From NCBI RefSeq assembly GCF_026914185.1, contig NC_070566.1, positions 6,758,001-6,822,000 of the forward strand: 64,000 nt of DNA. Direction: 5' to 3'. The number at the start of each line of letters is the position of its first letter. The stretch's first letter is position 1. Made by a program: the position numbers and the translations under genes. This stretch comes from Puccinia triticina. Its lineage: Eukaryota; Basidiomycota; Pucciniomycetes; Pucciniales; Pucciniaceae. The notes under the pieces were generated by a model, which saw only the letters and a list, made by a program, of their open reading frames with translations, had not been told where the DNA came from and made no database searches. Of the stretch, positions 1 to 64,000 are shown piece by piece.

Positions 1-464
1 GAAATGCCTCAAGTGCAGCCCTCACCAGCAAAAATAACTCAGAAAAGAATATATAAGGAGGCCCTCCTCCCACCATTTTTCCATCATCACCCAGGCACCC
101 CAGCTCAGTGGTCACCAGTCATCATTTTTGCCATCATCACGGAAGACACAGTCATCATACATTAACATAGAAATCCCATACCACACTCCATCATCATTTC
201 CCTCTGCTGAAACCATTAAAAACCCAACAAAACATATTCTCACTTGATTATATTCTTTGCCCATCTTGCCATATAGAGGTTGTATACGCACCTTGTACTT
301 GTTAAAACTGATCTAGGTCTGATAGAGACTACTACATACAAGTTTTCTCCATCATAAAGTCACGCCACAACAATAAATAAATTTGTTGTCAGAATTCTGT
401 GTAGTATAATAGAGGGGCAGGTCTTTCAAACCACCCGTAACAGTAGTATTACTTAGCTGGAATA
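1..464. other. no gene seen
   Basis: I see no coding region, RNA gene or clear repeat in these 464 bases. The stretch is moderately A/T-rich and lies downstream of the small ORF that ends at 465. Confidence 0.5.
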
Positions 465-863
465 TCATATTGTTATTTCCCCCTCAAAGGACTGCCAACC
501 CATCCCAAAGGAGTTCTCACACCGGTAAGACATGAATCGATCTTTCATTTGTCGAGGTGTGAGATTGATTTTTGAGGGAGACTGATTGCAAAGGTTGATA
601 GCCATTAACTCGTAACCGTTGATCTTCCCTTTAACTGGTCGTCCAACTTTAGGGGCCTTGTCGTCTCCAAAACAAGCGATGTAGTTTTTCCTGTCTCTGA
701 GCCAGTTGATTATGATAAGGTAATCTTCTCGCTTCAGATGACCTTGGGTAGTAGCGATTTCGTCCCCTTCTCCTGAATTGTTCTTTGGGAATCGGTTCTT
801 AAGGAACAAACTTGATTCCTTCCGTGTTGGTTTCTTTGCTGCCAAAAATTTGTTTCGGGCCAT
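465..863 (-). CDS. small basic domain protein of a type recalled from rust fungi
   Basis: This 132-codon ORF starts with ATG at 861-863. Residues about 45-115 hold a compact domain with W-L-R-D, Y-I-A-C-F-G-D, V-G-R-P-V-K-G, Y-E-L-M-A-I-N-L and L-T-P-R-Q-M-K-D-R-F motifs, preceded by a Lys/Arg-rich tail. From memory, proteins with this pattern are numerous in rust genomes, often beside repeats. I take it as a possible SANT/Myb-like DNA-binding fold but cannot name the family. A GTAAGT donor on the minus strand near 953 and an ACAG acceptor just before the ATG suggest an upstream exon. It lies directly beyond the truncated 3' end of Ty3 element A. It may be a gene fragment. Confidence 0.4.
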   Translation of the reverse strand: MARNKFLAAKKPTRKESSLFLKNRFPKNNSGEGDEIATTQGHLKREDYLIIINWLRDRKNYIACFGDDKAPKVGRPVKGKINGYELMAINLCNQSPSKINLTPRQMKDRFMSYRCENSFGMGWQSFEGEITI

Positions 864-1194
864 TCTGTTGGTATGATGAAGAAGGATGAGAAAGAGATCA
901 ATGGGATCAAAGGTATAAGTATACTTTGAATCGATGTGGAGTTAAAACTTACCTTGAAAAAACAGATTTGAATGAAGTCGGGCTGGTTGAGGTTGGTGTG
1001 TGAATGATATTTTGGCTGGGATGATTCGATTCGTACTTCAAAATCAGATGTATTTGGTTGAGAACAGGTATTTTTTTGTCTTATATTTGACAGGCCCTGG
1101 CCAAAAAAGAACGTTTTTTTGCTTTTGCAATTGAGGATTTTGCAATCAAGGATTGTGTGAGACCTGTTGATTAGGTAATGGTGGGTTTGGTCAT

Positions 1195-4100
1195 ATTTGA
1201 TACCCCCTAGTATTTCTTTGATGGTAGAAGTATTCTTATTGGTATCATAGGATTTTCTGATTTCATCCCAGAATTCTTCTTCCATTTCACATACATGTAG
1301 ACCAAGGATATCATAATTTTCTGAAGGAGCATCATATGCAGGATTATCTTCATCATTCTCAAGGGGAAATAAAGCCATGATTTTTGCAGCAACTTCTCCG
1401 TCCCATGCTGGGTTCTCTGGTAAATTTTCTAGAGACCATCTGCTAAGACCATCTGCATGTTTATGGATATTTTCAGCTCTGTGGATAATAGTCATGCTTC
1501 CTCTCCAGATTTGAATAGCAATTTGCCATCTAAGCATATGTCTATTGGGAGTTTTCATACCTAAGAGACTTTTAAGGGCTATACAATCAGTAATGACTTC
1601 AAAGTCACATCCATATAAGTAGTAATACAATTTTTCAAGTGCCCATACTAGACAAAGAAATTCTAGTTGGCTGGCTCCATATCTTTTTTCACTGTCTTTC
1701 AAGGTGCGTGAAATGTAGCATATGACTCCTTCTCTGGGGACTTCAAAATCCTGTATCTGATGTAATGCAGCGCCTAAACCTTCCATGCTGGCATCTACAT
1801 ATAATCTGTAAGGTTTATGGGGATCAGGCATGAACAGTATTGGTGCTGATGTAAGTTTTTCTCTCATTACATTAAAAGCTTCTACTCTAGTACTTGTCAT
1901 CTCAAATACAGTGTTGGGACTACTGAGTTGATAAAGTGGGCCACTTATTTTTGCAAAATCCTTAATATGTTGTCTATAGTAACTTGCAAAACCTAAGAAT
2001 GACTTTACTTCCTTCAGGTTAGTTGGCATAGGTTTGAGCAAAACAGCTGCTGCTTTATTCATGTCTATAGCTATACTGAGTCCTGATACTATATGTCCTA
2101 GAGCTTTAAGTTCTTGAAATCCAAATTGGCATTTACTCATTGATATTTTCATCATCATTTTAATTACTCTTTCTAAGACTATGGTCAACTTCTTGAGGTG
2201 TTCTTCCCAGTCTTGGCTGAATATGATAATGTCATCAATGTAAATTATCAGCCATCCCTCACGTAATTCTCTGTGGAATTCAGTATCCATCATTCTTTAG
2301 AAGTGAGATGGTGCATTTTTAATTCCAAAGGGCATTCTGAGATATTCATAAATACCCATATGTAATATAATGCGCAACAAATGTCTACTGTCTTCATGAA
2401 TTACATTTTGGTGGAATCCTTTTAGTACATCCATATCACCAGGAAAAAAAAAAGTCACTTGATGGCAAGTGACATGATGCAGCTTTGGTTTCTGCTCCAG
2501 AGCTACTCCAGCGCTGCTCCAAGTCTGCTCCACCAGCACTTGTAGAGCTTGCAGGACTGCACCAGAGCACTCAATGTGGCACAGTCAGCTGATCCTAATT
2601 TTTTCCCAGGAACAGCTGATGCTCATCATAAGTTGAGCAGTAGGCATTGACTGAGCCTGGGCCAAAGCTGAGCATTGGCTGAGCCTGGGCCACAGCTGAG
2701 CATTGGATATTCCAAGCCTGAAACAATTCCAAGTGTCAGCTGGACCAAGAATATTCCAAATCTGAGCATCAGCTTAGCCAACAATGGTCCAAAGCTGAGC
2801 ATCATCTTGGAAAAGGCTTGTGCAGAGCTTAGGATCAGCTGCGACAATACTGTTCCAAAGATTAACACCAGCTGGGCCAAAAATTTTCAAAAGCTGAGCA
2901 TCGGCTGAGCCAATGCTGGTACAAAGCTGAGCATTGGCTGAGCCAAGGCTGTTCCAAAGCTGAGTATCAGATTTTTTGAGACTATTCAAAAGATTAATAT
3001 CACCTGAGGCAAGGCTGTTCCACAGCTGAGCATCAGCTGAGCCAAGGTTGGCCCACAGCTGAGCATCAGCTGAGCCAAGGCTGGCCCACAGCTGAGCATC
3101 AGCTGAGCCAAGGCTGGTCCACAGCTGAGCATCAGCTGAGCCAAGGCTGGTCCACAGCTGAGCATTGTCTTAGCCAAGGTTGGTCCACAGCTGATCATCA
3201 GCTGAGCCAAGGCTGGTCCACAGATGAGCATAAGCTGTTACAGGAGTGGTCAGACTCAGAATCTGAGCATTGGCTGGGCCAAGATTTATCCAAAGCTGAA
3301 AATCAGCTGAGCCAATACTGGTCCAAAGCTGAGCATTGGCTGGGCCAATGATAGTCCTAATCTGAGTCTAAGCTGAGCCATGACTGGAATAAAGCTGAAA
3401 ATAAGCTGGGCCAGGACTGGTTCTGATCTGAGCAACAAAGCTGAGCATGAGCTGGGCACCAAAGCTGAGCATAAGCTGGGAGCTAAAGCTGAGTATCAGC
3501 TGACCAGAAATGGGGATCAGTGCTGCCCAGCAAAAACTGAGGATCTTCTGTGGAAATTATTAAACTGGTTAGATGGTGGGTAGATGGTGGGTAGATGATG
3601 GGTAGATGGTGGTTAGATGGTGGGTAGCCCGCTGGAGCTGGCATGATGTCACTTGTCATCAAGTGACTATTTTTTTTTCCTGGTGTGCAGGTAATAAATT
3701 TTGCATTCTTGAGTTGCGTGATTGCTTCACTAATCTTGGGCATAGGATATCTATCAGGAATAGTGTAGGTATTGAGGGCTCTAAAATCACCAACCATCCT
3801 GGACTTATCATTATGCCACGCAATGATTACAGGTGTTGTAACTTCCACATTCTCATTTGCGCCAACCTTGTGCAGAACTTTCATTCTAACTAATTCATTT
3901 ACATGTTGTTGCAAGGCTTCTCTGCTTCTAGGGGATGCTGGGTAGGAGGCTTTTCTCAAAGCTGGTGGATAAGTTCTGGAAGTATTATGATTGATTCTTA
4001 CTTCATGTCTTTGAATACATCCAAAGGGTTCATCAGCTGTAGCAAAGGCCAATTTATGTTTATGCAGTAATGAAACTAATTTGTCTGTTTGTTCTGGTGT

Positions 4101-5709
4101 CAGATCTGGTGAAATTCTGGCTTCAGATATGGTGTTAGAGAATTTTGAGGCTTCTACAGCATTACATTCTAGTTGCTCTAATGTAAATTTTTCTGTAATT
4201 CCTAGTTCAAATTTAGTCAAGAGATCTCCATTAACGGTAAAGTATCTGCCATTACTGTTAATGACGTCAATACCATAATTAATAATGTAATCATTACCAA
4301 GGATAATGTGTTTCATCTTGAAATCAGCCATTACTACTAGTTCAACTGTAATTTGTACACTAGATCTTGTGTGAGGGAAAATAATATCTAGAGTAATGAT
4401 ACCTAGTGGGGACAATTTGCTATTGCAGCTGTAGAATTTCTCCTTCTTGACTGGGGATAGTTTGGTCTTCCAGTCAGGCATAATAGTGTCTAATAATTTG
4501 GGGCTAATTATTGAACAGAATGCTCCGCCATCAATGAGACATTTGAGTTTATACTTGTTACATAGTATATTAGTAGTGTTGGTTCCTCCTGTAGTGTGCA
4601 TATTACCTACTTGGCCAGGTTTAACTACTGGTAACTTCCTAATATTATGTGGGGCTTTATCCTCTGGGATCTTGGAAATATTAGATATAAGCTGGTCTGC
4701 CTTACATGTAATGGTGTGATTTGAATTGCTTGCTGATTCATCATCTCAGTCATCAGAATCACTAGGAAGGGATTCTCCTGAGGAAATGCTAATAGTGTCA
4801 CATGGTAATTGGTTATCTTCACTCTGAATCACTGATATCTTCTTGCTTATCTTCTTGGGACATTTTGTATACTTATGCCCAGTCTTACCACATTCATAGC
4901 ATGTAATTTCTTTAGGAGCTGCTGGTTCTTTGATCTCAGGTTTCTTATCTTTGTAATTGTCTCTTCTGTTTGTTTTGCTCCTAGCTTTGTCTTTCTTACA
5001 AACATTCACTATACTTTCAAGTTGGTTAATGAATTCTGAAGTGTCATCATTAGTTCTGATAGCTAGGCGCATTTTGTACTCAGTTTTGGGGTCAAGTTGA
5101 GACAGTAATTTATCATTGATAGATTGGTTATCCCAGTGTCTTTCCACAGCTTGTATTCTGTTAACTTGGCTGGTAACCCATTCAGAAGGTTCAGTCTCAC
5201 CATACACGTCAAATTTAGATCTTCTAAAGGCATCTCTGACTTTTCTTTTCCATTCAGGGGAGCTATATTTCTTAATGATTTCTGCTTTCCAGAAAGCCCA
5301 ATCTTTTGGTCCTTGAACTTCTTTCTTTCTATTGTTGTACCATATGTTTGCTGGTCCTGTAAATAATGAATTAAGTTTAGAACAAATGATTTGATCTAGT
5401 GCATTTGTATCATCCTGTAAACTGTCAATCCATTCTATAAATTTGTAATGGTCATATTCTCCTTTGCCAGAAAATGTGGCCCATTCACTTATTTTGGGTA
5501 AATTGGCTAATACTAATTTATGAATGGCTTTGTCCTCTTCATTTGTTGGAAAATTACGTGGAGTAGAAGATTTTGTTCTTCTGTTGGGAGCTGGTAGTGG
5601 AATGTCTACATCACTATCATCTGAATCTGAATTTTCTGCTTTGTGATGAGGTGGAGTATCTTTATTCACTCTCTCTTTCACCGGGGAATTAGGTGATGAG
5701 TGTCCAATA
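1195..5709 (-). pseudogene. element A gag (C-terminal part) and pol (protease, RT, RNase H)
   Basis: Reading on the minus strand: gag core from 5709, CCHC zinc knuckle near 4885 (C-x2-C-x4-H-x4-C), protease near 4530, RT start to 3686, [insertion], RT resuming at 2436 with YIDD near 2245, then RNase H with L-Y-V-D-A-S near 1780 and N-A/K-H-A-D-G-L-S-R-W near 1440. The aspartyl protease triad reads D-G-G instead of the D-S-G of the other copies here. An in-frame TGA lies at 4746-4748 between gag and protease. A TAA at 2294-2296 replaces the Gln of the S-H-F-Q-R-M-M-D motif seen in elements C, D and E. Similarity stops near 1195, before the integrase zinc finger. Confidence 0.85.
2437..3685 (-). 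mobile_element. hairpin-ended tandem-repeat element, copy 1
   Basis: The ends are inverted repeats starting CACCAGG followed by an A/T run and a hairpin (GTCACTTG, 4-nt loop, CAAGTGAC). The interior holds tandem units of about 33 bp rich in CAGCTGAG (about 2880-3230), and a run of 11-12-bp GATGGTGGGTA repeats at 3573-3630. The empty site is known from element D (45300 region): the element sits between CCAT and GCAGG of an RT gene, with at most 1-2 bp duplicated. It encodes no plausible protein; ORFs through the repeats are periodic artefacts. A near-identical copy in opposite orientation lies at 7747-8974. Confidence 0.75.
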
Positions 5710-5945
5710 TCTAAGTTGATTAAAGACAGACAAACACAAAAACAAACATCGAAGGGTTTCCCCTTAACAATACATAAAACAAAAAAATGAATAACTCCCA
5801 CAGCCCACACACTGCCCAATACCCAACCTCTTCTAGAGAGACTGCAAGTATTGTGCGGATGACCCCCAGCGCGCCGCATTTAAGGCAATTGCAAAGGGGG
5901 GTCACCAATCTTGAACATCAAACTGCGCACGTGCGACAGCGGAGG

Positions 5946-6220
5946 GGTTGAGGCCGCAATTATAAACATTTTTTTGAGATATTTTTGAAAAGTTTTTGAA
6001 CTTGCCCAAAAAAGAAATTGAACTTCTTTTTGAAATCTTTTTAATTCCAAAAATACTGCAGATGCACTCAAATACACCCAGGAGGTGTGTTTGAACCATT
6101 TTTGGAAAAAAAATGTTTTCATTTTGTTTTCATTTTGTTTTCAAATACTTTTCAGTTCGTTTTCAAAAACTTTTCAAAAATATCTCAAAAAGGTGTTTAT
6201 AATTGGGGCCTGAGTCAACC
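5946..6220. repeat. palindromic MITE-like element
   Basis: Two arms of roughly 55-60 bp (5946-6000 and 6162-6220) are imperfect inverted copies, sharing GGCC, CAATTATAAACA and a T-rich GAGATATTTTTGAAAAGTTTTTGAA block. About 160 bp of A/T-rich sequence separates them. No target duplication is clear and no protein is encoded. It lies inside Helitron H3. Confidence 0.6.
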
Positions 6221-7746
6221 ACTGGCTGGAAGTGCAGCACAGCAAGATGACTGGCAATTAACATTCTCCAAGGCCGACCTTTTTATACGCCATCTGTCAG
6301 CACCCGCCGTACAACCACTCTACTCACCCAAACAACCACATGTCCGCCGCTCTCCCAACCATAACCAAAGTGACCTTCTTACCAGTAAGCCACTGTCTCC
6401 AGTCTGCATGGGAACTCCAAACCCACGCTTTTGAATCTGCATACTCACTTGCTGCCACAGGCCCTTCAACAGACCCTTGACACCCAATCTCTTCGCCCTA
6501 CCAATCCCAGATCGCCAAACTTTTTTTTGACCGCCTAGGCTTATCTTTTGCTTGTGGATATCGACGCTCTCCTGATACTCGAACTCAGTTGCTTCAGGAC
6601 CTGTATTCCAATGCCCGCCAGGTCAAGTCCAGCCACGCCACCCAATCTTTTGCTTTTGCAACCGTAGCTCGCCAGCCACTAAGCCTTTAACCCCTTGCTG
6701 TCCATAACTACAGTTCAAAACGCATGACCACTCGGCCCTGGCGGTCCTCTCTCCGGTCCAAACCAAATCCGCCTTGACTGTCAAACCCAAACAATGGTTT
6801 TTTTTTCTCCATCCGCACACTCCTTTTATTTGGCATGGTCCCTCCAAATTTAACCATAGACCGCAGGAGATATGGGATGGATGGGTATTATATTATGCCG
6901 TGAGTCCTCGACTTACTTGCTATTCAATCCTCTTGGCGGCTGGCCCAAGCTAATCATTTGGGCCAGACTAAGGCGATGTGGTTTAATCTTGACTCAGCCT
7001 TTGGGCGACTGGGGATTGAGGTCATTCGGCTTGGAGCGGAATTTATTAGGGCGGCTTTGCCGCTGATGACACATGCTTCAGGCTAAACCCCAGTCATATG
7101 AAAAGGGTCACCTCACGGGAGGCAGATGCTCGGACACAAAGCATGAATTTCAAATGGAGCCCGTCGGGCTCAGGGTTAGCAGCCCTTGCGGGATAGTGGG
7201 TCTTTTTGAGTACCGGCACAAAGTGGCTGATTATGAGTTGACTAAGTTTTCCGTGCCTATTGCTCCATGGCATTAATCGTGATACACAATTGACCCTCAT
7301 TGTTGTTTTCAAAATTTACACGTCCGAGCTTAGGTTTGAGTTATTTACTGTCTAAACTAGGTGTTAATGGGTTTTTGGGTTGGGGCAAATCAGATTTGGC
7401 TGCCGCGGCCGAGTCATGTTACGTGGCGTTTGGTGACTGTGGGTTCTAAGGGGTGCATTGGGAGGCCTGCGGCATGGCCTTCGCGTTTTCGCTGAACAAT
7501 ATACCGGAACCTGGTTGTGGCGAGTCCGGGCCAAAAATGTTGGCAACAATTGCGATGTCAGTGAGACCCTTTCATGGGCGGTGTCGTGAATTACCGGTTT
7601 GCGCGATTATATAAAGGTCAATCAAGTCGCCTTCTAATTTGTGATGATCAGAGATCTAGACTTATTGATTGAATCATTAGTCATCTATTGATCAATATCA
7701 TCGAGCAGGAATCACGCCAAACGCCGAACTAACAACAAGGTATGAT
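6221..7746 (+). pseudogene. decayed coding sequence inside Helitron H3, unrecognised
   Basis: Several short plus-strand stretches look like remnants of protein-coding sequence but are separated by stops and frame changes. Examples are a stretch near 6600-6660 and one at about 6945-7075 that reads as a plausible amphipathic protein (F-G-R-L-G-I-E-V-I-R-L-G-A motif) and ends in TAA. I do not recognise the family. They may be gene fragments captured by the Helitron. I cannot define exons. Confidence 0.25.
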
Positions 7747-8974
7747 CACCAGGAAAAAAAAATAGTCACTTGATGACAAGTGACATCATGCCAGCTCCAG
7801 CAGGCTACCCACCATCTACCCACCATCTACCCATCATCTACCCACCATCTAACCAGTTTAAGAATTTCCACAGGAGATCCTCAGTTTTTGCTGGGCACCA
7901 CTGATCCCCATTTCTGGTCAGCTGACACTCAGCTTTAGCTCCCAGCTTATGCTCAGCTTTGGTGCCCAGCTCATGCTCAGCTTTGTTGACCAGATCAGAA
8001 CCAGTACTGGCCCAGCTTATTTTCAGCTTTATTCCAGTCATGGCTCAGCTTAGACTCAGATTAGGACTATCATTGGCCCAGCCAATGCTCAGCTTTGGAC
8101 CAGTATTGGCTCAGCTGATTTTCAGCTTTGGATAAATCTCGGCCCAGCCAATACTCAAATTCTGAGTCTGACCACTCCTGTAACAGCTCATGCTCATCTG
8201 TGGACCAGCCTTGGCTCAGCTGATGCTCAGCTGTGGACCAACCTTGGCTAAGAAAATGCTCAGCTGTGGACCAGCCTTGGCTCAGCTGATGCTCAGCTGT
8301 GGACCAGCCTTGGCTCAGCTGATGCTCAGCTGATGCTCAGCTGATGCTCAGCTGTGGACCAGCCTTGGCTCAGCTGATGCTCAGCTGTGGAACAGCCTTG
8401 GCTCAGGGGATATTAATCTTTTGAATAGTCTCAAAAAATCTGATACTCAGCTTTGGAACAGCCTTGGCTCAGCCAATGCTCAGCTTTGTACCAGCATTGG
8501 CTCAGCCGATGCTCAGCTTTTGAAAATTTTTGGCCCAGCTGGTGTTAATCTTTGGAACAGTGTTGTACCAGCTGATCCTAAGCTCTGCACAAGCCTTTTC
8601 CAAGATGATGCTCAGCTTTGGACCATTGTTGGCTAAGCTGATGCTCAGATTTGGAATATTCTTGGTCCAGCTGACACTTGGAATTGTTTCAGGCTTGGAA
8701 TATCCAATGCTCAGCTGTGGCCCAGGCTCAGCCAATGCTCAGCTTTGGCCCAGGCTCAGTCAATGCCTACTGCTCAGCTTATGATGAGCATCAGCTGTTC
8801 CTGGGAAAAAATTAGGATCAGCTGACTGTGCCACATTGAGTGCTCTGGTGCAGTCCTGCAAGCTCTACAAGTGCTGGTGGAGCAGACTTGGAGCAGCGCT
8901 GGAGTAGCTCTGGAGCAGAAACCAAAGCTGCATCATGTCACTTGCCATCAAGTGACTATTTTTTTTTCCTGGTG
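7747..8974 (+). mobile_element. hairpin-ended tandem-repeat element, copy 2
   Basis: This has the same CACCAGG...CCTGGTG ends, subterminal GTCACTTG/CAAGTGAC hairpins, and CAGCTGATGCTCAG-type tandem units as copy 1 at 2437-3685, in the opposite orientation. The GATGGTGGGTA array is present in reverse near 7806-7856. The copies differ mainly in the number of central units. Flanks are TATGAT on the left and GATGCAG on the right, so the target duplication is unresolved. It sits inside Helitron H3 and interrupts a decaying minus-strand ORF. Confidence 0.75.
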
Positions 8975-9720
8975 GATGCAGAGCAACCGCGCACTTAAGT
9001 CAACGAGAAGCTCGCTGGACGGGCCGGACCGGCTGAATTTTCGAGGCGAAATATTTGTTGAGGAAGACGTAAGCAATAATTCCCTGACCATTATGAAATC
9101 TAGCTGATACTCCCTCCAGATTTCAGATGGGATCGAAGAATGGGATGTTGTCAAGAATAATCTCCTCTGAGCGTCTCTGAGGTCAAACACGCCAGGGGCT
9201 ATGCCATTTTTTTCCGTGAATTTAAGCGCAAGGGTGTTCGGGGGCAGAAACATAGCGGCTTGTCGGAAATACTGGATGAAAGGCTCAATACTCGGATTCA
9301 GTACGGATGGAGCGATCGAACTTGCATTCAGATTGGCAACTGCTCTCCCAACACTCGAGACGACCTGTCACTCAGAAGGTAATCACTTGCTCGTCAACGC
9401 CCTTGGTACAATTTTAGATGTGTCAGTGGCTACTGGCGATAGCTCAGGCCTCGGGCCGAGTAACTCAATCGTAGTGGCTCACAAGGTATGGGTTAACACT
9501 GTAGACGCCAATCTAACATCCGCTGACACGAATATGAAGGTCAACTTGAAACAGGTCACGGTGAAATTCGTCGTTACGCCGACGCTGTCCACAACAATGA
9601 GTTTGAATTCAGGTATTGTAGGGTGCCGGGCGTGGTTCTCTGGGTTATTGGTTGGTGTGAACGTGAGAACCGGTCAGCCTATCGTCAGAGTGAGGTTCTT
9701 CCCTCGTCTATGTGTGTGAT
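8975..9720 (-). pseudogene. decayed minus-strand ORF, unrecognised, cut by the repeat element
   Basis: From about 9370 down to 8975 the minus strand reads about 130 residues without a stop and with sensible composition (for example S-I-E-P-F-I-Q-Y-F-R-Q and I-W-R-E-Y-Q-L-D-F motifs). It stops where copy 2 of the hairpin element begins. Upstream to about 9700 the same frame continues with three stops. A 172-codon plus-strand ORF (9201-9719) is antisense to it; I judge the minus strand more protein-like. The family is unknown to me. Confidence 0.3.
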
Positions 9721-10709
9721 TTGTGTCGAAATTGACATTTAAATTTGCTGAAGGTGGTCTCGGGCCGTATCTCGGGGGGGGGGTTGATTTGGGTTATTGA
9801 CATGTCATTTGGAATCCGGACGTAGCATGATGTCGGCACATGGAGTGATTACTCATTTTGGTCATTGTTGGATGGCCATAGTAACGTGGCGCGAAGTTGA
9901 ACCTACCGCGGCGACTCCACTAGGGGGGATATGAACTGATCTTTAGGCTTGGTTTTACGCTGAATTATTTTTATCAATTCATATTGACTTTCATATTGTG
10001 TTGCGGAAACCATTCTTGATGTGTGGCAAATTTTTCATAATGGGCCCCTCTGTTGTGGGTCGATTGCTTGCGCCTGATACTGTCTGGCTGGCATGCTTGC
10101 ACCGTGCCGATCCTGAGATTGTGATAAGCTGTCTGCTCCTACGATGGAACAGGAGTCAAAGGGAGGGTCTGGTGGGGGATGGTGGGGCGCGGGGTGGTGA
10201 AACATCTGGAGGATGCTTGAACTTCACTTGATTAAGGTAAAGCTGGAGGGTATCAGGCTCAGGAGATTTATCCAGCGCGGAATCAGAATCTTCTTGTCAT
10301 TCGTGAGTTGGGCTCTTCCGTGAGCAAAATTTGCGCGCTGCAGCGGCGCACCTGCCTTAGCCTTGATTAGTAAAATGGCATGTGCTGAAATGTAGACAGG
10401 ATGTTCTGCTAACAGAACATCAATTAGTTACATAGAAAGACACTGCAAAAGTGATGGTTCAGATAAATTGGAATTGCAGGTTTCACAAACTTGAATGCTG
10501 TAAAAGGTATCTTAAGGGATTTGCAAATGCTTGGAGTGTAAGTTAAATAGATACATGAAGAAATCCAGAACCCAACGCTACATGGAAAGCAGTGAATGCT
10601 TCCTGATCTGTTGGTATATTTCAAAGGCTTTTCCACATGGCACGAATCTAATCCTACACCTGGAAATTGACATACTTAATGCTGGTAGAAAAATTTCTAT
10701 TCACTGGTG
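9721..10709. other. no gene seen
   Basis: This is the interior of Helitron H3 between the decayed ORF and the hAT-like MITE. Short ORFs exist on both strands, but none has convincing composition, length or motifs. Confidence 0.4.
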
Positions 10710-11813
10710 TAGAGATGGCCTCTTGCACCCGGGTACCCACCGGGGGTGCGGGTACCCGCCTGAAATTTCGCAAAATCTCAACACCCGCACCCGCACCCGG
10801 CACCCGCTGGCGTGTGCTCGGCGGGTATACCGGGTACCTGCTGGCGGGTGCCGGGTGCAGGGGCGGGTACCCGCTCTGATATACTCACTGCCGGTGAGAA
10901 ATCCCTCCCGGTCAGCAATACATACACTCGCTGACCGGGAGGGATTACCACAGTCAGCAAGCTCATCGCGATGGCCGGGAGGGAGTCCTCCCAGCCATTG
11001 AGCCATCGATTATATCGATGACTGGGAGGGAGTCCTCCCAGCCATCAATTAGATTGATGACCGGGAGGGAGGACTTCCTCCCGGTCATCGCAGCGAGTAT
11101 ATTGATGACCAATAGGAAGTCCTCCCAGCCATCAATTAGATTGATGACCGGGAGGGAGGACTTCCTCCCGGTCATCGCAGCGAGTATATTGATGACCAAT
11201 AGGAAGTCCTCCCAGCCATCAATTATATTGATGACCGGGAGGAAGTCCTCCCAGCGATCAATTATACTGATGACCGGGAGGGAGTCCTCCCAGCCATTGA
11301 TTATTTATCGATGACCGGGAGAGAGTCCTCCCAGCCATTGATTATTTATCAATGACCGGGAGGAAGTCCTCCCAGCCATTGATGATATCAATGACCGGGA
11401 GGGAATCCTCCCGGTCATCAATATACTCGCTGACCCGGGGATTCCTCCCGGATTCCCGGGGGTATAGTACCTCCTTGACCGGAGGGATCCCTCCAGTCAA
11501 AGAGGTGCACAAGCTTTTTGACCGGAGGGACTCCTCTGGTCGAGGAGTCCCTCCGGTTGAGGAGGTGTACACACCTCTGGGTGGAGGGATCGCTCCACTT
11601 GAGGTGGTATGTACACCTCCCACCTCTTCAAGTGGAGAGATCCCTCCGATCCATCTGGCCCACCAAGATGGGCGGGTACCCGTTTTTTTCCTGCCCAAAA
11701 ACTGAACACCCGCACCCGCACCCGGCACCCGCCGGCGGGTGCTGAGCGGGTGTTCCGGGTACCTGCTGGCGGGTGCTGGGTACCCGCAAACGGGTACTCA
11801 AGTGCCATCTCTA
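10710..11813. mobile_element. hAT-like MITE with 8-bp target duplication
   Basis: Terminal inverted repeats TAGAGATGGC (10710-10719) and GCCATCTCTA (11804-11813) are flanked by identical 8-bp direct repeats CACTGGTG (10702-10709 and 11814-11821). The TIR fits the hAT YARNG rule and the 8-bp duplication fits hAT. Subterminal regions are arrays of CACCCG and CGGGTACCCG. No transposase is encoded. It lies near the 3' end of Helitron H3. Confidence 0.85.
10895..11640. repeat. palindromic minisatellite inside the hAT-like MITE
   Basis: Units of about 40 bp alternate GACCGGGAGGGAGTCCTCCC with ATCAATTATATTGATG-like spacers, so each unit is itself an inverted repeat. At least eight imperfect units run from about 10970 to 11430. 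A second series built on GGAGGGATCCCTCC follows to about 11650. Any ORF across it is repeat-derived. Confidence 0.8.
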
Positions 11814-11860
11814 CACTGGTGCCTATACACTTGCAGCGGCGAAGCCGCCTTTGCCTCTAG

Positions 11861-12148
11861 TTGTTAATAGAATTTATTACTTGTAAAATTATAGTTTCCA
11901 ATTTATCTTGTTTTGATGCTGTATCCGTGGTTTGTTTCTCAAACCTGTTTACTACATCTTCAAATGTGGTAAATTGTGATGTAATTTTATCTTTAGTATC
12001 ATTCTGCAGGGTTCTGAAGCGTGATTCCAACAAATTCAATTTTTGTAATATTTCTTGGTTGGTATTTTCTTGATCTTCAACCAGTTCTTCAGTTCTAGCC
12101 AGGGATCTAGTAACTTGGGTACTCAATATCTCAAGAGCAGATGGCGCT
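11861..12148 (-). pseudogene. element A gag, coiled-coil segment between two insertions
   Basis: Ninety-six codons of helical, Gln/Glu/Lys-rich gag read on the minus strand, bounded on the left by Helitron H3 and on the right by a solo LTR. The frame is continuous with gag at 13003 (K-K-L-D-E-A joining P-S-A-L-E-I-L) and at 5709 (I-G-H-S-S). It has no start codon of its own and is not an independent gene. Confidence 0.8.
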
Positions 12149-12997
12149 TGTCAGGGCTCGTCTCTTATGTGACGTGGCTCTGATGGAGTTTAAGTTCACG
12201 CTGTAGCAGCTTGGGCAGCGGCCAGCGGAGATGGGGCCGCACTATAGCTCAAAGAGCCAGTGGGAATAAACCACACCTCGACGCTAGGTAGCGGAGGGGC
12301 TAGCTCCCTTACAAAAGTAAGGGGACGCGGCGATGACTCGAGCCGGCGCCGTAGCTTTAGAACAAAGAAGGATTATTTTCTAAGTTACAGGTGTGATAAA
12401 AATCACCTGTAACTAGAAAATACACGAGTTGAAGGTAAAGAAGACTGTAGAGAGAAACAAGGTTAGTTTGATTATTATAAACCCCACTCACTATTGATTG
12501 TAGTAAGGTTGGCGGGTTTTTTATGTGTAATAATCTTGGGGGGAAATCTCTCCAGGGGAAAGATCCCCCCTTTTATATTACAGGATCAGCTCCCTCCTTC
12601 GAGTCAAGGTCCTGAGGGATCCTTAACTCCAAGGAGGAGTGAACACGGAATTCAGAAGGGGATTTACATAAATATGTATGTAATCACCCTATTTGTAAAT
12701 ATATTAAGCTTAATCAGGATAAATACACAGAGAGATAAGATTATCTCTCTCTGTATAATCAGATATGTAATCAATGTGAAATAAGATTAATTACATACTC
12801 AAAAGAGTGTGAAATAGGTACTAAATACATAATAATAGTACATTGAAATAAAAGGTACATAATTCATGTAATGACAGGGAATTGAACTCTTGACTTTATG
12901 TACATCAGTCAATCATTAAAGAAGTCTTTAACCATTAGGCTATAAGACATATACTCTGCATTGTAGACACATGGACTCAGTGTCTCAGTGTCTGACA
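12149..12997. mobile_element. solo LTR in element A gag, TSD GCGCT
   Basis: This 849-bp block begins TGTCAG and ends TCTGACA. It is flanked by the 5-bp direct repeat GCGCT (12144-12148 and 12998-13002), the signature of LTR-retrotransposon insertion followed by LTR-LTR recombination. Skipping it and one GCGCT restores the gag frame of element A. Its sequence does not match the other LTRs here, so it represents a further family. It contains a tRNA-like segment near its right end. Confidence 0.8.
12873..12949 (-). other. tRNA-like segment with Pol III A and B boxes (not a functional tRNA)
   Basis: On the minus strand TAGCCTAATGG (12932-12942) fits the A-box consensus and GAGTTCAATTCC (near 12877-12889) fits the B box, about 40 nt apart as in a tRNA. 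The acceptor and T-stem arms do not pair properly, so I do not call a tRNA gene. It may be a tRNA relic or SINE-like head incorporated in the solo LTR. Confidence 0.35.
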
Positions 12998-13002
12998 GCG
13001 CT

Positions 13003-13955
13003 TCATCAAGCTTCTTATCCATACTCTCCAATTTATTCAAAATGACAGTGAAGGCATCATCTTCTGAATTTACCTGCTCATCTACACGCTGTGTAACTTT
13101 GTGGCACAATTTCTTAAGATCTGAAGACAATTCTTTGTTACTTTGCGTAATTCTTTCTACAACAAAGTTAAGATTTTCTGTGTACATATGTAAAGCAGTT
13201 CTGAAGGGATTATCTGGATTGTTAACAACATTTGGAATATCTGGGACATTTGATGCGTGTTCAGAACCAGAGTTACTATTACTACTAAAGAAATGGGAGC
13301 TATTTAAGGATCTAGGTCCATCTGACGCTCCTGGCGGGCTATTTTGCCTTGCTCCAGATGTTGATAAGTGCCTTGGAGGGATCTGCCCAGGCGTATCATT
13401 TCTTCGTAAATTTGACTGCGCCATTGTTGATTGCGCCCAGTATTCCGCGGGTGTCTGGAATTCACATTTCTCCCCCTGCGTGATTGGGGTCTTGAAGCTG
13501 GTCTGCGGCGCTGGGGGCTTCTTAATGGAGAGTGGTTTCGTCTGCGGGACGGCTGGTGGATTAGGAGAGAGTCTGAGCTGATCTCCATTGGATTCCAATC
13601 TTTTGTCCTCTTCAAGGTGGTTGTTAAACCTTTGAGGTCTATCATCGCCTGGAAATCCGCCCGGCAATACTTGAGATGTGCTATTATTGCCGCGTGACTG
13701 CTGCGGTTGCGCACGTCCTTGAGCCACATCTTGTAACCTTTCATCCTGTAATAGTAGCGCTTGAAATTCTCTTCCGTCGAGACTATTAGCAGAAGATGTA
13801 TTTTTAGTTTTTCCTTTCTTTGTAGCATAAATAATTCTTTCTGCTACAGGTTGTTTAGCAGGTGGTAGAACTGACGCAGGTGGAAATCCTCTGCCTGGGT
13901 CTGATGTACGGGTTCTTCCATTATAACCTCGAGTTCTGAGAGAAGGAGGAGACAT
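13003..13955 (-). pseudogene. element A gag N-terminal part
   Basis: The minus-strand frame opens with ATG at 13953-13955 (M-S-P-P-S-L-R) and runs about 317 codons to the solo LTR. The first 230 residues are Pro/Ser/Arg-rich and look disordered; the last part is helical and leads into the coiled coil at 11861-12148. The start codon lies inside a predicted intron (13936-14025). The region from 13304 to 13935 is also read in another frame (ORFX). Confidence 0.65.
13304..13935 (-). pseudogene. element A ORFX, overlapping gag in the +2 frame
   Basis: From the predicted splice acceptor at 13936 the frame offset by 2 from gag reads to a stop at 13304 with only one internal stop (TAG at 13844-13846). 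It holds a helical segment ending in D-W-N-P (near 13590-13640), an Arg/Ser/Pro-rich middle, and a C-terminal helix with Y-E-E-M-I-R and Q-G-T-Y-Q-H-L-E (near 13345-13400). The same order of motifs occurs in elements C, D and E in the equivalent frame. Function is unknown. The TAG makes this copy defective. Confidence 0.55.
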
Positions 13956-14025
13956 AGTAGAATTATTCTGATTCAGTAGGTATTTTTTGTTTTTATTTAG
14001 AGAATTTCTTAAGGTGTAAATGTAC

Positions 14026-14169
14026 CTGAAGATTTATCAGAAATGGCTGGGGAATCTGCGCGCTGATTAGTATCAGTGGTTTCCTCTCTAGCCTCACGGG
14101 GTTGTGTGTTTTTGTCCGTAACTCCAAGGGATTGAAGTTCTGGGGTGAGGGTGTCAACGTTGGTGGACA
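14026..14169 (-). CDS. element A ORF1 exon (leader exon preceding ORFX)
   Basis: The minus strand is open in one frame between an acceptor (ACAG, 14170-14173) and a donor (CAG|GTACAT, intron 14025-13936, 90 nt). The exon begins TGTC like the equivalent exons of C and D and ends in phase 1 after an S-D-K-S-S motif, as in E (S-R-S-S). Splicing to 13935 continues in the ORFX frame. It has no ATG of its own, implying a further upstream exon I cannot place. Confidence 0.45.
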
Positions 14170-14173
14170 CTGT

Positions 14174-15207
14174 ACACAATCAAAAACACAAAAATATTAG
14201 TATTAAAAAATACCATACTTTTAAAGTTATAGTGATTTTGCCGGAAAATCAGTGTAGGAAATTTTTCCTGTTGATGGAAAGGTTTGAATTTTGGTTGGAT
14301 GAGAGCTGAGAAGGTGGCGCAGAAGTGTATCAACTTGGTTTCCTGATTGCTCAAACAGCGTGGAGTGGAGCTCTTTTTAAACTCTTGGAACAGCGGTTCT
14401 ACAAGAGAGGGGGAAGTAATGATGCGCTTGTACAGCGCTTTTGGGATCTGTAGGCTAGGTATATTACTTCTAGTCTGATCCGCTAGGCTCTCGCGGTTCG
14501 ATCGGCGGTCTGGGATCGTCTGTAGCTGCTCTAAATCAGGAGCTACAGGTGTTACAGTGATCCTGCTCGAGGGTTGCGGCTCGAGGAGGGTATGTACGGT
14601 AGGTATGCGCCTGTATGCGCTCTCTAATTGAGTTGGGTGGAGTGCGTCTAGCGTGTAAATCCTTGTAGATCCTTGCAGATCCGGGGTAATACAGTAATAC
14701 AGTGTAATTGAACTGTAATTGAGTTATGTAGATCCTGTATACACAGGATGCGCACGGTGTATGTAGTACCACTTAGTCCCGCGACCTAATGCGCTCTTGA
14801 GTGGGAATGCGGTACAAATGCTTTCCTGCCGTAGGAATGGTAGAGTTTGGAGTCTCACGAAAAAAACCTAGTAGCGTAAATCGACCCTTGCGGTTCGATT
14901 TGTCTACTCAGAATTTTCGTATCTCTTCTCCTTTTGGGGGGAACAAGCGTTCCGGTGTGTTTTCCGCAGAGAAAATGAATGAAATTCACTGGAATTTCAC
15001 TGTGTAGAGTCAACCAAGTGTGTATGATTCAATTTCTGTGGGTTTTGGCGAAATAAAGAGAATTTTTTCCCGCACAAAAATAGAGAGATAGTCAACAATA
15101 GGATGATTTTTTATGGATTTTTCCGGTTTTATAGAAGGAAACAGGGTGAAGAGTCTAGGAAAATGATGAGAAAATAATGGAGAATCTAAGACACAATCAC
15201 GGGAAAT
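14174..15207. other. leader of element A, no clear gene
   Basis: This is untranslated-looking sequence between ORF1 and the 140-codon ORF at 15208. A minus-strand frame near 14154-14354 is open for 66 codons but lacks convincing features. The leader (about 1.6 kb) is much longer than that of element E (about 250 nt before ORF1), so an old insertion may be hidden here. Confidence 0.4.
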
Positions 15208-15630
15208 CTAGTTAATGATTTGACTTCTCTTTCTGCGCGTAAGTTGCGGAGGAGGGCCGTCAGAAGTGAAGGGGGGAAGCGTGGAGTAGGAGGTATGTTC
15301 TGTATAAGAGCAGTATTCCTCGTCAAAGGGAGGATATCCAAATGGGAAAGCTGTAAGTTGTGGTTTTCTAACAAGTTTAGTTTGTTCTTCTTCCACAAAT
15401 TCTGATTCTTCAGTAGTATCAATAAGTGTACCGTCAGGATGATAGATAAAAGTTATCCAAAGAGTACTGTAAGTTATCCAGGTACAGGTGTAGAATTGGT
15501 CCTCTCCAATCAGTGTATGGGTTTTTCTGACGTGTTCTTGGACTTCAAGGTTATTGGGATCTTCCTTTGTGTATTTCTGTAATTTCAGGAGGTTGGAGTT
15601 GGGTTTGAAATCACAGATAATGGTGGTCAT
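15208..15630 (-). CDS. unrecognised 140-aa ORF in the leader of element A
   Basis: The ORF starts with ATG at 15628-15630 and ends TAA at 15208, about 115 nt inside the 5' LTR of element A. The composition is protein-like: a basic N-terminus, an aromatic core (Y-T-C-T-W-I-T-Y, W-I-T-F-I-Y-H), an acidic stretch (T-E-E-S-E-F-V-E-E-E) and a basic tail (T-R-R-K-R). No equivalent is visible in C, D or E. It could be a captured exon, the missing first exon of the ORF1-ORFX transcript, or a random ORF. Confidence 0.4.
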   Translation of the reverse strand: MTTIICDFKPNSNLLKLQKYTKEDPNNLEVQEHVRKTHTLIGEDQFYTCTWITYSTLWITFIYHPDGTLIDTTEESEFVEEEQTKLVRKPQLTAFPFGYPPFDEEYCSYTEHTSYSTLPPFTSDGPPPQLTRRKRSQIIN

Positions 15631-15744
15631 TTGTCTTTTAACAAGACATTTTGGTGTAAAAATGGTAAGAAAATAGGTATGTTAGTATGATTATCACGGT
15701 TTGGGAGTGAGAATCACGGATAAATAATAGGCCAGACCCCCAAT

Positions 15745-16697
15745 TGTCAGCCTGTATGTAACTAACCGTGTCTGAGAGGGTTGTTACTAGCAAGATGATA
15801 GTGTAATATGCCAAGGATGGGCCAATGGGTTCGTGGTAAGACCTGTAAAAGGTTTCACTCTATCAGTAATCTTGACTGAGAGGCTTGCTCAATTAAGGCG
15901 CATCCAGATAAACACAGGGTGTTAATAGGCATCCAAGGAACAACTCAACTTGGGTTCGTGGTTTTACCTACAGAAAGGTAAGGGTAATCAAGAGTTGAAG
16001 GTATTCCTGAATTGAATGATGGTTGAGAATGAAAGCACTGTTTAACTATAGTATGGGTTAAACTTTGCTGTAATAATATTCTGAGGGATGAACAGTCCTG
16101 GGGGGCGTGTTTATATAGAGGGGAAAAGAGCAGGAGGGAACATAAGGCGCTTGCAGGCGCTTCAGGACCAAGGGGGAACTGGAAGCGCTCAAGGGAAGCA
16201 GATCCTCATGAGGATCAACATTGGAAATGATCAGGGCAGTGTAATGATCAGTACTTATTCTAGATCAGTAGCTGTGCACATTAGCTGATCATAACCAATC
16301 AGTGATTCTATTCAGTGCTCTTTGAATTGGATTACATCATGTATTTTTTATGTATTTATATCATAACCAATATATTATGTAAATGGGAACTGAGGCGTAA
16401 CAGGGGATAAATGAGTGATACCTGTCTTGGGGTATTTCACGTGTACAGTAATATTAAAATGTATTGTAATCTTACTGTTGCACGTAACTTAACTCTCATA
16501 ACAACAGTACATTATGGTAACTGTATTTAACTATGGTTCTCTGTAATGTAATGTATAACAGGAGTACATTCTTAAGCTTGTATCTAATGATATACATATG
16601 TAATAAAGGTGTAAAAAGGAATGTACTATATGTAATGTGAACAATTGCAGGTACTTGGTACGTGTAAGGTACTGTGACATGTACTCTGTGGCTGACA
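15745..16697 (-). mobile_element. 5' LTR of element A and adjacent primer-binding site
   Basis: In plus orientation the LTR begins TGTCAGCC (15745) after CCCCCAAT, which on the minus strand is a PBS-like TGGGGGTC. The likely end is GGCTGACA at 16697, matching the CTGACA ends of the other LTRs here. The partner LTR is lost, so the right boundary is inferred from the motif only. Confidence 0.6.
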
Positions 16698-16699
16698 TA

Positions 16700-17035
16700 T
16701 ATAGCCCTAATATCCCAATGAGCTGCGTTCGTGTTGGTTCCACCAGCAATGCAGGGGCAGCCGTCGGTTCCCCGTTGTTGAGAACGACGGGGAATCCACA
16801 GCTGCCCCTGCATGTTGTGTTCTCGTGGGATCCACCGCGATCTCACAGGCGGCCGTGGAATCCTCGTGATTCTTGACGTGGAAATCCCAGGTGGGTGGAG
16901 ACGATGGGAAAGCCCGTTGTCTCCACGCATTTTCCACGGGAGGGTGGAGACGGCGGGGGGAGCAGTGAAATCCACGTGGATTTCACAGAGCCGGTGATCC
17001 CGTCGTCTCCACAAACGCGCGGGCCAGGAAGCACC
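16700..17035. repeat. cluster of GC-rich palindromes
   Basis: An imperfect hairpin of about 30-bp arms pairs GCAGGGGCAG (near 16754) with CTGCCCCTGC (near 16802). TGAAATCCACGTGGATTTCA near 16966 is a perfect 20-bp palindrome. GTGGAGACG and its inverse recur several times between. It abuts the first visible exon of the transposase pseudogene and is probably a MITE or the end of the MULE. Confidence 0.55.
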
Positions 17036-18924
17036 CCCGCCGTGTACACCGTCTTGTTGCGCAACCCCGTCACCGGCAAAGGTCAACCCGTCTGCTGGGC
17101 CTTCACCAGCTCTCTCGCAATGTATGTTGCTCTGATATTTTTTCTCGCTCGGCAGCCATTCAGATCCTATTTCTCACTCGGCAGCCATTCATACTGATTT
17201 GCCTGCTTCCGTATCATAGTGATCCACTCAAGCAGATTCTACAATGGTTGCGCGTCTCCACTGGAATGGTGCCCGATACTGTGATGAGCGATTGCGCGCT
17301 GGCAATCAAAGCAGCGGTTAAGGGGGCATACAGCGACCCCATGGAACTAGCACCAAGACACTATTGGTGTTGTTTCCATGTCATGAATGCCATGAAGACT
17401 AACGCGGTGATTCATCTTGGCAAGCGATCGGGAGGGGCCGTTGACGAATTCAGAGCGTTGATGCGCGCAGGTGACTACCCAAAGGCCCGGTTCATGATTT
17501 ACTTGTTCAAGTGGCGGCAGGTCAGCAAGTCATTTGCTGAATATGTTGACTTGCAATGGTATCCTCACATCAAGAACTGGTCATTTCATTATCAAACTGT
17601 GAGGCCATTATTTCTCTCTATTTCTTTCAACCATCTTTCTAGTAAGTAACTGACTCATTTTTTGCCTGACAGACTGCTTATCAAGGCAACGACACTAATA
17701 ACTACGCGGAGGCGTGGCACAAGACTTTAAAAACTAAATTCAGCACATCCTCGGAGCGCCGACGAATCGACGAGCTCATCCAGACTTTCTGCAACGTTGT
17801 TGATCCGGATTTCAGGAGACAATTCAGCCAGGTAAATACCGGGTTTGTCAAACAACGTGCTAACAAACTGCAAAATAAGGCCCAGGACCGTGCAAGGGGG
17901 TTTACGGCGGCGTACTTGGCTCAGATTGGGGTTGAGGTTCACAAGATGGCCAATCATGTAAGTGTGATGTTTTTTAATCTTCATGACCGAGACGATGTGC
18001 TCGTAACTGACGGTCCCTGACCATTCAGTACTTGATTGACTCCTTCACTAATCCGCGGGCACGCACCTACCGCGTTGACTTCGCGCCACCAATTGGCTTT
18101 GCCGAAGGGCGTCTAATCACCTGCGACTGTCGTTACTTCACTACGAGCGGTAGTGCATGTAAACACATGTACTACTTGGCGCAAGAGTACAAGTACCTAG
18201 CTGTCAAGAGGGCACCCAGTCCCCACGAGACTCTGCAACCATTGAAAGCAACAGTGACTCTGATGTCGAAGTGATTGGCTGCTCAATCAAGCGTTCTAAC
18301 TCCAGTCTTTTCTCACCCCGTGACACCTCCGATCCAAAAAGGATCCGCTTGTCGGATGTTCCAGCTCCTGGTTTTGCGGACGCGCACCCAGCTCTGCGAC
18401 CGGCTACCTCAGTTGCTTCTTTACCAGCACCAGCTACAACCTCCGTTGCAATAACGGTCCCATCAACTCCGCAAAATTACATGCAAAGGTCCGTTGACTC
18501 GGGAGCAAAGTCTCTCAAGCGCGCCATGGACGCACTGAAGAAGAAGAAAGACCGGGTTAGGATGGTGGAAAATTCCTTGGCTTTAATGATGAATCAATTT
18601 CAAGTGGTGTGCCACTTACTACTACGGGCGGTCAAAGAACGTGTACCGGGAATTTCTCACACCCCCACCCCTACCTTCACAGGCGTTGGTGATACTGGTC
18701 GGATGAACGGTTTGGAGCTCAAAGTTTTGGTTGGCAACCTACAGGAGGTGGCTTGTGGAGCGTTGAAACGAATGCAAGGCGTGTTGCGAGTCAAGCAAAA
18801 CTTAAACTCTTTCGTTGCAAATTTGACTGAGGTATCAATGGAGATATTCAAGGAGCGCTGCTTTGAGATTGTGGGGATGCTTGAGGAGACATCGGTTTTG
18901 GCGGCGAGGGTGCAAGTGCGATGA
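17036..18924 (+). pseudogene. MULE-type transposase with SWIM zinc finger, 5'-truncated
   Basis: Four exons can be joined in frame: about 17036-17121, 17220-17598, 17673-17957 and from 18029, with GT-AG introns of 98, 74 and 71 nt. The product has a DDE-type core segment (V-M-S-D-C-A-L-A-I followed by H-Y-W-C-C-F-H-V), a Glu in N-N-Y-A-E-A-W-H, and a SWIM finger C-D-C...C-K-H near 18123-18165, the usual order in Mutator-like transposases. Near 18240 the frame changes: the domain frame stops at 18274, while the next frame continues from E-S-N-S-D-S-D-V through a Ser/Pro linker and a helical tail to 18924. I read this as one gene with a 1-nt frameshift. The N-terminus is missing. Confidence 0.7.
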
Positions 18925-19640
18925 AGATTAAGGGCAATCAAATTGAGGAATGATGAAAACAGGTAAGGGAACATGATTTTCCATTGAGGTGGGGGGATGG
19001 AACAATTTATAGGACAGGTGCTGTTTAAAGGACCAAGGGACAAGTGGGGGTATCACGGTGTGGTAGACGGAAAAGTGGAAAAATAAAAAGTTTTTTCTAT
19101 GCCACATAATTACTCATACTAGGCCTCAAGATACCATCAAATGGACCCCAGAAATGGATTCTACGGCCAATTTCACCCCTAGTCCCCACTGGAATGGTCA
19201 TTACAACCCCACTGGATAAGAAGTTACACCTCTGTGGACCCCACCAAACACCTATCACATGGCCAGCCCCAGTAACCCAGCTGTCACCTGCCCCGACCCA
19301 AGTTTCACAGTAGTACACTTATACATATCACAGGATACAAACATACATCTCCCTGTCAGGCTACACTCATTACATATTAGCTAAATACACTCGTTTATAT
19401 ACATAGTATGACATCATTTACACTGTTTCTGCAGCCTCAGACTTTGTGTATACACTAATTCCCCCTGTATGACAGCTCATGCAGTCTACTGTCAACTTAT
19501 GCATGCGTTAGAATGTTCTGTTGTATATTTTGACATCATGTATGCACCCCTGGCATATTTAGAATGTTCTGTGGTATATTCTGACACCATTCATGCACCC
19601 CTGAGGGGTTATGACATCATTTGTATCCACTCCCACCAGC
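18925..19640. other. no gene seen
   Basis: No convincing ORF or RNA gene. TGTCAGGC near 19355 could be an LTR start, but no matching partner is visible. Confidence 0.4.
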
Positions 19641-19990
19641 TAAAATCCCTCACCCTGTTGTCTAGATTAGCTGAAGCCCTAACCCACAAGCCCCTTTGGG
19701 GCTCCACTTTTGTCTATAAAAGGAGCTCTCTCCACCCCCAGTGGCCTGCTCCCCAGTTCCTCACCCAGAGCTCACAAGTCACCCAACACTCATCCACACT
19801 CAAATCCTAAAACCCTTATAACAATAAATCAACCCTTATAACAAAAATTCAACCCTTATAACAAAGTAATTAAAACACTTACACGTTGCCGGTCAAACAG
19901 ATTTCATCTGGAACAGACCAGACCTATCACTTAATAAAACTTGCCAAGCTGAGCTTGGTGGGTCTTGTTGACTGATAACAGAAGGGCAGA
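19641..19990 (+). promoter_or_regulatory. LTR-like promoter region with TATA box and CAACCCTTATAACA repeats
   Basis: CTATAAAAGG at about 19715 is a strong TATA box. It is followed by pyrimidine-rich leader-like sequence and three tandem copies of a unit near CAACCCTTATAACAA (19810-19865) that include AATAAA. About 100 nt further, TGATAACAGAAGGGC weakly resembles the initiator-tRNA PBS of copia elements. This suggests the remnant of a Ty1/copia LTR, but no second LTR or pol is seen. Confidence 0.35.
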
Positions 19991-20638
19991 GCTTGAAACT
20001 CCATCATACCCTTCACCATTCAGCAAAAGGGTTTCATTACCACTTTTGAGTCTTAAAACGGACTTTGTCGGTTGGTTGCTGGCCAACTCTTATACCACTC
20101 ACACAAATCTCTTGACTGCTGCTCGTGATTATCACCACAGCTGCTCAATATCTCCAATGGTACTCGCTATATCTCTTGCTGCTCTCTATGTGTGGTTACG
20201 GGTGTTGCGTTATGTACTTGTATCTATTGCTGCTAACTTGTCATGGTTAGACTAAGTAATTTTTCATTGTTGGTTGCTTTTTTTTTGTTGTACATATTTT
20301 TTTCAGCTATTTTTGCAAATCAACAACCAATTTCATTTATCTTTGTTTAGGCTACATTCAGGTTCGCGTTTTCAATGTTCCAAAATCCTGATTCATCCTC
20401 CAAGCATGCATTTATTTTGCTATAACAACTTGTTTGCCTGTTTCTCATTAAAATTTATGCATGTGTTAGCTGCTCCCTCAGAATCGCTAAGATCCCGATT
20501 GACAGAGGAAACCGCAAATGAGTTAGGCAGAGATTTGCCTCAAAACTCTCACTCATAGTGTGAGCAGCTCGAGGAAGCTTATGTAGATTGATCGCGATGA
20601 CTGATCATTGGTTTCCTTGAATATCTGTTGTTAAAAAG
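19991..20638. other. no clear gene; possible upstream exon
   Basis: A plus-strand stretch at about 20460-20558 (E-S-L-R-S-R-L-T-E-E-T-A-N-E-L-G-R-D) looks like coding sequence and could be an upstream exon of the ORF at 20639. I cannot define its splice sites with confidence. Confidence 0.3.
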
Positions 20639-21215
20639 TTGTTCCCAACCCAAGGATTTCATCCAACAGATACAGCAGACCCTTTACTACAGACAACAGA
20701 CAAGGTTCTCAGTAAGTTTATTGTCCACCCTCCAGTTCTCCACATGGTGGATACCTTTGGCTCTGGAGAAGCTACCTCGGATACGGCTTTCAAGACTCAG
20801 CGTGCCTTCAAAGACACCTGCACATTATTCCTCAAGGAGAAAAGTAAGTCATGCTATCATGACTTACTTTTACCGGATTGATGCGGTCATTTTTGATGAC
20901 TGAGGGACATAAAAGAAGGCTGATTTCACTTACAAAATCTAGGCCTCTCTGTTGTTAAGATGGTCGAAGGTATTGTCAAACTCAGAGCAGCTTACCGGTT
21001 CAAAGACAATGCGCCAATGGAATCAAGAATGGGTCTCAAACTGAACAAATCAAAACTGCCTCCGGAAGTCCATGAAATAATTGAAACTGTTGATCACAAG
21101 ATATGGTCGCAAATCAAGTCCTGCGGCCCTGCACGCACAGTTTCACACCCTGAGAGATAACATTGCTGCTTACAGCGCATGCAAATCTGCAAATCCCCGC
21201 GGTGTGGTGCTCCAT
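20639..21215 (+). pseudogene. unrecognised spliced gene fragment with frameshift
   Basis: The first exon (about 20639-20834) reads through V-H-P-P-V-L-H-M-V-D-T-F-G to K-E-K and meets a GTAAGT donor. An intron of about 105 nt ends CTAG near 20942, and the next exon continues in frame (S-L-S-V-V-K-M-V-E-G-I-V-K-L). Near 21120 the frame must shift by one to keep a protein-like sequence (A-L-H-A-Q-F-H-T-L-R-D-N-I-A-A-Y) that ends around 21215. I do not recognise the family. Confidence 0.4.
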
Positions 21216-22112
21216 TCCAAACCATAAGTAGTATTTTATTGCTTTTCTTTACATATATTCATCATTACATTTCCCATCTCCCCATAACCCTTCACAAATA
21301 CCTCATTATTATTGCATATTCAGATTCTACGCCAGATTTTACCTATAGTCACTCATACATAGTACCCCCTTATCTTCAATGGTTCAGTAGTTATAGAGGA
21401 TATAAGACTTACAGACAACCTACAGTCTTCATTAGTTACAATACTCATTTCATTAGTAACCTACTTGAATCAATACAGTACATTCCTTTTACATATTTAT
21501 TCCCACATACTAAACCCTTTACATACATTTCTCATTATGTACTATACCTATTGTACACATTACATCATTGGATCTGTGCTTACCTCTTTCAGTAGTGCTC
21601 ATCATTACAAGTAGTTACTATGTTCTCATCACTCTTCCCCATTAGTACATTCTTTTATTCCCATAACCAGCATTCCCCTTTCAGCATTGCTCATCATTAC
21701 ATGCTGTTACTATGTTCACATCACTCTTCCTCATTTGTACAACCTTCATTCTCATAGCCAGAACTCCTCATTGTCTGTGCTCATCCTTCCTTCATATAAG
21801 AACTGTCTTTCCCCCCTCACTTGTACCTCATGCAGAATTTATAGATAATTTTAGATACAGAAATTATAAGTGCCCATTCTCATCAACCCATTGCCATTGA
21901 ACCTTGCCATTGCATTCCCCACTCTCATCACTCCTCCAACTCTCTTACCCTCAGTAGTCAGTAGTTAAGCTCATAGTACTAGCTCCTAAGATCAAGCAGA
22001 AATCAGCCACACCTTTTCTTCTTTTTCTTAGTGTTACTCTCATCCCCTCAGCATTAGTCAGGAAGGCAGCCTCATCAGCACCCTTGCATAGCTTGCATTA
22101 GTACTAGTGTTG
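21216..22112. other. no gene seen
   Basis: This is A/T- and C-rich sequence with recurring TCATTAC motifs and several near-duplicate segments around 21595-21730. I see no supportable coding region. Confidence 0.45.
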
Positions 22113-22511
22113 CTATCCATTTCCCTTCCAAGCTCTATTCTCCCCTTTGAGTAGTTCCACAGCGGTGAAAATTAAATTTACATACAAACGCTTACACCCC
22201 CAAGCATCAACAGGGTTCTGGGAGTACTGCATCCCTATTCTTGGATAATCCAAGCCTTGGCCACTTCCACTTGCAATTGTTAGGCCCGGATAATGCTCAA
22301 CCTCACCCACGCACAAACAACCCAACCCTTCTTCCCCAACACCTTCAATGGTGATGCTCCCACTTTTGGTGAATGGTCTCAGCCAGACGCATGGATCAAA
22401 CTTCATGGTATGTTCCCTAAGATCATGGTATGTTCCATATGAAACCCCCTCCTCCACCGTGCATGAGTTCCCTCCGGTCCTGATGTAGACTCCATCCCTA
22501 ATAATTTCACC
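22113..22511 (-). pseudogene. unrecognised ORF interrupted by element C
   Basis: The minus strand is open from the left edge of element C's LTR (about 22510) to a stop at 22113, giving about 130 residues (G-D-G-V-Y-I-R-T-G-G-N-S and I-T-I-E-G-V-G-E-E-G-L-G-C-L motifs). The open frame continues directly into the LTR junction, so element C probably inserted into it. It may be a host gene or another repeat. I do not know the family. Confidence 0.35.
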
Positions 22512-23169
22512 TTTGCTGACAGCTCTGTTTATGAAGCTTAGGGCAAAAACCCGTCAAAATAAGGGTTTTTAGCCCTAGCACTATAACTGTGCTGATGTAA
22601 ACACTGGTAATTTAAATTACCAAGCTTGTTACGTGGCAAAGATGACCATTACAAGGGTTTTAACACTCTGTAACAGAGGAGGAATTAATTATGTAATTAA
22701 TAATATGTAATTATTAATTACAGGGAATTAATTTGGCGTAAAAGTAGGTGGTAAGTGCTTAAACTGATTGGCTGCTTGACAGAGGCGGTGGTCTTACTGC
22801 AACTACTTATAAGGATAAAGCTTTAAATATACTAATAAGGGATTTTTGATGATTTAAAGGGTTTAATCCAGTGGATTTTACGTGCTGGGGAAGGTTTATA
22901 AGGAAAAGTGGCTACAAATGTAGCAGAGGAGAATATTCACGGCAAACTTACAGTTTATGGGCGGTGAATGGTCTGGGGGATCTTTTCCTGAGGGCCAAAT
23001 AGGCCTCTATTTATAGAGGGGACTTCAGTGGGCGTAAACACTGAGTCCTTTTCTCCCTATGGGAGTATCCAGGGCTGTAGCCGTGAAAAAGGGCTTGGCT
23101 GTGGGTATTTCAATTGTATTAAAATAGACTAATTTCCCTGACTCTGTCACATGACATGTTTATAGCCAA

Positions 23170-26100
23170 CTAGAGGCCAAGGCGGCTGCGCCGCTGCAGA
23201 TCTCATGGCAAGTGTCAGGCCAACTCTGGTTAGCTGAGATAATGAAGATGGTACCATGGTAATATCTCATAAATTTTTGCTTTGTTTTCCCTGCTTCTAC
23301 CAGTAACAGTGGTGCACTACCAATAATCAAATTATCTCCCAAAACCCACATGACCATTTCAACTATGGTATCATTGAAAAAGGTTTGACGTCTGTAACCT
23401 CAAATTGTTTTACTACTTGATCTCAATTTGATGACATTTTTTTATGCACATGATGTAAAGTGTAAGGCAAGCTCACACTTTCAATGCCAGTTCCTGCAAT
23501 TCCAACCATCCTTACCCCAGAAATTGGCCCAATTGAGGTGGTCCCTGTTAAATTGGTTGATTGACAAGAAAAATTTCATGATTGCACTGGGAATTCAGTT
23601 CAAATCAGCATTGCATGTACCTTTTGTGCATTATCACAGGCCATAAACTTATTCAAAGTTAATTGTGTGATTTGATTAATTGAAAACTTGAGCCAAATTG
23701 GCTCATTTCTTGTCGGGGTTTTGTAATTTGGCTACAGCACTGCCTTGATTTATCTTCTTGTTGTTTCCTTTTGACTGTAGCTGCCTGTTTGCACCCCCTT
23801 TTACAGTAGGAAGGCCCTAACACTTCACAATTACCAATTGCAAAAGAGTGATTTTATGGTAATGATTGGTCAATTAATCTCCATCACAACAGTTTTTTTT
23901 TACAAAAAAACATCATTTTAAGCCTCATTGTACACTGCATTTAGTTTGTTTTACGGGCATTTTAGGTATTCTTCATGTAACAAGATCACAAAATAGAGGT
24001 GAAATTGTCCGGCAAGAGAAGGAACTGTGATTTGGAGGAGAGCGAGAGACAGATTTCTAAATATGCAATGAAGCAGAAGGGGTGGGAGGATCAAAACAGG
24101 CCGCCAGTATTGGTTGCGAGTCCGAAAAATTTGAGTTCATGCAGGAGCACGTTAGGCTGGATCTTAATGGCATCGCCGAGGGCCAACAAGACCTCATAGA
24201 TGGGGCCAAGGGACATTTCTGATCCGGATCACTTGGTTCTTGTGGATCGCCGCGAGCTCTTGGTTGGTCCACTCCAGCCGGGTCGGCTTGGCTGTTCTGT
24301 TACGCTTGGATGTAGGTGTTGCTGGTTGTTTTGCTCGTTTTGTTCCGCTGGCTCGGGGCTGGCAGTAGTTTGTCTGCTGCTGCTACTCTTGTTCCATCCT
24401 CGCTCCTTCCTTGCTTCCTTCCATCTTCCGTTCGTTCGTTCATTTTTTTTTGGTTTTCAAATTTCGGTGGATGTCTTTGTGGAGCGAGTCATGAACACCG
24501 CGAAGACGCCCCACCGAGCACTCCCGCTCAGCTGGGACACACACACAGAACCCAAGACAACAGACTCAGCCTAATACATGATTACATAAATTGCAAAACA
24601 AAGGCGGTCAAGTCTTCCAACACTCCGGGCGTCTCTTGAGCACCAACTGGCATTCAGATCGCGAGAGGCACGACACCTGCACCCGCTCCTTCAACACGCG
24701 CTTGCATTCCCGCTCGGGGGAGGCCTCATCGAAGCAGATGCGGACGAGCTCCTCGAACATGAGCGGCGCAGACACAGAAGAGGGGGAGGAGGCGGAAGGA
24801 CAGGTGAGGAGTTTACAAGCATCGAGCACCTTGGAGAAGTGTCGCTCCAGTCTCAGGGGCTGTGTAGACCGGTCGGCAGAGAGAGAAGCGGTGGTGGTGT
24901 TGAGCCAGCCAAAGAGGAGGTCGAACTGGATCTGGAGCCCGCCCCGATGGCTGATCGCGCGGATCGAGAAGGGCTCAAAGACCATCTTGAGCAGCAACTT
25001 GGCCTCGATCTCCTGTGCGATCGGCTTCACCAGCCGGTCCAGCTTCACCCGCGGCCCCACCGTCCCCCGCAGATAGTTCATCCGCGCCTTCCACAGCCCG
25101 ATCGCCGGGACGATCTCCGGGGAGAGCTCGTCCACCTCTGCTGCTCCTCCTCCACTTCCCTCAGTCTCCGGGGCTGACTCCAGATCCCATCGTCTGTTTG
25201 AAGGGGGAGAGAGATCAGAAACTGGAAGAACACACGGCTGCAGAGAGACTAACTGACTTGGCGAAATACGGCTTAAGCTCTGCGGAGATTTCTTGCACCA
25301 CTTGGCGCACGATCGCCGCCTCGGCACGTTTAGCGAGCTCCTCGAACTGGGCCACCGCCGGACTGAACAGGGTGCGATCCAAGCCTGCTGCGGCCTCGAC
25401 GGACCTCAGGAGCTTGTCGAGCTCCGGGCTTGGGCTTTCCTCGCGGCCGAGTTTGTCGTAGAGCTCGGCATAGAACTGTATTGATGCACAGAGTCAGAGA
25501 AGTCTGTGTGGCAGTGGCGAGGGGGAGGCTCTCGCACCAGGTCGTCGTTCCAGGTCCGGAAGCAGGCCAAGAGCCAGTTGCAGCTGATGTACACCTTGAC
25601 CAGCCGTTCGAGGCCCTTCATCCCCACATTCATCTTGGCCCGCCCCGAGTCACCCCCGACGACGCTGATCAGTCGGCTGCGCTCGAAGCCGTCCAACACG
25701 CCTCCGATCCGCTGCGAATACGCCTCCAGGACGACCATCTGGATCTTCACCAGAAACGCCGTCTGGTAGCTCAGTCGCGGTAAGAGTTCGTATTTGCTCT
25801 TGATCTGCTCCACCAGGTCTTGCATCCCCAGCGACGAATTCGTCCCCGGAAGGCCCATGCTCATCGGCCGTTGGTCTTCCTCGTTGATCTCCCACGTATC
25901 GTTCGAGCTGATAATCTCCAGGCACATGTCATCCACAACTTACCACCACAAAACAAAACAAAAGAAAAGCTCTCAGTGCTGATAGGTCGATCCAAACACG
26001 CAATAAAAAGGGAGAGACCTACAGCGTTTCTCGGCCTCGAACCAAACGCTGAACCAATGCGGATTGGACAGAATTGCATCGGCTGTGCCCAGCCACTGAG

Positions 26101-27702
26101 CACTGTACCCAGTCGTGGATGGCTCGCTCGACAGATAGCCCATCTGCTTGATCGTCTGATCGAATCCGATCGCCTTTTCGATCGTATGCGCCAGAATTGG
26201 TTTCATCCCTAGTATACCCGGGATGCGCCGCTTGATCAACTGGACCGTAAAGCCGTGCTGGAATCCATCCCGCCATACTTTCAGCTACGTTTGCTTTGAT
26301 TGATACCATAAATTTTAAGAAGGATTTACAAATACTTTCGTCGAGCCTTGGCCACTCATTTCGAATAGTTTCTGGATATCAGACTTGATGAATTTTTCGT
26401 GCTCGGCCAGCCGGTCAAGGACGTGATTGAAGTACCATTCAGGCTACACAAAGCGAAAGAAAAAAAAAACACAATCTTTGGGATGAGTATTCTCTTTCAA
26501 AACGCCAAGAGGGGCCCGAGAAGACAGAGAAAGAAGAGCTGAAAGGAATACACACACCTTGTCTAGCCGGTTCGTCAGCCGAGAGCTGTCGAAATGGAAC
26601 CGGAAGCGCAGGATGATCGGCCGCAGAATCGCCTTGAGAAGGATCGAGCCCTCAGCGAGGGGCAGCCAAACCACATCGTCTTGGTCTGCTCGCTCGGGTT
26701 GTTGTTCAGCCAACGAGACCAAATCAGGTCTGCTGTTCAACCTAGATAATAACACACATAACTGATCATTGTTACAAAAGAAAAGTCAGTTTTCTTTGTA
26801 GGGATTTGATAGACGTACTTGTTTTGGAAGTTGACGGCGGTCTTGAAGGACGCTAGGATCCGAGTCGTGCTCGGCGCCTTGAACTCCCAGGATGTTTGGA
26901 TGAGTAGAAGGTATCGTTGCTCCTAGAAGGTGATGTGCGTGGCGGTAGATACGGGTATGAGGCGTTGTCAGGCTGGGGGCAAGTTGGTGTGGCGGCGGGA
27001 GGCTAGGGGGTGGTTATGACGGATTGGTTGGGGGCGGAGGGAGGAGCCGTGATGGGTGTGGGTTGGGCGGCGGAATAAAGCTGAGTTGTCAGGAGTGGTA
27101 GTGGCTGCCGAGGCGATGGGTTGGCATGGCGGTGTGGAGGAGGCTGATTGAGATGGAAACAAGGTGGTTGGTGGTCATCGCCTAGGTGACTGGATGGATT
27201 GATAGGTGCGAGTAGGGTGGTTGATGGTGAGTGCGGGCATTGAGGAGGGATGAAGGTGGGGGGCAGTGGCTATAAGAAGGTGTGCGGACTGGTTGGTTAA
27301 TCCCCAGGCGACTCCCAAAGCTGTAATTCCAGCCAAGGGGTCGTCTCACCACCGTCCGCTGTTGCAATTGCGCAGTCCGGCGGTGGATATTCGTGGGCCC
27401 CCCTGTGCTTTAGGGCTGGGGGTCTTCTTCCCAGCACTTTTTGACCCTGCTAGACAGGGATGGGTGTTGGGCCACGGTGTGTCAGCTTGCTGCGCTGGGT
27501 GGCTGGGTGCGGGCTGGTTTTTTTGTAGCATTTTTGTGCATTCTTTTTGTTTTTTGGGTTTTTGTGGGGAGAGTTATTGTTTGTTGTTTCTGTGGTTTGT
27601 AAAAGGGGAAACCCTTGATTTTTTTTTTTTTTGTTTTGGCTACTTTGTAGGGTGAACCCTTGAATTTTTTTTGTACGAACCTGAGGCTTTAATATACTTG
27701 GA
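23170..27702 (-). mobile_element. non-autonomous Helitron H2 carrying a RINT1-like gene
   Basis: On the minus strand it begins TCCAAGTATATTAAA (at 27702) and ends with hairpin GCGGC-GCA-GCCGC, then CCTTGGCCTCTAG (23170). Host bases are A at 23169 and T at 27703 on the plus strand, as expected for A^T insertion. Termini match H1 and H3. The interior holds seven exons of a RINT1/Tip20-like gene in the same sense as the Helitron, G/T-rich sequence at 26923-27700 and unassigned DNA at 23200-24600. No Rep/helicase is present. Confidence 0.85.
24608..26922 (-). CDS. RINT1/Tip20-like vesicle-tethering protein, C-terminal exons captured by a Helitron
   Basis: RINT1/Tip20 is a subunit of the ER-side Dsl1/NRZ tethering complex for Golgi-to-ER vesicles. 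Seven exons join without a stop: 26922-26819, 26740-26558, 26443-26336, 26284-26023, 25938-25538, 25475-25258, 25193-24608. All six introns are GT-AG and 51-82 nt. Recognisable family features are P-E-W-Y-F-N-H-V, W-R-D-G-F, H-W-F-S-V-W-F-E-A-E, and L-L-P-R-L-S-Y-Q-T-A-F-L-V-K-I-Q followed by Y-S-Q-R-I. About 620 residues remain; the family is usually longer and the N-terminal exons are absent upstream of 26922, where sequence turns G/T-rich. No start codon or promoter is evident. Family assignment is from memory of the pattern. An intact frame suggests recent capture. Confidence 0.7.
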
Positions 27703-28077
27703 TTGTCATGTGAAAGAGCTTCAGTAGAAGTCTACATAATACTTTCACGGGGTATTTTTACACGAGTAATATTACTCATTATTGTACAACAGTTTATTTT
27801 TATGTACTTTAATTGTTTTACTAATTTTTTGTATGTAATGCTATTTTTGGGCGCTTTCTGTGGCCAATTCTTAATTATACAATTAGTACATGAAGGAATA
27901 GGAATAAGGGGGTACTTTAAGTGGGTGACCCCCCTTAATTTATGATGAGGAATCTGATTCTGCAATAATAATTTAATAATTATTATTATTTACTGAGTTA
28001 TTGCAGTCTTTTGGATACTTGATGTATCTCTAAGGCTGACACTCGCCCCCTCTAAAAAGGTTAAATTCTGAAATAAT

Positions 28078-31000
28078 TTAATCTTTGTGTTTAGAGTTCT
28101 TGAATCTTCTTAGATATTTATTCGCATCTTTAATGTCTTTTTCTGGTAGCCATTCATCTTCATGAATTGGGTTCCTGTATCTTACAAGATATAATTTATC
28201 TTTCTCTCCTCTGATCTTCTTGTCTTTCAAGATCTTATGAATTTTCTTCTCCTCTGACTCTTCAAGTGGAGGTACTTCTGCTTCAGGTATTTCCTTGCGT
28301 AAAGGGAATAATTCAGCATCTGATTCATTATAGTGTTTGAGTAAGCTTACTGGGAATGTAGGATGTTTCTTTTCTAATTCTCCATATAGTTCCACTTCTA
28401 CTGCATTTGGTCCATGTAATACCTTGACTACAAATGGGTCAACAAATGCATTCCTAAGCTTCTTAGGTCCTTTAATATTAGTAAAGTTTGTAGTTGATAT
28501 TAATACTAAATCTCCTATTTTGAAGCTGGGTACTTTATGCTTTTTGTCCCATTTTTCTCTGCTGTATTCAAATGCATTATCCATGCTTTGTTGGGCGTGT
28601 TTTCTGGCTTTGTCCAGCATGTTTTTAAAGCTTGCTGCTGTGGGATGTAGTTCTACCAAGTCCTTCTTCAGGCTGTCTTGTGGTAGTCTGGGGTTCCAAC
28701 CTTTCTCTAAAATAGCTGGTGTTTTCCCTGTTGATGCATGGGTTGATGTTCTGTAGGCTAGTTCTAGGGCTGGTAATAATGTGACCCAGTCATGAGTAAA
28801 TCCATCAGAGTCTTTAAATTCTAATCCATAGGCACAGAATCTCCTTAGCATGTCTTCCAAGGTTTGAATCATTCTCTCTGCTAGTCCATCTGTTTGTGGA
28901 TGGTAGGCTGTTGAGAAAGAGAGTTTAGTGCCAAATAGGCGGTACAGTCCTCTCCATAGATCTGATGTAAACTTGGGATCGCTGTCACTGATGATATTTT
29001 TGAATAGTCCTGTCCATGAAATCACTTATTGCCAAATCATTATTGCTGTGTCCATAGCTGTATCATCTTTGTGACATGGTAAGAATATAGGTGTTTTACT
29101 AAATCTGTCTACAATAACTAGACATGCATTATAGTTTTTCTTTCCTCCAGGTGGTAATCCTGTGACCCAGTCCATGTTAACTGTTTCCCATGGTCTAGTG
29201 GGTTCTTCTATTTTCATCATATGTCCAAACCTTTTGCCTGTTGCTTTATTTGCTCTCTGGCATCTTTCACATGTAGTGCAGTATGTTTCTACATCTTGTT
29301 GCCATGTTGGCCACCATGCTAGGTTTCTTACTCTGTCTTCTGTTCTGTCTGAAGATAGATGGCCAGATGATGTACTGTCATGGCATTCATGTAGTAGTGT
29401 ATTGATCAATACTCTGTCCATTACTGTTAGTACACATGTGTGTTTGGATCTATGGTAGATGATACTGTCAAATAGGTGAAATCTTCCTTCTTGGTATGAT
29501 TTCTTCCATGCTGTATCTAGTGCTGCAATCAGGTCATCATCTTTTGAATCTGTTTTGGACAATATTTGTACTAGTAATGTAGAGTTCTTGTCTTGTTTGT
29601 AACTATTTCTGATTTCGTCAAATAATTCATCTTCTAGTTCAGTAATGCTAATTCCCATAATTGGCAGTTCCTCTGGGTCTTCAGGTGCCCAGGCTGGATT
29701 ATCTGGTGTGTTTGGTAGGGACCATCTAGAGAGTCCATCTGCATTTTTATGCAATCTCCCTTCTTTATGAATTATTGTCATGTTACCTCTGTACACTTGG
29801 ATGGATATCTGCCATCTAAGCATATGTCTGTTAGAGGTTTTCATATTGATGAGTGATTTTAGTGCAATACAGTCTGTGATGACATCAAATACACTTCCAT
29901 CTAGATAGTAGTGGAGTTTCTCTAAGGCCCAGACTAAACATAAGCATTCTAGTTGGCTTGCTCCATATCTTGCTTCAGTTTTCTTGAGTTGTCTGGATAT
30001 GAAACAAATGGGACCTTCCACTGGTTTATCATTGATGATTTGTAATTGATGGAGGGCTGCTCCTAGTCCTTCCATTGAGGCATCAACATATAACACAAAA
30101 GGTTTCTTAAAATCTGGCATTAATAGTAGAGGTGCTCTAGTCAGGTGTTCTCTTATCCTATTAAATGCCATGTGTCTTTCTGTGGTCATTTCAAAGGCAG
30201 TATCATTGGAAGCTATCTCATACAAGCTTCTAGCCATCGCTGCATAGCCTTCTAAGTGTTGTCTGTAGTAGCTGGCAAACCCAAGAAAGCTTTGCATTTC
30301 TTTTTTGTTTGTTGGTGCTGGCTTCTGTAACACTGCTGCTACTTTATTCTGGTCTATGCATAATGCTAGTCCTGAAACTACATGTCCTAGTGCTTTAATT
30401 TCTGCAAATCCAAATGCACATTTCTTTAGTGAAATTTTCATGTTAACATTAATTATTTTTGTTAGAACTGGTTCTATTCTGCTCATATGGTCTCCCCATG
30501 TTTCAGAGCATATAATTATTTCATCTATGTATATAATTAGCCATCCCAATCCAAGTTCTTCACAGAAGATGGTATTCATCATTCTTTGGAAATGTGATGG
30601 GGCATTTTTAATTCCAAAAGGCATTCTGAGGTATTCATAAACACCTTTATGTGTTATAATTCTCAGGTATTTTCTTGCACGTTCTGTTACTACATTCTGA
30701 TGAAATCCTTTTAAAGCATCCATACTTGTAATGTATTTTGCTTTGGCCAGATTTGTCAGTGTCTCTTGTATCCTTGATATAGGATATCTATCTGGGACTG
30801 TGTAGGTGTTCAATGCACGGAAATCTCCAACCATGCATGATTTACTATTGTGGTAGGTTATAATTACTGGTGTAGTTATTTCCACCTCTTCATCATGCCC
30901 TACTTTTCTAAGGACATTGAGCCTTACTAACTCATCCAGGTGTTTTGAAAGCTCTTCTCTTGCTCTAGGGCTTGCTGGGTAAGCTGGTCTCCTTAGCAAA

Positions 31001-32018
31001 GGTGGGTATGGGCGCTCAATGTTTAATGTAATATCCACTTCGTGGCCTATAACTGCCCCTAGTGGTTCTTTATCTGATGCAAATGCTGTCTTGTTCCTAT
31101 ACAGCATACTGCGTAACTGTAATAGTTGATCTACACTCAGTTTATCATTAAAATTAGCTTCTGCTAGTTGTTCTCTTCCAAATCTTTCTTTTTCTTCATC
31201 CTGTATTTCTACTTGTTCCACAGGTAAAGGCTCTTTGGATTTAAATAGGAATTTCTTCTTTTTATTGTCATTCCCAATAGTGAAGTATCTTTCTCTGCTA
31301 TTGGTTATGTCAAAGCCATAGATATTGAAGTAGTCATTTCCCAGGATGAAGTGTTTACTTACTGCATCCTCTATTACAATGAATTTTACTGTCATCCTGA
31401 CTGATCCTGTTGGGTGAGGAATTATTATGGGGCATTCAAATACTCCTATTGGCTTCATGGTACTACTGGCACTGTTTATTCTTACTTTTCCTAGTGGTAG
31501 AAGAATATCCTTGTAGTCTGGGCATAATTTTCTCAAGTATGTCTCAGGTACTACTGAGCAATATGCACCACTGTCTAGTAACATTTCTGCTTCTCTACCA
31601 TTAAACAGTATATGTGTAATGTTGGTTTTACCAGCTGTGTAGCCTTTCCCTCTTGTAGGTTTGGTTTTCATCAGTCTGGCTTCCTGGATATTTCCTATAG
31701 GTTGTCCAGGATGCCATGCTTGTGGTAAATTGTGCTCTGTTTCAGCTTCTGCCACTTCTATGTCTATGTTGATCATATTACAGGACCCTGATGATACTGA
31801 TGACCCATCATCATGTGTTTCCTCTGTGTCTGATTGGGTCTTTTCTTCAGCTGTCTCTTCTGCCTCTATTTCGACATTATTAATGTTTTTCTTTGGTTGA
31901 GGGCAGTTTGGTGAAGTGTGGCCCATTTTACCACAGTTGTAGCACTTCTTATCCTTCTGATAACTCTGGTCTCTTGAAGAGGATGGTTTTTTCTCTTCAG
32001 TTTTGTCTCCTTGATATT
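28078..32018 (-). pseudogene. element C pol with gag zinc knuckle, protease, RT, RNase H, integrase, chromodomain
   Basis: Minus-strand order: CCHC knuckle near 31935, protease L-L-D-S-G-A near 31575, RT, RNase H near 30085 (V-D-A-S-M-E-G), integrase HHCC finger near 29375-29265, catalytic Asp near 29170, second Asp near 28980, Glu near 28880, chromodomain-like tail 28220-28080. Two lesions: the RT motif is Y-I-D-E instead of Y-I-D-D (near 30525), and a TAA at 29026-29028 lies between the first and second integrase Asp, replacing an Arg/Lys position. The frame enters on the right from the transposon insertion site, where it continues into gag. Confidence 0.9.
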
Positions 32019-32021
32019 TAG

Positions 32022-32806
32022 CACTGCCAGAAAAACTCTAGAAACTGCTTGCAGTTGAGATGCAAGAGCTCCAACCAAACCCCTGCTCAAGCTCAACCCA
32101 AGCACTGGTTTTTGTGCTCAGGGGTTTCAAGTGGTGGCACATCCTGATTGAGAACTAAGGCAACTCAACGCCTGTGCGGCCCTGTGCACCATGACTCAGA
32201 ATGCTCATCCCTCTGCTAAGGATAAGCCAGCCTCCCTCGCAAAACCTCGATGACAGGCATTCTTCCTGGCCAACAAAGGCTACACAATCTGGATGTCCAT
32301 GAGGCACTCCAGGGCACTCCTCCTGGCCGCAAGAGTTGGCACACAATGGCCAGCAGCACATAACGGCTGTCAAACAACGTAGGCTGGTGACGCGATGGCC
32401 AATACATATTGGCCATCAAATCAAGCCAGCTCCACCTGATGGCGTTTGTACAGACCAGCCTCACGCGATGGGCGGCACATACAGCAAGGCCAGGAAAGCT
32501 TGCGGGTCCGGCAGCCTGAAAATCAACCAAACAACTTTGTTGATTTCAGCCACCGGACCTGTATGCCCTTCCAAACATTCCAACTCTTCCACCTTCTTCC
32601 ACCTCCGTCCCCCCCAATCGCCCCCCCCCCCTCCAACAAACATGCCCCCCGACCCATTTCCCCCTCCCCGCCCGACCGGACCCACTCACCATCCACCCAC
32701 CCACAATCCTGCCAGCCAGCCAGCCACCCGCCAAACCAAAAAAAAAAAACCGCTACCGGTGAGCAGGCCATTCCACTCCGCCGCCCCCATTCTCACCCAT
32801 CCACAG
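32022..32806 (+). repeat. left long terminal inverted repeat of the Tc1/mariner-type transposon
   Basis: This pairs with 37283-38064. It contains a C-rich tract (near 32610-32720) with CCAGCCAGCCAG repeats. ORFs within it on either strand recur mirrored in the right TIR and are not separate genes. Confidence 0.85.
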
Positions 32807-33129
32807 CTGACCCCTCCTTCCCCCTGCACCCATCCTTTGCCCGGCATCCAGACCCGCACAAGGCCTTCCAGCTGAGCAACTTTTCCGCCGGTGAGCAGCC
32901 CCAACCATCCATGCCAGCCTTCCCCCCCCCCATTCATCCAGCTGACCTTGTTCCCCCTGTGTCCTTTTCCCGGATTCCAGATCCGCACAAGCCCTTATAC
33001 TGCTCCGCCGACAAGTCCAAGGACACCGCAGCCACTCAATCCCATCCCGCTAACGGTGAGCCCTGTTTTTTTTTGGGCCCTTGCTTCATGCTCCCCCCAC
33101 TCACCAATTTTTTCCCTTGGGTAGGCCCG

Positions 33130-34261
33130 ATGGTCTTTGTGAAGTACTCACGCGACGTCAAGGTAATTGTCGTCAAAATGGCCGTGCGAGGACAGACCCT
33201 CGCCGAGATCAATCGGACCCTTGACCACAAGGTGTCCAAAGACTCCCTCCTCCGGTGGAAAAATCTGTACCGACACACCCGCGATGTTGTCCGAGACCCG
33301 GCACTGTACGCCAAGCGGGGTCGCCCTTTGGCCTTCAGCCGCGAGGAGGCCGAGTTTGTGCTCGCTGCGCTGGAGGCAGAGCCAACCCTGTACCTGGATG
33401 AGATCCAGAATCACATCCAGGCAATGACCGGCACCCAACATCCCCTCAGCACGATCCAAGCCAAGTTGAAGTTCCGCCTCCTCATGACAAAGAAAACTGC
33501 CCGCACGGTCAACCCAAACCAATGCCCAGATGCTCGGGCAAACTACATTGCCCGCGTCGGTAATTACCCGGTGGAATTCCTGGTATTTGTCGGTAAGCAA
33601 GACTTGCGGGAACTTTCTGTCTGCATTTGCGCTGTTACTAACCCATTGATTGGCCCCCAGACAAAGCTGGAGTATCGCTAGGAACTCACTCACGGGACAA
33701 GGCTTGGGCCCTCCGCAGATGCCGCACTCAACGCATCCCTAAGCCCCTGGGGGCCCCTCGCGTCTCGGTTCTCCCGGCCGTGTCGTTGGACGGGTGTCTT
33801 GAGTGCATTGCTCAGGTAGGAACAATGCGCCGCATTGACATGGAGTATTTTCTCGAGGATGTTTTGGTAAGATCTCCGGTCTGGTCCCATTGGTGCGAGT
33901 AAGATGTAATTGATTTGGTCTGCGTTATATCGTTTCCTAGATTCCAGTGATGAATCCTTTCCCCGGCCGAAACAGTGTCCTCATCATGGACAACGCCCCC
34001 ATCCACCATGGGGGTCAAATTGCGGAAATATGTGCGGACGCTGGTGTCCTTCTGCTGTATTTGCCGACATATTCACCCGACTTCAACCCTATTGAAAAGG
34101 TTTTCGCGACCCTCAAAACCTACCTGAAGCGCCTCGAAATACTCACTGGGACCCGACAGGATGCTCGGATCATCAAGGAGGTGCTCCCCAATGTAGCAAA
34201 TCCTCGGATGATGAGGAACCTATTCCTCGGGAGTGGCTACTCGGCAGGAATGATGTTCTGA
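33130..34261 (+). CDS. DDE transposase of the IS630/Tc1 type
   Basis: Exons 33130-33592, 33661-33866 and 33941-34261 join to exactly 330 codons including the stop (329 aa). Introns are 68 and 74 nt, GT-AG. The N-terminal half has helix-turn-helix-like sequence (T-L-A-E-I-N-R-T-L and P-L-S-T-I-Q-A-K-L). The catalytic triad is visible as F-V-D-K-A-G (formed across the first splice), I-M-D-N-A-P-I-H-H, and Y-S-P-D-F-N-P-I-E-K-V, the spacing usual for DDE_3 transposases. I chose the ATG at 33130 because it follows non-coding TIR-proximal sequence; the frame is open further upstream, but that part is low-complexity. No lesion is seen, so the element may be autonomous. Confidence 0.85.
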
Positions 34262-34499
34262 TCCCCGTGGCGGTTCCATTCCGTTTCCTGATGATTTTCT
34301 TGTTTTATTCTTTCTTGTTTTATATTGTGCTTGCTTGTTGGTTGGCCTTTGAGGCTGACGCAACAGACCTTGCAATGCACAATCTACACTACCAAAAAAA
34401 CCCTTCGGAGGATCGCTTGCCAAGCAACCCGCGGCGCGGTGCCTTCGTTCACCAACCATTGCGCGTTGGGTCCATTCCTACTGGGGCAAGCGCCCCCTG

Positions 34500-34790
34500 G
34501 GGGGCATTTTGTAACGCGCATTCCCCCGGCCTAAGTCCTCACTCGCCCCCTCACTCGCCCCTGGCGACTGCTTCTGCACAGCTAAGTCCTCACTCGCCCC
34601 AATGTTGCAGCTGGCGCAATTGCATCATGTCTGCGATGTTCTTGCGATGATGATGGGTGCTGGGTCTGCACAGGCAAGTCCTCACTAGCCCCTGGGGGCT
34701 GCTGCTGCACAGCCAAGTCGTCACTCGCCCCTGGGAGCTGGTGAACCACAGCCCCTACCGATGCTCCCGCTGGATGACGCGCAGGCAAGT
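34500..34790. repeat. minisatellite at the tail of the second gene
   Basis: Units of about 45 bp with AAGTCCTCACTCGCCCCTGG and a CTGCTGCACAG spacer recur five or six times, degenerate. They overlap the end of the minus-strand gene that stops at 34721. Between 34262 and 34500 I see no gene. Confidence 0.65.
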
Positions 34791-37101
34791 CCTACAGTCG
34801 CTGTGTTTGTTGCGACAAGGGCAGATCCAGGGTCTTCTTTCACATGGGCGGGCGGGATGACGACTGAGTCGGCTCGGGCGGCCGCCGTGGGAAGGCCTTT
34901 TGCGTTTGGGACGATGACGTGGGTTGGGATCAGCCATGTGGCCCCCTTGACCAATTGGCAAGCGATTGGGTACGGGAATCCAAGTTTCTCCTCCAATACC
35001 TTGGGCGAAGTCTGTAGGAAGAAATCCCACCGGCGGATATGGGACATCGCCAGTAAACCGCGCGTGATCACATCACCCTTATCAAAGCACAATAAGTCAA
35101 GGAAACCCTCAATTGTGAGGGCCTTCCCCGCCTTGTTGAGCGGATAGTCGGCCGTGGGGACGGACTCGGTCATCCAGGACGCCATGGAATCTGAGCGGGA
35201 ACGAGATGCCAGAGTCTTACGAGTGGGCGACACCGGCCGGCCCCTGGTCGGCGATCGGGGCCTGCCAAAGTTTAGGCGGCTGATTGTGTGGGCAATGCCA
35301 TCCCCGTGCGGGCTGCGGGCGAGCTTGCGTGCAGGGGATCGATGGACATTGCCCTTGGAATCCATGTATGACTTTGGAGGCGGGAGGATCTCAATATCCG
35401 TGCTCGCCAGGCTGTTATGACGGGTCGAACACATGCGCACAGATCCTACCGGGCTGAACGGCGCATCCTCTGTGTCTGAGACATCGAGCTCGTCTCCCAC
35501 CCCCTCAGCCCCCATGAGCTGAGGGATCAACGGTTCGCGAGCGGCCTTGGTGGGAGACGCCAAGGCGGTGCCGTCTGGGGCCGGAGGGCTGGGTTGCGCA
35601 CCTGGGGCGGATGATACCAGTCGGGGTGGTATAAATCGGCTGGACGCGGTTCTTCGGGCCGGGGTAAACACAGGGGTGGCCGGCGTTGAGTCCCCGCCCG
35701 CGGGAGGCAACGTGGCCCGGGTCAGGTGGGCAGGCGAGCGCGGGTGGGTGGACGCCGCCCCAGACAAGCTCGGTTTTCGGGCCACCGAAGCAAACACGGG
35801 TGGGCGAGGCGGCGCCTTTGCCACAGCAGGGGTGGAGGTCACGTGCGTCGGCGGTCCGGATGGCAAAATCTCTTGGGCCGCGGCGGCGGACTTGTGCTTG
35901 GAGAGCCAATTGGTTGCCTGAGCCGCCAACTCGGCCAAGGTGTACACGGCCTCCTTCTCGGAGACAAACTGGTCGGTTTTTGGTGGGGTATCCTGATCGA
36001 CCCCGTGCGCGCCGTGCAAGATCGCCATGCTCCACGTCTTATACCCATCGGCTGTCACACGGAACGATCTCGCGGGGTCTGCGGGGTCCTTGACGCGCAT
36101 CGACTCGCGATTGCCCCCGTAGAGCTGACGGTGATATTCGTACAGCTCTTGGGTGATCCTCATCCGTTCCTGGGCATCAACATCTGCATGGGGCTGACAA
36201 ACCAAACAAATCAGCCCCCTCCCAGGTATGAAGGTAACACAACAAAACAAAAGACTTGCGTTGCGGGCCACTCGGGCACTGGTCCTTTCGAGGGCCAACC
36301 GGTCGTCGTTGGACCCATAGGCTATCGCCAGGGCATCGGACTGAGCGCGCTCCTGCCCAGCAAGTAGCACGCATGTCAGTCCGAGCGGGAGAGTGCGGAA
36401 TAGAAAGATTGCGCAAGAGAACTCACACTTTCACGCTCCTTGGCAGTCCGGCGGGGGTCAGCCATGATCACCCAGATGATGACCTCGGAGTTTGGGTTAG
36501 CTAGGATGGCGTCCACGTAAGAATCAAAATCCGCGTCGGACGCAATCACTGTGTTCCGTCCAACGCCAAATACGGCGTGCTTCTTGACGGCCCCCTGCCA
36601 CTTGATGAGACCACACGCATCCATGAGGTCGATGTGGGTCCCGAGGTGCTGTTTTGTCTTGCCCAGAGCCTCCAATTGGAACTGAGCCCACGTGACCTGC
36701 TGCACAACCGTTGACAAGACTGCGGTTCCGTTTGGGTTGACCTTTTCCCAGTGCTTTTGCATCTCCGCAAGACCTTGCTTCGTGTGGATCACGGTGTTTG
36801 GATTCGCCATGGCCAGCTGGCCTGCAACAGTTCGCTGAAATAAGCAGTGCTTGATATGGATGTTTTGTGGCTGCTGGGGCGGCTCGGTAGCAGTAGCGGT
36901 TCCAGTTGCATCAATCGGATTTTTGGGTTCGGTGGGCGATCCCTTGTAAAACAGCTTTCAGGCTGCAGCCTGCGAGTCTGGTGGCTGGGAGGGACCAAGG
37001 TAGGACTCCTGAGGCTCGCCCGGCACGTTTCGGAACGGGAGCGGCTCCAAAGTCCCGCGGGTGAGGGTGAATCGAGGGTTACTGGGGTTTGAATTTGGCA
37101 T
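34721..37101 (-). CDS. second gene of the transposon, unrecognised, with a GC-AG intron
   Basis: Exons 37101-36427, 36352-36260 and 36193-34721 join in frame (E-R-E-S to E-R-A-Q-S; A-R-N to P-H-A-D-V). The second intron (36259-36194) uses a GC donor (GCAAGT), the first a GTGAGT donor. The product is about 745 residues. The first exon has a globular part (G-V-G-R-N-T-V-I-A-S-D-A-D-F-D-S-Y), then comes a long Pro/Ser/Ala-rich disordered region, then a folded segment near 35100-34930. An in-frame TGA near 36957 breaks the first exon unless translation starts downstream, for example at ATG 36810. No family comes to mind. Its position, convergent with the transposase, suggests a transposon accessory protein. 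Confidence 0.55.
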
Positions 37102-37282
37102 TGTCTGATTGCACCTCAATGGTCAGCCGGGGACGCACTGAGCAGGGGGGGGGCAGGACTGACCAAGTATTCCAAAGTTGTTTGCAGCAATCGAACGTTG
37201 GCGGTGCAGTTGAAGCTCTCGGGTGCGTCTGGATGCCGGGCAAAGTCGACGGCGGGCAGAGGAAGCAGATGGGAGGTCAGCT

Positions 37283-38064
37283 AGCTGTGGATGGGTGAGA
37301 ATGGGGGCGGCGGAGTGGAATGGCCTGCTCACCGGTAGTTTTGGTTCGGCGGGTGGCTGGCTGGCTGGCTGGCGGGATTGTGGGTGGGTGGATGGTGGGT
37401 GGGTCCGGTCGGGCGGGGAGGGGGAAATGGGTCGGGGGGCATGTTTGTTGGAGGGGGGGGGGGGCGATTGGGGGGGACGGAGGTGGAAGAAGGTGGAAGA
37501 GTTGGAATGTTTGGAAGGGCATACAGGTCCGGTGGCTGAAATCAACAAAGTTGTTTGGTTGATTTTCAGGCTGCCGGACCCGCAAGCTTTCCTGGCCTTG
37601 CTGTATGTGCCGCCCATCGCGTGAGGCCGGTCTGTACAAACACCATCAGGTGGAGCTGGCTTGATTTGATGGCCAATATGTATTGGCCATCGCGCCACCA
37701 GCCTACGTTGTTTGACAGCCGTTATGTGCTGCTGGCCATTGTGTGCCAACTCTTGTGGCCAGGAGGAGTGCCCTGGAGTGCCTCATGGACATCCAGATTG
37801 TGTAGCCTTTGTTGGCCAGGAAGAATGCCTGTCATCGAGGTTTTGCGAGGGAGGCTGGCTTATCCTTAGCAGAGGGATGAGCATTCTGATTCATGGTGCA
37901 CAGGGCTGCACAGGCATTGAGTTGCCTTAGTTCTCAATCAGGATGTGCCACCACTTGAAACCCCTGAGCACAAAACCCAGTGCTTGGGTTGAGCTTGAGC
38001 GGGGGTTTGATTTGAGCTTGCTGCATCTCAACTGCAAGCAGTTTCTAGAGTTTTTCTGGCAGTG
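37283..38064 (-). repeat. right long terminal inverted repeat of the transposon
   Basis: Inverted copy of 32022-32806 with scattered substitutions and short indels, mainly in the G-rich tract near 37440-37470. It ends CTGGCAGTG at 38064, followed by TAG. Confidence 0.85.
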
Positions 38065-38067
38065 TAG

Positions 38068-39823
38068 GCTTATATCTTCTGCCAATGCGTGTACGTGTAG
38101 TTATGTCCTCTAAAGTATTAACAATATCTTCAGTACTTGCATTGTAGGGTAGTCTACTTTTAATAGCATGCTCTAGATCTCCTCCACATTTTTTAAGGAT
38201 TCTCAGGTGGACTTCATTGTCTGTTAAATTAGGCCAAATGGCTTTCAACCTATCTTTCTGAGATATTACCCATTTAAGTGGATTGTCTTTTTCAATATCA
38301 AATGTGCTCTCATCAAATTTATTTTCAATTTTGAAGCGCCATGCTGGGCTTCCCCATTTGCTATTGATCTGTTCTTTCCACCATTCCCGAGATTGTTTGC
38401 CATTTGCTGAGCGTAGGTCTGTGAACCAGCGCTTGGCACAACCTTTGAAGAGGCTGTTAAGTCTTCCAGTAATTGAGGAATCACTTAATTCAAAATCTTC
38501 TTGATACAAATCAATTGTTTTGATGAAGTCCAAGTGATCATATTCTCCTTCACCTCTAAATGATGGCCAACCTTTAATTCTAGGTACATCTTTAGAGTTG
38601 TCTCTCATAGTTTGGATACTAGGATTATATGATTGTTCTTTGAAGAATGGTGTTGGTGGGACTGTGTACTCCTTTCTCAAGGGTGTTTCTTCCTCTGCCA
38701 TTCTTCTGAAAGGATTACTAGATTGATGTGGTGGTACATCTTTCATTCCTTGTTTGTATGGTGTCTGAGTTTGAGGTTGCATTTGTGTATTGTGGCCAAT
38801 TTTTTGTGCTATGTTATCCATGCTGGCCATGAGTTTACTCTGCATTTCATCAAACTTATTATTAATTTTGATGATTTCATCTGCCATACTGTCACTGTTG
38901 TGTATAATAAGTTGTTCTAGTTTATCAACTTTGTCCATTATCTCAAGTATATTTTCATCTTGAGTTTCATGGTTTTCTGACTCATGCTCACTATCTATTT
39001 TTAATTGGTCCAATTTACTGGTAATATCCAATCTGTTAATATCAGTATGTATTGCATTTAATTTGGCAATTACTGTAGTTTCTTTAGCATTTGTCTGTAT
39101 TTCTGTAGTAACTTTTTGTAATTTATTATTATAGTCTACAAGTCCTAATTTTATGTTGCTTATTTGTTGTATGATTCCTGTGGTTTTCTTAACCTCTGGT
39201 ACAATAATTTTAATATCTTTAGCGCTTTCTACCACATTTTCTGCTAAGTTTTTAATTTTAAAAGCGCTATCATGTACATTAAGGTGGATTGCATTGATTT
39301 TACTATCTATATGCTCAATGTTTTTAATCAAAATTTGATTAAAAAAATCTTCCACTCGTGCTAGAGGCTCATTTGGGTCAATAAGCTCCTCTAGTTTTTG
39401 TTTGTTGTTTTCTTTTGTTTCTTTGGGTTGTTTCTCACTGTGTTCTTGCTTATTTAAGCGTTGAACTTCTTGGCGCACTGTTTTAGTTTTTTGTTTGGGA
39501 ATAATATTGGTTTCTCGAACTTTAACATTTGGTTGACTACTAGTAATATTATGTTGTTCCTTCTCGTGTGGATAGGACTTAATGACAGGCTCTTTAGTAG
39601 ATAGCAGTGCTGGTTCGGAGGTTGAGACAGGTTTAGACAATGCTGCTAGATTGGCTTGTAAGATAGGCTTGGACGACAGGACATGATCAGACGATATGAC
39701 AGGCTCGTTGTTATGAAAAGAATTGGATGTCGAGGCAATAGGATGGTTAGCGTGTTGGTCTACTCTTCGATGGCGTCCTTGACTTCCATCAGTACGCGCG
39801 CCATCTTTAAAGTCTCCTTCCAT
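38068..39823 (-). pseudogene. element C gag, main part
   Basis: From ATG at 39821-39823 the minus frame runs about 585 codons to the transposon insertion. It holds a Lys/Gln-rich N-terminus, a long coiled coil with repeated heptad-like I/L spacing (about 39350-38800), and the Ty3 gag core with W-P-S-F-R-G-E-G-E-Y-D-H (near 38560), R-W-F-T-D-L and R-L-K-A-I-W-P motifs shared with A, D and E. The protein ends prematurely in the transposon TIR. Upstream, the gag frame appears to continue after a 1-nt shift into the stretch ending at 40264 and then beyond element D, where an ATG at about 63263 opens the same frame. Confidence 0.75.
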
Positions 39824-40264
39824 TTGTTTGCACCACTCTTTGGCTTTTGTTCGTACGGTTTCGAGCCCGATGCTTTCGGGTTGGAGCGGTCGACCTTTGG
39901 GATCTTGTAAGGTTTCTTTTTCTCGTTCTTGTTGTTTACCTTTGTATCCTTCTTGTTGTTTTGAGGACCTTGATGTGTTTGCGCTCCGTGTACGGGTTCC
40001 ATCCGTCCAAGTGTTTCGTCAGTATCTCCTTCCACAGAAGGAATTTCTGTACTACCCGGAACGACGATATCACTTGCTTGAGATACGTTTTGAGTAAGTC
40101 CATCTCGTCGTAGTTCTTGGCGTTCAGGTAGGCCGCCTTCGTTGCTTTGAAGATCGCTATCGCGTCTTCCTGCGCTTTGTTGAGGACTAGGGCCAAGGGA
40201 TGTTAGTATGGAGTCTTCAACGTTAGTGTACTTAGACGGCGTATCTACTAACCTCAAGGGGGTT
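39760..40264 (-). pseudogene. element C ORFX region (ORFX and gag N-terminus overlapping)
   Basis: Two frames carry protein-like sequence here. One (about 39936-40196) has a helical segment ending in D-G-W-N-P like the ORFX core of A, D and E. After a frame shift, the frame ending at 39760 has K-W-K-E-T-L-K-M-A-R-V-L-M, matching the C-terminal ORFX helix. The other frame of the upper part (P-L-R-L-V-D-T-P-S-K-Y) is the disordered gag N-terminus. A single 1-nt indel between 39830 and 40000 would reconcile both with the +2 relation seen in the other elements. Additional stops upstream mean this copy is decayed. Confidence 0.5.
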
Positions 40265-41768
40265 TGTCAGCGGGCGTCTCTAAAGTGACGCGCCAATGAA
40301 TAAAACTGAACACACTAATAGGAGATACCTAAAGGAATCAACTACTAAAGGGTCGAACAATCAGGCGAGGAGAAAATGGGAAAAGGGTTGAGTGAAGAGT
40401 TATTCAAAGAATAGGAATTGTTGAGAGGAATGAAGAGACAACAAGAGAGAGAGAAAGGATATAAAAAAGCCCCAATCACAACCTGTAGTCGTAATCGCTT
40501 GGGCTTGGTTGTGAGCCTGAGTCTCTTATGTGACAACAGGACACAAAGAAAAGGGGGACACTGGTTGAATTTCTGGGGATAAGGAAATACAAGCAGTGAG
40601 GAGAAGAGAAATAGAAGAGAGAAACTGAGAAGAGAGAAACTTGATCTTTTGAGTTTGATTTAATATAGGCCAAGCTCTACCTAGAAAAGTAGGCTGCCAA
40701 CTGTGCTAGAGATGCAACAGTCTGCACTCACACCAAGGAAACGGTGGTGGGATTCAGAAGTAGGATGACTACTCTGCTCTGGTTTTAAAGGTCTTAACAA
40801 GAGATAACCTATAGATCTTTTGAAGCAGAAGAGAGAAACAGAAGCAGGGAGAGAGCAGTCAAGAGCAACAGAGTTTCCTCTGAGATAAACAAGGTCAGTA
40901 GAAGAGGGTACTTACTGTCAATATCCTGTGGTGATACTGGGAGTGAAGTGGCCTCTGGTTAGTGATCCTGGGTGTCTCTGGGGTATGGTTCTGGTGTGCT
41001 GAAGTCTGTAGATCCTCCTCAGGCTGTGGGGGATCCTGACTTCGAAAATTTTCAGAGTTTGCTTACATAATTACATATGTACAAGTGGTTGGCGCGCCTG
41101 GTAGCGCTGCCACGTCACAACTGCGCATGCGCGCCATAACTCAAGAACTCAGGGAAGGAGTAGAGTTACAAAGAAGTGATAAGTTGTAACTAGGGTTAAA
41201 ATTGCATGGGAAAACAGAATATGAAGTCAAAACAAAGTTATCTCTTAAGATGAAAAAGATATGAAGTAATTCATATGTAAAAAGGTAGAAAAGGCAGCTT
41301 TTAGGTCAGCTGTGTTGACTCTAAGGCTGACATTGGTAGGCGAAATGGATCGTTGATTCTTAGAAATCTAATCTATCAATAATCTGGGGATCTCTTCGTA
41401 GCAAGATCCCTTGGGTTTTATCTTCTTAGTGTTGCGTACTACGCGCACAGACAATGAAAGCCGTAGATACTAGTTGGTACGGGATTTACGGGTACAGATC
41501 CCTTTTTAGGGAATAGTGTCCTGAGTTGAGGATCTGTGAATCATCGCGGACTTTCTGGTCTCTCAACCCGTTTTAAGGGTTATTTTCTCTTCCTTCAGGC
41601 GCGTCTTTGCTCGCGCTCTGTTTCGCGTTCTGGTTCGCGCTCGTGTTCTAGTTTGCTCTCTTTGTGGCGCTCCTTATGGCGCAGTAAGGTGGTTACCTTC
41701 TGCGCGGGGGTTAGTGAAGTAGCCTTTTGGCGCATTGAAGCATCTTCTTCATGCGCTCAAGGCTGACA
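40265..41768 (-). mobile_element. 3' LTR of element D containing a solo LTR
   Basis: It begins TGTCAGCGGGCG and ends AAGGCTGACA. The solo LTR 40510-41332 plus one TTGGT copy interrupts it. The remaining 676 bp aligns along the whole length with the two parts of the 5' LTR. Confidence 0.9.
40510..41332. mobile_element. solo LTR related to element E, TSD TTGGT
   Basis: This 823-bp block starts TGTGAGCCTGAGTCTC and ends CTAAGGCTGACA like the 970-bp LTRs of element E, and shares long internal stretches with them (for example near 41080-41330). TTGGT flanks it at 40505-40509 and 41333-41337. No internal region remains, so it is an LTR-LTR recombination product of a sister family. Confidence 0.9.
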
Positions 41769-44050
41769 TTCGCCCCCACTAAAAAGGACGGCTCTAATCC
41801 CAGAGCCGTGCGTTGCTCTTTTGTCTGCTCTGAATTTCCGGAGCAGTGCATCGGCGCCCGTAATTTTGTCTTTAGGAAGCCACTTGTCGGTGTCTGCCGT
41901 CTGATTTTTAAACCTAGTAAGGTATAGTCTACAATCCTGCCCTAGGATCCTAGTAAGTTTTTCATTGAGAATCTTACTAGGGATCCCTTCAGGTTCTGTG
42001 CTATTGAATGGAGGCGCTGGCCGTGGGATATTCTCTTCCGACGTCTCAGCGGTTTTTTTATACTTTTTGACCAAACTAATAGGAAATGTATGGTGTTTCA
42101 AGTCAAAGCCTTCTGTAAGGAAGACTTCCACCGCGTTATGTCCATGAAAGCATTTCACTATAAAAGGTCCAACAAAAGCGTCTTTGAGTTTCCGCGATCC
42201 TCCTAAGTTGTTAAAGTTAACCGTGGAGATCAGCACCAGATCGCCTATTTTCAAATCATGATCTCGGTGAGTTTTATCCCAGCGGTCCTTGTTGTATTCT
42301 GTCGCTTCAGCTACGCATTGACTAGCTTTAGCTTCCGCTTTAAACATCATTTCTTGAAAGCATGATGCTGAAGGATGAACCTGCACGGTATGGCTTAATA
42401 ACATGTCTTTAGGCATCTTAGGTACCCATCCTCTTTCGAGATCGAAAGGGGTCAAACCTGTAGTTGCGTGCTTGCTAGAATTATACGCATATTCTAAAGC
42501 CGGGAGCAATGATACCCAATCATGAGTATACCCTTCCGCATCTTTAAATTGCAAACCATACGCGCAATAGCGTCAAATCATATCTTCTAGCGTTTGAATC
42601 ATCCGCTCTGCCAACCCATCCGTCTGAGGGTGGTACGCTGTGGAGAAGGCCAGTTTTGTTCCCAGAATGTTAAACAAGTTCTTCCAGAACTCAGATGTAA
42701 ATTTGGGATCGCGGTCACTGATAATGACTTGAGGGCATCCTACATCACTAACAATATGATTCCAAAACAACAAAGCTACCTCCATCGCCGTGTTATCCTT
42801 GTGGCAAGGTAGGAATCGTGCTCTTCTAGAAAATCTATCCACGACTACGAGTACGGCGTTGAAGCTGTCTTTCCCTACAGTTGAGAGGGCTGTAACGAAG
42901 TCCATGTTAATTAACTCCCACCTATCTTTAGGTTCCTCTATTCGCTGTAACAAGCTGAATTTCTTGCCGGTAGATCGGTTAGCTTTCTGGCACCTATTGC
43001 AAGTCTCACAATAGTTCTCCACGTCTTTCCTCCATTGTGGCCACCACGCTAATATCCTCACGCGTTCCAGGGTTCTGTCCTTGGAAAAATGTCCTGCTTC
43101 TATGCTGTCATGGCACTCGTGTAGCATAATTTTGATGTGTTCTTTAGCGCAAAGAACTAGTGCGCAATGATTTTCAGACCTGTGATATAGCAGCCCATCC
43201 AGAAGAATGAAGCGACCTGCTTCGAAACGTGTCTTCCACGGTTCATCAAGTTGAGCATTAAGGTCTGGTCTGGGGTTCTTTGATTGTAGAAGTCCTATCA
43301 GGCATAAAGTGTTCTTTTCCGAGCTGTAGCTCTTCTCCACTGCGTCCCAGAACTCTGCTGCTAGCCCACTCACAGAGATAGCCATAATAGGGACTTCTCT
43401 ATCAGTTTCTTCTAAATCAGACGCAGGATTAGATTCATCATTTGGTAACGCCCATCTGGACAAACCGTCCGCGTTTTTATGAATAATCCCGTCGCAATGA
43501 GTAATAGTCATGGAACCTCTCCACATCTGGATAGAAATCTGCCAGCGAAGCATATGTCGGCTCGGCGTAGTCATATTAAGTAAAGATTTCAACGCGATAC
43601 AGTCCGTAATAACTTCGAACACACATCCGTCCAGATAATAGTAAAGCTTTTCTAGTGCCCATACTAGGCATAAACATTCTAACTGCGACGCGCCATAGCG
43701 TTTCTCTGAATCCTTCAATTGACGAGATATGAAGCAGATAGGTCCTTCAATAGGTTTGTCGTTGATTATCTGTATCTGATGCAGCGCTGCACCCAGTCCT
43801 TCCATACAAGCATCTACATATAGTTTGAATGGTTTCTTTGGGTCTGGATGGAATAGCAATGGGGCCAAAGTTAGCGCCTCCTTGAGATCTTTGTAGGCGT
43901 CAACCCTTTCTTTAGTCATTTCGAAACCTACTGCTGGACTGCACAATTTGTATAAGCAGCCCGCAATAAGACTAAATTTTTTGACATGAAGTCGATAATA
44001 ACCGGCAAATCCTAAGAAGGATTGCAGCTCTTTAACCGTTGTGGAGTTCA
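41769..44050 (-). pseudogene. element D pol, RNase H to chromodomain
   Basis: Minus-strand order from 44050: end of RT thumb ([10 protein letters not shown]), RNase H near 43815 (V-D-A-C-M-E-G), integrase HHCC finger near 43110-43010, catalytic Asp residues near 42905 and 42710, Glu near 42610, chromodomain-like tail near 41970-41830. A TGA at 42573-42575 interrupts the conserved E-D-M-I-R-R segment, apparently CGA to TGA. The frame is otherwise open through 41769. Confidence 0.85.
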
Positions 44051-44889
44051 GGCGCGTACTCAGGATCAAGGTCTCAAGATCATCAAGACCTTCAATACCG
44101 GCAGGCGGCGCGAGCAACATCCTCGAGATCTTTCCAGGCTCCTGTTCTCATTTCTCTCTCTCTCATTTCCTTCATTTCTTTTCCTTTTCTTTCCTTTTCT
44201 TTGTGTTGGTTGTTTTGTCTTTTATTCCTCTTTCTTTTATTATTTCTTTACATATGTTTTTCTTGTTTTTTTTTATGTTTCTTCCTTGCGCGCGTTGGAT
44301 GGTTGAGTTGGTGGTGGGTTGGTTTTGGTTTTGCTTATTTCTTCTACTTTTGTTTCTGTTTCGTCTCTTTGGTTGTTCTTTTCCTTTTCCTCTGCTCATC
44401 TTAGTTGTATGGGCGCGGCGGGCACGAGGTCTCGTCGCGCGGCATGTCGCGGCTCTGAATCCAAGTTCAGCCGAACTTGGAGGACGGATCCGCATGGTAT
44501 CGACCTCTGAACCACGAGGAATATCATCACTTTTTTTTTTTGAGTTTTGAGCTTATTGATCCCGGACCGTGTAGATCCTGCCCCGCATTCTTCCGAGTTT
44601 TGAGTTTCGAGTCCTCTGAGTTTTCCCTTCATAAGATCACTTCCCGAGATTCCGACGACCGCGTCGGCTTTCTTCCGAGTCCCTTCTGTTCTGAGCTTTT
44701 TCCATCCTACCAAACCGCCGAGGGTATTCCGACCCCCTCGTTCCCTCTCAACAAATCTCCCCCCCCAACCGCTATCACCTTGTTCGATTCTTTCCCGATA
44801 CCTTTTGCAGGACCACCGACGAGGGCAGCACTCAAGCACCATCCCCTCAACCGACTGCCACGGCTCAGACCCGACAGGAGTCCATACCG
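44051..44889. mobile_element. 839-bp insertion of unknown type in element D RT
   Basis: The RT frame breaks at 44890 (K-P-I-P-L) and resumes at 44050 (N-S-T-T-V-K-E-L). TCA is present on both sides (44048-44050 and 44890-44892), giving a 3-bp duplication. The insert has a long pyrimidine-rich tract at 44147-44400 and no matching terminal repeats that I can find. The long ORF running into it is simply pol read-through. Type unknown. Confidence 0.6.
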
Positions 44890-47800
44890 TCAAGGGTATA
44901 GGTTTAAGCAGCACAGCTGCTACTCTGTGTTGGTCAATACCAAGTGACAAGCCGTTGACTATGTGGCCTAACGCTTTCAGTTCTTGGAATCCAAAAGAGC
45001 ATTTAGATAACGAAATCTTCATGTTCATTCTGATAACTTTCTTTAAAACAATATCTATTTTCTCTAGATGGTCCTCCCAAGTTTCCGTAAATATTATGAT
45101 GTCATCTATGTATATGATAATCCATAGTTGGCTCAATTCTTCATGGAACTCGGAGTCCATCATCCTTTGGAAATGGGATGGGGCGTTCTTAATGCCAAAA
45201 GGCATGCGGAGATATTCGTGGATTCCTAGATGGCAAATAATGCGCAAGAACTTCCTGCTCTCAGGGTGTACCACGTTCTGGTGAAAACCCTTAAGGACAT
45301 CCATGCAGGTTATAAACTTTGCTTTATGGAGGCGGGTCAAGGACTCCATTATTTTAGGCATGGGATACCTATCCGGGGTGGTATAGCTGTTAAGAGCCCG
45401 GAAGTCCCCTACTAGGCGTGACTTGCCATTGTGCCAGGCTATAATTACTGGTGTGGTAATGTCCACGTTTTCATTAGCGCCCACTTTCCTGATAATTCCC
45501 ATCTTAGTCAGAAGGGCTATGTGTTCCTCCAATGCTTCTTTACTTCTTGGGCTTGCCGGGTAAGGCGCTTTCCTTAGGGCTGGGGGGTAAGGTCTTTCTA
45601 TAGTCAGAGTAATCTCTACTTCGTGACCTCTAATGGCCCCAAAAGGCTCATCAACTGTTGCGAAGGCTTTGCGGTTCGCTTGAAGAATAGCCATGAGTTG
45701 TTCTTTAGATTTGTCCTCCAGGCCATGACCGATTTTGGAAGATGCTAATACTTCCTCTGTAAAGTCGTCTGTCTTATTATCAATTGCTAAAATTGAATTT
45801 ATTGTTCCATCGAAATCAAACACTTTTCCTTTAATAGAAAACTGCCGTCCATCGTCATTCAGGAGGGAGATGTTATAGTGCGACAAATAGTCGTTACCAA
45901 TGATAAAGTATCTTACCGGCATGTTCTCCATAACTACAAATCTAATAATAAAGGAAAAGCAATTGAACAAGATTTTTACTTTAACTACTCCTAGCGGTTT
46001 CAGTGCTCCTGTGCAACTATGGAATCTCCCCGGTTTGACGGGCAGAATATACTTTTTCCACTCCTTGCAAAACCTTTCTAGGTACAAAGCACTTACCACT
46101 GATTTAACAGCTCCGCTGTCAAACAGAACTGTGCAGTCCTTATCTGCGCATGTCATTTTTACCAGATTATTCTTGCCTTCTGGGGCTGTAACTGCTAAGG
46201 TTGGGTTGGAGCCAATGACTAAATCATTGTCATCGTCTGCTTCAATTTCTGGCATATCTTCTTCCGCTAAATCTTCGGGGTCTCCTATATTATTGATCTT
46301 TTTAGGACAGTTGCGGGAGGTGTGCCCGGTCTTCTGACAACTGTAGCATCTAATCTCCCCAGGTGTTTGTACCGTTTTGTCTTTACCCTCCATAGTTTTA
46401 GGTGAGGGTTTGTCCGGCAATTGGGGCTTAGGGACAAATTTCTTTCGCCCTAGTCGGGTTTTGTCTACTATGTCTTCTAGGACATTAATGAGCGCGCTCA
46501 TATCAGCCCTTGTAGAATTCATTGCGGTTTTGGCCGCATATTCGACCTCTCTGTCCATAAGACCTAATAACCTAAAGTTAATGCTCTGGAGTGATAGTTG
46601 AGGCTCAAATGCTCTAAGCCTACGGTACTGTCTGGTCACCCAAGAAGATACCGGCGTCTCCCCCGCTATAAAGCAATCCTTATCAAACGCTTCTTGTTTC
46701 TTGCGCATCCAATTTGAAGTGCCGTACTGATTCGCAATTGCCTCCTTCCAAAAATCCCACTTGGCATTAGCGTGCTCTTTCCTCATTGCTTTATACCAGA
46801 GTCCTGCCACCCCTGTAAGAACAGAAAACAATTTAATTTGTATGTATTTATCTGGCACTCCAGTCTCTGATTTACACGTATCTATCCAGTCTATAAACTT
46901 GGTATGGTCATATTCTCCTTGACCTGAGAATTTGGGCCAATCCATCTTATTCACCGCTCCCCATAGGTGCTTCTGTATTTCTGAGATCTGATTGTTGGGT
47001 TTTTGCTCAGGTAATACAGGAATCCCTATATGCGGTGCCTGAGATCTAAACTCTTTACCGCTCAAGCTTTCTTCCCTATTTTCCTGCTCCTTTCCAAAGG
47101 TTTCTGAGTGAGGTGTTGAGCCGAGTTGGTCATTAATTTGGACTAGCTCTGACCTGACGTCAGCTCCGTTTTCTCTGAATTGGCCTAAAAGCCTATCGAG
47201 CTTAGTACTCAAAGTGGAAAAATCCTTGCGGTGACCTTCGTCCAACTCATGAATCATAGCTTTAACCGCTCCTTCCGATACTGTGGATCCGTTCCAGTCT
47301 TTAATGATGTTGGCTAAGTTATTAATCTCTTGGGAGATACCAAACAACATGACGTTTTTCTCACTGGGATCACTCATTTCTTCCTCTATGCTTTTTGCCG
47401 TTGCCTTGCCTTGCGGCTGTCTAAGGGTGTTTTCCAATTGCGGAGAGTATTCTCTGTCTAGCTTTTTATCATGAGCTAAAGCGGTGATTTCAGCTGCTAG
47501 TGACTCAATCTTAGCTGCCATATCTTGTACCGCATGTACTAGTTTTTGGTCTTGGGCATTAACTATAGCGGATACTTCCTTGCTAATCACGCTCATCTGA
47601 CTACTGACTTCTTTAGTCAGTTTATTGCAAATATCAACAAGATCTTCTTTAAAGGTGATCTTATTAAACTCGCATTCACAACTGTTCCCAATGTTTTTTT
47701 CCTGTACTTTAGCTGAGAGAGCCTGAAGAGTTTTACCAAACTCTTTGATTTGCTTATGGTGAGATCCGCTTTGGAGCGAGATGGAATTGCACAAGTTACT

Positions 47801-48631
47801 AATATTAGTGAATTAATTCGAAATGTCTTTACAATGAGTGTTAAATTTATCATTGGAATGATGGATTGACTTAGTTATAGGAGTGAGAAGTTCATTATGA
47901 AAAGTTTTCAAAGAAGAGATTAATTCGGTCTGAATAAAAGGACGAAGATTTCCCAACACTAGCTTGCTATTATCGTCGACTATATCTTTGATCTGAGTAA
48001 AGAGGAGAGAGAACACTTTCTTAGCGTCTCTAATGGTGAGAGGGCCTAATTCCCTCGTCGAGATCGGGAAGACCCCTCCAGATGTTGATACGCTCCCTGG
48101 ATAGTGCGCGACATCCTGAATATTTCCGCGTACATCTTGTTGCGATGGTTCGGACGTCCTCCCATCCTTCCGTGTCCCGGAGGAGGATCGGCTGGGTTTC
48201 TCGGAGCTTGATTCCTCTGGGCTGTCTGGTTTGCTGCTCGAGGAGCGTTGTCTCTGTTGTAAGGATGTGCTCGCGGTTGATTTGAGTTCTGAGGAGCTTG
48301 AGCTCGATGAATGGAATAAGGATTCCAGCCTTCCATCAAAAGCAGGAGAGGCTCTCGGCCTATCACCTCCTCCAGGATGCGGTGAGACCCCATCGCTTGC
48401 CGTCGCAGCACCTCCATCGCCCGAGTATTCCCTCCCGAAACTGCTTGGAGGTACTGTGCTTTGCACTGTTGATGACTCTGGAATATGTACTCCGCTTCCG
48501 GAGGCCAATTTCGCCTTTGGAGCCTTACTTGTTCCTCGCTTAAATTCCCCTGGTGGGACCAGTGGGGGGTGGGCGGATCTAGTAGAAGAAGCCCGAGAAA
48601 AGGTATCAGAATTCTCTGATTTGTTAGGCAT
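44890..48631 (-). pseudogene. element D gag, protease and RT (5' part of gag-pol)
   Basis: The frame opens at ATG 48629-48631 (inside a predicted intron) and runs on the minus strand to the insertion at 44889, broken once by TAA at 47813-47815. It holds a disordered N-terminus overlapping ORFX, a coiled coil (about 47800-47300), gag core near 46930 (W-P-K-F-S-G-Q-G-E-Y-D-H), CCHC knuckle near 46325, protease L-F-D-S-G-A near 46120 and RT with Y-I-D-D near 45105. Motifs are intact. Confidence 0.85.
48046..48578 (-). CDS. element D ORFX, overlapping gag in the +2 frame
   Basis: From a predicted acceptor (ACTAG, exon starting 48578) this frame is open for about 177 codons to 48046 without a stop, wholly inside gag. 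It has a helical N-terminal part (L-S-E-E-Q-V-R-L-Q-R-R), a core with N-T-R-A-M-E-V-L-R-R-Q-A and V-I-G-R ending in G-W-N-P (near 48325-48420), an Asn/Arg/Pro-rich middle, and a C-terminal helix M-Y-A-E-I-F-R-M with Q-G-A-Y-Q-H-L-E (near 48080-48140). E matches the core (N-T-x-x-M-x-x-L-x-x-Q-A, then V-G-R and W-I-P). Function unknown. Confidence 0.6.
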
Positions 48632-48656
48632 AATTCTTTGAAAGTTTTTAGCTAAC

Positions 48657-49160
48657 CTGTAAGTATGATGATATCTGAGTCACTATCAGAAGTTCTCCTA
48701 TTAACTGGAGCGTCAGGATAGTTCCCTGGAGGCGCTGGCTGTTGATCCCCGGCTAGGTAGCGCTGGATTACTATGGAAGAAGCACGACTCTGATCTCTAG
48801 TACCAGGATCTCAATTCTGTAATCCGAGGGCTGGATCTATAGCTGGGTTAGGAGCTGGCAGAGGAGCTGAGACAGGTCCAGGGTTCGGACTCGGATCGAT
48901 TCTTTGAGTAGTACTGAGGTTAAGAGCAGTAGCGGGAAGGGGAGCAGTCTGTCCTCTACGCCTGAAGATGTTCGCGAAAAGACTCTCAATGCTTCTTTGG
49001 TCTTCAGATTGAGAGTAAGCTGTTGAGGCGCTGTTAGGTCTAGCGTTCGATGTGTCTTCAGGGACGATAGGTGGGTTAGGATTGTTTTCCGGTCCAAACG
49101 CGACAGGACGATTTGGGTTTTCTTCAGGACCAAAGAAGACAGCAGTGACTGGATCCGACA
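48657..49160 (-). pseudogene. element D ORF1 exon
   Basis: The exon follows an acceptor (TTAAG, 49161) and begins TGTC as in A and C. It is Pro/Asn-rich (P-E-E-N-P-N-R-P, P-S-P-N-P-G-P), is broken by a TGA at 48811-48813, then continues to a phase-1 donor (ACAG|GTTAGC, 48657/48656). The predicted intron 48656-48579 (78 nt) contains the gag ATG; splicing leads into ORFX in frame. Confidence 0.45.
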
Positions 49161-49612
49161 CTTAAAACAAACAAGATCGCAAAAGATCTTTCAGTATGTG
49201 TAAGGAGATTTGGATGAGGGTTTTATATATTGGAAGTATAGAGCGTACTTTCAATTCTGTGCTGATCTAATAGCTATGAGTTTCTGGGTAGAAAATAAGA
49301 AGCGTACAACAGTATTCTTGAGCACGAGAAGGATAGTTTTAGCTTCGCGGTGGTCACACCGGTGAGAGATTTAGCCGAGAAGCTTACAGTCAAAAAAAAA
49401 AACTTATGACAAGTTCTCGAATACTGAATCAAACGATCTCAGCAACACGTTGCTAATCCAACGGATGTCTAGCGCGTAAAAACCTGAATCTAAAATTCCA
49501 AGGTTTTTGGGTTTGAACCAGTGTCGAAAGACCCCTGGGGTAGTGGAAAAAAGAAATGAAATTTTACTGACTATGGTCTCGGGAGAGCGAATTTCCCGAT
49601 GAGGCCCCCAAA

Positions 49613-50102
49613 TGTCAGCAGGCGTCTCTAAAGTGACGCGCCGATGAATAAAACTGAACACACTAATAGGAGATACCTAAAGGAATCAGCTACTAAAGGA
49701 TCGACCAATCAGGCGAGGAGAAAATGGGAAAAGGGTTGAGTGAAGAGTTATTCAAAGAATAGGAATTGTTGAGAGGAATGAAGAGACGACAAGAGAGAGA
49801 GAAAGGATATAAAAAAGCCCCAATCACAACCTGTAGTCGTAATCGCTTGGGCTTGGTAGGCGAAATGGATCGTTGATTCTTAGAAATCTAATCTATCAAT
49901 AATCTGGGGATCTCTTTGTAGCAAGATCCCTTGGGTTTTATCTTCTTAGTGTTGCGTACTACGCGCACAGACAATGAAAGCCGTAGATACTAGTTGGTAC
50001 GGGATTTACGGGTACAGATCCCTTTTTAGGGAATAGTGTCCTGAGTTGAGGATCCGTGAATCATTGCGGACTTTCTGGTCTCTCAACCCGTTTTAAGGGT
50101 TA
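49613..50102 (-). mobile_element. 5' LTR of element D, left part, with adjacent primer-binding site
   Basis: It begins TGTCAGCAGGCG at 49613, next to CGATGAGGCCCCCAAA (49597-49612), whose complement starts TGGGGGCC after two bases and serves as PBS. It is interrupted at A 50102 by Helitron H1; the remaining 186 bp is at 62968-63153. Between 49161 and 49600 lies non-coding leader. Confidence 0.85.
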
Positions 50103-50399
50103 CTAGAGGCCAAGGCGGCTTCGCCGCTGAAGGGGGGAAGCTGCAATGCCAGGTGTCTACAATGAAAAAGAATCTCTCTAAGATAAGTTTTAACCCATCT
50201 TACAATGAACTGATCAGTAGGAACCAACAGTGAAACATCTGCACTGTGCTGATATCAGAGGCATTTTCAGTGCCGCACAGTTGTCTACTGCTGATACTCC
50301 AGCCCAATCAGCGTCAGTGCAGCACTCTGACCGTTGCACTTACACTGAATCAGTGTTCTACCTCTGAATCTGACCGGGGATCAGTGTGAATGCAGTGCC

Positions 50400-50886
50400 A
50401 AAAGGTGCACTGATGCGGGTCAACCTTTATGCACACCAAAGAAATACCACATGCACACCATTTTTGGTGTGTATTATTGTTCACTCCAAAAAGTGGTGTG
50501 CATTGGGGTGCAATCCAAAACTTAGTGCACACTCATCCTCTCCAAAACCAACCTGGCTTTGGAGTACATGGGTGTGCATTCCAAAAACCATAGTGTGAAC
50601 ACTCATGCACTACCTGATTGGGTAGTGCATTTCTCTGTCTTTAAACAATCAAATAGTCAACAAACATCCACACTGGGCAGAAAAAATGGTAGTTTTGGGG
50701 TGGGCAATCTTGTTGGAGTGCAAACACATGGAATCCAAATTCAGGTTGTTTATGGAGTGCATGAGTGTGTACTCCAATTTTTTGGAGTGCATAGGTGCAC
50801 ACTCCAATTTTCTTTGGAGTGCATGGGTGTGCACTCCAATTTTTGTGCATGAGTGTGCACTCCAAGTCTCCAATGTTGTGGAGTAC
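50400..50886. repeat. palindromic tandem repeats around GTGCACTCC
   Basis: About ten degenerate units of 25-30 bp such as GGAGTGCATGGGTGTGCACTCC separated by AATTTT. The array is cut by element E and resumes at 60416-60570. Such units can fold as short hairpins. Inside Helitron H1. Confidence 0.75.
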
Positions 50887-50891
50887 ATCGG

Positions 50892-51861
50892 TGTGAGCCT
50901 GAGTCTCTATAGTGACAGCAGGACACAAGAAATGGGGGGGCAATAGTTGGATTTCTTGGGATAAAGAAATTACAACTATAAAAGAAAAAAAGAGAAAGAG
51001 AGAGAGAAACCAAGCAGGATAAGAAGGAAGAGAAGTACTAGGTTATTCTAGTGGGAATGCACGTCCACTGGCAATGCTACTCTTCAGAAGAGTGCTGCTA
51101 ATCTGTGCAAGAAGTGCTACAGCTTCCTCTCAGGAGGGTATCTGGATTAGATAAGTCTTAATCCAGCCACAGTTTTTTAGACTTCTCTCTGGACAGTCAA
51201 GGTTCTTAGAGGGAAACCTGAGGGACAGCCCTGAACCTAGATTTTGAGGCAAAGACCTGATGATAAGAAGGGACAGCCCTGTAATCAAGATGGAGGCAAA
51301 GGCCTATAGTTTTGGAGGGACAGCCCTGTGATCAAGGAGGAAGCAAAGCAAGAAGAAGAGGCAGATCAAGCAAGACACAGAGTTGTACCTCTGAGATAAT
51401 CAAGGTTCAGTGAAAGAGGTTACTTACTGTCAATATCCTAGGCGCCTGTGACGGTAGGTATACTGGGAGTAGAGTAGGCTCTTTGGTGGTGATCCTGGGG
51501 TTATCTGGGTGGTGGTTCTGGTGTGCTGAAGTCTGTAGATCCGCCTCAGGCAAGGGGGATCCTGACTACGAAAATTTTCACAGTTTGCTTATGTAATTTA
51601 CATATGTACATGTGGTTTGGCGCGCCTGGTAGCGCTGACACGTCACAACTGCGCAAGGGCGCCATAACTCAGTAACTCAGGGAAGGAGTATAGTTACAAG
51701 GAATTGATAAGTTGTAACTAGGGTTAAAATTGCATGAGGAAACAGAATATGAAGTCAAAACAAGGTTATCTCTTAAGATGAAAAAGATATAAAGTAATTT
51801 ATATGTAACAAAGGTAGAACAGGCAGCTTTTAGGTCAGCTGTGATGACTCTAAGGCTGACA
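50892..51861 (-). mobile_element. 3' LTR of element E
   Basis: 970 bp, TGTGAGCC to CTGACA. The adjacent internal sequence on the minus strand, AACCCTTTTGGTGGTAGGGA, is purine-rich and fits a polypurine tract. The sequence matches the 5' LTR throughout by eye. Confidence 0.93.
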
Positions 51862-51898
51862 TTCCCTACCACCAAAAGGGTTGGATTTCTGTAAGAAA

Positions 51899-54800
51899 TT
51901 AAACCACAGGGTTAGACCTCTTCTCACTTCTGAATTTCCTGAGAAGGATAGCAGAGTCTGGGATGTCTTTCTCAAGGAGCCATTCATCATGATCAGCACT
52001 CATACCTTTGTATCTAGCTAAGTACATCATAACATCTCTGTTTTCCACTCTCAATCTCTTGTCTCTGAGAATCTTTTGTATGACTTTACTCTGAGGGGTC
52101 TTATCCATGGGGGGAATGACAACTTTGACTTTCTGTCTCAAAGGGAACTTGTCTGGATTGGGGTCTTTGTATGGTTTCACCAAGCTGACAGGAAATGTGG
52201 GATGTTTCCTGCTAAACTCTTCAGTCAGTATCACTTCTACAGCATTCTTCCCATGTAAAGCTTTTACAAGGAATGGTCCAGTGAAGGAGTCTCTCATCTT
52301 CTTAGGGCCAGACAGGTTGTTGAAGTTTGCTGTGGATATTAGGACTTTATCACCAACTTTAAAAGATGGTTCTTTGTGACTCTTGTCCCATCTCTCTTTG
52401 TTGTAAGATGTAGCTTCTGTTATGCATTGCTCAGCATGTTTTCTAGCTTTCTCAAAGATCTTTCCATAGGCAAGAGCAGTAGGATGAATGTCTACAGAGT
52501 CTTGCTTCAAGAAATTCCTGGGAAGGTTTGGGATCCAGCCTTTTTCCAGGATGGCAGGAGGTTTTCCAGTGGTTGAATGTATGCTGGTGCAATATGCTAG
52601 CTCAAGGATTGGTAGAAGTGAAACCCAATCATGAGTGTAACCATCATTGTCTTTGAATTCTAGACCATATGCACAAAACCTCCTGATCATATCTTCAAGT
52701 GTTTGAATCATCCTTTCAGCTAATCCATCAGTTTGAGGGTGGTAAGCAGTGGAGAAAGAGAGTTTTGTTCCTAACATACTATGTAAACCAGTCCAGAATT
52801 CAGATGTGAACTTAGGGTCTCTATCAGAGATGATGATTCTGGGGATGCCAGTCCTAGGCATTACTCTGTTCCAAAACAGAATGGCAGTGTCCATGGCAGA
52901 GTCATCCTTGAAGCAGGGTACAAATATAGGGGTCTTAGAGTATCTGTCCACTATTACCAGACAAGCATTGAAACTAGCAGCTCCTCCAGGGGACAAGGAA
53001 GTTACCCAATCCATGTTAATAACATCCCATGGTTTTGAAGGTTCCTCAATTTTCATGAGCAGTCCAAATCTTTTGCCTGTGGCTTTATTTGCTTTCTGGC
53101 ATCTATCACAGGAAGAGCAGTATTCACTAGTGTCTTGTCTCCAGTTATCCCACCAAGCAGTATCAGCTACTTTTTCTAAAGTCCTATCTTCAGAAAGATG
53201 ACCAGAGTAGACACTGTCATGGCATTCATGCAAGATGGTGTTGATACTTTCTTTGTCAGCTAGGACTAGGACAGAGTTGTGTTTCTCTCTGAAGTAGATG
53301 AGGCCATCAAATATAGAGAATCTTCCTTCATCATATAGCTTTCTCCAAGGATCTTGTAAGGAATTTTTTAGCTGGGCATCTTTAGCATCTTTCAACAAAA
53401 GTTCAGACAATATGGTAGTGTTCTTGTCCTGCTTGTAGCCTTCTCTCACTGAGTCAAAGAACTCATTCTTGAAAGTAGAGACATGTATGCCCATGATGGG
53501 GAATCTATCATCATCCTTGTCTTCTGGGTCATAAGCAGGGTTACTAGGATCATTTGGTAAAGCCCACCTGCTCAGTCCATCAGCATTCTTGTGAATATTC
53601 CCATCTCTGTGGATTATGGTCATATTGCCTCTGTATTCCTGAATAGCAATCTGCCACCTGAGCATATGTCTGTTGGGAGTCTTCATGTTCAGCAGTGATC
53701 TCAAAGCTGTGCAGTCTGTTACAACATGAAAGACACTGCCATCTAAGTAGTAATGGAGTTTTTCCAGGGCCCAAACCAGACATAAGCATTCAAGTTGACT
53801 AGCACCATATCTTGTTTCACTGTCCTTCAGTTGTCTGGATATGAAAACAATGGGTCCTTCTTTTCTCACTCCCTCAATGACTTGGACTTGATGTAAAGCA
53901 GCACCTAGACCAGTCATGCTAGCATCTACATATAGTGTGAAAGGATGGGCCCAGTCAGGAAACAGTAGCAATGGAGCTGTGGTCAGTTTCTCTTTTAACA
54001 AGTTGTAGGCTACTATTCTATGATGAGTCATCTCATATATGACATCAATCCTTGTCAGTTCAGTCAGAGGTTTTGCTATCTCTGCAAACTTCTCAATGTG
54101 TTGTCTGTAGTAACCAGCAAAACCAAGAAATGATTGCATTTCTTTCCTACTACTAGGCACAGGCTTTTGGAGGACAGCAGCTACTTTATTCTGGTCTATT
54201 CCTATGGCAATACCAGACACAAGATGGCCTAGAGCTTTGATCTGATCAAATCCAAAGTTACACTTCTTCAAGGAGATTTTCATGTTCATGTTAATGACAA
54301 CTTTCAGGATCCTGTCTATCCTACTGAGGTGTTCCTCCCAGGTGTTTGACATAATGATGATATCATCAATGTAGATAATGACCCACTTCTCATCAATTTC
54401 CTTTCTGAATTCAATGTCCATCATTCTCTGGAAATGAGAGGGGGCATTTTTGATCCCAAAGGGCATTCTCAGGTACTCATAGATTCCTTTGTGCATGATA
54501 ATCCTGAGTAGATGTCTGGAATCTTCTGCAATGACATTCTGGTGAAAACCTTTGAGTACATCCATGCTAGTCAGATATTTAGCTTTGGCCAGGTTGTTCA
54601 GAGTCTCACAGATCTTAGGAATGGGGTATCTGTCTGAAGCAGTGTAGGAATTCAAAGCTCTGAAGTCTCCTACCATTCTGGACTTTCCATTGTGCCAGGC
54701 AATGATTACAGGAGTAGTGATCTCAACTACTTCATTATGACCAACTTTCCTTAGAACATTCAGGTTTACTAGCTCTTCAATGTGTTGCTCAAGAGCTTCT

Positions 54801-57800
54801 CTGCTTTTAGGGCTGGCAGGATAAGGAGGTCTTCTGAGGAGAGGAGGATAGGGTCTCTCAGTTGTCAGCTTGATATGAACTTCATGACCTTTAATGGCAC
54901 CAAGGGGCTGGTTGGTGTTGGAGAAGGCAAAGTTGTTATTGTAGAGGACTTCAAACAGCTTCTCTTTTTGCTCAATAGTCAACTTATCACTGAACTTGGC
55001 TTCACAGAGTTCTTCTATAATAAATTTCTGCAGTTGAGGATGGGACTTCTTTACAGCAGAAATTTCATTGGAAGGGCTCATTTTCTCCAGATGATGAGAC
55101 TTAAAGCTGAATTTCTTCCTCTTGTTCTCATTCCCAATGGTAAAGAATCTCTCTTTGCTGTTTGTGATGTCAAAGCCATAAAGAGACATGTAATCATTTC
55201 CAAGGATAAGATAGTTAATTCTTGCATTTCTCATGACTACAAATTCTGCTAGAATTCTAATGGAACCTTTAGTGTGAGGAAAAATCAAAGCCATTTCTAT
55301 TATGCCCATGGGCTGTAATTGGTCACTACAGCTGTGGAATTTAGCATGGTTAATTGGCATGAGCTTATTTTCCCATTCTGGTAATATAGAATCTAGCAAT
55401 TTGTTGCTGATGATTGAGCAAGAGGCTCCACTATCAAGAAGACATGATTGTTCTCTGGATTCAATGAGGACAGTAGTAAGATTTGCTTTTCCAGTAAGAT
55501 GAGCTTTTCCTCTATCAGGCTTACATTTCATCAGTCTAGCATCTTCTATGTGGGAAGACTGACAGGATTTGTCCCAGGTCTGAGGTTGATGAGTTTCAGC
55601 TTGAATTTCAGCAATGGAGAAATCTTGGCTTATTTCACACTCTACAGCATGTGCTCCAAAGTCAAAATCAACTAATGGATCATAATTGGCACCATTTCCA
55701 TTGTCCATGGCAAGAATCATGTGATTGGTTCTATGATTCTCTTCTTCTTCATCTAGTTCTGATTCAGATTTATGTGGTTCACCTTGATCTTCTCCATTGT
55801 CACTCTTGGGATCATCATCATCATCCATTCCTACATTATTGATCCTGTTCTTCTTCTTAGGGCATTCTCTGGAGAAGTGGCCAGTTTGTTTACAGAAATG
55901 GCATATAAGTTTTTCTTTCTCAGGGGCAGAGACAGGATTCTTTTTGGTAGAGGAGTCAGTTGGCTTATCAGTTTTCTCAGGGGCAGGATTGCTTCTCCAT
56001 TGGGATCTGTTTGGAGTGTTATAATTGTTTGTCACAGGCTTGTTCCTTTTCATGACTCTGTCTATAACCTCTTCAGCAATTATAACCATATCCTCAAAAC
56101 TCATTTCAGTGGCATCTCTTTTGTATCTGCTTTTAATAGCATGCTCAAGGTTTGGAGGGCACTGCTTTAAGATTTTCTCACAAATAAGATACTGATTGAG
56201 TTCAGGTTGATAAGCTTTCAGTCTTTCTCTCTGATTACCAAACCATTTGTGGATTTTCCTCCCATCATAGGTGAAGTGATCATTCTCAAACTCTTGTTGC
56301 ATTTTCCATTTCCAGTTCTCAGTGCCAAACTTATTTCTGATGGCATTCTTCCACCAAGCCCAAGATTTGTTTCCATATTCATCTCTAATGCCTAGGTACC
56401 AATTCCTTGCAGTGTCAGTTAACAAGATTGTTAATCTACTGATTATCATGTTATCCAGCATCAAGTAGTCTCTGACTAGGATATCAGTATTTTTAATCCA
56501 AAGCTCATGATTGTAAGGCAATTCTCCAGAGAATTTCTCCCAGTCTCCATTTTTGGGGATACTTTTCCACAGTTCTTTCCTCATTTCAAAGTCTATTGCT
56601 CCATGATCAATGTAGGGGAATTCCTCTTGGGTCTTAGCGTCAGGAGTATTGCTAGCAGGTTTAGGAAAGCTATCTCTTGGTGGTCTCTGGGGTTCAGGAG
56701 TAGGAACAGGAGGAGGTGGTCTGTGTTCATGTTGTTGCTCATGGTGGACATTCTGGAAGGGATTATTGTATAAGAGATGAGGGGGATGGTCTCTGTCATC
56801 TGGTATTAACACTGAATCCAGCTTTGAGCTCACAGTGTTTACTACAGAAGATATGTCACTGAATCTTCTCTTAGATTGTTCAAATCTGTTGTGCTCATTG
56901 GCATGAAGGTCATTGATCTGATTACCAATGGAAGTAAGATTGTTGCTCACTTTCTCTTCAAAATCTTTCAGATTTTGGCCAATTGTATCCATGTTAGAAT
57001 GACATTGTGATTCATTTACCAGAATCAAATCTTGAACAGTCTCAAACTTATCATCTATGTGTTTCTTCAGTTGTTCTAACACATTGTTATTCACTGTGGA
57101 CTTCTCTCTGGCACTTTCACCTATGTTGTTCAGGATTTGATCAAGCAAAAAGGGAATGAATTCATTTTTAAACAGATCAAGAATGGAATGATTCAGGACA
57201 TCTTTAAAATTGCTGACACAAGATTCAAGAAGAGTACCAGGGATGGTTTCAACAGTACCAGATAATTCAGAGAGAAATTTAGAGAACAAGACTTGTAATT
57301 TTTCTTCTAGAAACAAAGGACCATTTCGAGACATTTCAGAGTTAAGATTATTTAGAAAAAATTCTCTATTTGAAGGATCAGAGAGGTTATCAATATCTAA
57401 ACTGAGGCCTAGAGGTGAATCACTGCTTAAGGAACTTTTAGGCAAGGATTCATCTAATAGGGGCCTCTCCCTCTGGTTCTCCCGCGTCCATAGCCTCTCC
57501 TCACTCCTCTGGTGGCTCTCATCAAGTATTCTCCTATTTCCAGAACTCTCTGAGTGTCGTCCTGAGGGCGTCTCCAGTTCCTCCCTGATCCTCTCCAGTT
57601 GCTTTGAGGATGAGAGGGGTTGTGGCCTGCGAATTCTTGCGGCATTTGAGGATAATGGGGTGGATTGTAGCCGCCAGTTTGAAGATGCGGGCTGGGGCGG
57701 AATAATTGAACTACCTCCCGCGGTATAGAAGCTGGTGGCGGCCTCACTTGGAGCGTCTGCGGCGGTGGCGGCGGCGGCAAGGGAGTTCCTTGATAGTGTT

Positions 57801-58678
57801 GGCTCTCTAGGCGCGGCTGGGATTGAGGCTGCTGTTGAAACTGAGCCTGGTTGGAGGGGATAGGACCCTGGAACTCCTGCGCTATAGCTCGTAGCTGAGA
57901 GCCCGTGGGTTCTGGCGTTGGCGTCGCTAGAATGGGTTGCTGGCTGGCGTGCGGCACTAAAGCTAGCTGCGAATGAGGCCGGGATACTTGCGCCGTGGAG
58001 TTCTGCGGACCTAGGCCGTTGTTCCGGTTCATTAGAGAAACTTCCAGGTTGTGTAGCTCGTCTCTGGGTATCCATTCTTGACAGAGACGGATACCGTCTT
58101 TCCTCCCAACTAATTCTATTATCATTTCCTGCGTCATAGCTGCTTGGGAGAGGAGGCGCCTCATGGTTAACGTGTTCTGCGCCTCCCTGGCGCGGACAAA
58201 TAGGTCGAACTGTTCGTTGAACATGCTGATGAGGCTGGAGAGCTCTTCCTCTTCCGGGATAAGGTCCATGGGACCGGAGGACTCCTCCCGTCGAGGGCTC
58301 TGAGTGTACGGAAGGAGGGCTAGATTGGGCGGCGCCGTGGATCTCATGCCCTCTGGGTTGATAGGCTGGGAGGGCGGTTGACTCGTCGGAGGAAGGTTCA
58401 CCGTCAAGTCTATCTGTTCCCTGTCGATAGGCCGCGGAACCGGCGTGGATCTGCTCGACGCTAGGGCTATGGAAGTTTCCCTCGGCTGGTATAGGGCCGG
58501 AGGGATCCCGGTATCTGGGGGGAGCGGCTCCTCTTCCGGGAGCTTGAGGAAATCCTCCTGTAGAGGCGGCAAGGCTGCTTCTAGCCCTTCGAAGCCGTTC
58601 TTCGGCGGCTGGGCTAAGGCGGTACCGGTGGCGGAGCTCTTCGGAGAGGTCTCGGCCATTTCTAAGGTGAGGAGGCAT
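51899..58678 (-). CDS. element E Gag-Pol polyprotein
   Basis: 2259 codons without interruption. Residues 1-400 are disordered and overlap ORFX in another frame; a gag core lies around 700-850 ([12 protein letters not shown]); CCHC knuckle near 930 (C-x2-C-x4-H-x4-C); aspartyl protease L-L-D-S-G-A near 1080; RT with Y-I-D-D near 1435; RNase H near 1580-1700; integrase HHCC finger near 1820-1860 and D, D, E near 1890, 1950 and 1987; chromodomain-like C-terminus near 2195-2250. Every residue I can check is canonical. The first ATG (58676-58678) lies inside a predicted intron, so Gag-Pol would come from unspliced RNA; an internal Met near residue 449 is an alternative start. Confidence 0.93.
57454..58661 (-). 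CDS. element E ORFX, 401-codon ORF overlapping gag in the +2 frame
   Basis: This frame has ATG at 58657-58659 in good context (G at -3, G at +4) and runs 401 codons to a stop at 57454, entirely inside gag. It has an N-terminal Pro-rich part, a helical core ([12 protein letters not shown], then L-V-G-R and E-W-I-P, near 58055-58200), a long Pro/Gln-rich linker with six consecutive prolines, and a C-terminal R-G/R-Y-rich tail after a short helix (near 57500-57550). A predicted splice (58751-58662, 90 nt, GTATTT...TTAG) joins ORF1 to it in frame through G|AA-ATG. Nucleic-acid binding is suggested by the RG tail only. It could alternatively be translated by leaky scanning. Confidence 0.65.
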
Positions 58679-58751
58679 GATGATTATATGTAAGAAAAGA
58701 GGGTAATTAAGCGGTAAAAAGGAGGATTAAGGGTTGTTTAAAGTTAAATAC

Positions 58752-59184
58752 CTGAAGATCTGGATTTAGCGGAAATCCTTTTGCTTTTCCTAGTAGTAGA
58801 AGACGATTTTTTCTTGTTTTCTTTTGCGCTTGGCTTCGCAGAGGAATTAGAGGTCCACTCGGCTATGTTAACAGGAGCTACGGTCCTTTTTCGACGAGTT
58901 TTCGGCGCTTTTGCGGTAGCAATAGGAGTCCACGCGGTGCTACTAATCAAATTTCCGTTACAAGGATTTGCTACTATTTTGTCGTCGTAGTTTTCTTCGT
59001 CTGCGCTATTCTGCGCCGTCAAGAATTTTTTTACGGTCAACTGCGGTAATTGTAGATGAGAAGCAGGAGAATCTTTTGAGCGTACTCCGTTTTTCTCTAT
59101 CTCCTCTTGATTCGAAGATATAGAGAGTTCTGGGGAGGATAAGTCCGACGAAGGGGTGAATAGCGGCACGGAGGAGTCGCAATT
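58752..59184 (-). CDS. element E ORF1 exon, basic
   Basis: Open frame of about 144 codons on the minus strand between an acceptor (GTGCAG, 59185) and a phase-1 donor (TCAG|GTATTT, 58752/58751). The N-terminal half is Ser/Asp-rich; the C-terminal half is strongly basic with clusters such as K-T-R-R-K-R and R-K-S-K-R, which resemble nuclear localisation signals. It has no internal ATG near its start, so an upstream exon is implied. If read without splicing it stops after S-S-G-I. Confidence 0.5.
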
Positions 59185-59440
59185 CTGCACTTTCACGAGT
59201 ACACCAGACGTAAAAAAATTTTTTCAAGGGTTCAGTTAGGAAATTTATCAATATAAAAGCAATTTTAGATAATTTTGGGAGAATTTCAGCGTTAGTAGGA
59301 TATGTAGAAAAAAATTTTTAAGTGGTTTTTTCGAATTTTAAGAGTTTTTTGTTTGATTTAGTCAGGATGATCAGTCCTTTGGCTTTATAGCAGTCTAGAA
59401 TTATGAAAAGGTGAGTAATTTTCCCGATGAGGCCCCCAAT

Positions 59441-60410
59441 TGTGAGCCTGAGTCTCTATAGTGACAGCAGGACACAAGAAATGGGGGGGCAATAGTTGGA
59501 TTTCTTGGGATAAAGAAATTACAACTATAAAAGAAAAAAAGAGAAAGAGAGAGAGAAACCAAGCAGGATAAGAAGGAAGAGAAGTACTAGGTTATTCTAG
59601 TGGGAATGCACGTCCACTGGCAATGCTACTCTTCAGAAGAGTGCTGCTAATCTGTGCAAGAAGTGCTACAGCTTCCTCTCAGGAGGGTATCTGGATTAGA
59701 TAAGTCTTAATCCAGCCACAGTTTTTTAGACTTCTCTCTGGACAGTCAAGGTTCTTAGAGGGAAACCTGAGGGACAGCCCTGAACCTAGATTTTGAGGCA
59801 AAGACCTGATGATAAGAAGGGACAGCCCTGTAATCAAGATGGAGGCAAAGGCCTATAGTTTTGGAGGGACAGCCCTGTGATCAAGGAGGAAGCAAAGCAA
59901 GAAGAAGAGGCAGATCAAGCAAGACACAGAGTTGTACCTCTGAGATAATCAAGGTTCAGTGAAAGAGGTTACTTACTGTCAATATCCTAGGCGCCTGTGA
60001 CGGTAGGTATACTGGGAGTAGAGTAGGCTCTTTGGTGGTGATCCTGGGGTTATCTGGGTGGTGGTTCTGGTGTGCTGAAGTCTGTAGATCCGCCTCAGGC
60101 AAGGGGGATCCTGACTACGAAAATTTTCACAGTTTGCTTATGTAATTTACATATGTACATGTGGTTTGGCGCGCCTGGTAGCGCTGACACGTCACAACTG
60201 CGCAAGGGCGCCATAACTCAGTAACTCAGGGAAGGAGTATAGTTACAAGGAATTGATAAGTTGTAACTAGGGTTAAAATTGCATGAGGAAACAGAATATG
60301 AAGTCAAAACAAGGTTATCTCTTAAGATGAAAAAGATATAAAGTAATTTATATGTAACAAAGGTAGAACAGGCAGCTTTTAGGTCAGCTGTGATGACTCT
60401 AAGGCTGACA
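59441..60410 (-). mobile_element. 5' LTR of element E and primer-binding site
   Basis: Same sequence as 50892-51861. Immediately left, CCCGATGAGGCCCCCAAT (59423-59440) on the minus strand reads ATTGGGGGCCTCATCGGG, the PBS. C and D share GATGAGGCCCCCA in the same place. Confidence 0.93.
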
Positions 60411-60415
60411 ATCGG

Positions 60416-60570
60416 TGTGCACTCCAATGTTGTGGAGTACATGGGTGTGCACTCCAAATATTGTGTGCATGAGTGTGCACTTCAATTTTGTGGAGTACAT
60501 GGGTGTGCACTCCAAATTTTGGAGCGCACACTAATGCACACCACTTTTTTGGAGTGCACACTAATTCACA
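60416..60570. repeat. GTGCACTCC palindromic repeats, right part
   Basis: Continuation of the array 50400-50886 after the ATCGG duplication, with the same GGAGTACATGGGTGTGCACTCC units. Confidence 0.75.
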
Positions 60571-61020
60571 CCAAAAATGGTATACCTATGGTCTTTCTTT
60601 GGTATGCATAAAGGCTGACCCAGACAAGATATATAATTTCACACATTTGATGGCCTTTTCCATGGCATTACATTTCATTGTATTTCAGTCTAATTTTCCC
60701 CAACATTTCCAATAAGAATTGAATTAATGAGAAAGAAACAGGAGCCCAACCAGCCAACAGGTACAACCAACAAAATTTGATGTCAACCAGAAATCACAAA
60801 GAATAAGATTTCCCTACTTTCACCACTCAACTGAATATATGGCAATCATCAATATATATATAACCCTGAAAATGGATTTTGCTGACTTTCATTACTACCG
60901 GGTGATCAAATGTACTCCTGCAACTCACACTTGATACCAGCTGGGGATATCATTGCCTAGTCAGGGTCTGACAGCCACAAATTCCATCCAAATTAGCACA
61001 TGACATCATATAAGATCCTT
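60571..61020. other. no gene seen
   Basis: A/T-rich interior of Helitron H1 without a supportable feature. Confidence 0.45.
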
Positions 61021-62610
61021 CATTGCTCAGGCTAATTAAGATGAACACTAAGGGCCCAGTCTGGCGGCCAATTTACGGAAATGATAGGATGGAGGGGACA
61101 GATTGGAGGACGGAGAGAGCGGGGATTGGGAACGTCTCAGAAGGTGGGCAAAAAATTCAAGGAGGGTGGGAGAGATGGTCAAAGAGAGGGGTGGGCACAG
61201 AACACCAAAGAGGGTGAGCAAGATAGCCCGGTCGCGTTCCATGAGCACTGAGAAGCTTATTCTAGATTATATTGATCCCCCCGGCGTGCTCGCTGGCCAG
61301 CCTGCGCGAGAGCTTGCATAAGGGATGTTGGGAGAGAAGGCGGTGCCCCTGGCCAATAGCAGCACTCGTCGAGGAACACACTTCGCCGGGAGCTGGTCGA
61401 TGGCGCCAAAATGATCATTGGTGTCGTCGGGTGTGGGCCCAAGGAGATTGAGATCACTGTCTTGAGCAGCATTTGGTCGTGAAGCCCGCCGCGGCAGGCT
61501 TCGGCTGCGTTGGCCTGGGGGCTGGCGGTTTCGGGCAGTGGAAAATCAAGTAGAAGACCCTGTTGGGGCTGATGCCCGCCTGGGCATGCTCCGCGTGCGT
61601 TCTCGAGCATTCTCGACTGCGTGGTCGAGTTCCGAGCTTGTTCCTGCTTCGGCTGCTGTTTGGGAAGTATTGCTACTCGTGGTCAACAAGACTGCTAAGC
61701 GGGACCAGTACTCAGTGGGGGTGATGAGGCTGAGATGGTCGAAGAAGGGGAGCAGGAAGCTCTGGGAGAACAGAAACACAGCAATGTTGATTGAGATGAG
61801 ATCACACGTCCGCCGGTGGCCTTGGAGATTGTTCGCTGCGAGGTGCTTTGGGATCAAGAGCCCGTACTGTGTCAATCTCACCTCCATAAGGAACCCGCCA
61901 AGTTGGAAGAAGCAGTTGTTTTGAGTAGTTGACCCAAAGGAAGAAAGCGAGCCAAACTCTGAGCGTCTTGGAACCTTGAAAGTGGAGAAGCTGGACGAGT
62001 GCAATGTGTTGTGTTGGGTTGGAAGAGCCAAAGTCAACGTACAGCTGCCATTTGTCATTTGAGGAGCTTGGCCGACATCCAATTGGCTGCCTAGGAGCTG
62101 AAGAACACGGGGACTGCTCAGAGCAGGGGTGACGCTGACTGATGCTTGTGGGAGGATCTTTGGTGGTCTTTCGTGTGAGTGATCAATTACAATCAGCGCG
62201 AGAGAGCTGTGGCAAAATCGGTGGACAGCAACAGGATGATGATGGAAGGATGGGCAACGGGCAACAGCTCACTTTGGCTGTTGGCGGTCTAGTTGGCGTG
62301 ATTGGTATCTTGACTGTACGAGGCCATTGTGTATCGAAGGTTGCAAACAACAAGGCTTGTTTGAGCAGCTGCTTCAACGCGTATGTACACCCGACGGGTC
62401 CAGCTAAGCTGAAGGTCAAAGATCCTTGCAACGACGTCTTCGGCCTGCCCCACAGCCGATGATGATAGGTCCAGCGATACGGCTGCCACAGTAATGAAGG
62501 TGATAGGGCCCTGTCCAGCGGAGGGTTTAAATTGGGTGGGACTGGGTGGCGTGGTGTTGACAAGGATACGGTGGTCGTGGCGCCGGATGCGCCTAGAGTC
62601 GAGAGTCATG
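61021..62610 (-). other. possible captured gene fragments in Helitron H1, unrecognised
   Basis: Several minus-strand stretches look coding. One starts with ATG at 62607-62609 (M-T-L-D-S-R-R-I-R), about 40 nt after a TTAAATA box, and runs 106 codons to 62289. An overlapping frame (G-P-V-G-C-T-Y-A-L-K-Q-L-L-K to 62183) may be its continuation after an unplaced intron. Another runs 61546-62082. I cannot assign a family or a consistent exon structure. The sense agrees with the Helitron, as for the RINT1-like gene in H2. Confidence 0.3.
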
Positions 62611-62967
62611 ACTTTCCCCCTATGGATGAGCTGAGTTTGGGTATTTAAGGAGGAGGGGAGGGTGTCAATTTTTCCCCTCAGGGGTTCTGGTTTCGTCCCA
62701 CCCCCTCCCTGGAGGCCCCCTACATCGCTTGATTAGGCCCCTCCTTGACAGCTCTTTCAAAGAGTCTTCCACAACCGGCCCTTTTTTGCTTGTTGCTTTG
62801 GCACAGTTGGAGGGTCATCCATAGGGCCTTGTAGGTCTTTGGGGATATTTTCAACGGCTGCCTGTATTGTAGAAATTGGTGCTCTTCTGTTGTGTTCTTT
62901 TTAAATTAGAAATACGCCAAAACTTAGATCTAGGTTTCCACGTTTGTGTGGATTTAAGAAACTTGGA

Positions 62968-63153
62968 TTTTCTCTTCCTTCAGGCGCGTCTTTGCTTGCG
63001 CTCTGTTTCGCGTTCTGGTTCGCGCTCGTGTTCTAGTTTGCTCTCTTTGTGGCGCTCCTTATGGCGCAGTAAGGTGGTTACCTTCTGCGCGGGGGTTAGT
63101 GAAGTAGCCTTTTGGCGCATTGAAGCATCTTCTTCATGCGCTCGAGGCTGACA
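62968..63153 (-). mobile_element. 5' LTR of element D, right part
   Basis: The last 186 bp of the LTR, matching 41583-41768 with two visible differences. It starts at the T of the Helitron target and ends GAGGCTGACA, followed by the GGGTT target copy. Confidence 0.9.
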
Positions 63154-63158
63154 GGGTT

Positions 63159-63251
63159 CCTTGGTTACTATTTCTAGCTCGTCCTCCTCGGCCTCGCCTT
63201 CCTCGACTTCTTTTGGTGGGGGGAGGGTTCGCTGAGTGGTCTTTTCCTGAT
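63159..63251 (-). pseudogene. element C: start of ORFX exon and gag N-terminus, beyond element D
   Basis: Two overlapping frames are open. The ORFX frame reads D-Q-E-K-T-T-Q-R-T-L-P-P-P-K followed by an acidic run, entered by a predicted splice (63338-63252, 87 nt). The gag frame reads from an ATG near 63263, within that intron, into an Arg/Gly-rich N-terminus (R-S-R-G-R-R-G-R-G-G-R). Skipping element D and one GGGTT, the gag frame continues at 40264 (G-T-P-L-R-L-V-D). Confidence 0.45.
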
Positions 63252-63338
63252 CTGGTATCAACCATTTCGGGAGAGGACTAAGTTAGTTTGGTTGTTGTTT
63301 TTGGTTTATGTCTTGGTTTGGTAATTGAAAGAATTTAC

Positions 63339-63572
63339 CTTCGAGTAATTTAAGTGCCGCGGCTTTCGGGTCGAATTGCTTCTCGATGATTCGAGCGGGT
63401 AACGTCGCCGGGTGCGGTCTCTTCTTGTCCTGGCATGGGCTGAGGAAGAAGCCGGGCAGGAGAGACTTGGTGCGTTTAGACTGTTTCTTCTCGGCCGCGT
63501 TTTTCGGATCAGCGGATTTGGTAGTATCCGGGTAGTTATCAACGAGTTTAGCGGCTGGCACGGGAGCAGACA
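63339..63572 (-). CDS. element C ORF1 exon, basic
   Basis: Between an acceptor (TTTAG, 63573) and a phase-1 donor (GAAG|GTAAAT) the minus strand is open for 78 codons. It begins TGTC, as in A and D. It is Lys/Arg/Pro-rich (K-K-Q-S-K-R-T-K, K-K-R-P-H-P) like ORF1 of element E. No ATG at its start, so an upstream exon is implied. Confidence 0.45.
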
Positions 63573-63860
63573 CTAAAGTCGAAATATAGGGATAAAACGG
63601 GCAGAAATATGCTTTTTGGTGGTTTAGTTTATGTACTTTTTATGTATATTTTATTGGTTTTATCTCTATTGCGCAATAAGTCAAAAACAAGGAAAAAATT
63701 CGTACTTGTTTAGTGGATTTAATTGGTTTTTTATGTAAAAACTGGAGTTCTGACGGAAAAATTATGGGGATAATTGCTAAAAATAAGGAAAAAACTCAGC
63801 AAAAAATCAGTTTTATCCTTGACAGGTACTCTGGGTAAAAAACACGATGAGGCCCCCAAA
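63573..63860 (-). promoter_or_regulatory. leader and primer-binding site of element C
   Basis: CGATGAGGCCCCCAAA (63845-63860) adjoins the LTR. On the minus strand it gives TTTGGGGGCCTCATCG, the PBS shared with D and E. The rest of the leader is A/T-rich and shows no gene. Confidence 0.7.
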
Positions 63861-64000
63861 TGACAGCTCTGTTTATGAAGCTTAGGGCAAAAACCCGTCA
63901 AAATAAGGGTTTTTAGCCCTAGCACTATAACTGTGTTGATGTAAACACTGGTAATTTAAATTACCAAGCTTGTTACGTGGCAAATATGGCTATTACAAGG
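63861..64000 (-). mobile_element. 5' LTR of element C, first 140 bp
   Basis: TGACAGCTCTGTTTATG onward matches 22517-22656 with about five substitutions, for example near 63935 and 63983-63990. The rest lies outside the window. Confidence 0.85.

What the first reader, a model, noticed from the sequence alone, without database searches (positions are those of the whole stretch)
57454..59184. A splice-switched accessory protein (ORF1-ORFX) overlapping gag in a Ty3/gypsy chromovirus
Element E carries a 401-codon ORF wholly inside gag in the +2 frame. Directly upstream, ORF1 ends at a phase-1 GT donor; a 90-nt intron ending TTAG joins it in frame to ORFX. The same arrangement is visible in A, D and (decayed) C. 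The predicted protein is basic at the N-terminus, helical in the middle and RG-rich at the C-terminus. I do not know a described accessory gene at this place in chromoviruses.
Basis: partly seen in the sequence, partly recalled or inferred. Interest (0 to 1): 0.92.

Follow-up and report, generated by a model that had tools for sequence, protein, structure and literature searches.

The report
Spliced hidden gene inside retrotransposon gag
Mobile elements (Ty3-type retrotransposons) in what looks like a rust-fungus genome carry a real second protein gene hidden inside the start of their capsid gene; cutting out a tiny intron that holds the capsid start codon opens the hidden gene, and two genomic copies that lack exactly this intron indicate that the splicing happens.

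Summary
In element E (50892-60410, minus strand) a 401-codon frame (X) lies inside the 5' part of a single 2259-codon gag-pol frame, behind a 90-nt intron (58751-58662) that contains the gag ATG. The own genome gave 105 matches to X; 68 of 83 near-full-length ones have no stop. Substitutions in the overlap follow X's codons (positions 1,2,3: 184, 253, 544 over eight separate pairs); beyond the end of X they follow gag. Two copies, of different subfamilies, lack exactly the predicted intron; one has identical LTRs and a 5-bp target duplication, so spliced RNA was most likely reverse-transcribed. The same layout (donor, gag ATG in the intron, acceptor, X) recurs in very diverged elements, D in the window among them, and the X proteins look related. 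Corrections: only the last ~70-80 codons of ORF1 look coding; ORF1 of E has no ATG; the fusion's start is unknown. Function is not shown. Most likely it is a regulator made from spliced RNA, perhaps a nuclear-export factor like CERV of Cer1 (about 0.35). My literature searches found no description of it in fungi.

The parts
59441..60410 (-). 5' LTR of element E (TG...CA), target duplication CCGAT next to it
   Evidence: 970 bp, 0 mismatches to the 3' LTR; flank letters
50892..51861 (-). 3' LTR of element E
58679..60151 (-). stretch from within the 5' LTR to the gag start in which no ATG begins
   Evidence: last ATG before gag is at 60152; a first-order Markov model of 58679-60152 expects 13.9 ATG and 0 of 2000 simulated stretches have none. 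Not strict across copies: 5 of 12 aligned copies have no ATG from -1400 to -20 before X, 6 have one or two, L041 has 13
58752..58992 (-). ORF1 tail: ATG-less basic exon that joins X (coding signal begins about here)
   Evidence: third-position excess only in the last ~70-80 codons; its last 79 aa give 150 genome matches (150 of 168 candidates scored), 136 without stop
58662..58751 (-). 90-nt intron, phase 1, GTATTT...CCTTAG, holding the gag start codon
   Evidence: exactly absent from L017 and L024; interior full of indels, 11.2 gap runs per 100 nt against 1.1 in X
51899..58678 (-). gag-pol, one open frame of 2259 codons; its ATG (58678) is inside the intron
57454..58659 (-). ORFX, 401 codons, second exon of the spliced RNA, +1 frame within gag
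48579..48656 (-). element D: predicted 78-nt intron with the gag ATG at 48631
48046..48578 (-). element D: X exon
   Evidence: 98 genome matches; codon pattern; helical hairpin in AF2
13304..13843 (-). element at 13 kb: X relative overlapping gag (gag ATG 13955)
   Evidence: D-type profile E=3.3e-12; own copies; an in-frame stop lies just upstream of it, between the acceptor-like site and this stretch
39939..40202 (-). element at 38-40 kb: shortened or decayed X relative
   Evidence: D-type profile E=3.9e-6

Best explanation
X is the second exon of an accessory gene of these Ty3-type retrotransposons. The full-length RNA has a long leader poor in ATG and a small intron that contains the gag start codon. 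Left in, the RNA is genome and Gag-Pol messenger; taken out, the gag start is lost and the ORF1 tail is joined in frame to X, giving a protein with a basic arm, a helical core and (in E) an RG-rich tail. Shown: X is under purifying selection; the layout is conserved across very diverged elements. Shown by genomic footprint, not by RNA: the intron is removed in vivo. Inferred: the protein is made from the spliced RNA, from an unknown (possibly non-AUG) start or, in E-type, also from X's own AUG, which becomes the first AUG after the leader. Inferred with lower confidence (about 0.35): X acts in the nucleus on the element's own RNA and promotes export or sparing of the unspliced genomic RNA, as CERV does for Cer1 and Rev for HIV. 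The confidence below is for the splice-switched accessory gene, not for the export function.
For: 105 X matches in the own genome (103 of 246 candidates scored), 56-100% identity, 68 of 83 near-full-length ones without a stop. Codon-position bias follows X in the overlap and gag after it; eight separate pairs give 184, 253, 544 at X positions 1, 2, 3, p=8e-46 (sites taken as independent). X dNN/dNS 0.10-0.50 in 10 comparisons. Two intron-less copies with the exact junction, in two subfamilies; L024 has 0 LTR differences and TSD CAGAT. Donor GT in 19 of 20 intron-bearing aligned copies, acceptor AG and gag ATG in 20 of 20 (read by eye). D-type: X positions 1,2,3 against D are [3,3,15], [23,29,65], [21,31,57], [24,32,60] in four copies, the fifth being identical; donor, gag ATG, acceptor in 15 of 15 diverged copies, read by eye. 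Profiles link D-type X to the 13-kb (P 2.4e-12), 38-kb (2.6e-5) and E-type X (2.2e-5, HH probability 76%).
Against: No RNA or protein data could be examined. Start codon of the fusion not found; ORF1 of E has no ATG and its exon start is unclear. Only 1 of 4 gap runs in the aligned ORF1 tail is a multiple of three. L017 has no clean 5-bp target duplication. L034 has lost the GT of the donor and L045 the gag ATG. No D-type intron-less copy was found with a pattern for one D-type junction. Nearly all copies seen retain the intron, so splicing frequency is unknown. In the 13-kb element an in-frame stop lies upstream of X. No fold or sequence match of X gives a function. The E-D relation rests on a 48-column profile match plus equal position and layout; with four D sequences it was only P=0.002, and E against the 13-kb (0.13) and 38-kb (0.69) types alone is not significant.
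Confidence: 0.87

Rival explanations
1. X is real but made from unspliced RNA by leaky scanning past the gag AUG, 19 nt upstream; the intron is incidental.
For: In E-type both AUGs are near and, by my reading, in usable contexts.
Against: Exact intron loss in two copies indicates that the splice is used. The ORF1 tail, in frame with X only after splicing, is itself under coding constraint. In 6 of 6 D copies X has no AUG ahead of its helical core, so leaky scanning cannot serve there.
Confidence: 0.05
2. X is a copy-number control or dominant-negative factor that limits retrotransposition, as p22 of Ty1 does, rather than a helper.
For: Splicing to X destroys the gag start of that RNA, so X and Gag-Pol trade off; self-limitation is known in Ty1 (PMC4599808, start of the abstract seen in the listing).
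Against: Conservation of X in many old and young families fits a required helper better than a brake; X is not a Gag fragment.
Confidence: 0.15
3. X is a structural or RNA-binding component of the particle (a co-packaged partner of Gag), not a nuclear regulator.
For: Basic, RG-rich ends could bind RNA; D-type X has a confident helical hairpin.
Against: Expression from a spliced, gag-negative RNA is the classical layout of regulatory genes; no match of note to any fold or family, which is weak evidence.
Confidence: 0.15
4. X is a chance open frame kept by gag codon bias.
For: With gag fixed, 14 of 2000 shuffles of gag's own codons leave X open, so openness in one copy is not overwhelming.
Against: Codon-position pattern in the overlap is the reverse of what gag alone would give; homologous X in diverged elements.
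Confidence: 0.01

Closest known systems
CERV of Cer1 (Caenorhabditis elegans LTR retrotransposon; PMC10309623, abstract and sections 6, 9, 15 read)
   Same: Accessory protein from a spliced RNA of an LTR element; part of it (exon 4) in a different frame from gag; no stop between gag and pol. The paper reports a nuclear protein required for export of unspliced RNA, with a candidate NLS (KRKK) and a predicted helix-hairpin-helix domain; X has a basic arm and, in D-type, a predicted helical hairpin.
   Different: CERV exons 1-3 share the gag frame, five exons; here the spliced RNA loses the gag start and X shares no frame with Gag. No sequence relation was tested. Export function is shown for CERV, not for X.
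HIV-1 Rev and other Rev/Rex-type regulators (recalled; Rev mentioned in PMC10309623, section 15)
   Same: Spliced-RNA regulator with basic arm and helical hairpin; unspliced RNA is genome and Gag-Pol messenger.
   Different: Rev does not overlap gag; no export signal, response element or oligomer was shown for X.
BARE of barley, spliced sub-genomic RNA (PMC3735527, abstract read)
   Same: LTR retrotransposon with one ORF uses splicing to make a second messenger.
   Different: The spliced RNA encodes only Gag, no new protein.
p22 of Ty1 (PMC4599808, start of abstract in a search listing)
   Same: Second product from the gag region that regulates the element.
   [quoted passage not shown] an inhibitor.
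Extra-ORF plant Ty3 elements such as Ogre and Retand (recalled; Retand paper PMC11963269 seen only in a search listing)
   Same: Additional ORFs (and in Ogre an intron) in Ty3 elements.
   Different: As recalled, the extra ORFs lie beside gag-pol, not inside gag in another frame.

Membership tests
Ty3/gypsy LTR retrotransposon | LTRs with target duplication | tested here: met
   970-bp LTRs without mismatch, 5-bp duplication CCGAT
Ty3/gypsy LTR retrotransposon | order RT, RNase H, integrase in one pol | tested here: met
   RVT_1 1330-1485, RT_RNaseH 1576-1682, Integrase_H2C2 1808-1865, rve 1881-1981
Chromovirus | chromodomain at the integrase C-terminus | tested here: inconclusive
   PF00385 17.7 bits, E=0.0035, below the 25.1-bit cut-off; related element at 28 kb 21.0 bits
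CERV-type accessory gene | encoded by a spliced RNA of the element | tested here: met
   by genomic footprint only: exact intron loss in L017 and L024; no RNA seen
CERV-type accessory gene | N-terminal exons shared with gag in the gag frame | tested here: not met
   gag ATG lies in the intron; X is in the +1 frame throughout
CERV-type accessory gene | needed for export of unspliced genomic RNA | not testable with these tools
   needs RNA localisation
Rev/Rex-type regulator | leucine-rich nuclear export signal and RNA response element | not tested
   only the basic arm and helical hairpin were seen

The most novel reading that the evidence does not exclude
Fungal Ty3 elements carry their own nuclear regulator of Rev/CERV type, with no sequence match found in Pfam or the PDB, expressed by a switch in which excision of a tiny intron deletes the gag start codon; in the overlap the regulator is the constrained frame and the Gag N-terminus is a nearly free-running overprint. 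Complex-retrovirus-like early/late regulation would then exist in fungal retrotransposons.
Probability: 0.35. Interest if true: 0.92.

Novelty: new variant of a known kind. Interest (0 to 1): 0.82.

Why it matters
A hidden gene in an abundant family of mobile elements is easily missed by annotation that takes one frame per locus, and it would show that fungal LTR retrotransposons, usually drawn as gag-pol only, can have a retrovirus-like splice switch and an accessory protein. It offers a long overlapping gene pair with about a hundred natural copies in one genome, and a way to read splicing from genomic intron loss without RNA. If X exports unspliced RNA, it would be an independent parallel to Rev and CERV.

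Tried and rejected
Chance ORF: rejected by codon-position patterns. Leaky scanning as the general mechanism: set aside because of the intron-less copies and the missing AUG in D-type. Whole ORF1 as coding: rejected for its first half. An ATG in the LTR (at -1555 before X in E) as the start: not the same in all subfamilies. Upstream intron from the U5 GTAAGT to a site before the ORF1 tail: a pattern for that joint found nothing, which says little because such RNA lacks the primer site and the pattern allowed no mismatch. D-type intron-less copies: none by an exact pattern for one junction. Other junction-pattern hits: of 16 hits two were L017 and L024; two lie at L043 and L044, which keep the intron with a TCAG acceptor; of eight others fetched, seven keep the intron with such an acceptor and one (L071) is unrelated; the remaining four (GGCCAAAAC type) were not fetched. 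The pattern would miss intron-less copies with other junction letters. Relatives outside the genome: none in IMG/VR for the two single-protein queries. Fold of X_E alone: too poor to use, mean pLDDT 49.9. Fold matches of X_D: none at E<=0.001.

Rows dropped before counts: L026 and L048 were left out (X start not at the expected place); the 22 copies, 12, 11, the 16 of the eight pairs and the 13 of the gap count are hand-picked spreads of the 44 fetched. The 15 D-type copies were picked among rows without a listed stop, so they show layout, not intactness; in the table, 27 of 48 rows that span 140 aa or more have no stop (47 of them recounted, the 48th, with stops, by hand).

Full report
What is there. 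Element E occupies 50892-60410 on the minus strand, with 970-bp LTRs without a mismatch and a 5-bp target duplication. It has one gag-pol frame of 2259 codons from ATG 58678 with the Ty3 domain order. Inside its first 409 codons lies ORFX, 58659-57454, 401 codons, in the +1 frame. A phase-1 intron, 58751-58662, would join the open frame upstream (ORF1) to X and holds the gag ATG. From 60151 to 58679 no ATG begins; a Markov model expects 13.9 and none of 2000 simulated stretches lacks ATG. Other copies are less strict: of 12 aligned, five have no ATG from -1400 to -20 before X, six have one or two, and L041, whose 5' part is different, has 13.

The copies. The own genome is held (122.8 Mb, 18 contigs). 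X finds 105 matches, 103 of 246 candidates scored. Of 83 that span nearly all of X, 68 have no stop (recount). Forty-four were fetched. Of 42 aligned, 34 have no internal stop in X, while the third frame carries 17-33 stops in each of the 44.

Selection. Against E, differences fall mostly at X codon position 3, which is gag position 1: L040 27, 31, 91; L049 59, 58, 127; L051 121, 110, 209. Eight pairs that share no copy sum to 184, 253, 544 (p=8e-46 if sites are independent). In ten comparisons X dNN/dNS is 0.10-0.50; gag dNN/dSN in the overlap is 0.22-1.36; downstream of X gag dN/dS is 0.00-0.17 with position 3 dominant. Changes silent in X but not in gag run at 0.02-0.32, below the synonymous rate of gag downstream (0.04-0.22) in five comparisons and above it in five, so the Gag N-terminus is held open but its sequence is nearly free. 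With gag fixed, X stays open in 14 of 2000 codon shuffles (0 of 2000 by downstream codon usage); with X fixed, gag stays open in 0 of 2000. Both frames are therefore taken as real.

Splicing. L017 and L024 lack exactly the 90-nt intron; leader, LTR and the rest of the fetched stretch align at 99.2-99.5% (L017) or 90.9-97.9% (L024) to E. Their nearest kin keep the intron with two different sequences (L015/L020 and L019/L025), so these look like two events. L024 has 0 of 967 LTR differences and target duplication CAGAT; L017 has 1 of 970 and only a 3-bp match at its flanks. The simplest reading is that spliced RNA was reverse-transcribed twice. An exact junction pattern gave 16 hits; only these two lacked the intron among the 12 whose upstream sequence was seen. 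In the tables only these two places show the same long open frame for the ORF1 tail and for X, 596 and 501 codons. Intron interiors carry 11.2 gap runs per 100 nt against 1.1 in X (11 of 13 a multiple of three, as gag also demands) and 1.9 in the ORF1 tail (1 of 4 a multiple of three).

ORF1. Codon bias appears only in the last ~70-80 codons before the donor. Upstream there are stops and frameshifts between otherwise good copies. Its last 79 aa find 150 matches (150 of 168 candidates scored), 136 without stop. It is basic (+13.7 over 80 aa). In E it has no ATG. In the D copies examined ORF1 is also conserved and, where the homologous frame is open, without Met. A further intron upstream, or a non-AUG start, is possible: U5 reads GACAGTAAGT in 9 of 12 aligned copies, GTAATT in L043, GTTAGT in L051, missing in L041; but the joint was not found.

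Other elements. D-type X has 98 matches (150 of 218 candidates scored), the 13-kb type 52 (88 of 88), and the latter's X hits D-type places at E down to 2.9e-7. Five D copies against D show X positions [0,0,0], [3,3,15], [23,29,65], [21,31,57], [24,32,60] and ORF1 tail [1,0,0], [2,2,6], [17,11,28], [17,11,33], [17,11,33]. In 15 of 15 fetched diverged D-type copies, chosen as told in Tried and rejected, a GTYWGT donor, a gag ATG and an AG acceptor stand in order before X (by eye). A profile of 19 D-type X proteins finds in the window's frames D, the 13-kb and the 38-40-kb elements. Its comparison to E-type X gives P=2.2e-5 over 48 columns (HH probability 76%); an earlier one with four D sequences gave 0.002, and E against the 13-kb and 38-kb types alone 0.13 and 0.69. 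AF2 of D-type X on four window sequences gives a helical hairpin with pLDDT 90-95 over about residues 31-90 and a C-terminal helix of low confidence, whole-chain mean 65.8; no fold match at E<=0.001 and no Pfam or PDB sequence match of note.

How it most likely works. Unspliced RNA: genome and Gag-Pol. Spliced RNA: ORF1 tail plus X. Use of the intron is indicated by the two copies; the protein product is inferred. CERV of Cer1 (PMC10309623, abstract and sections 6, 9, 15 read) is made from a spliced RNA, partly in another frame than gag, and is required for export of the unspliced RNA. X has a comparable layout (basic arm, helical hairpin in D-type) but no tested relation. I give the export role about 0.35, a structural role or a brake about 0.15 each.

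Prior work. Searches for such a gene in rust or fungal elements, or for spliced second products of LTR elements, listed 5-20 papers each out of 5 to 1,028 holding the terms; among those listed none describes it in fungi, judged by titles and starts of abstracts. BARE (abstract) shows splicing in a plant element but for Gag only.

Limits. No RNA or protein data; protein database off; host unnamed, rust by inference; the start codon of the fusion is open.

Noticed in passing
L040 against window E: Divergence differs sharply along the element: gag position 1 (X position 3) in the overlap 0.228, gag third positions downstream 0.075, suggesting recombination or template switching between subfamilies.
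   Followed up: partly
own-genome table: Stops in old D-type X copies are mostly TGA, as expected if CGA decays by C-to-T change; not tested.
   Followed up: no
window 59971-59976 and aligned LTRs: A GTAAGT donor-like site in U5 (GACA|GTAAGT), the same in 9 of 12 aligned copies; possible first donor of a longer leader intron.
   Followed up: partly
window 2437-3685 and 7747-8974: Two inverted segments 96% alike that themselves hold tandem-like repeats.
   Followed up: no
window 32446-33681 (+): Frame that ends in a stretch looking like a helix-turn-helix transposase start (recalled resemblance, not tested).
   Followed up: no
window 56402-57457 (-): Gag part after the overlap gives only weak Pfam hits (best SKA1, E=0.0036); it looks coiled-coil-like, not tested.
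   Followed up: no
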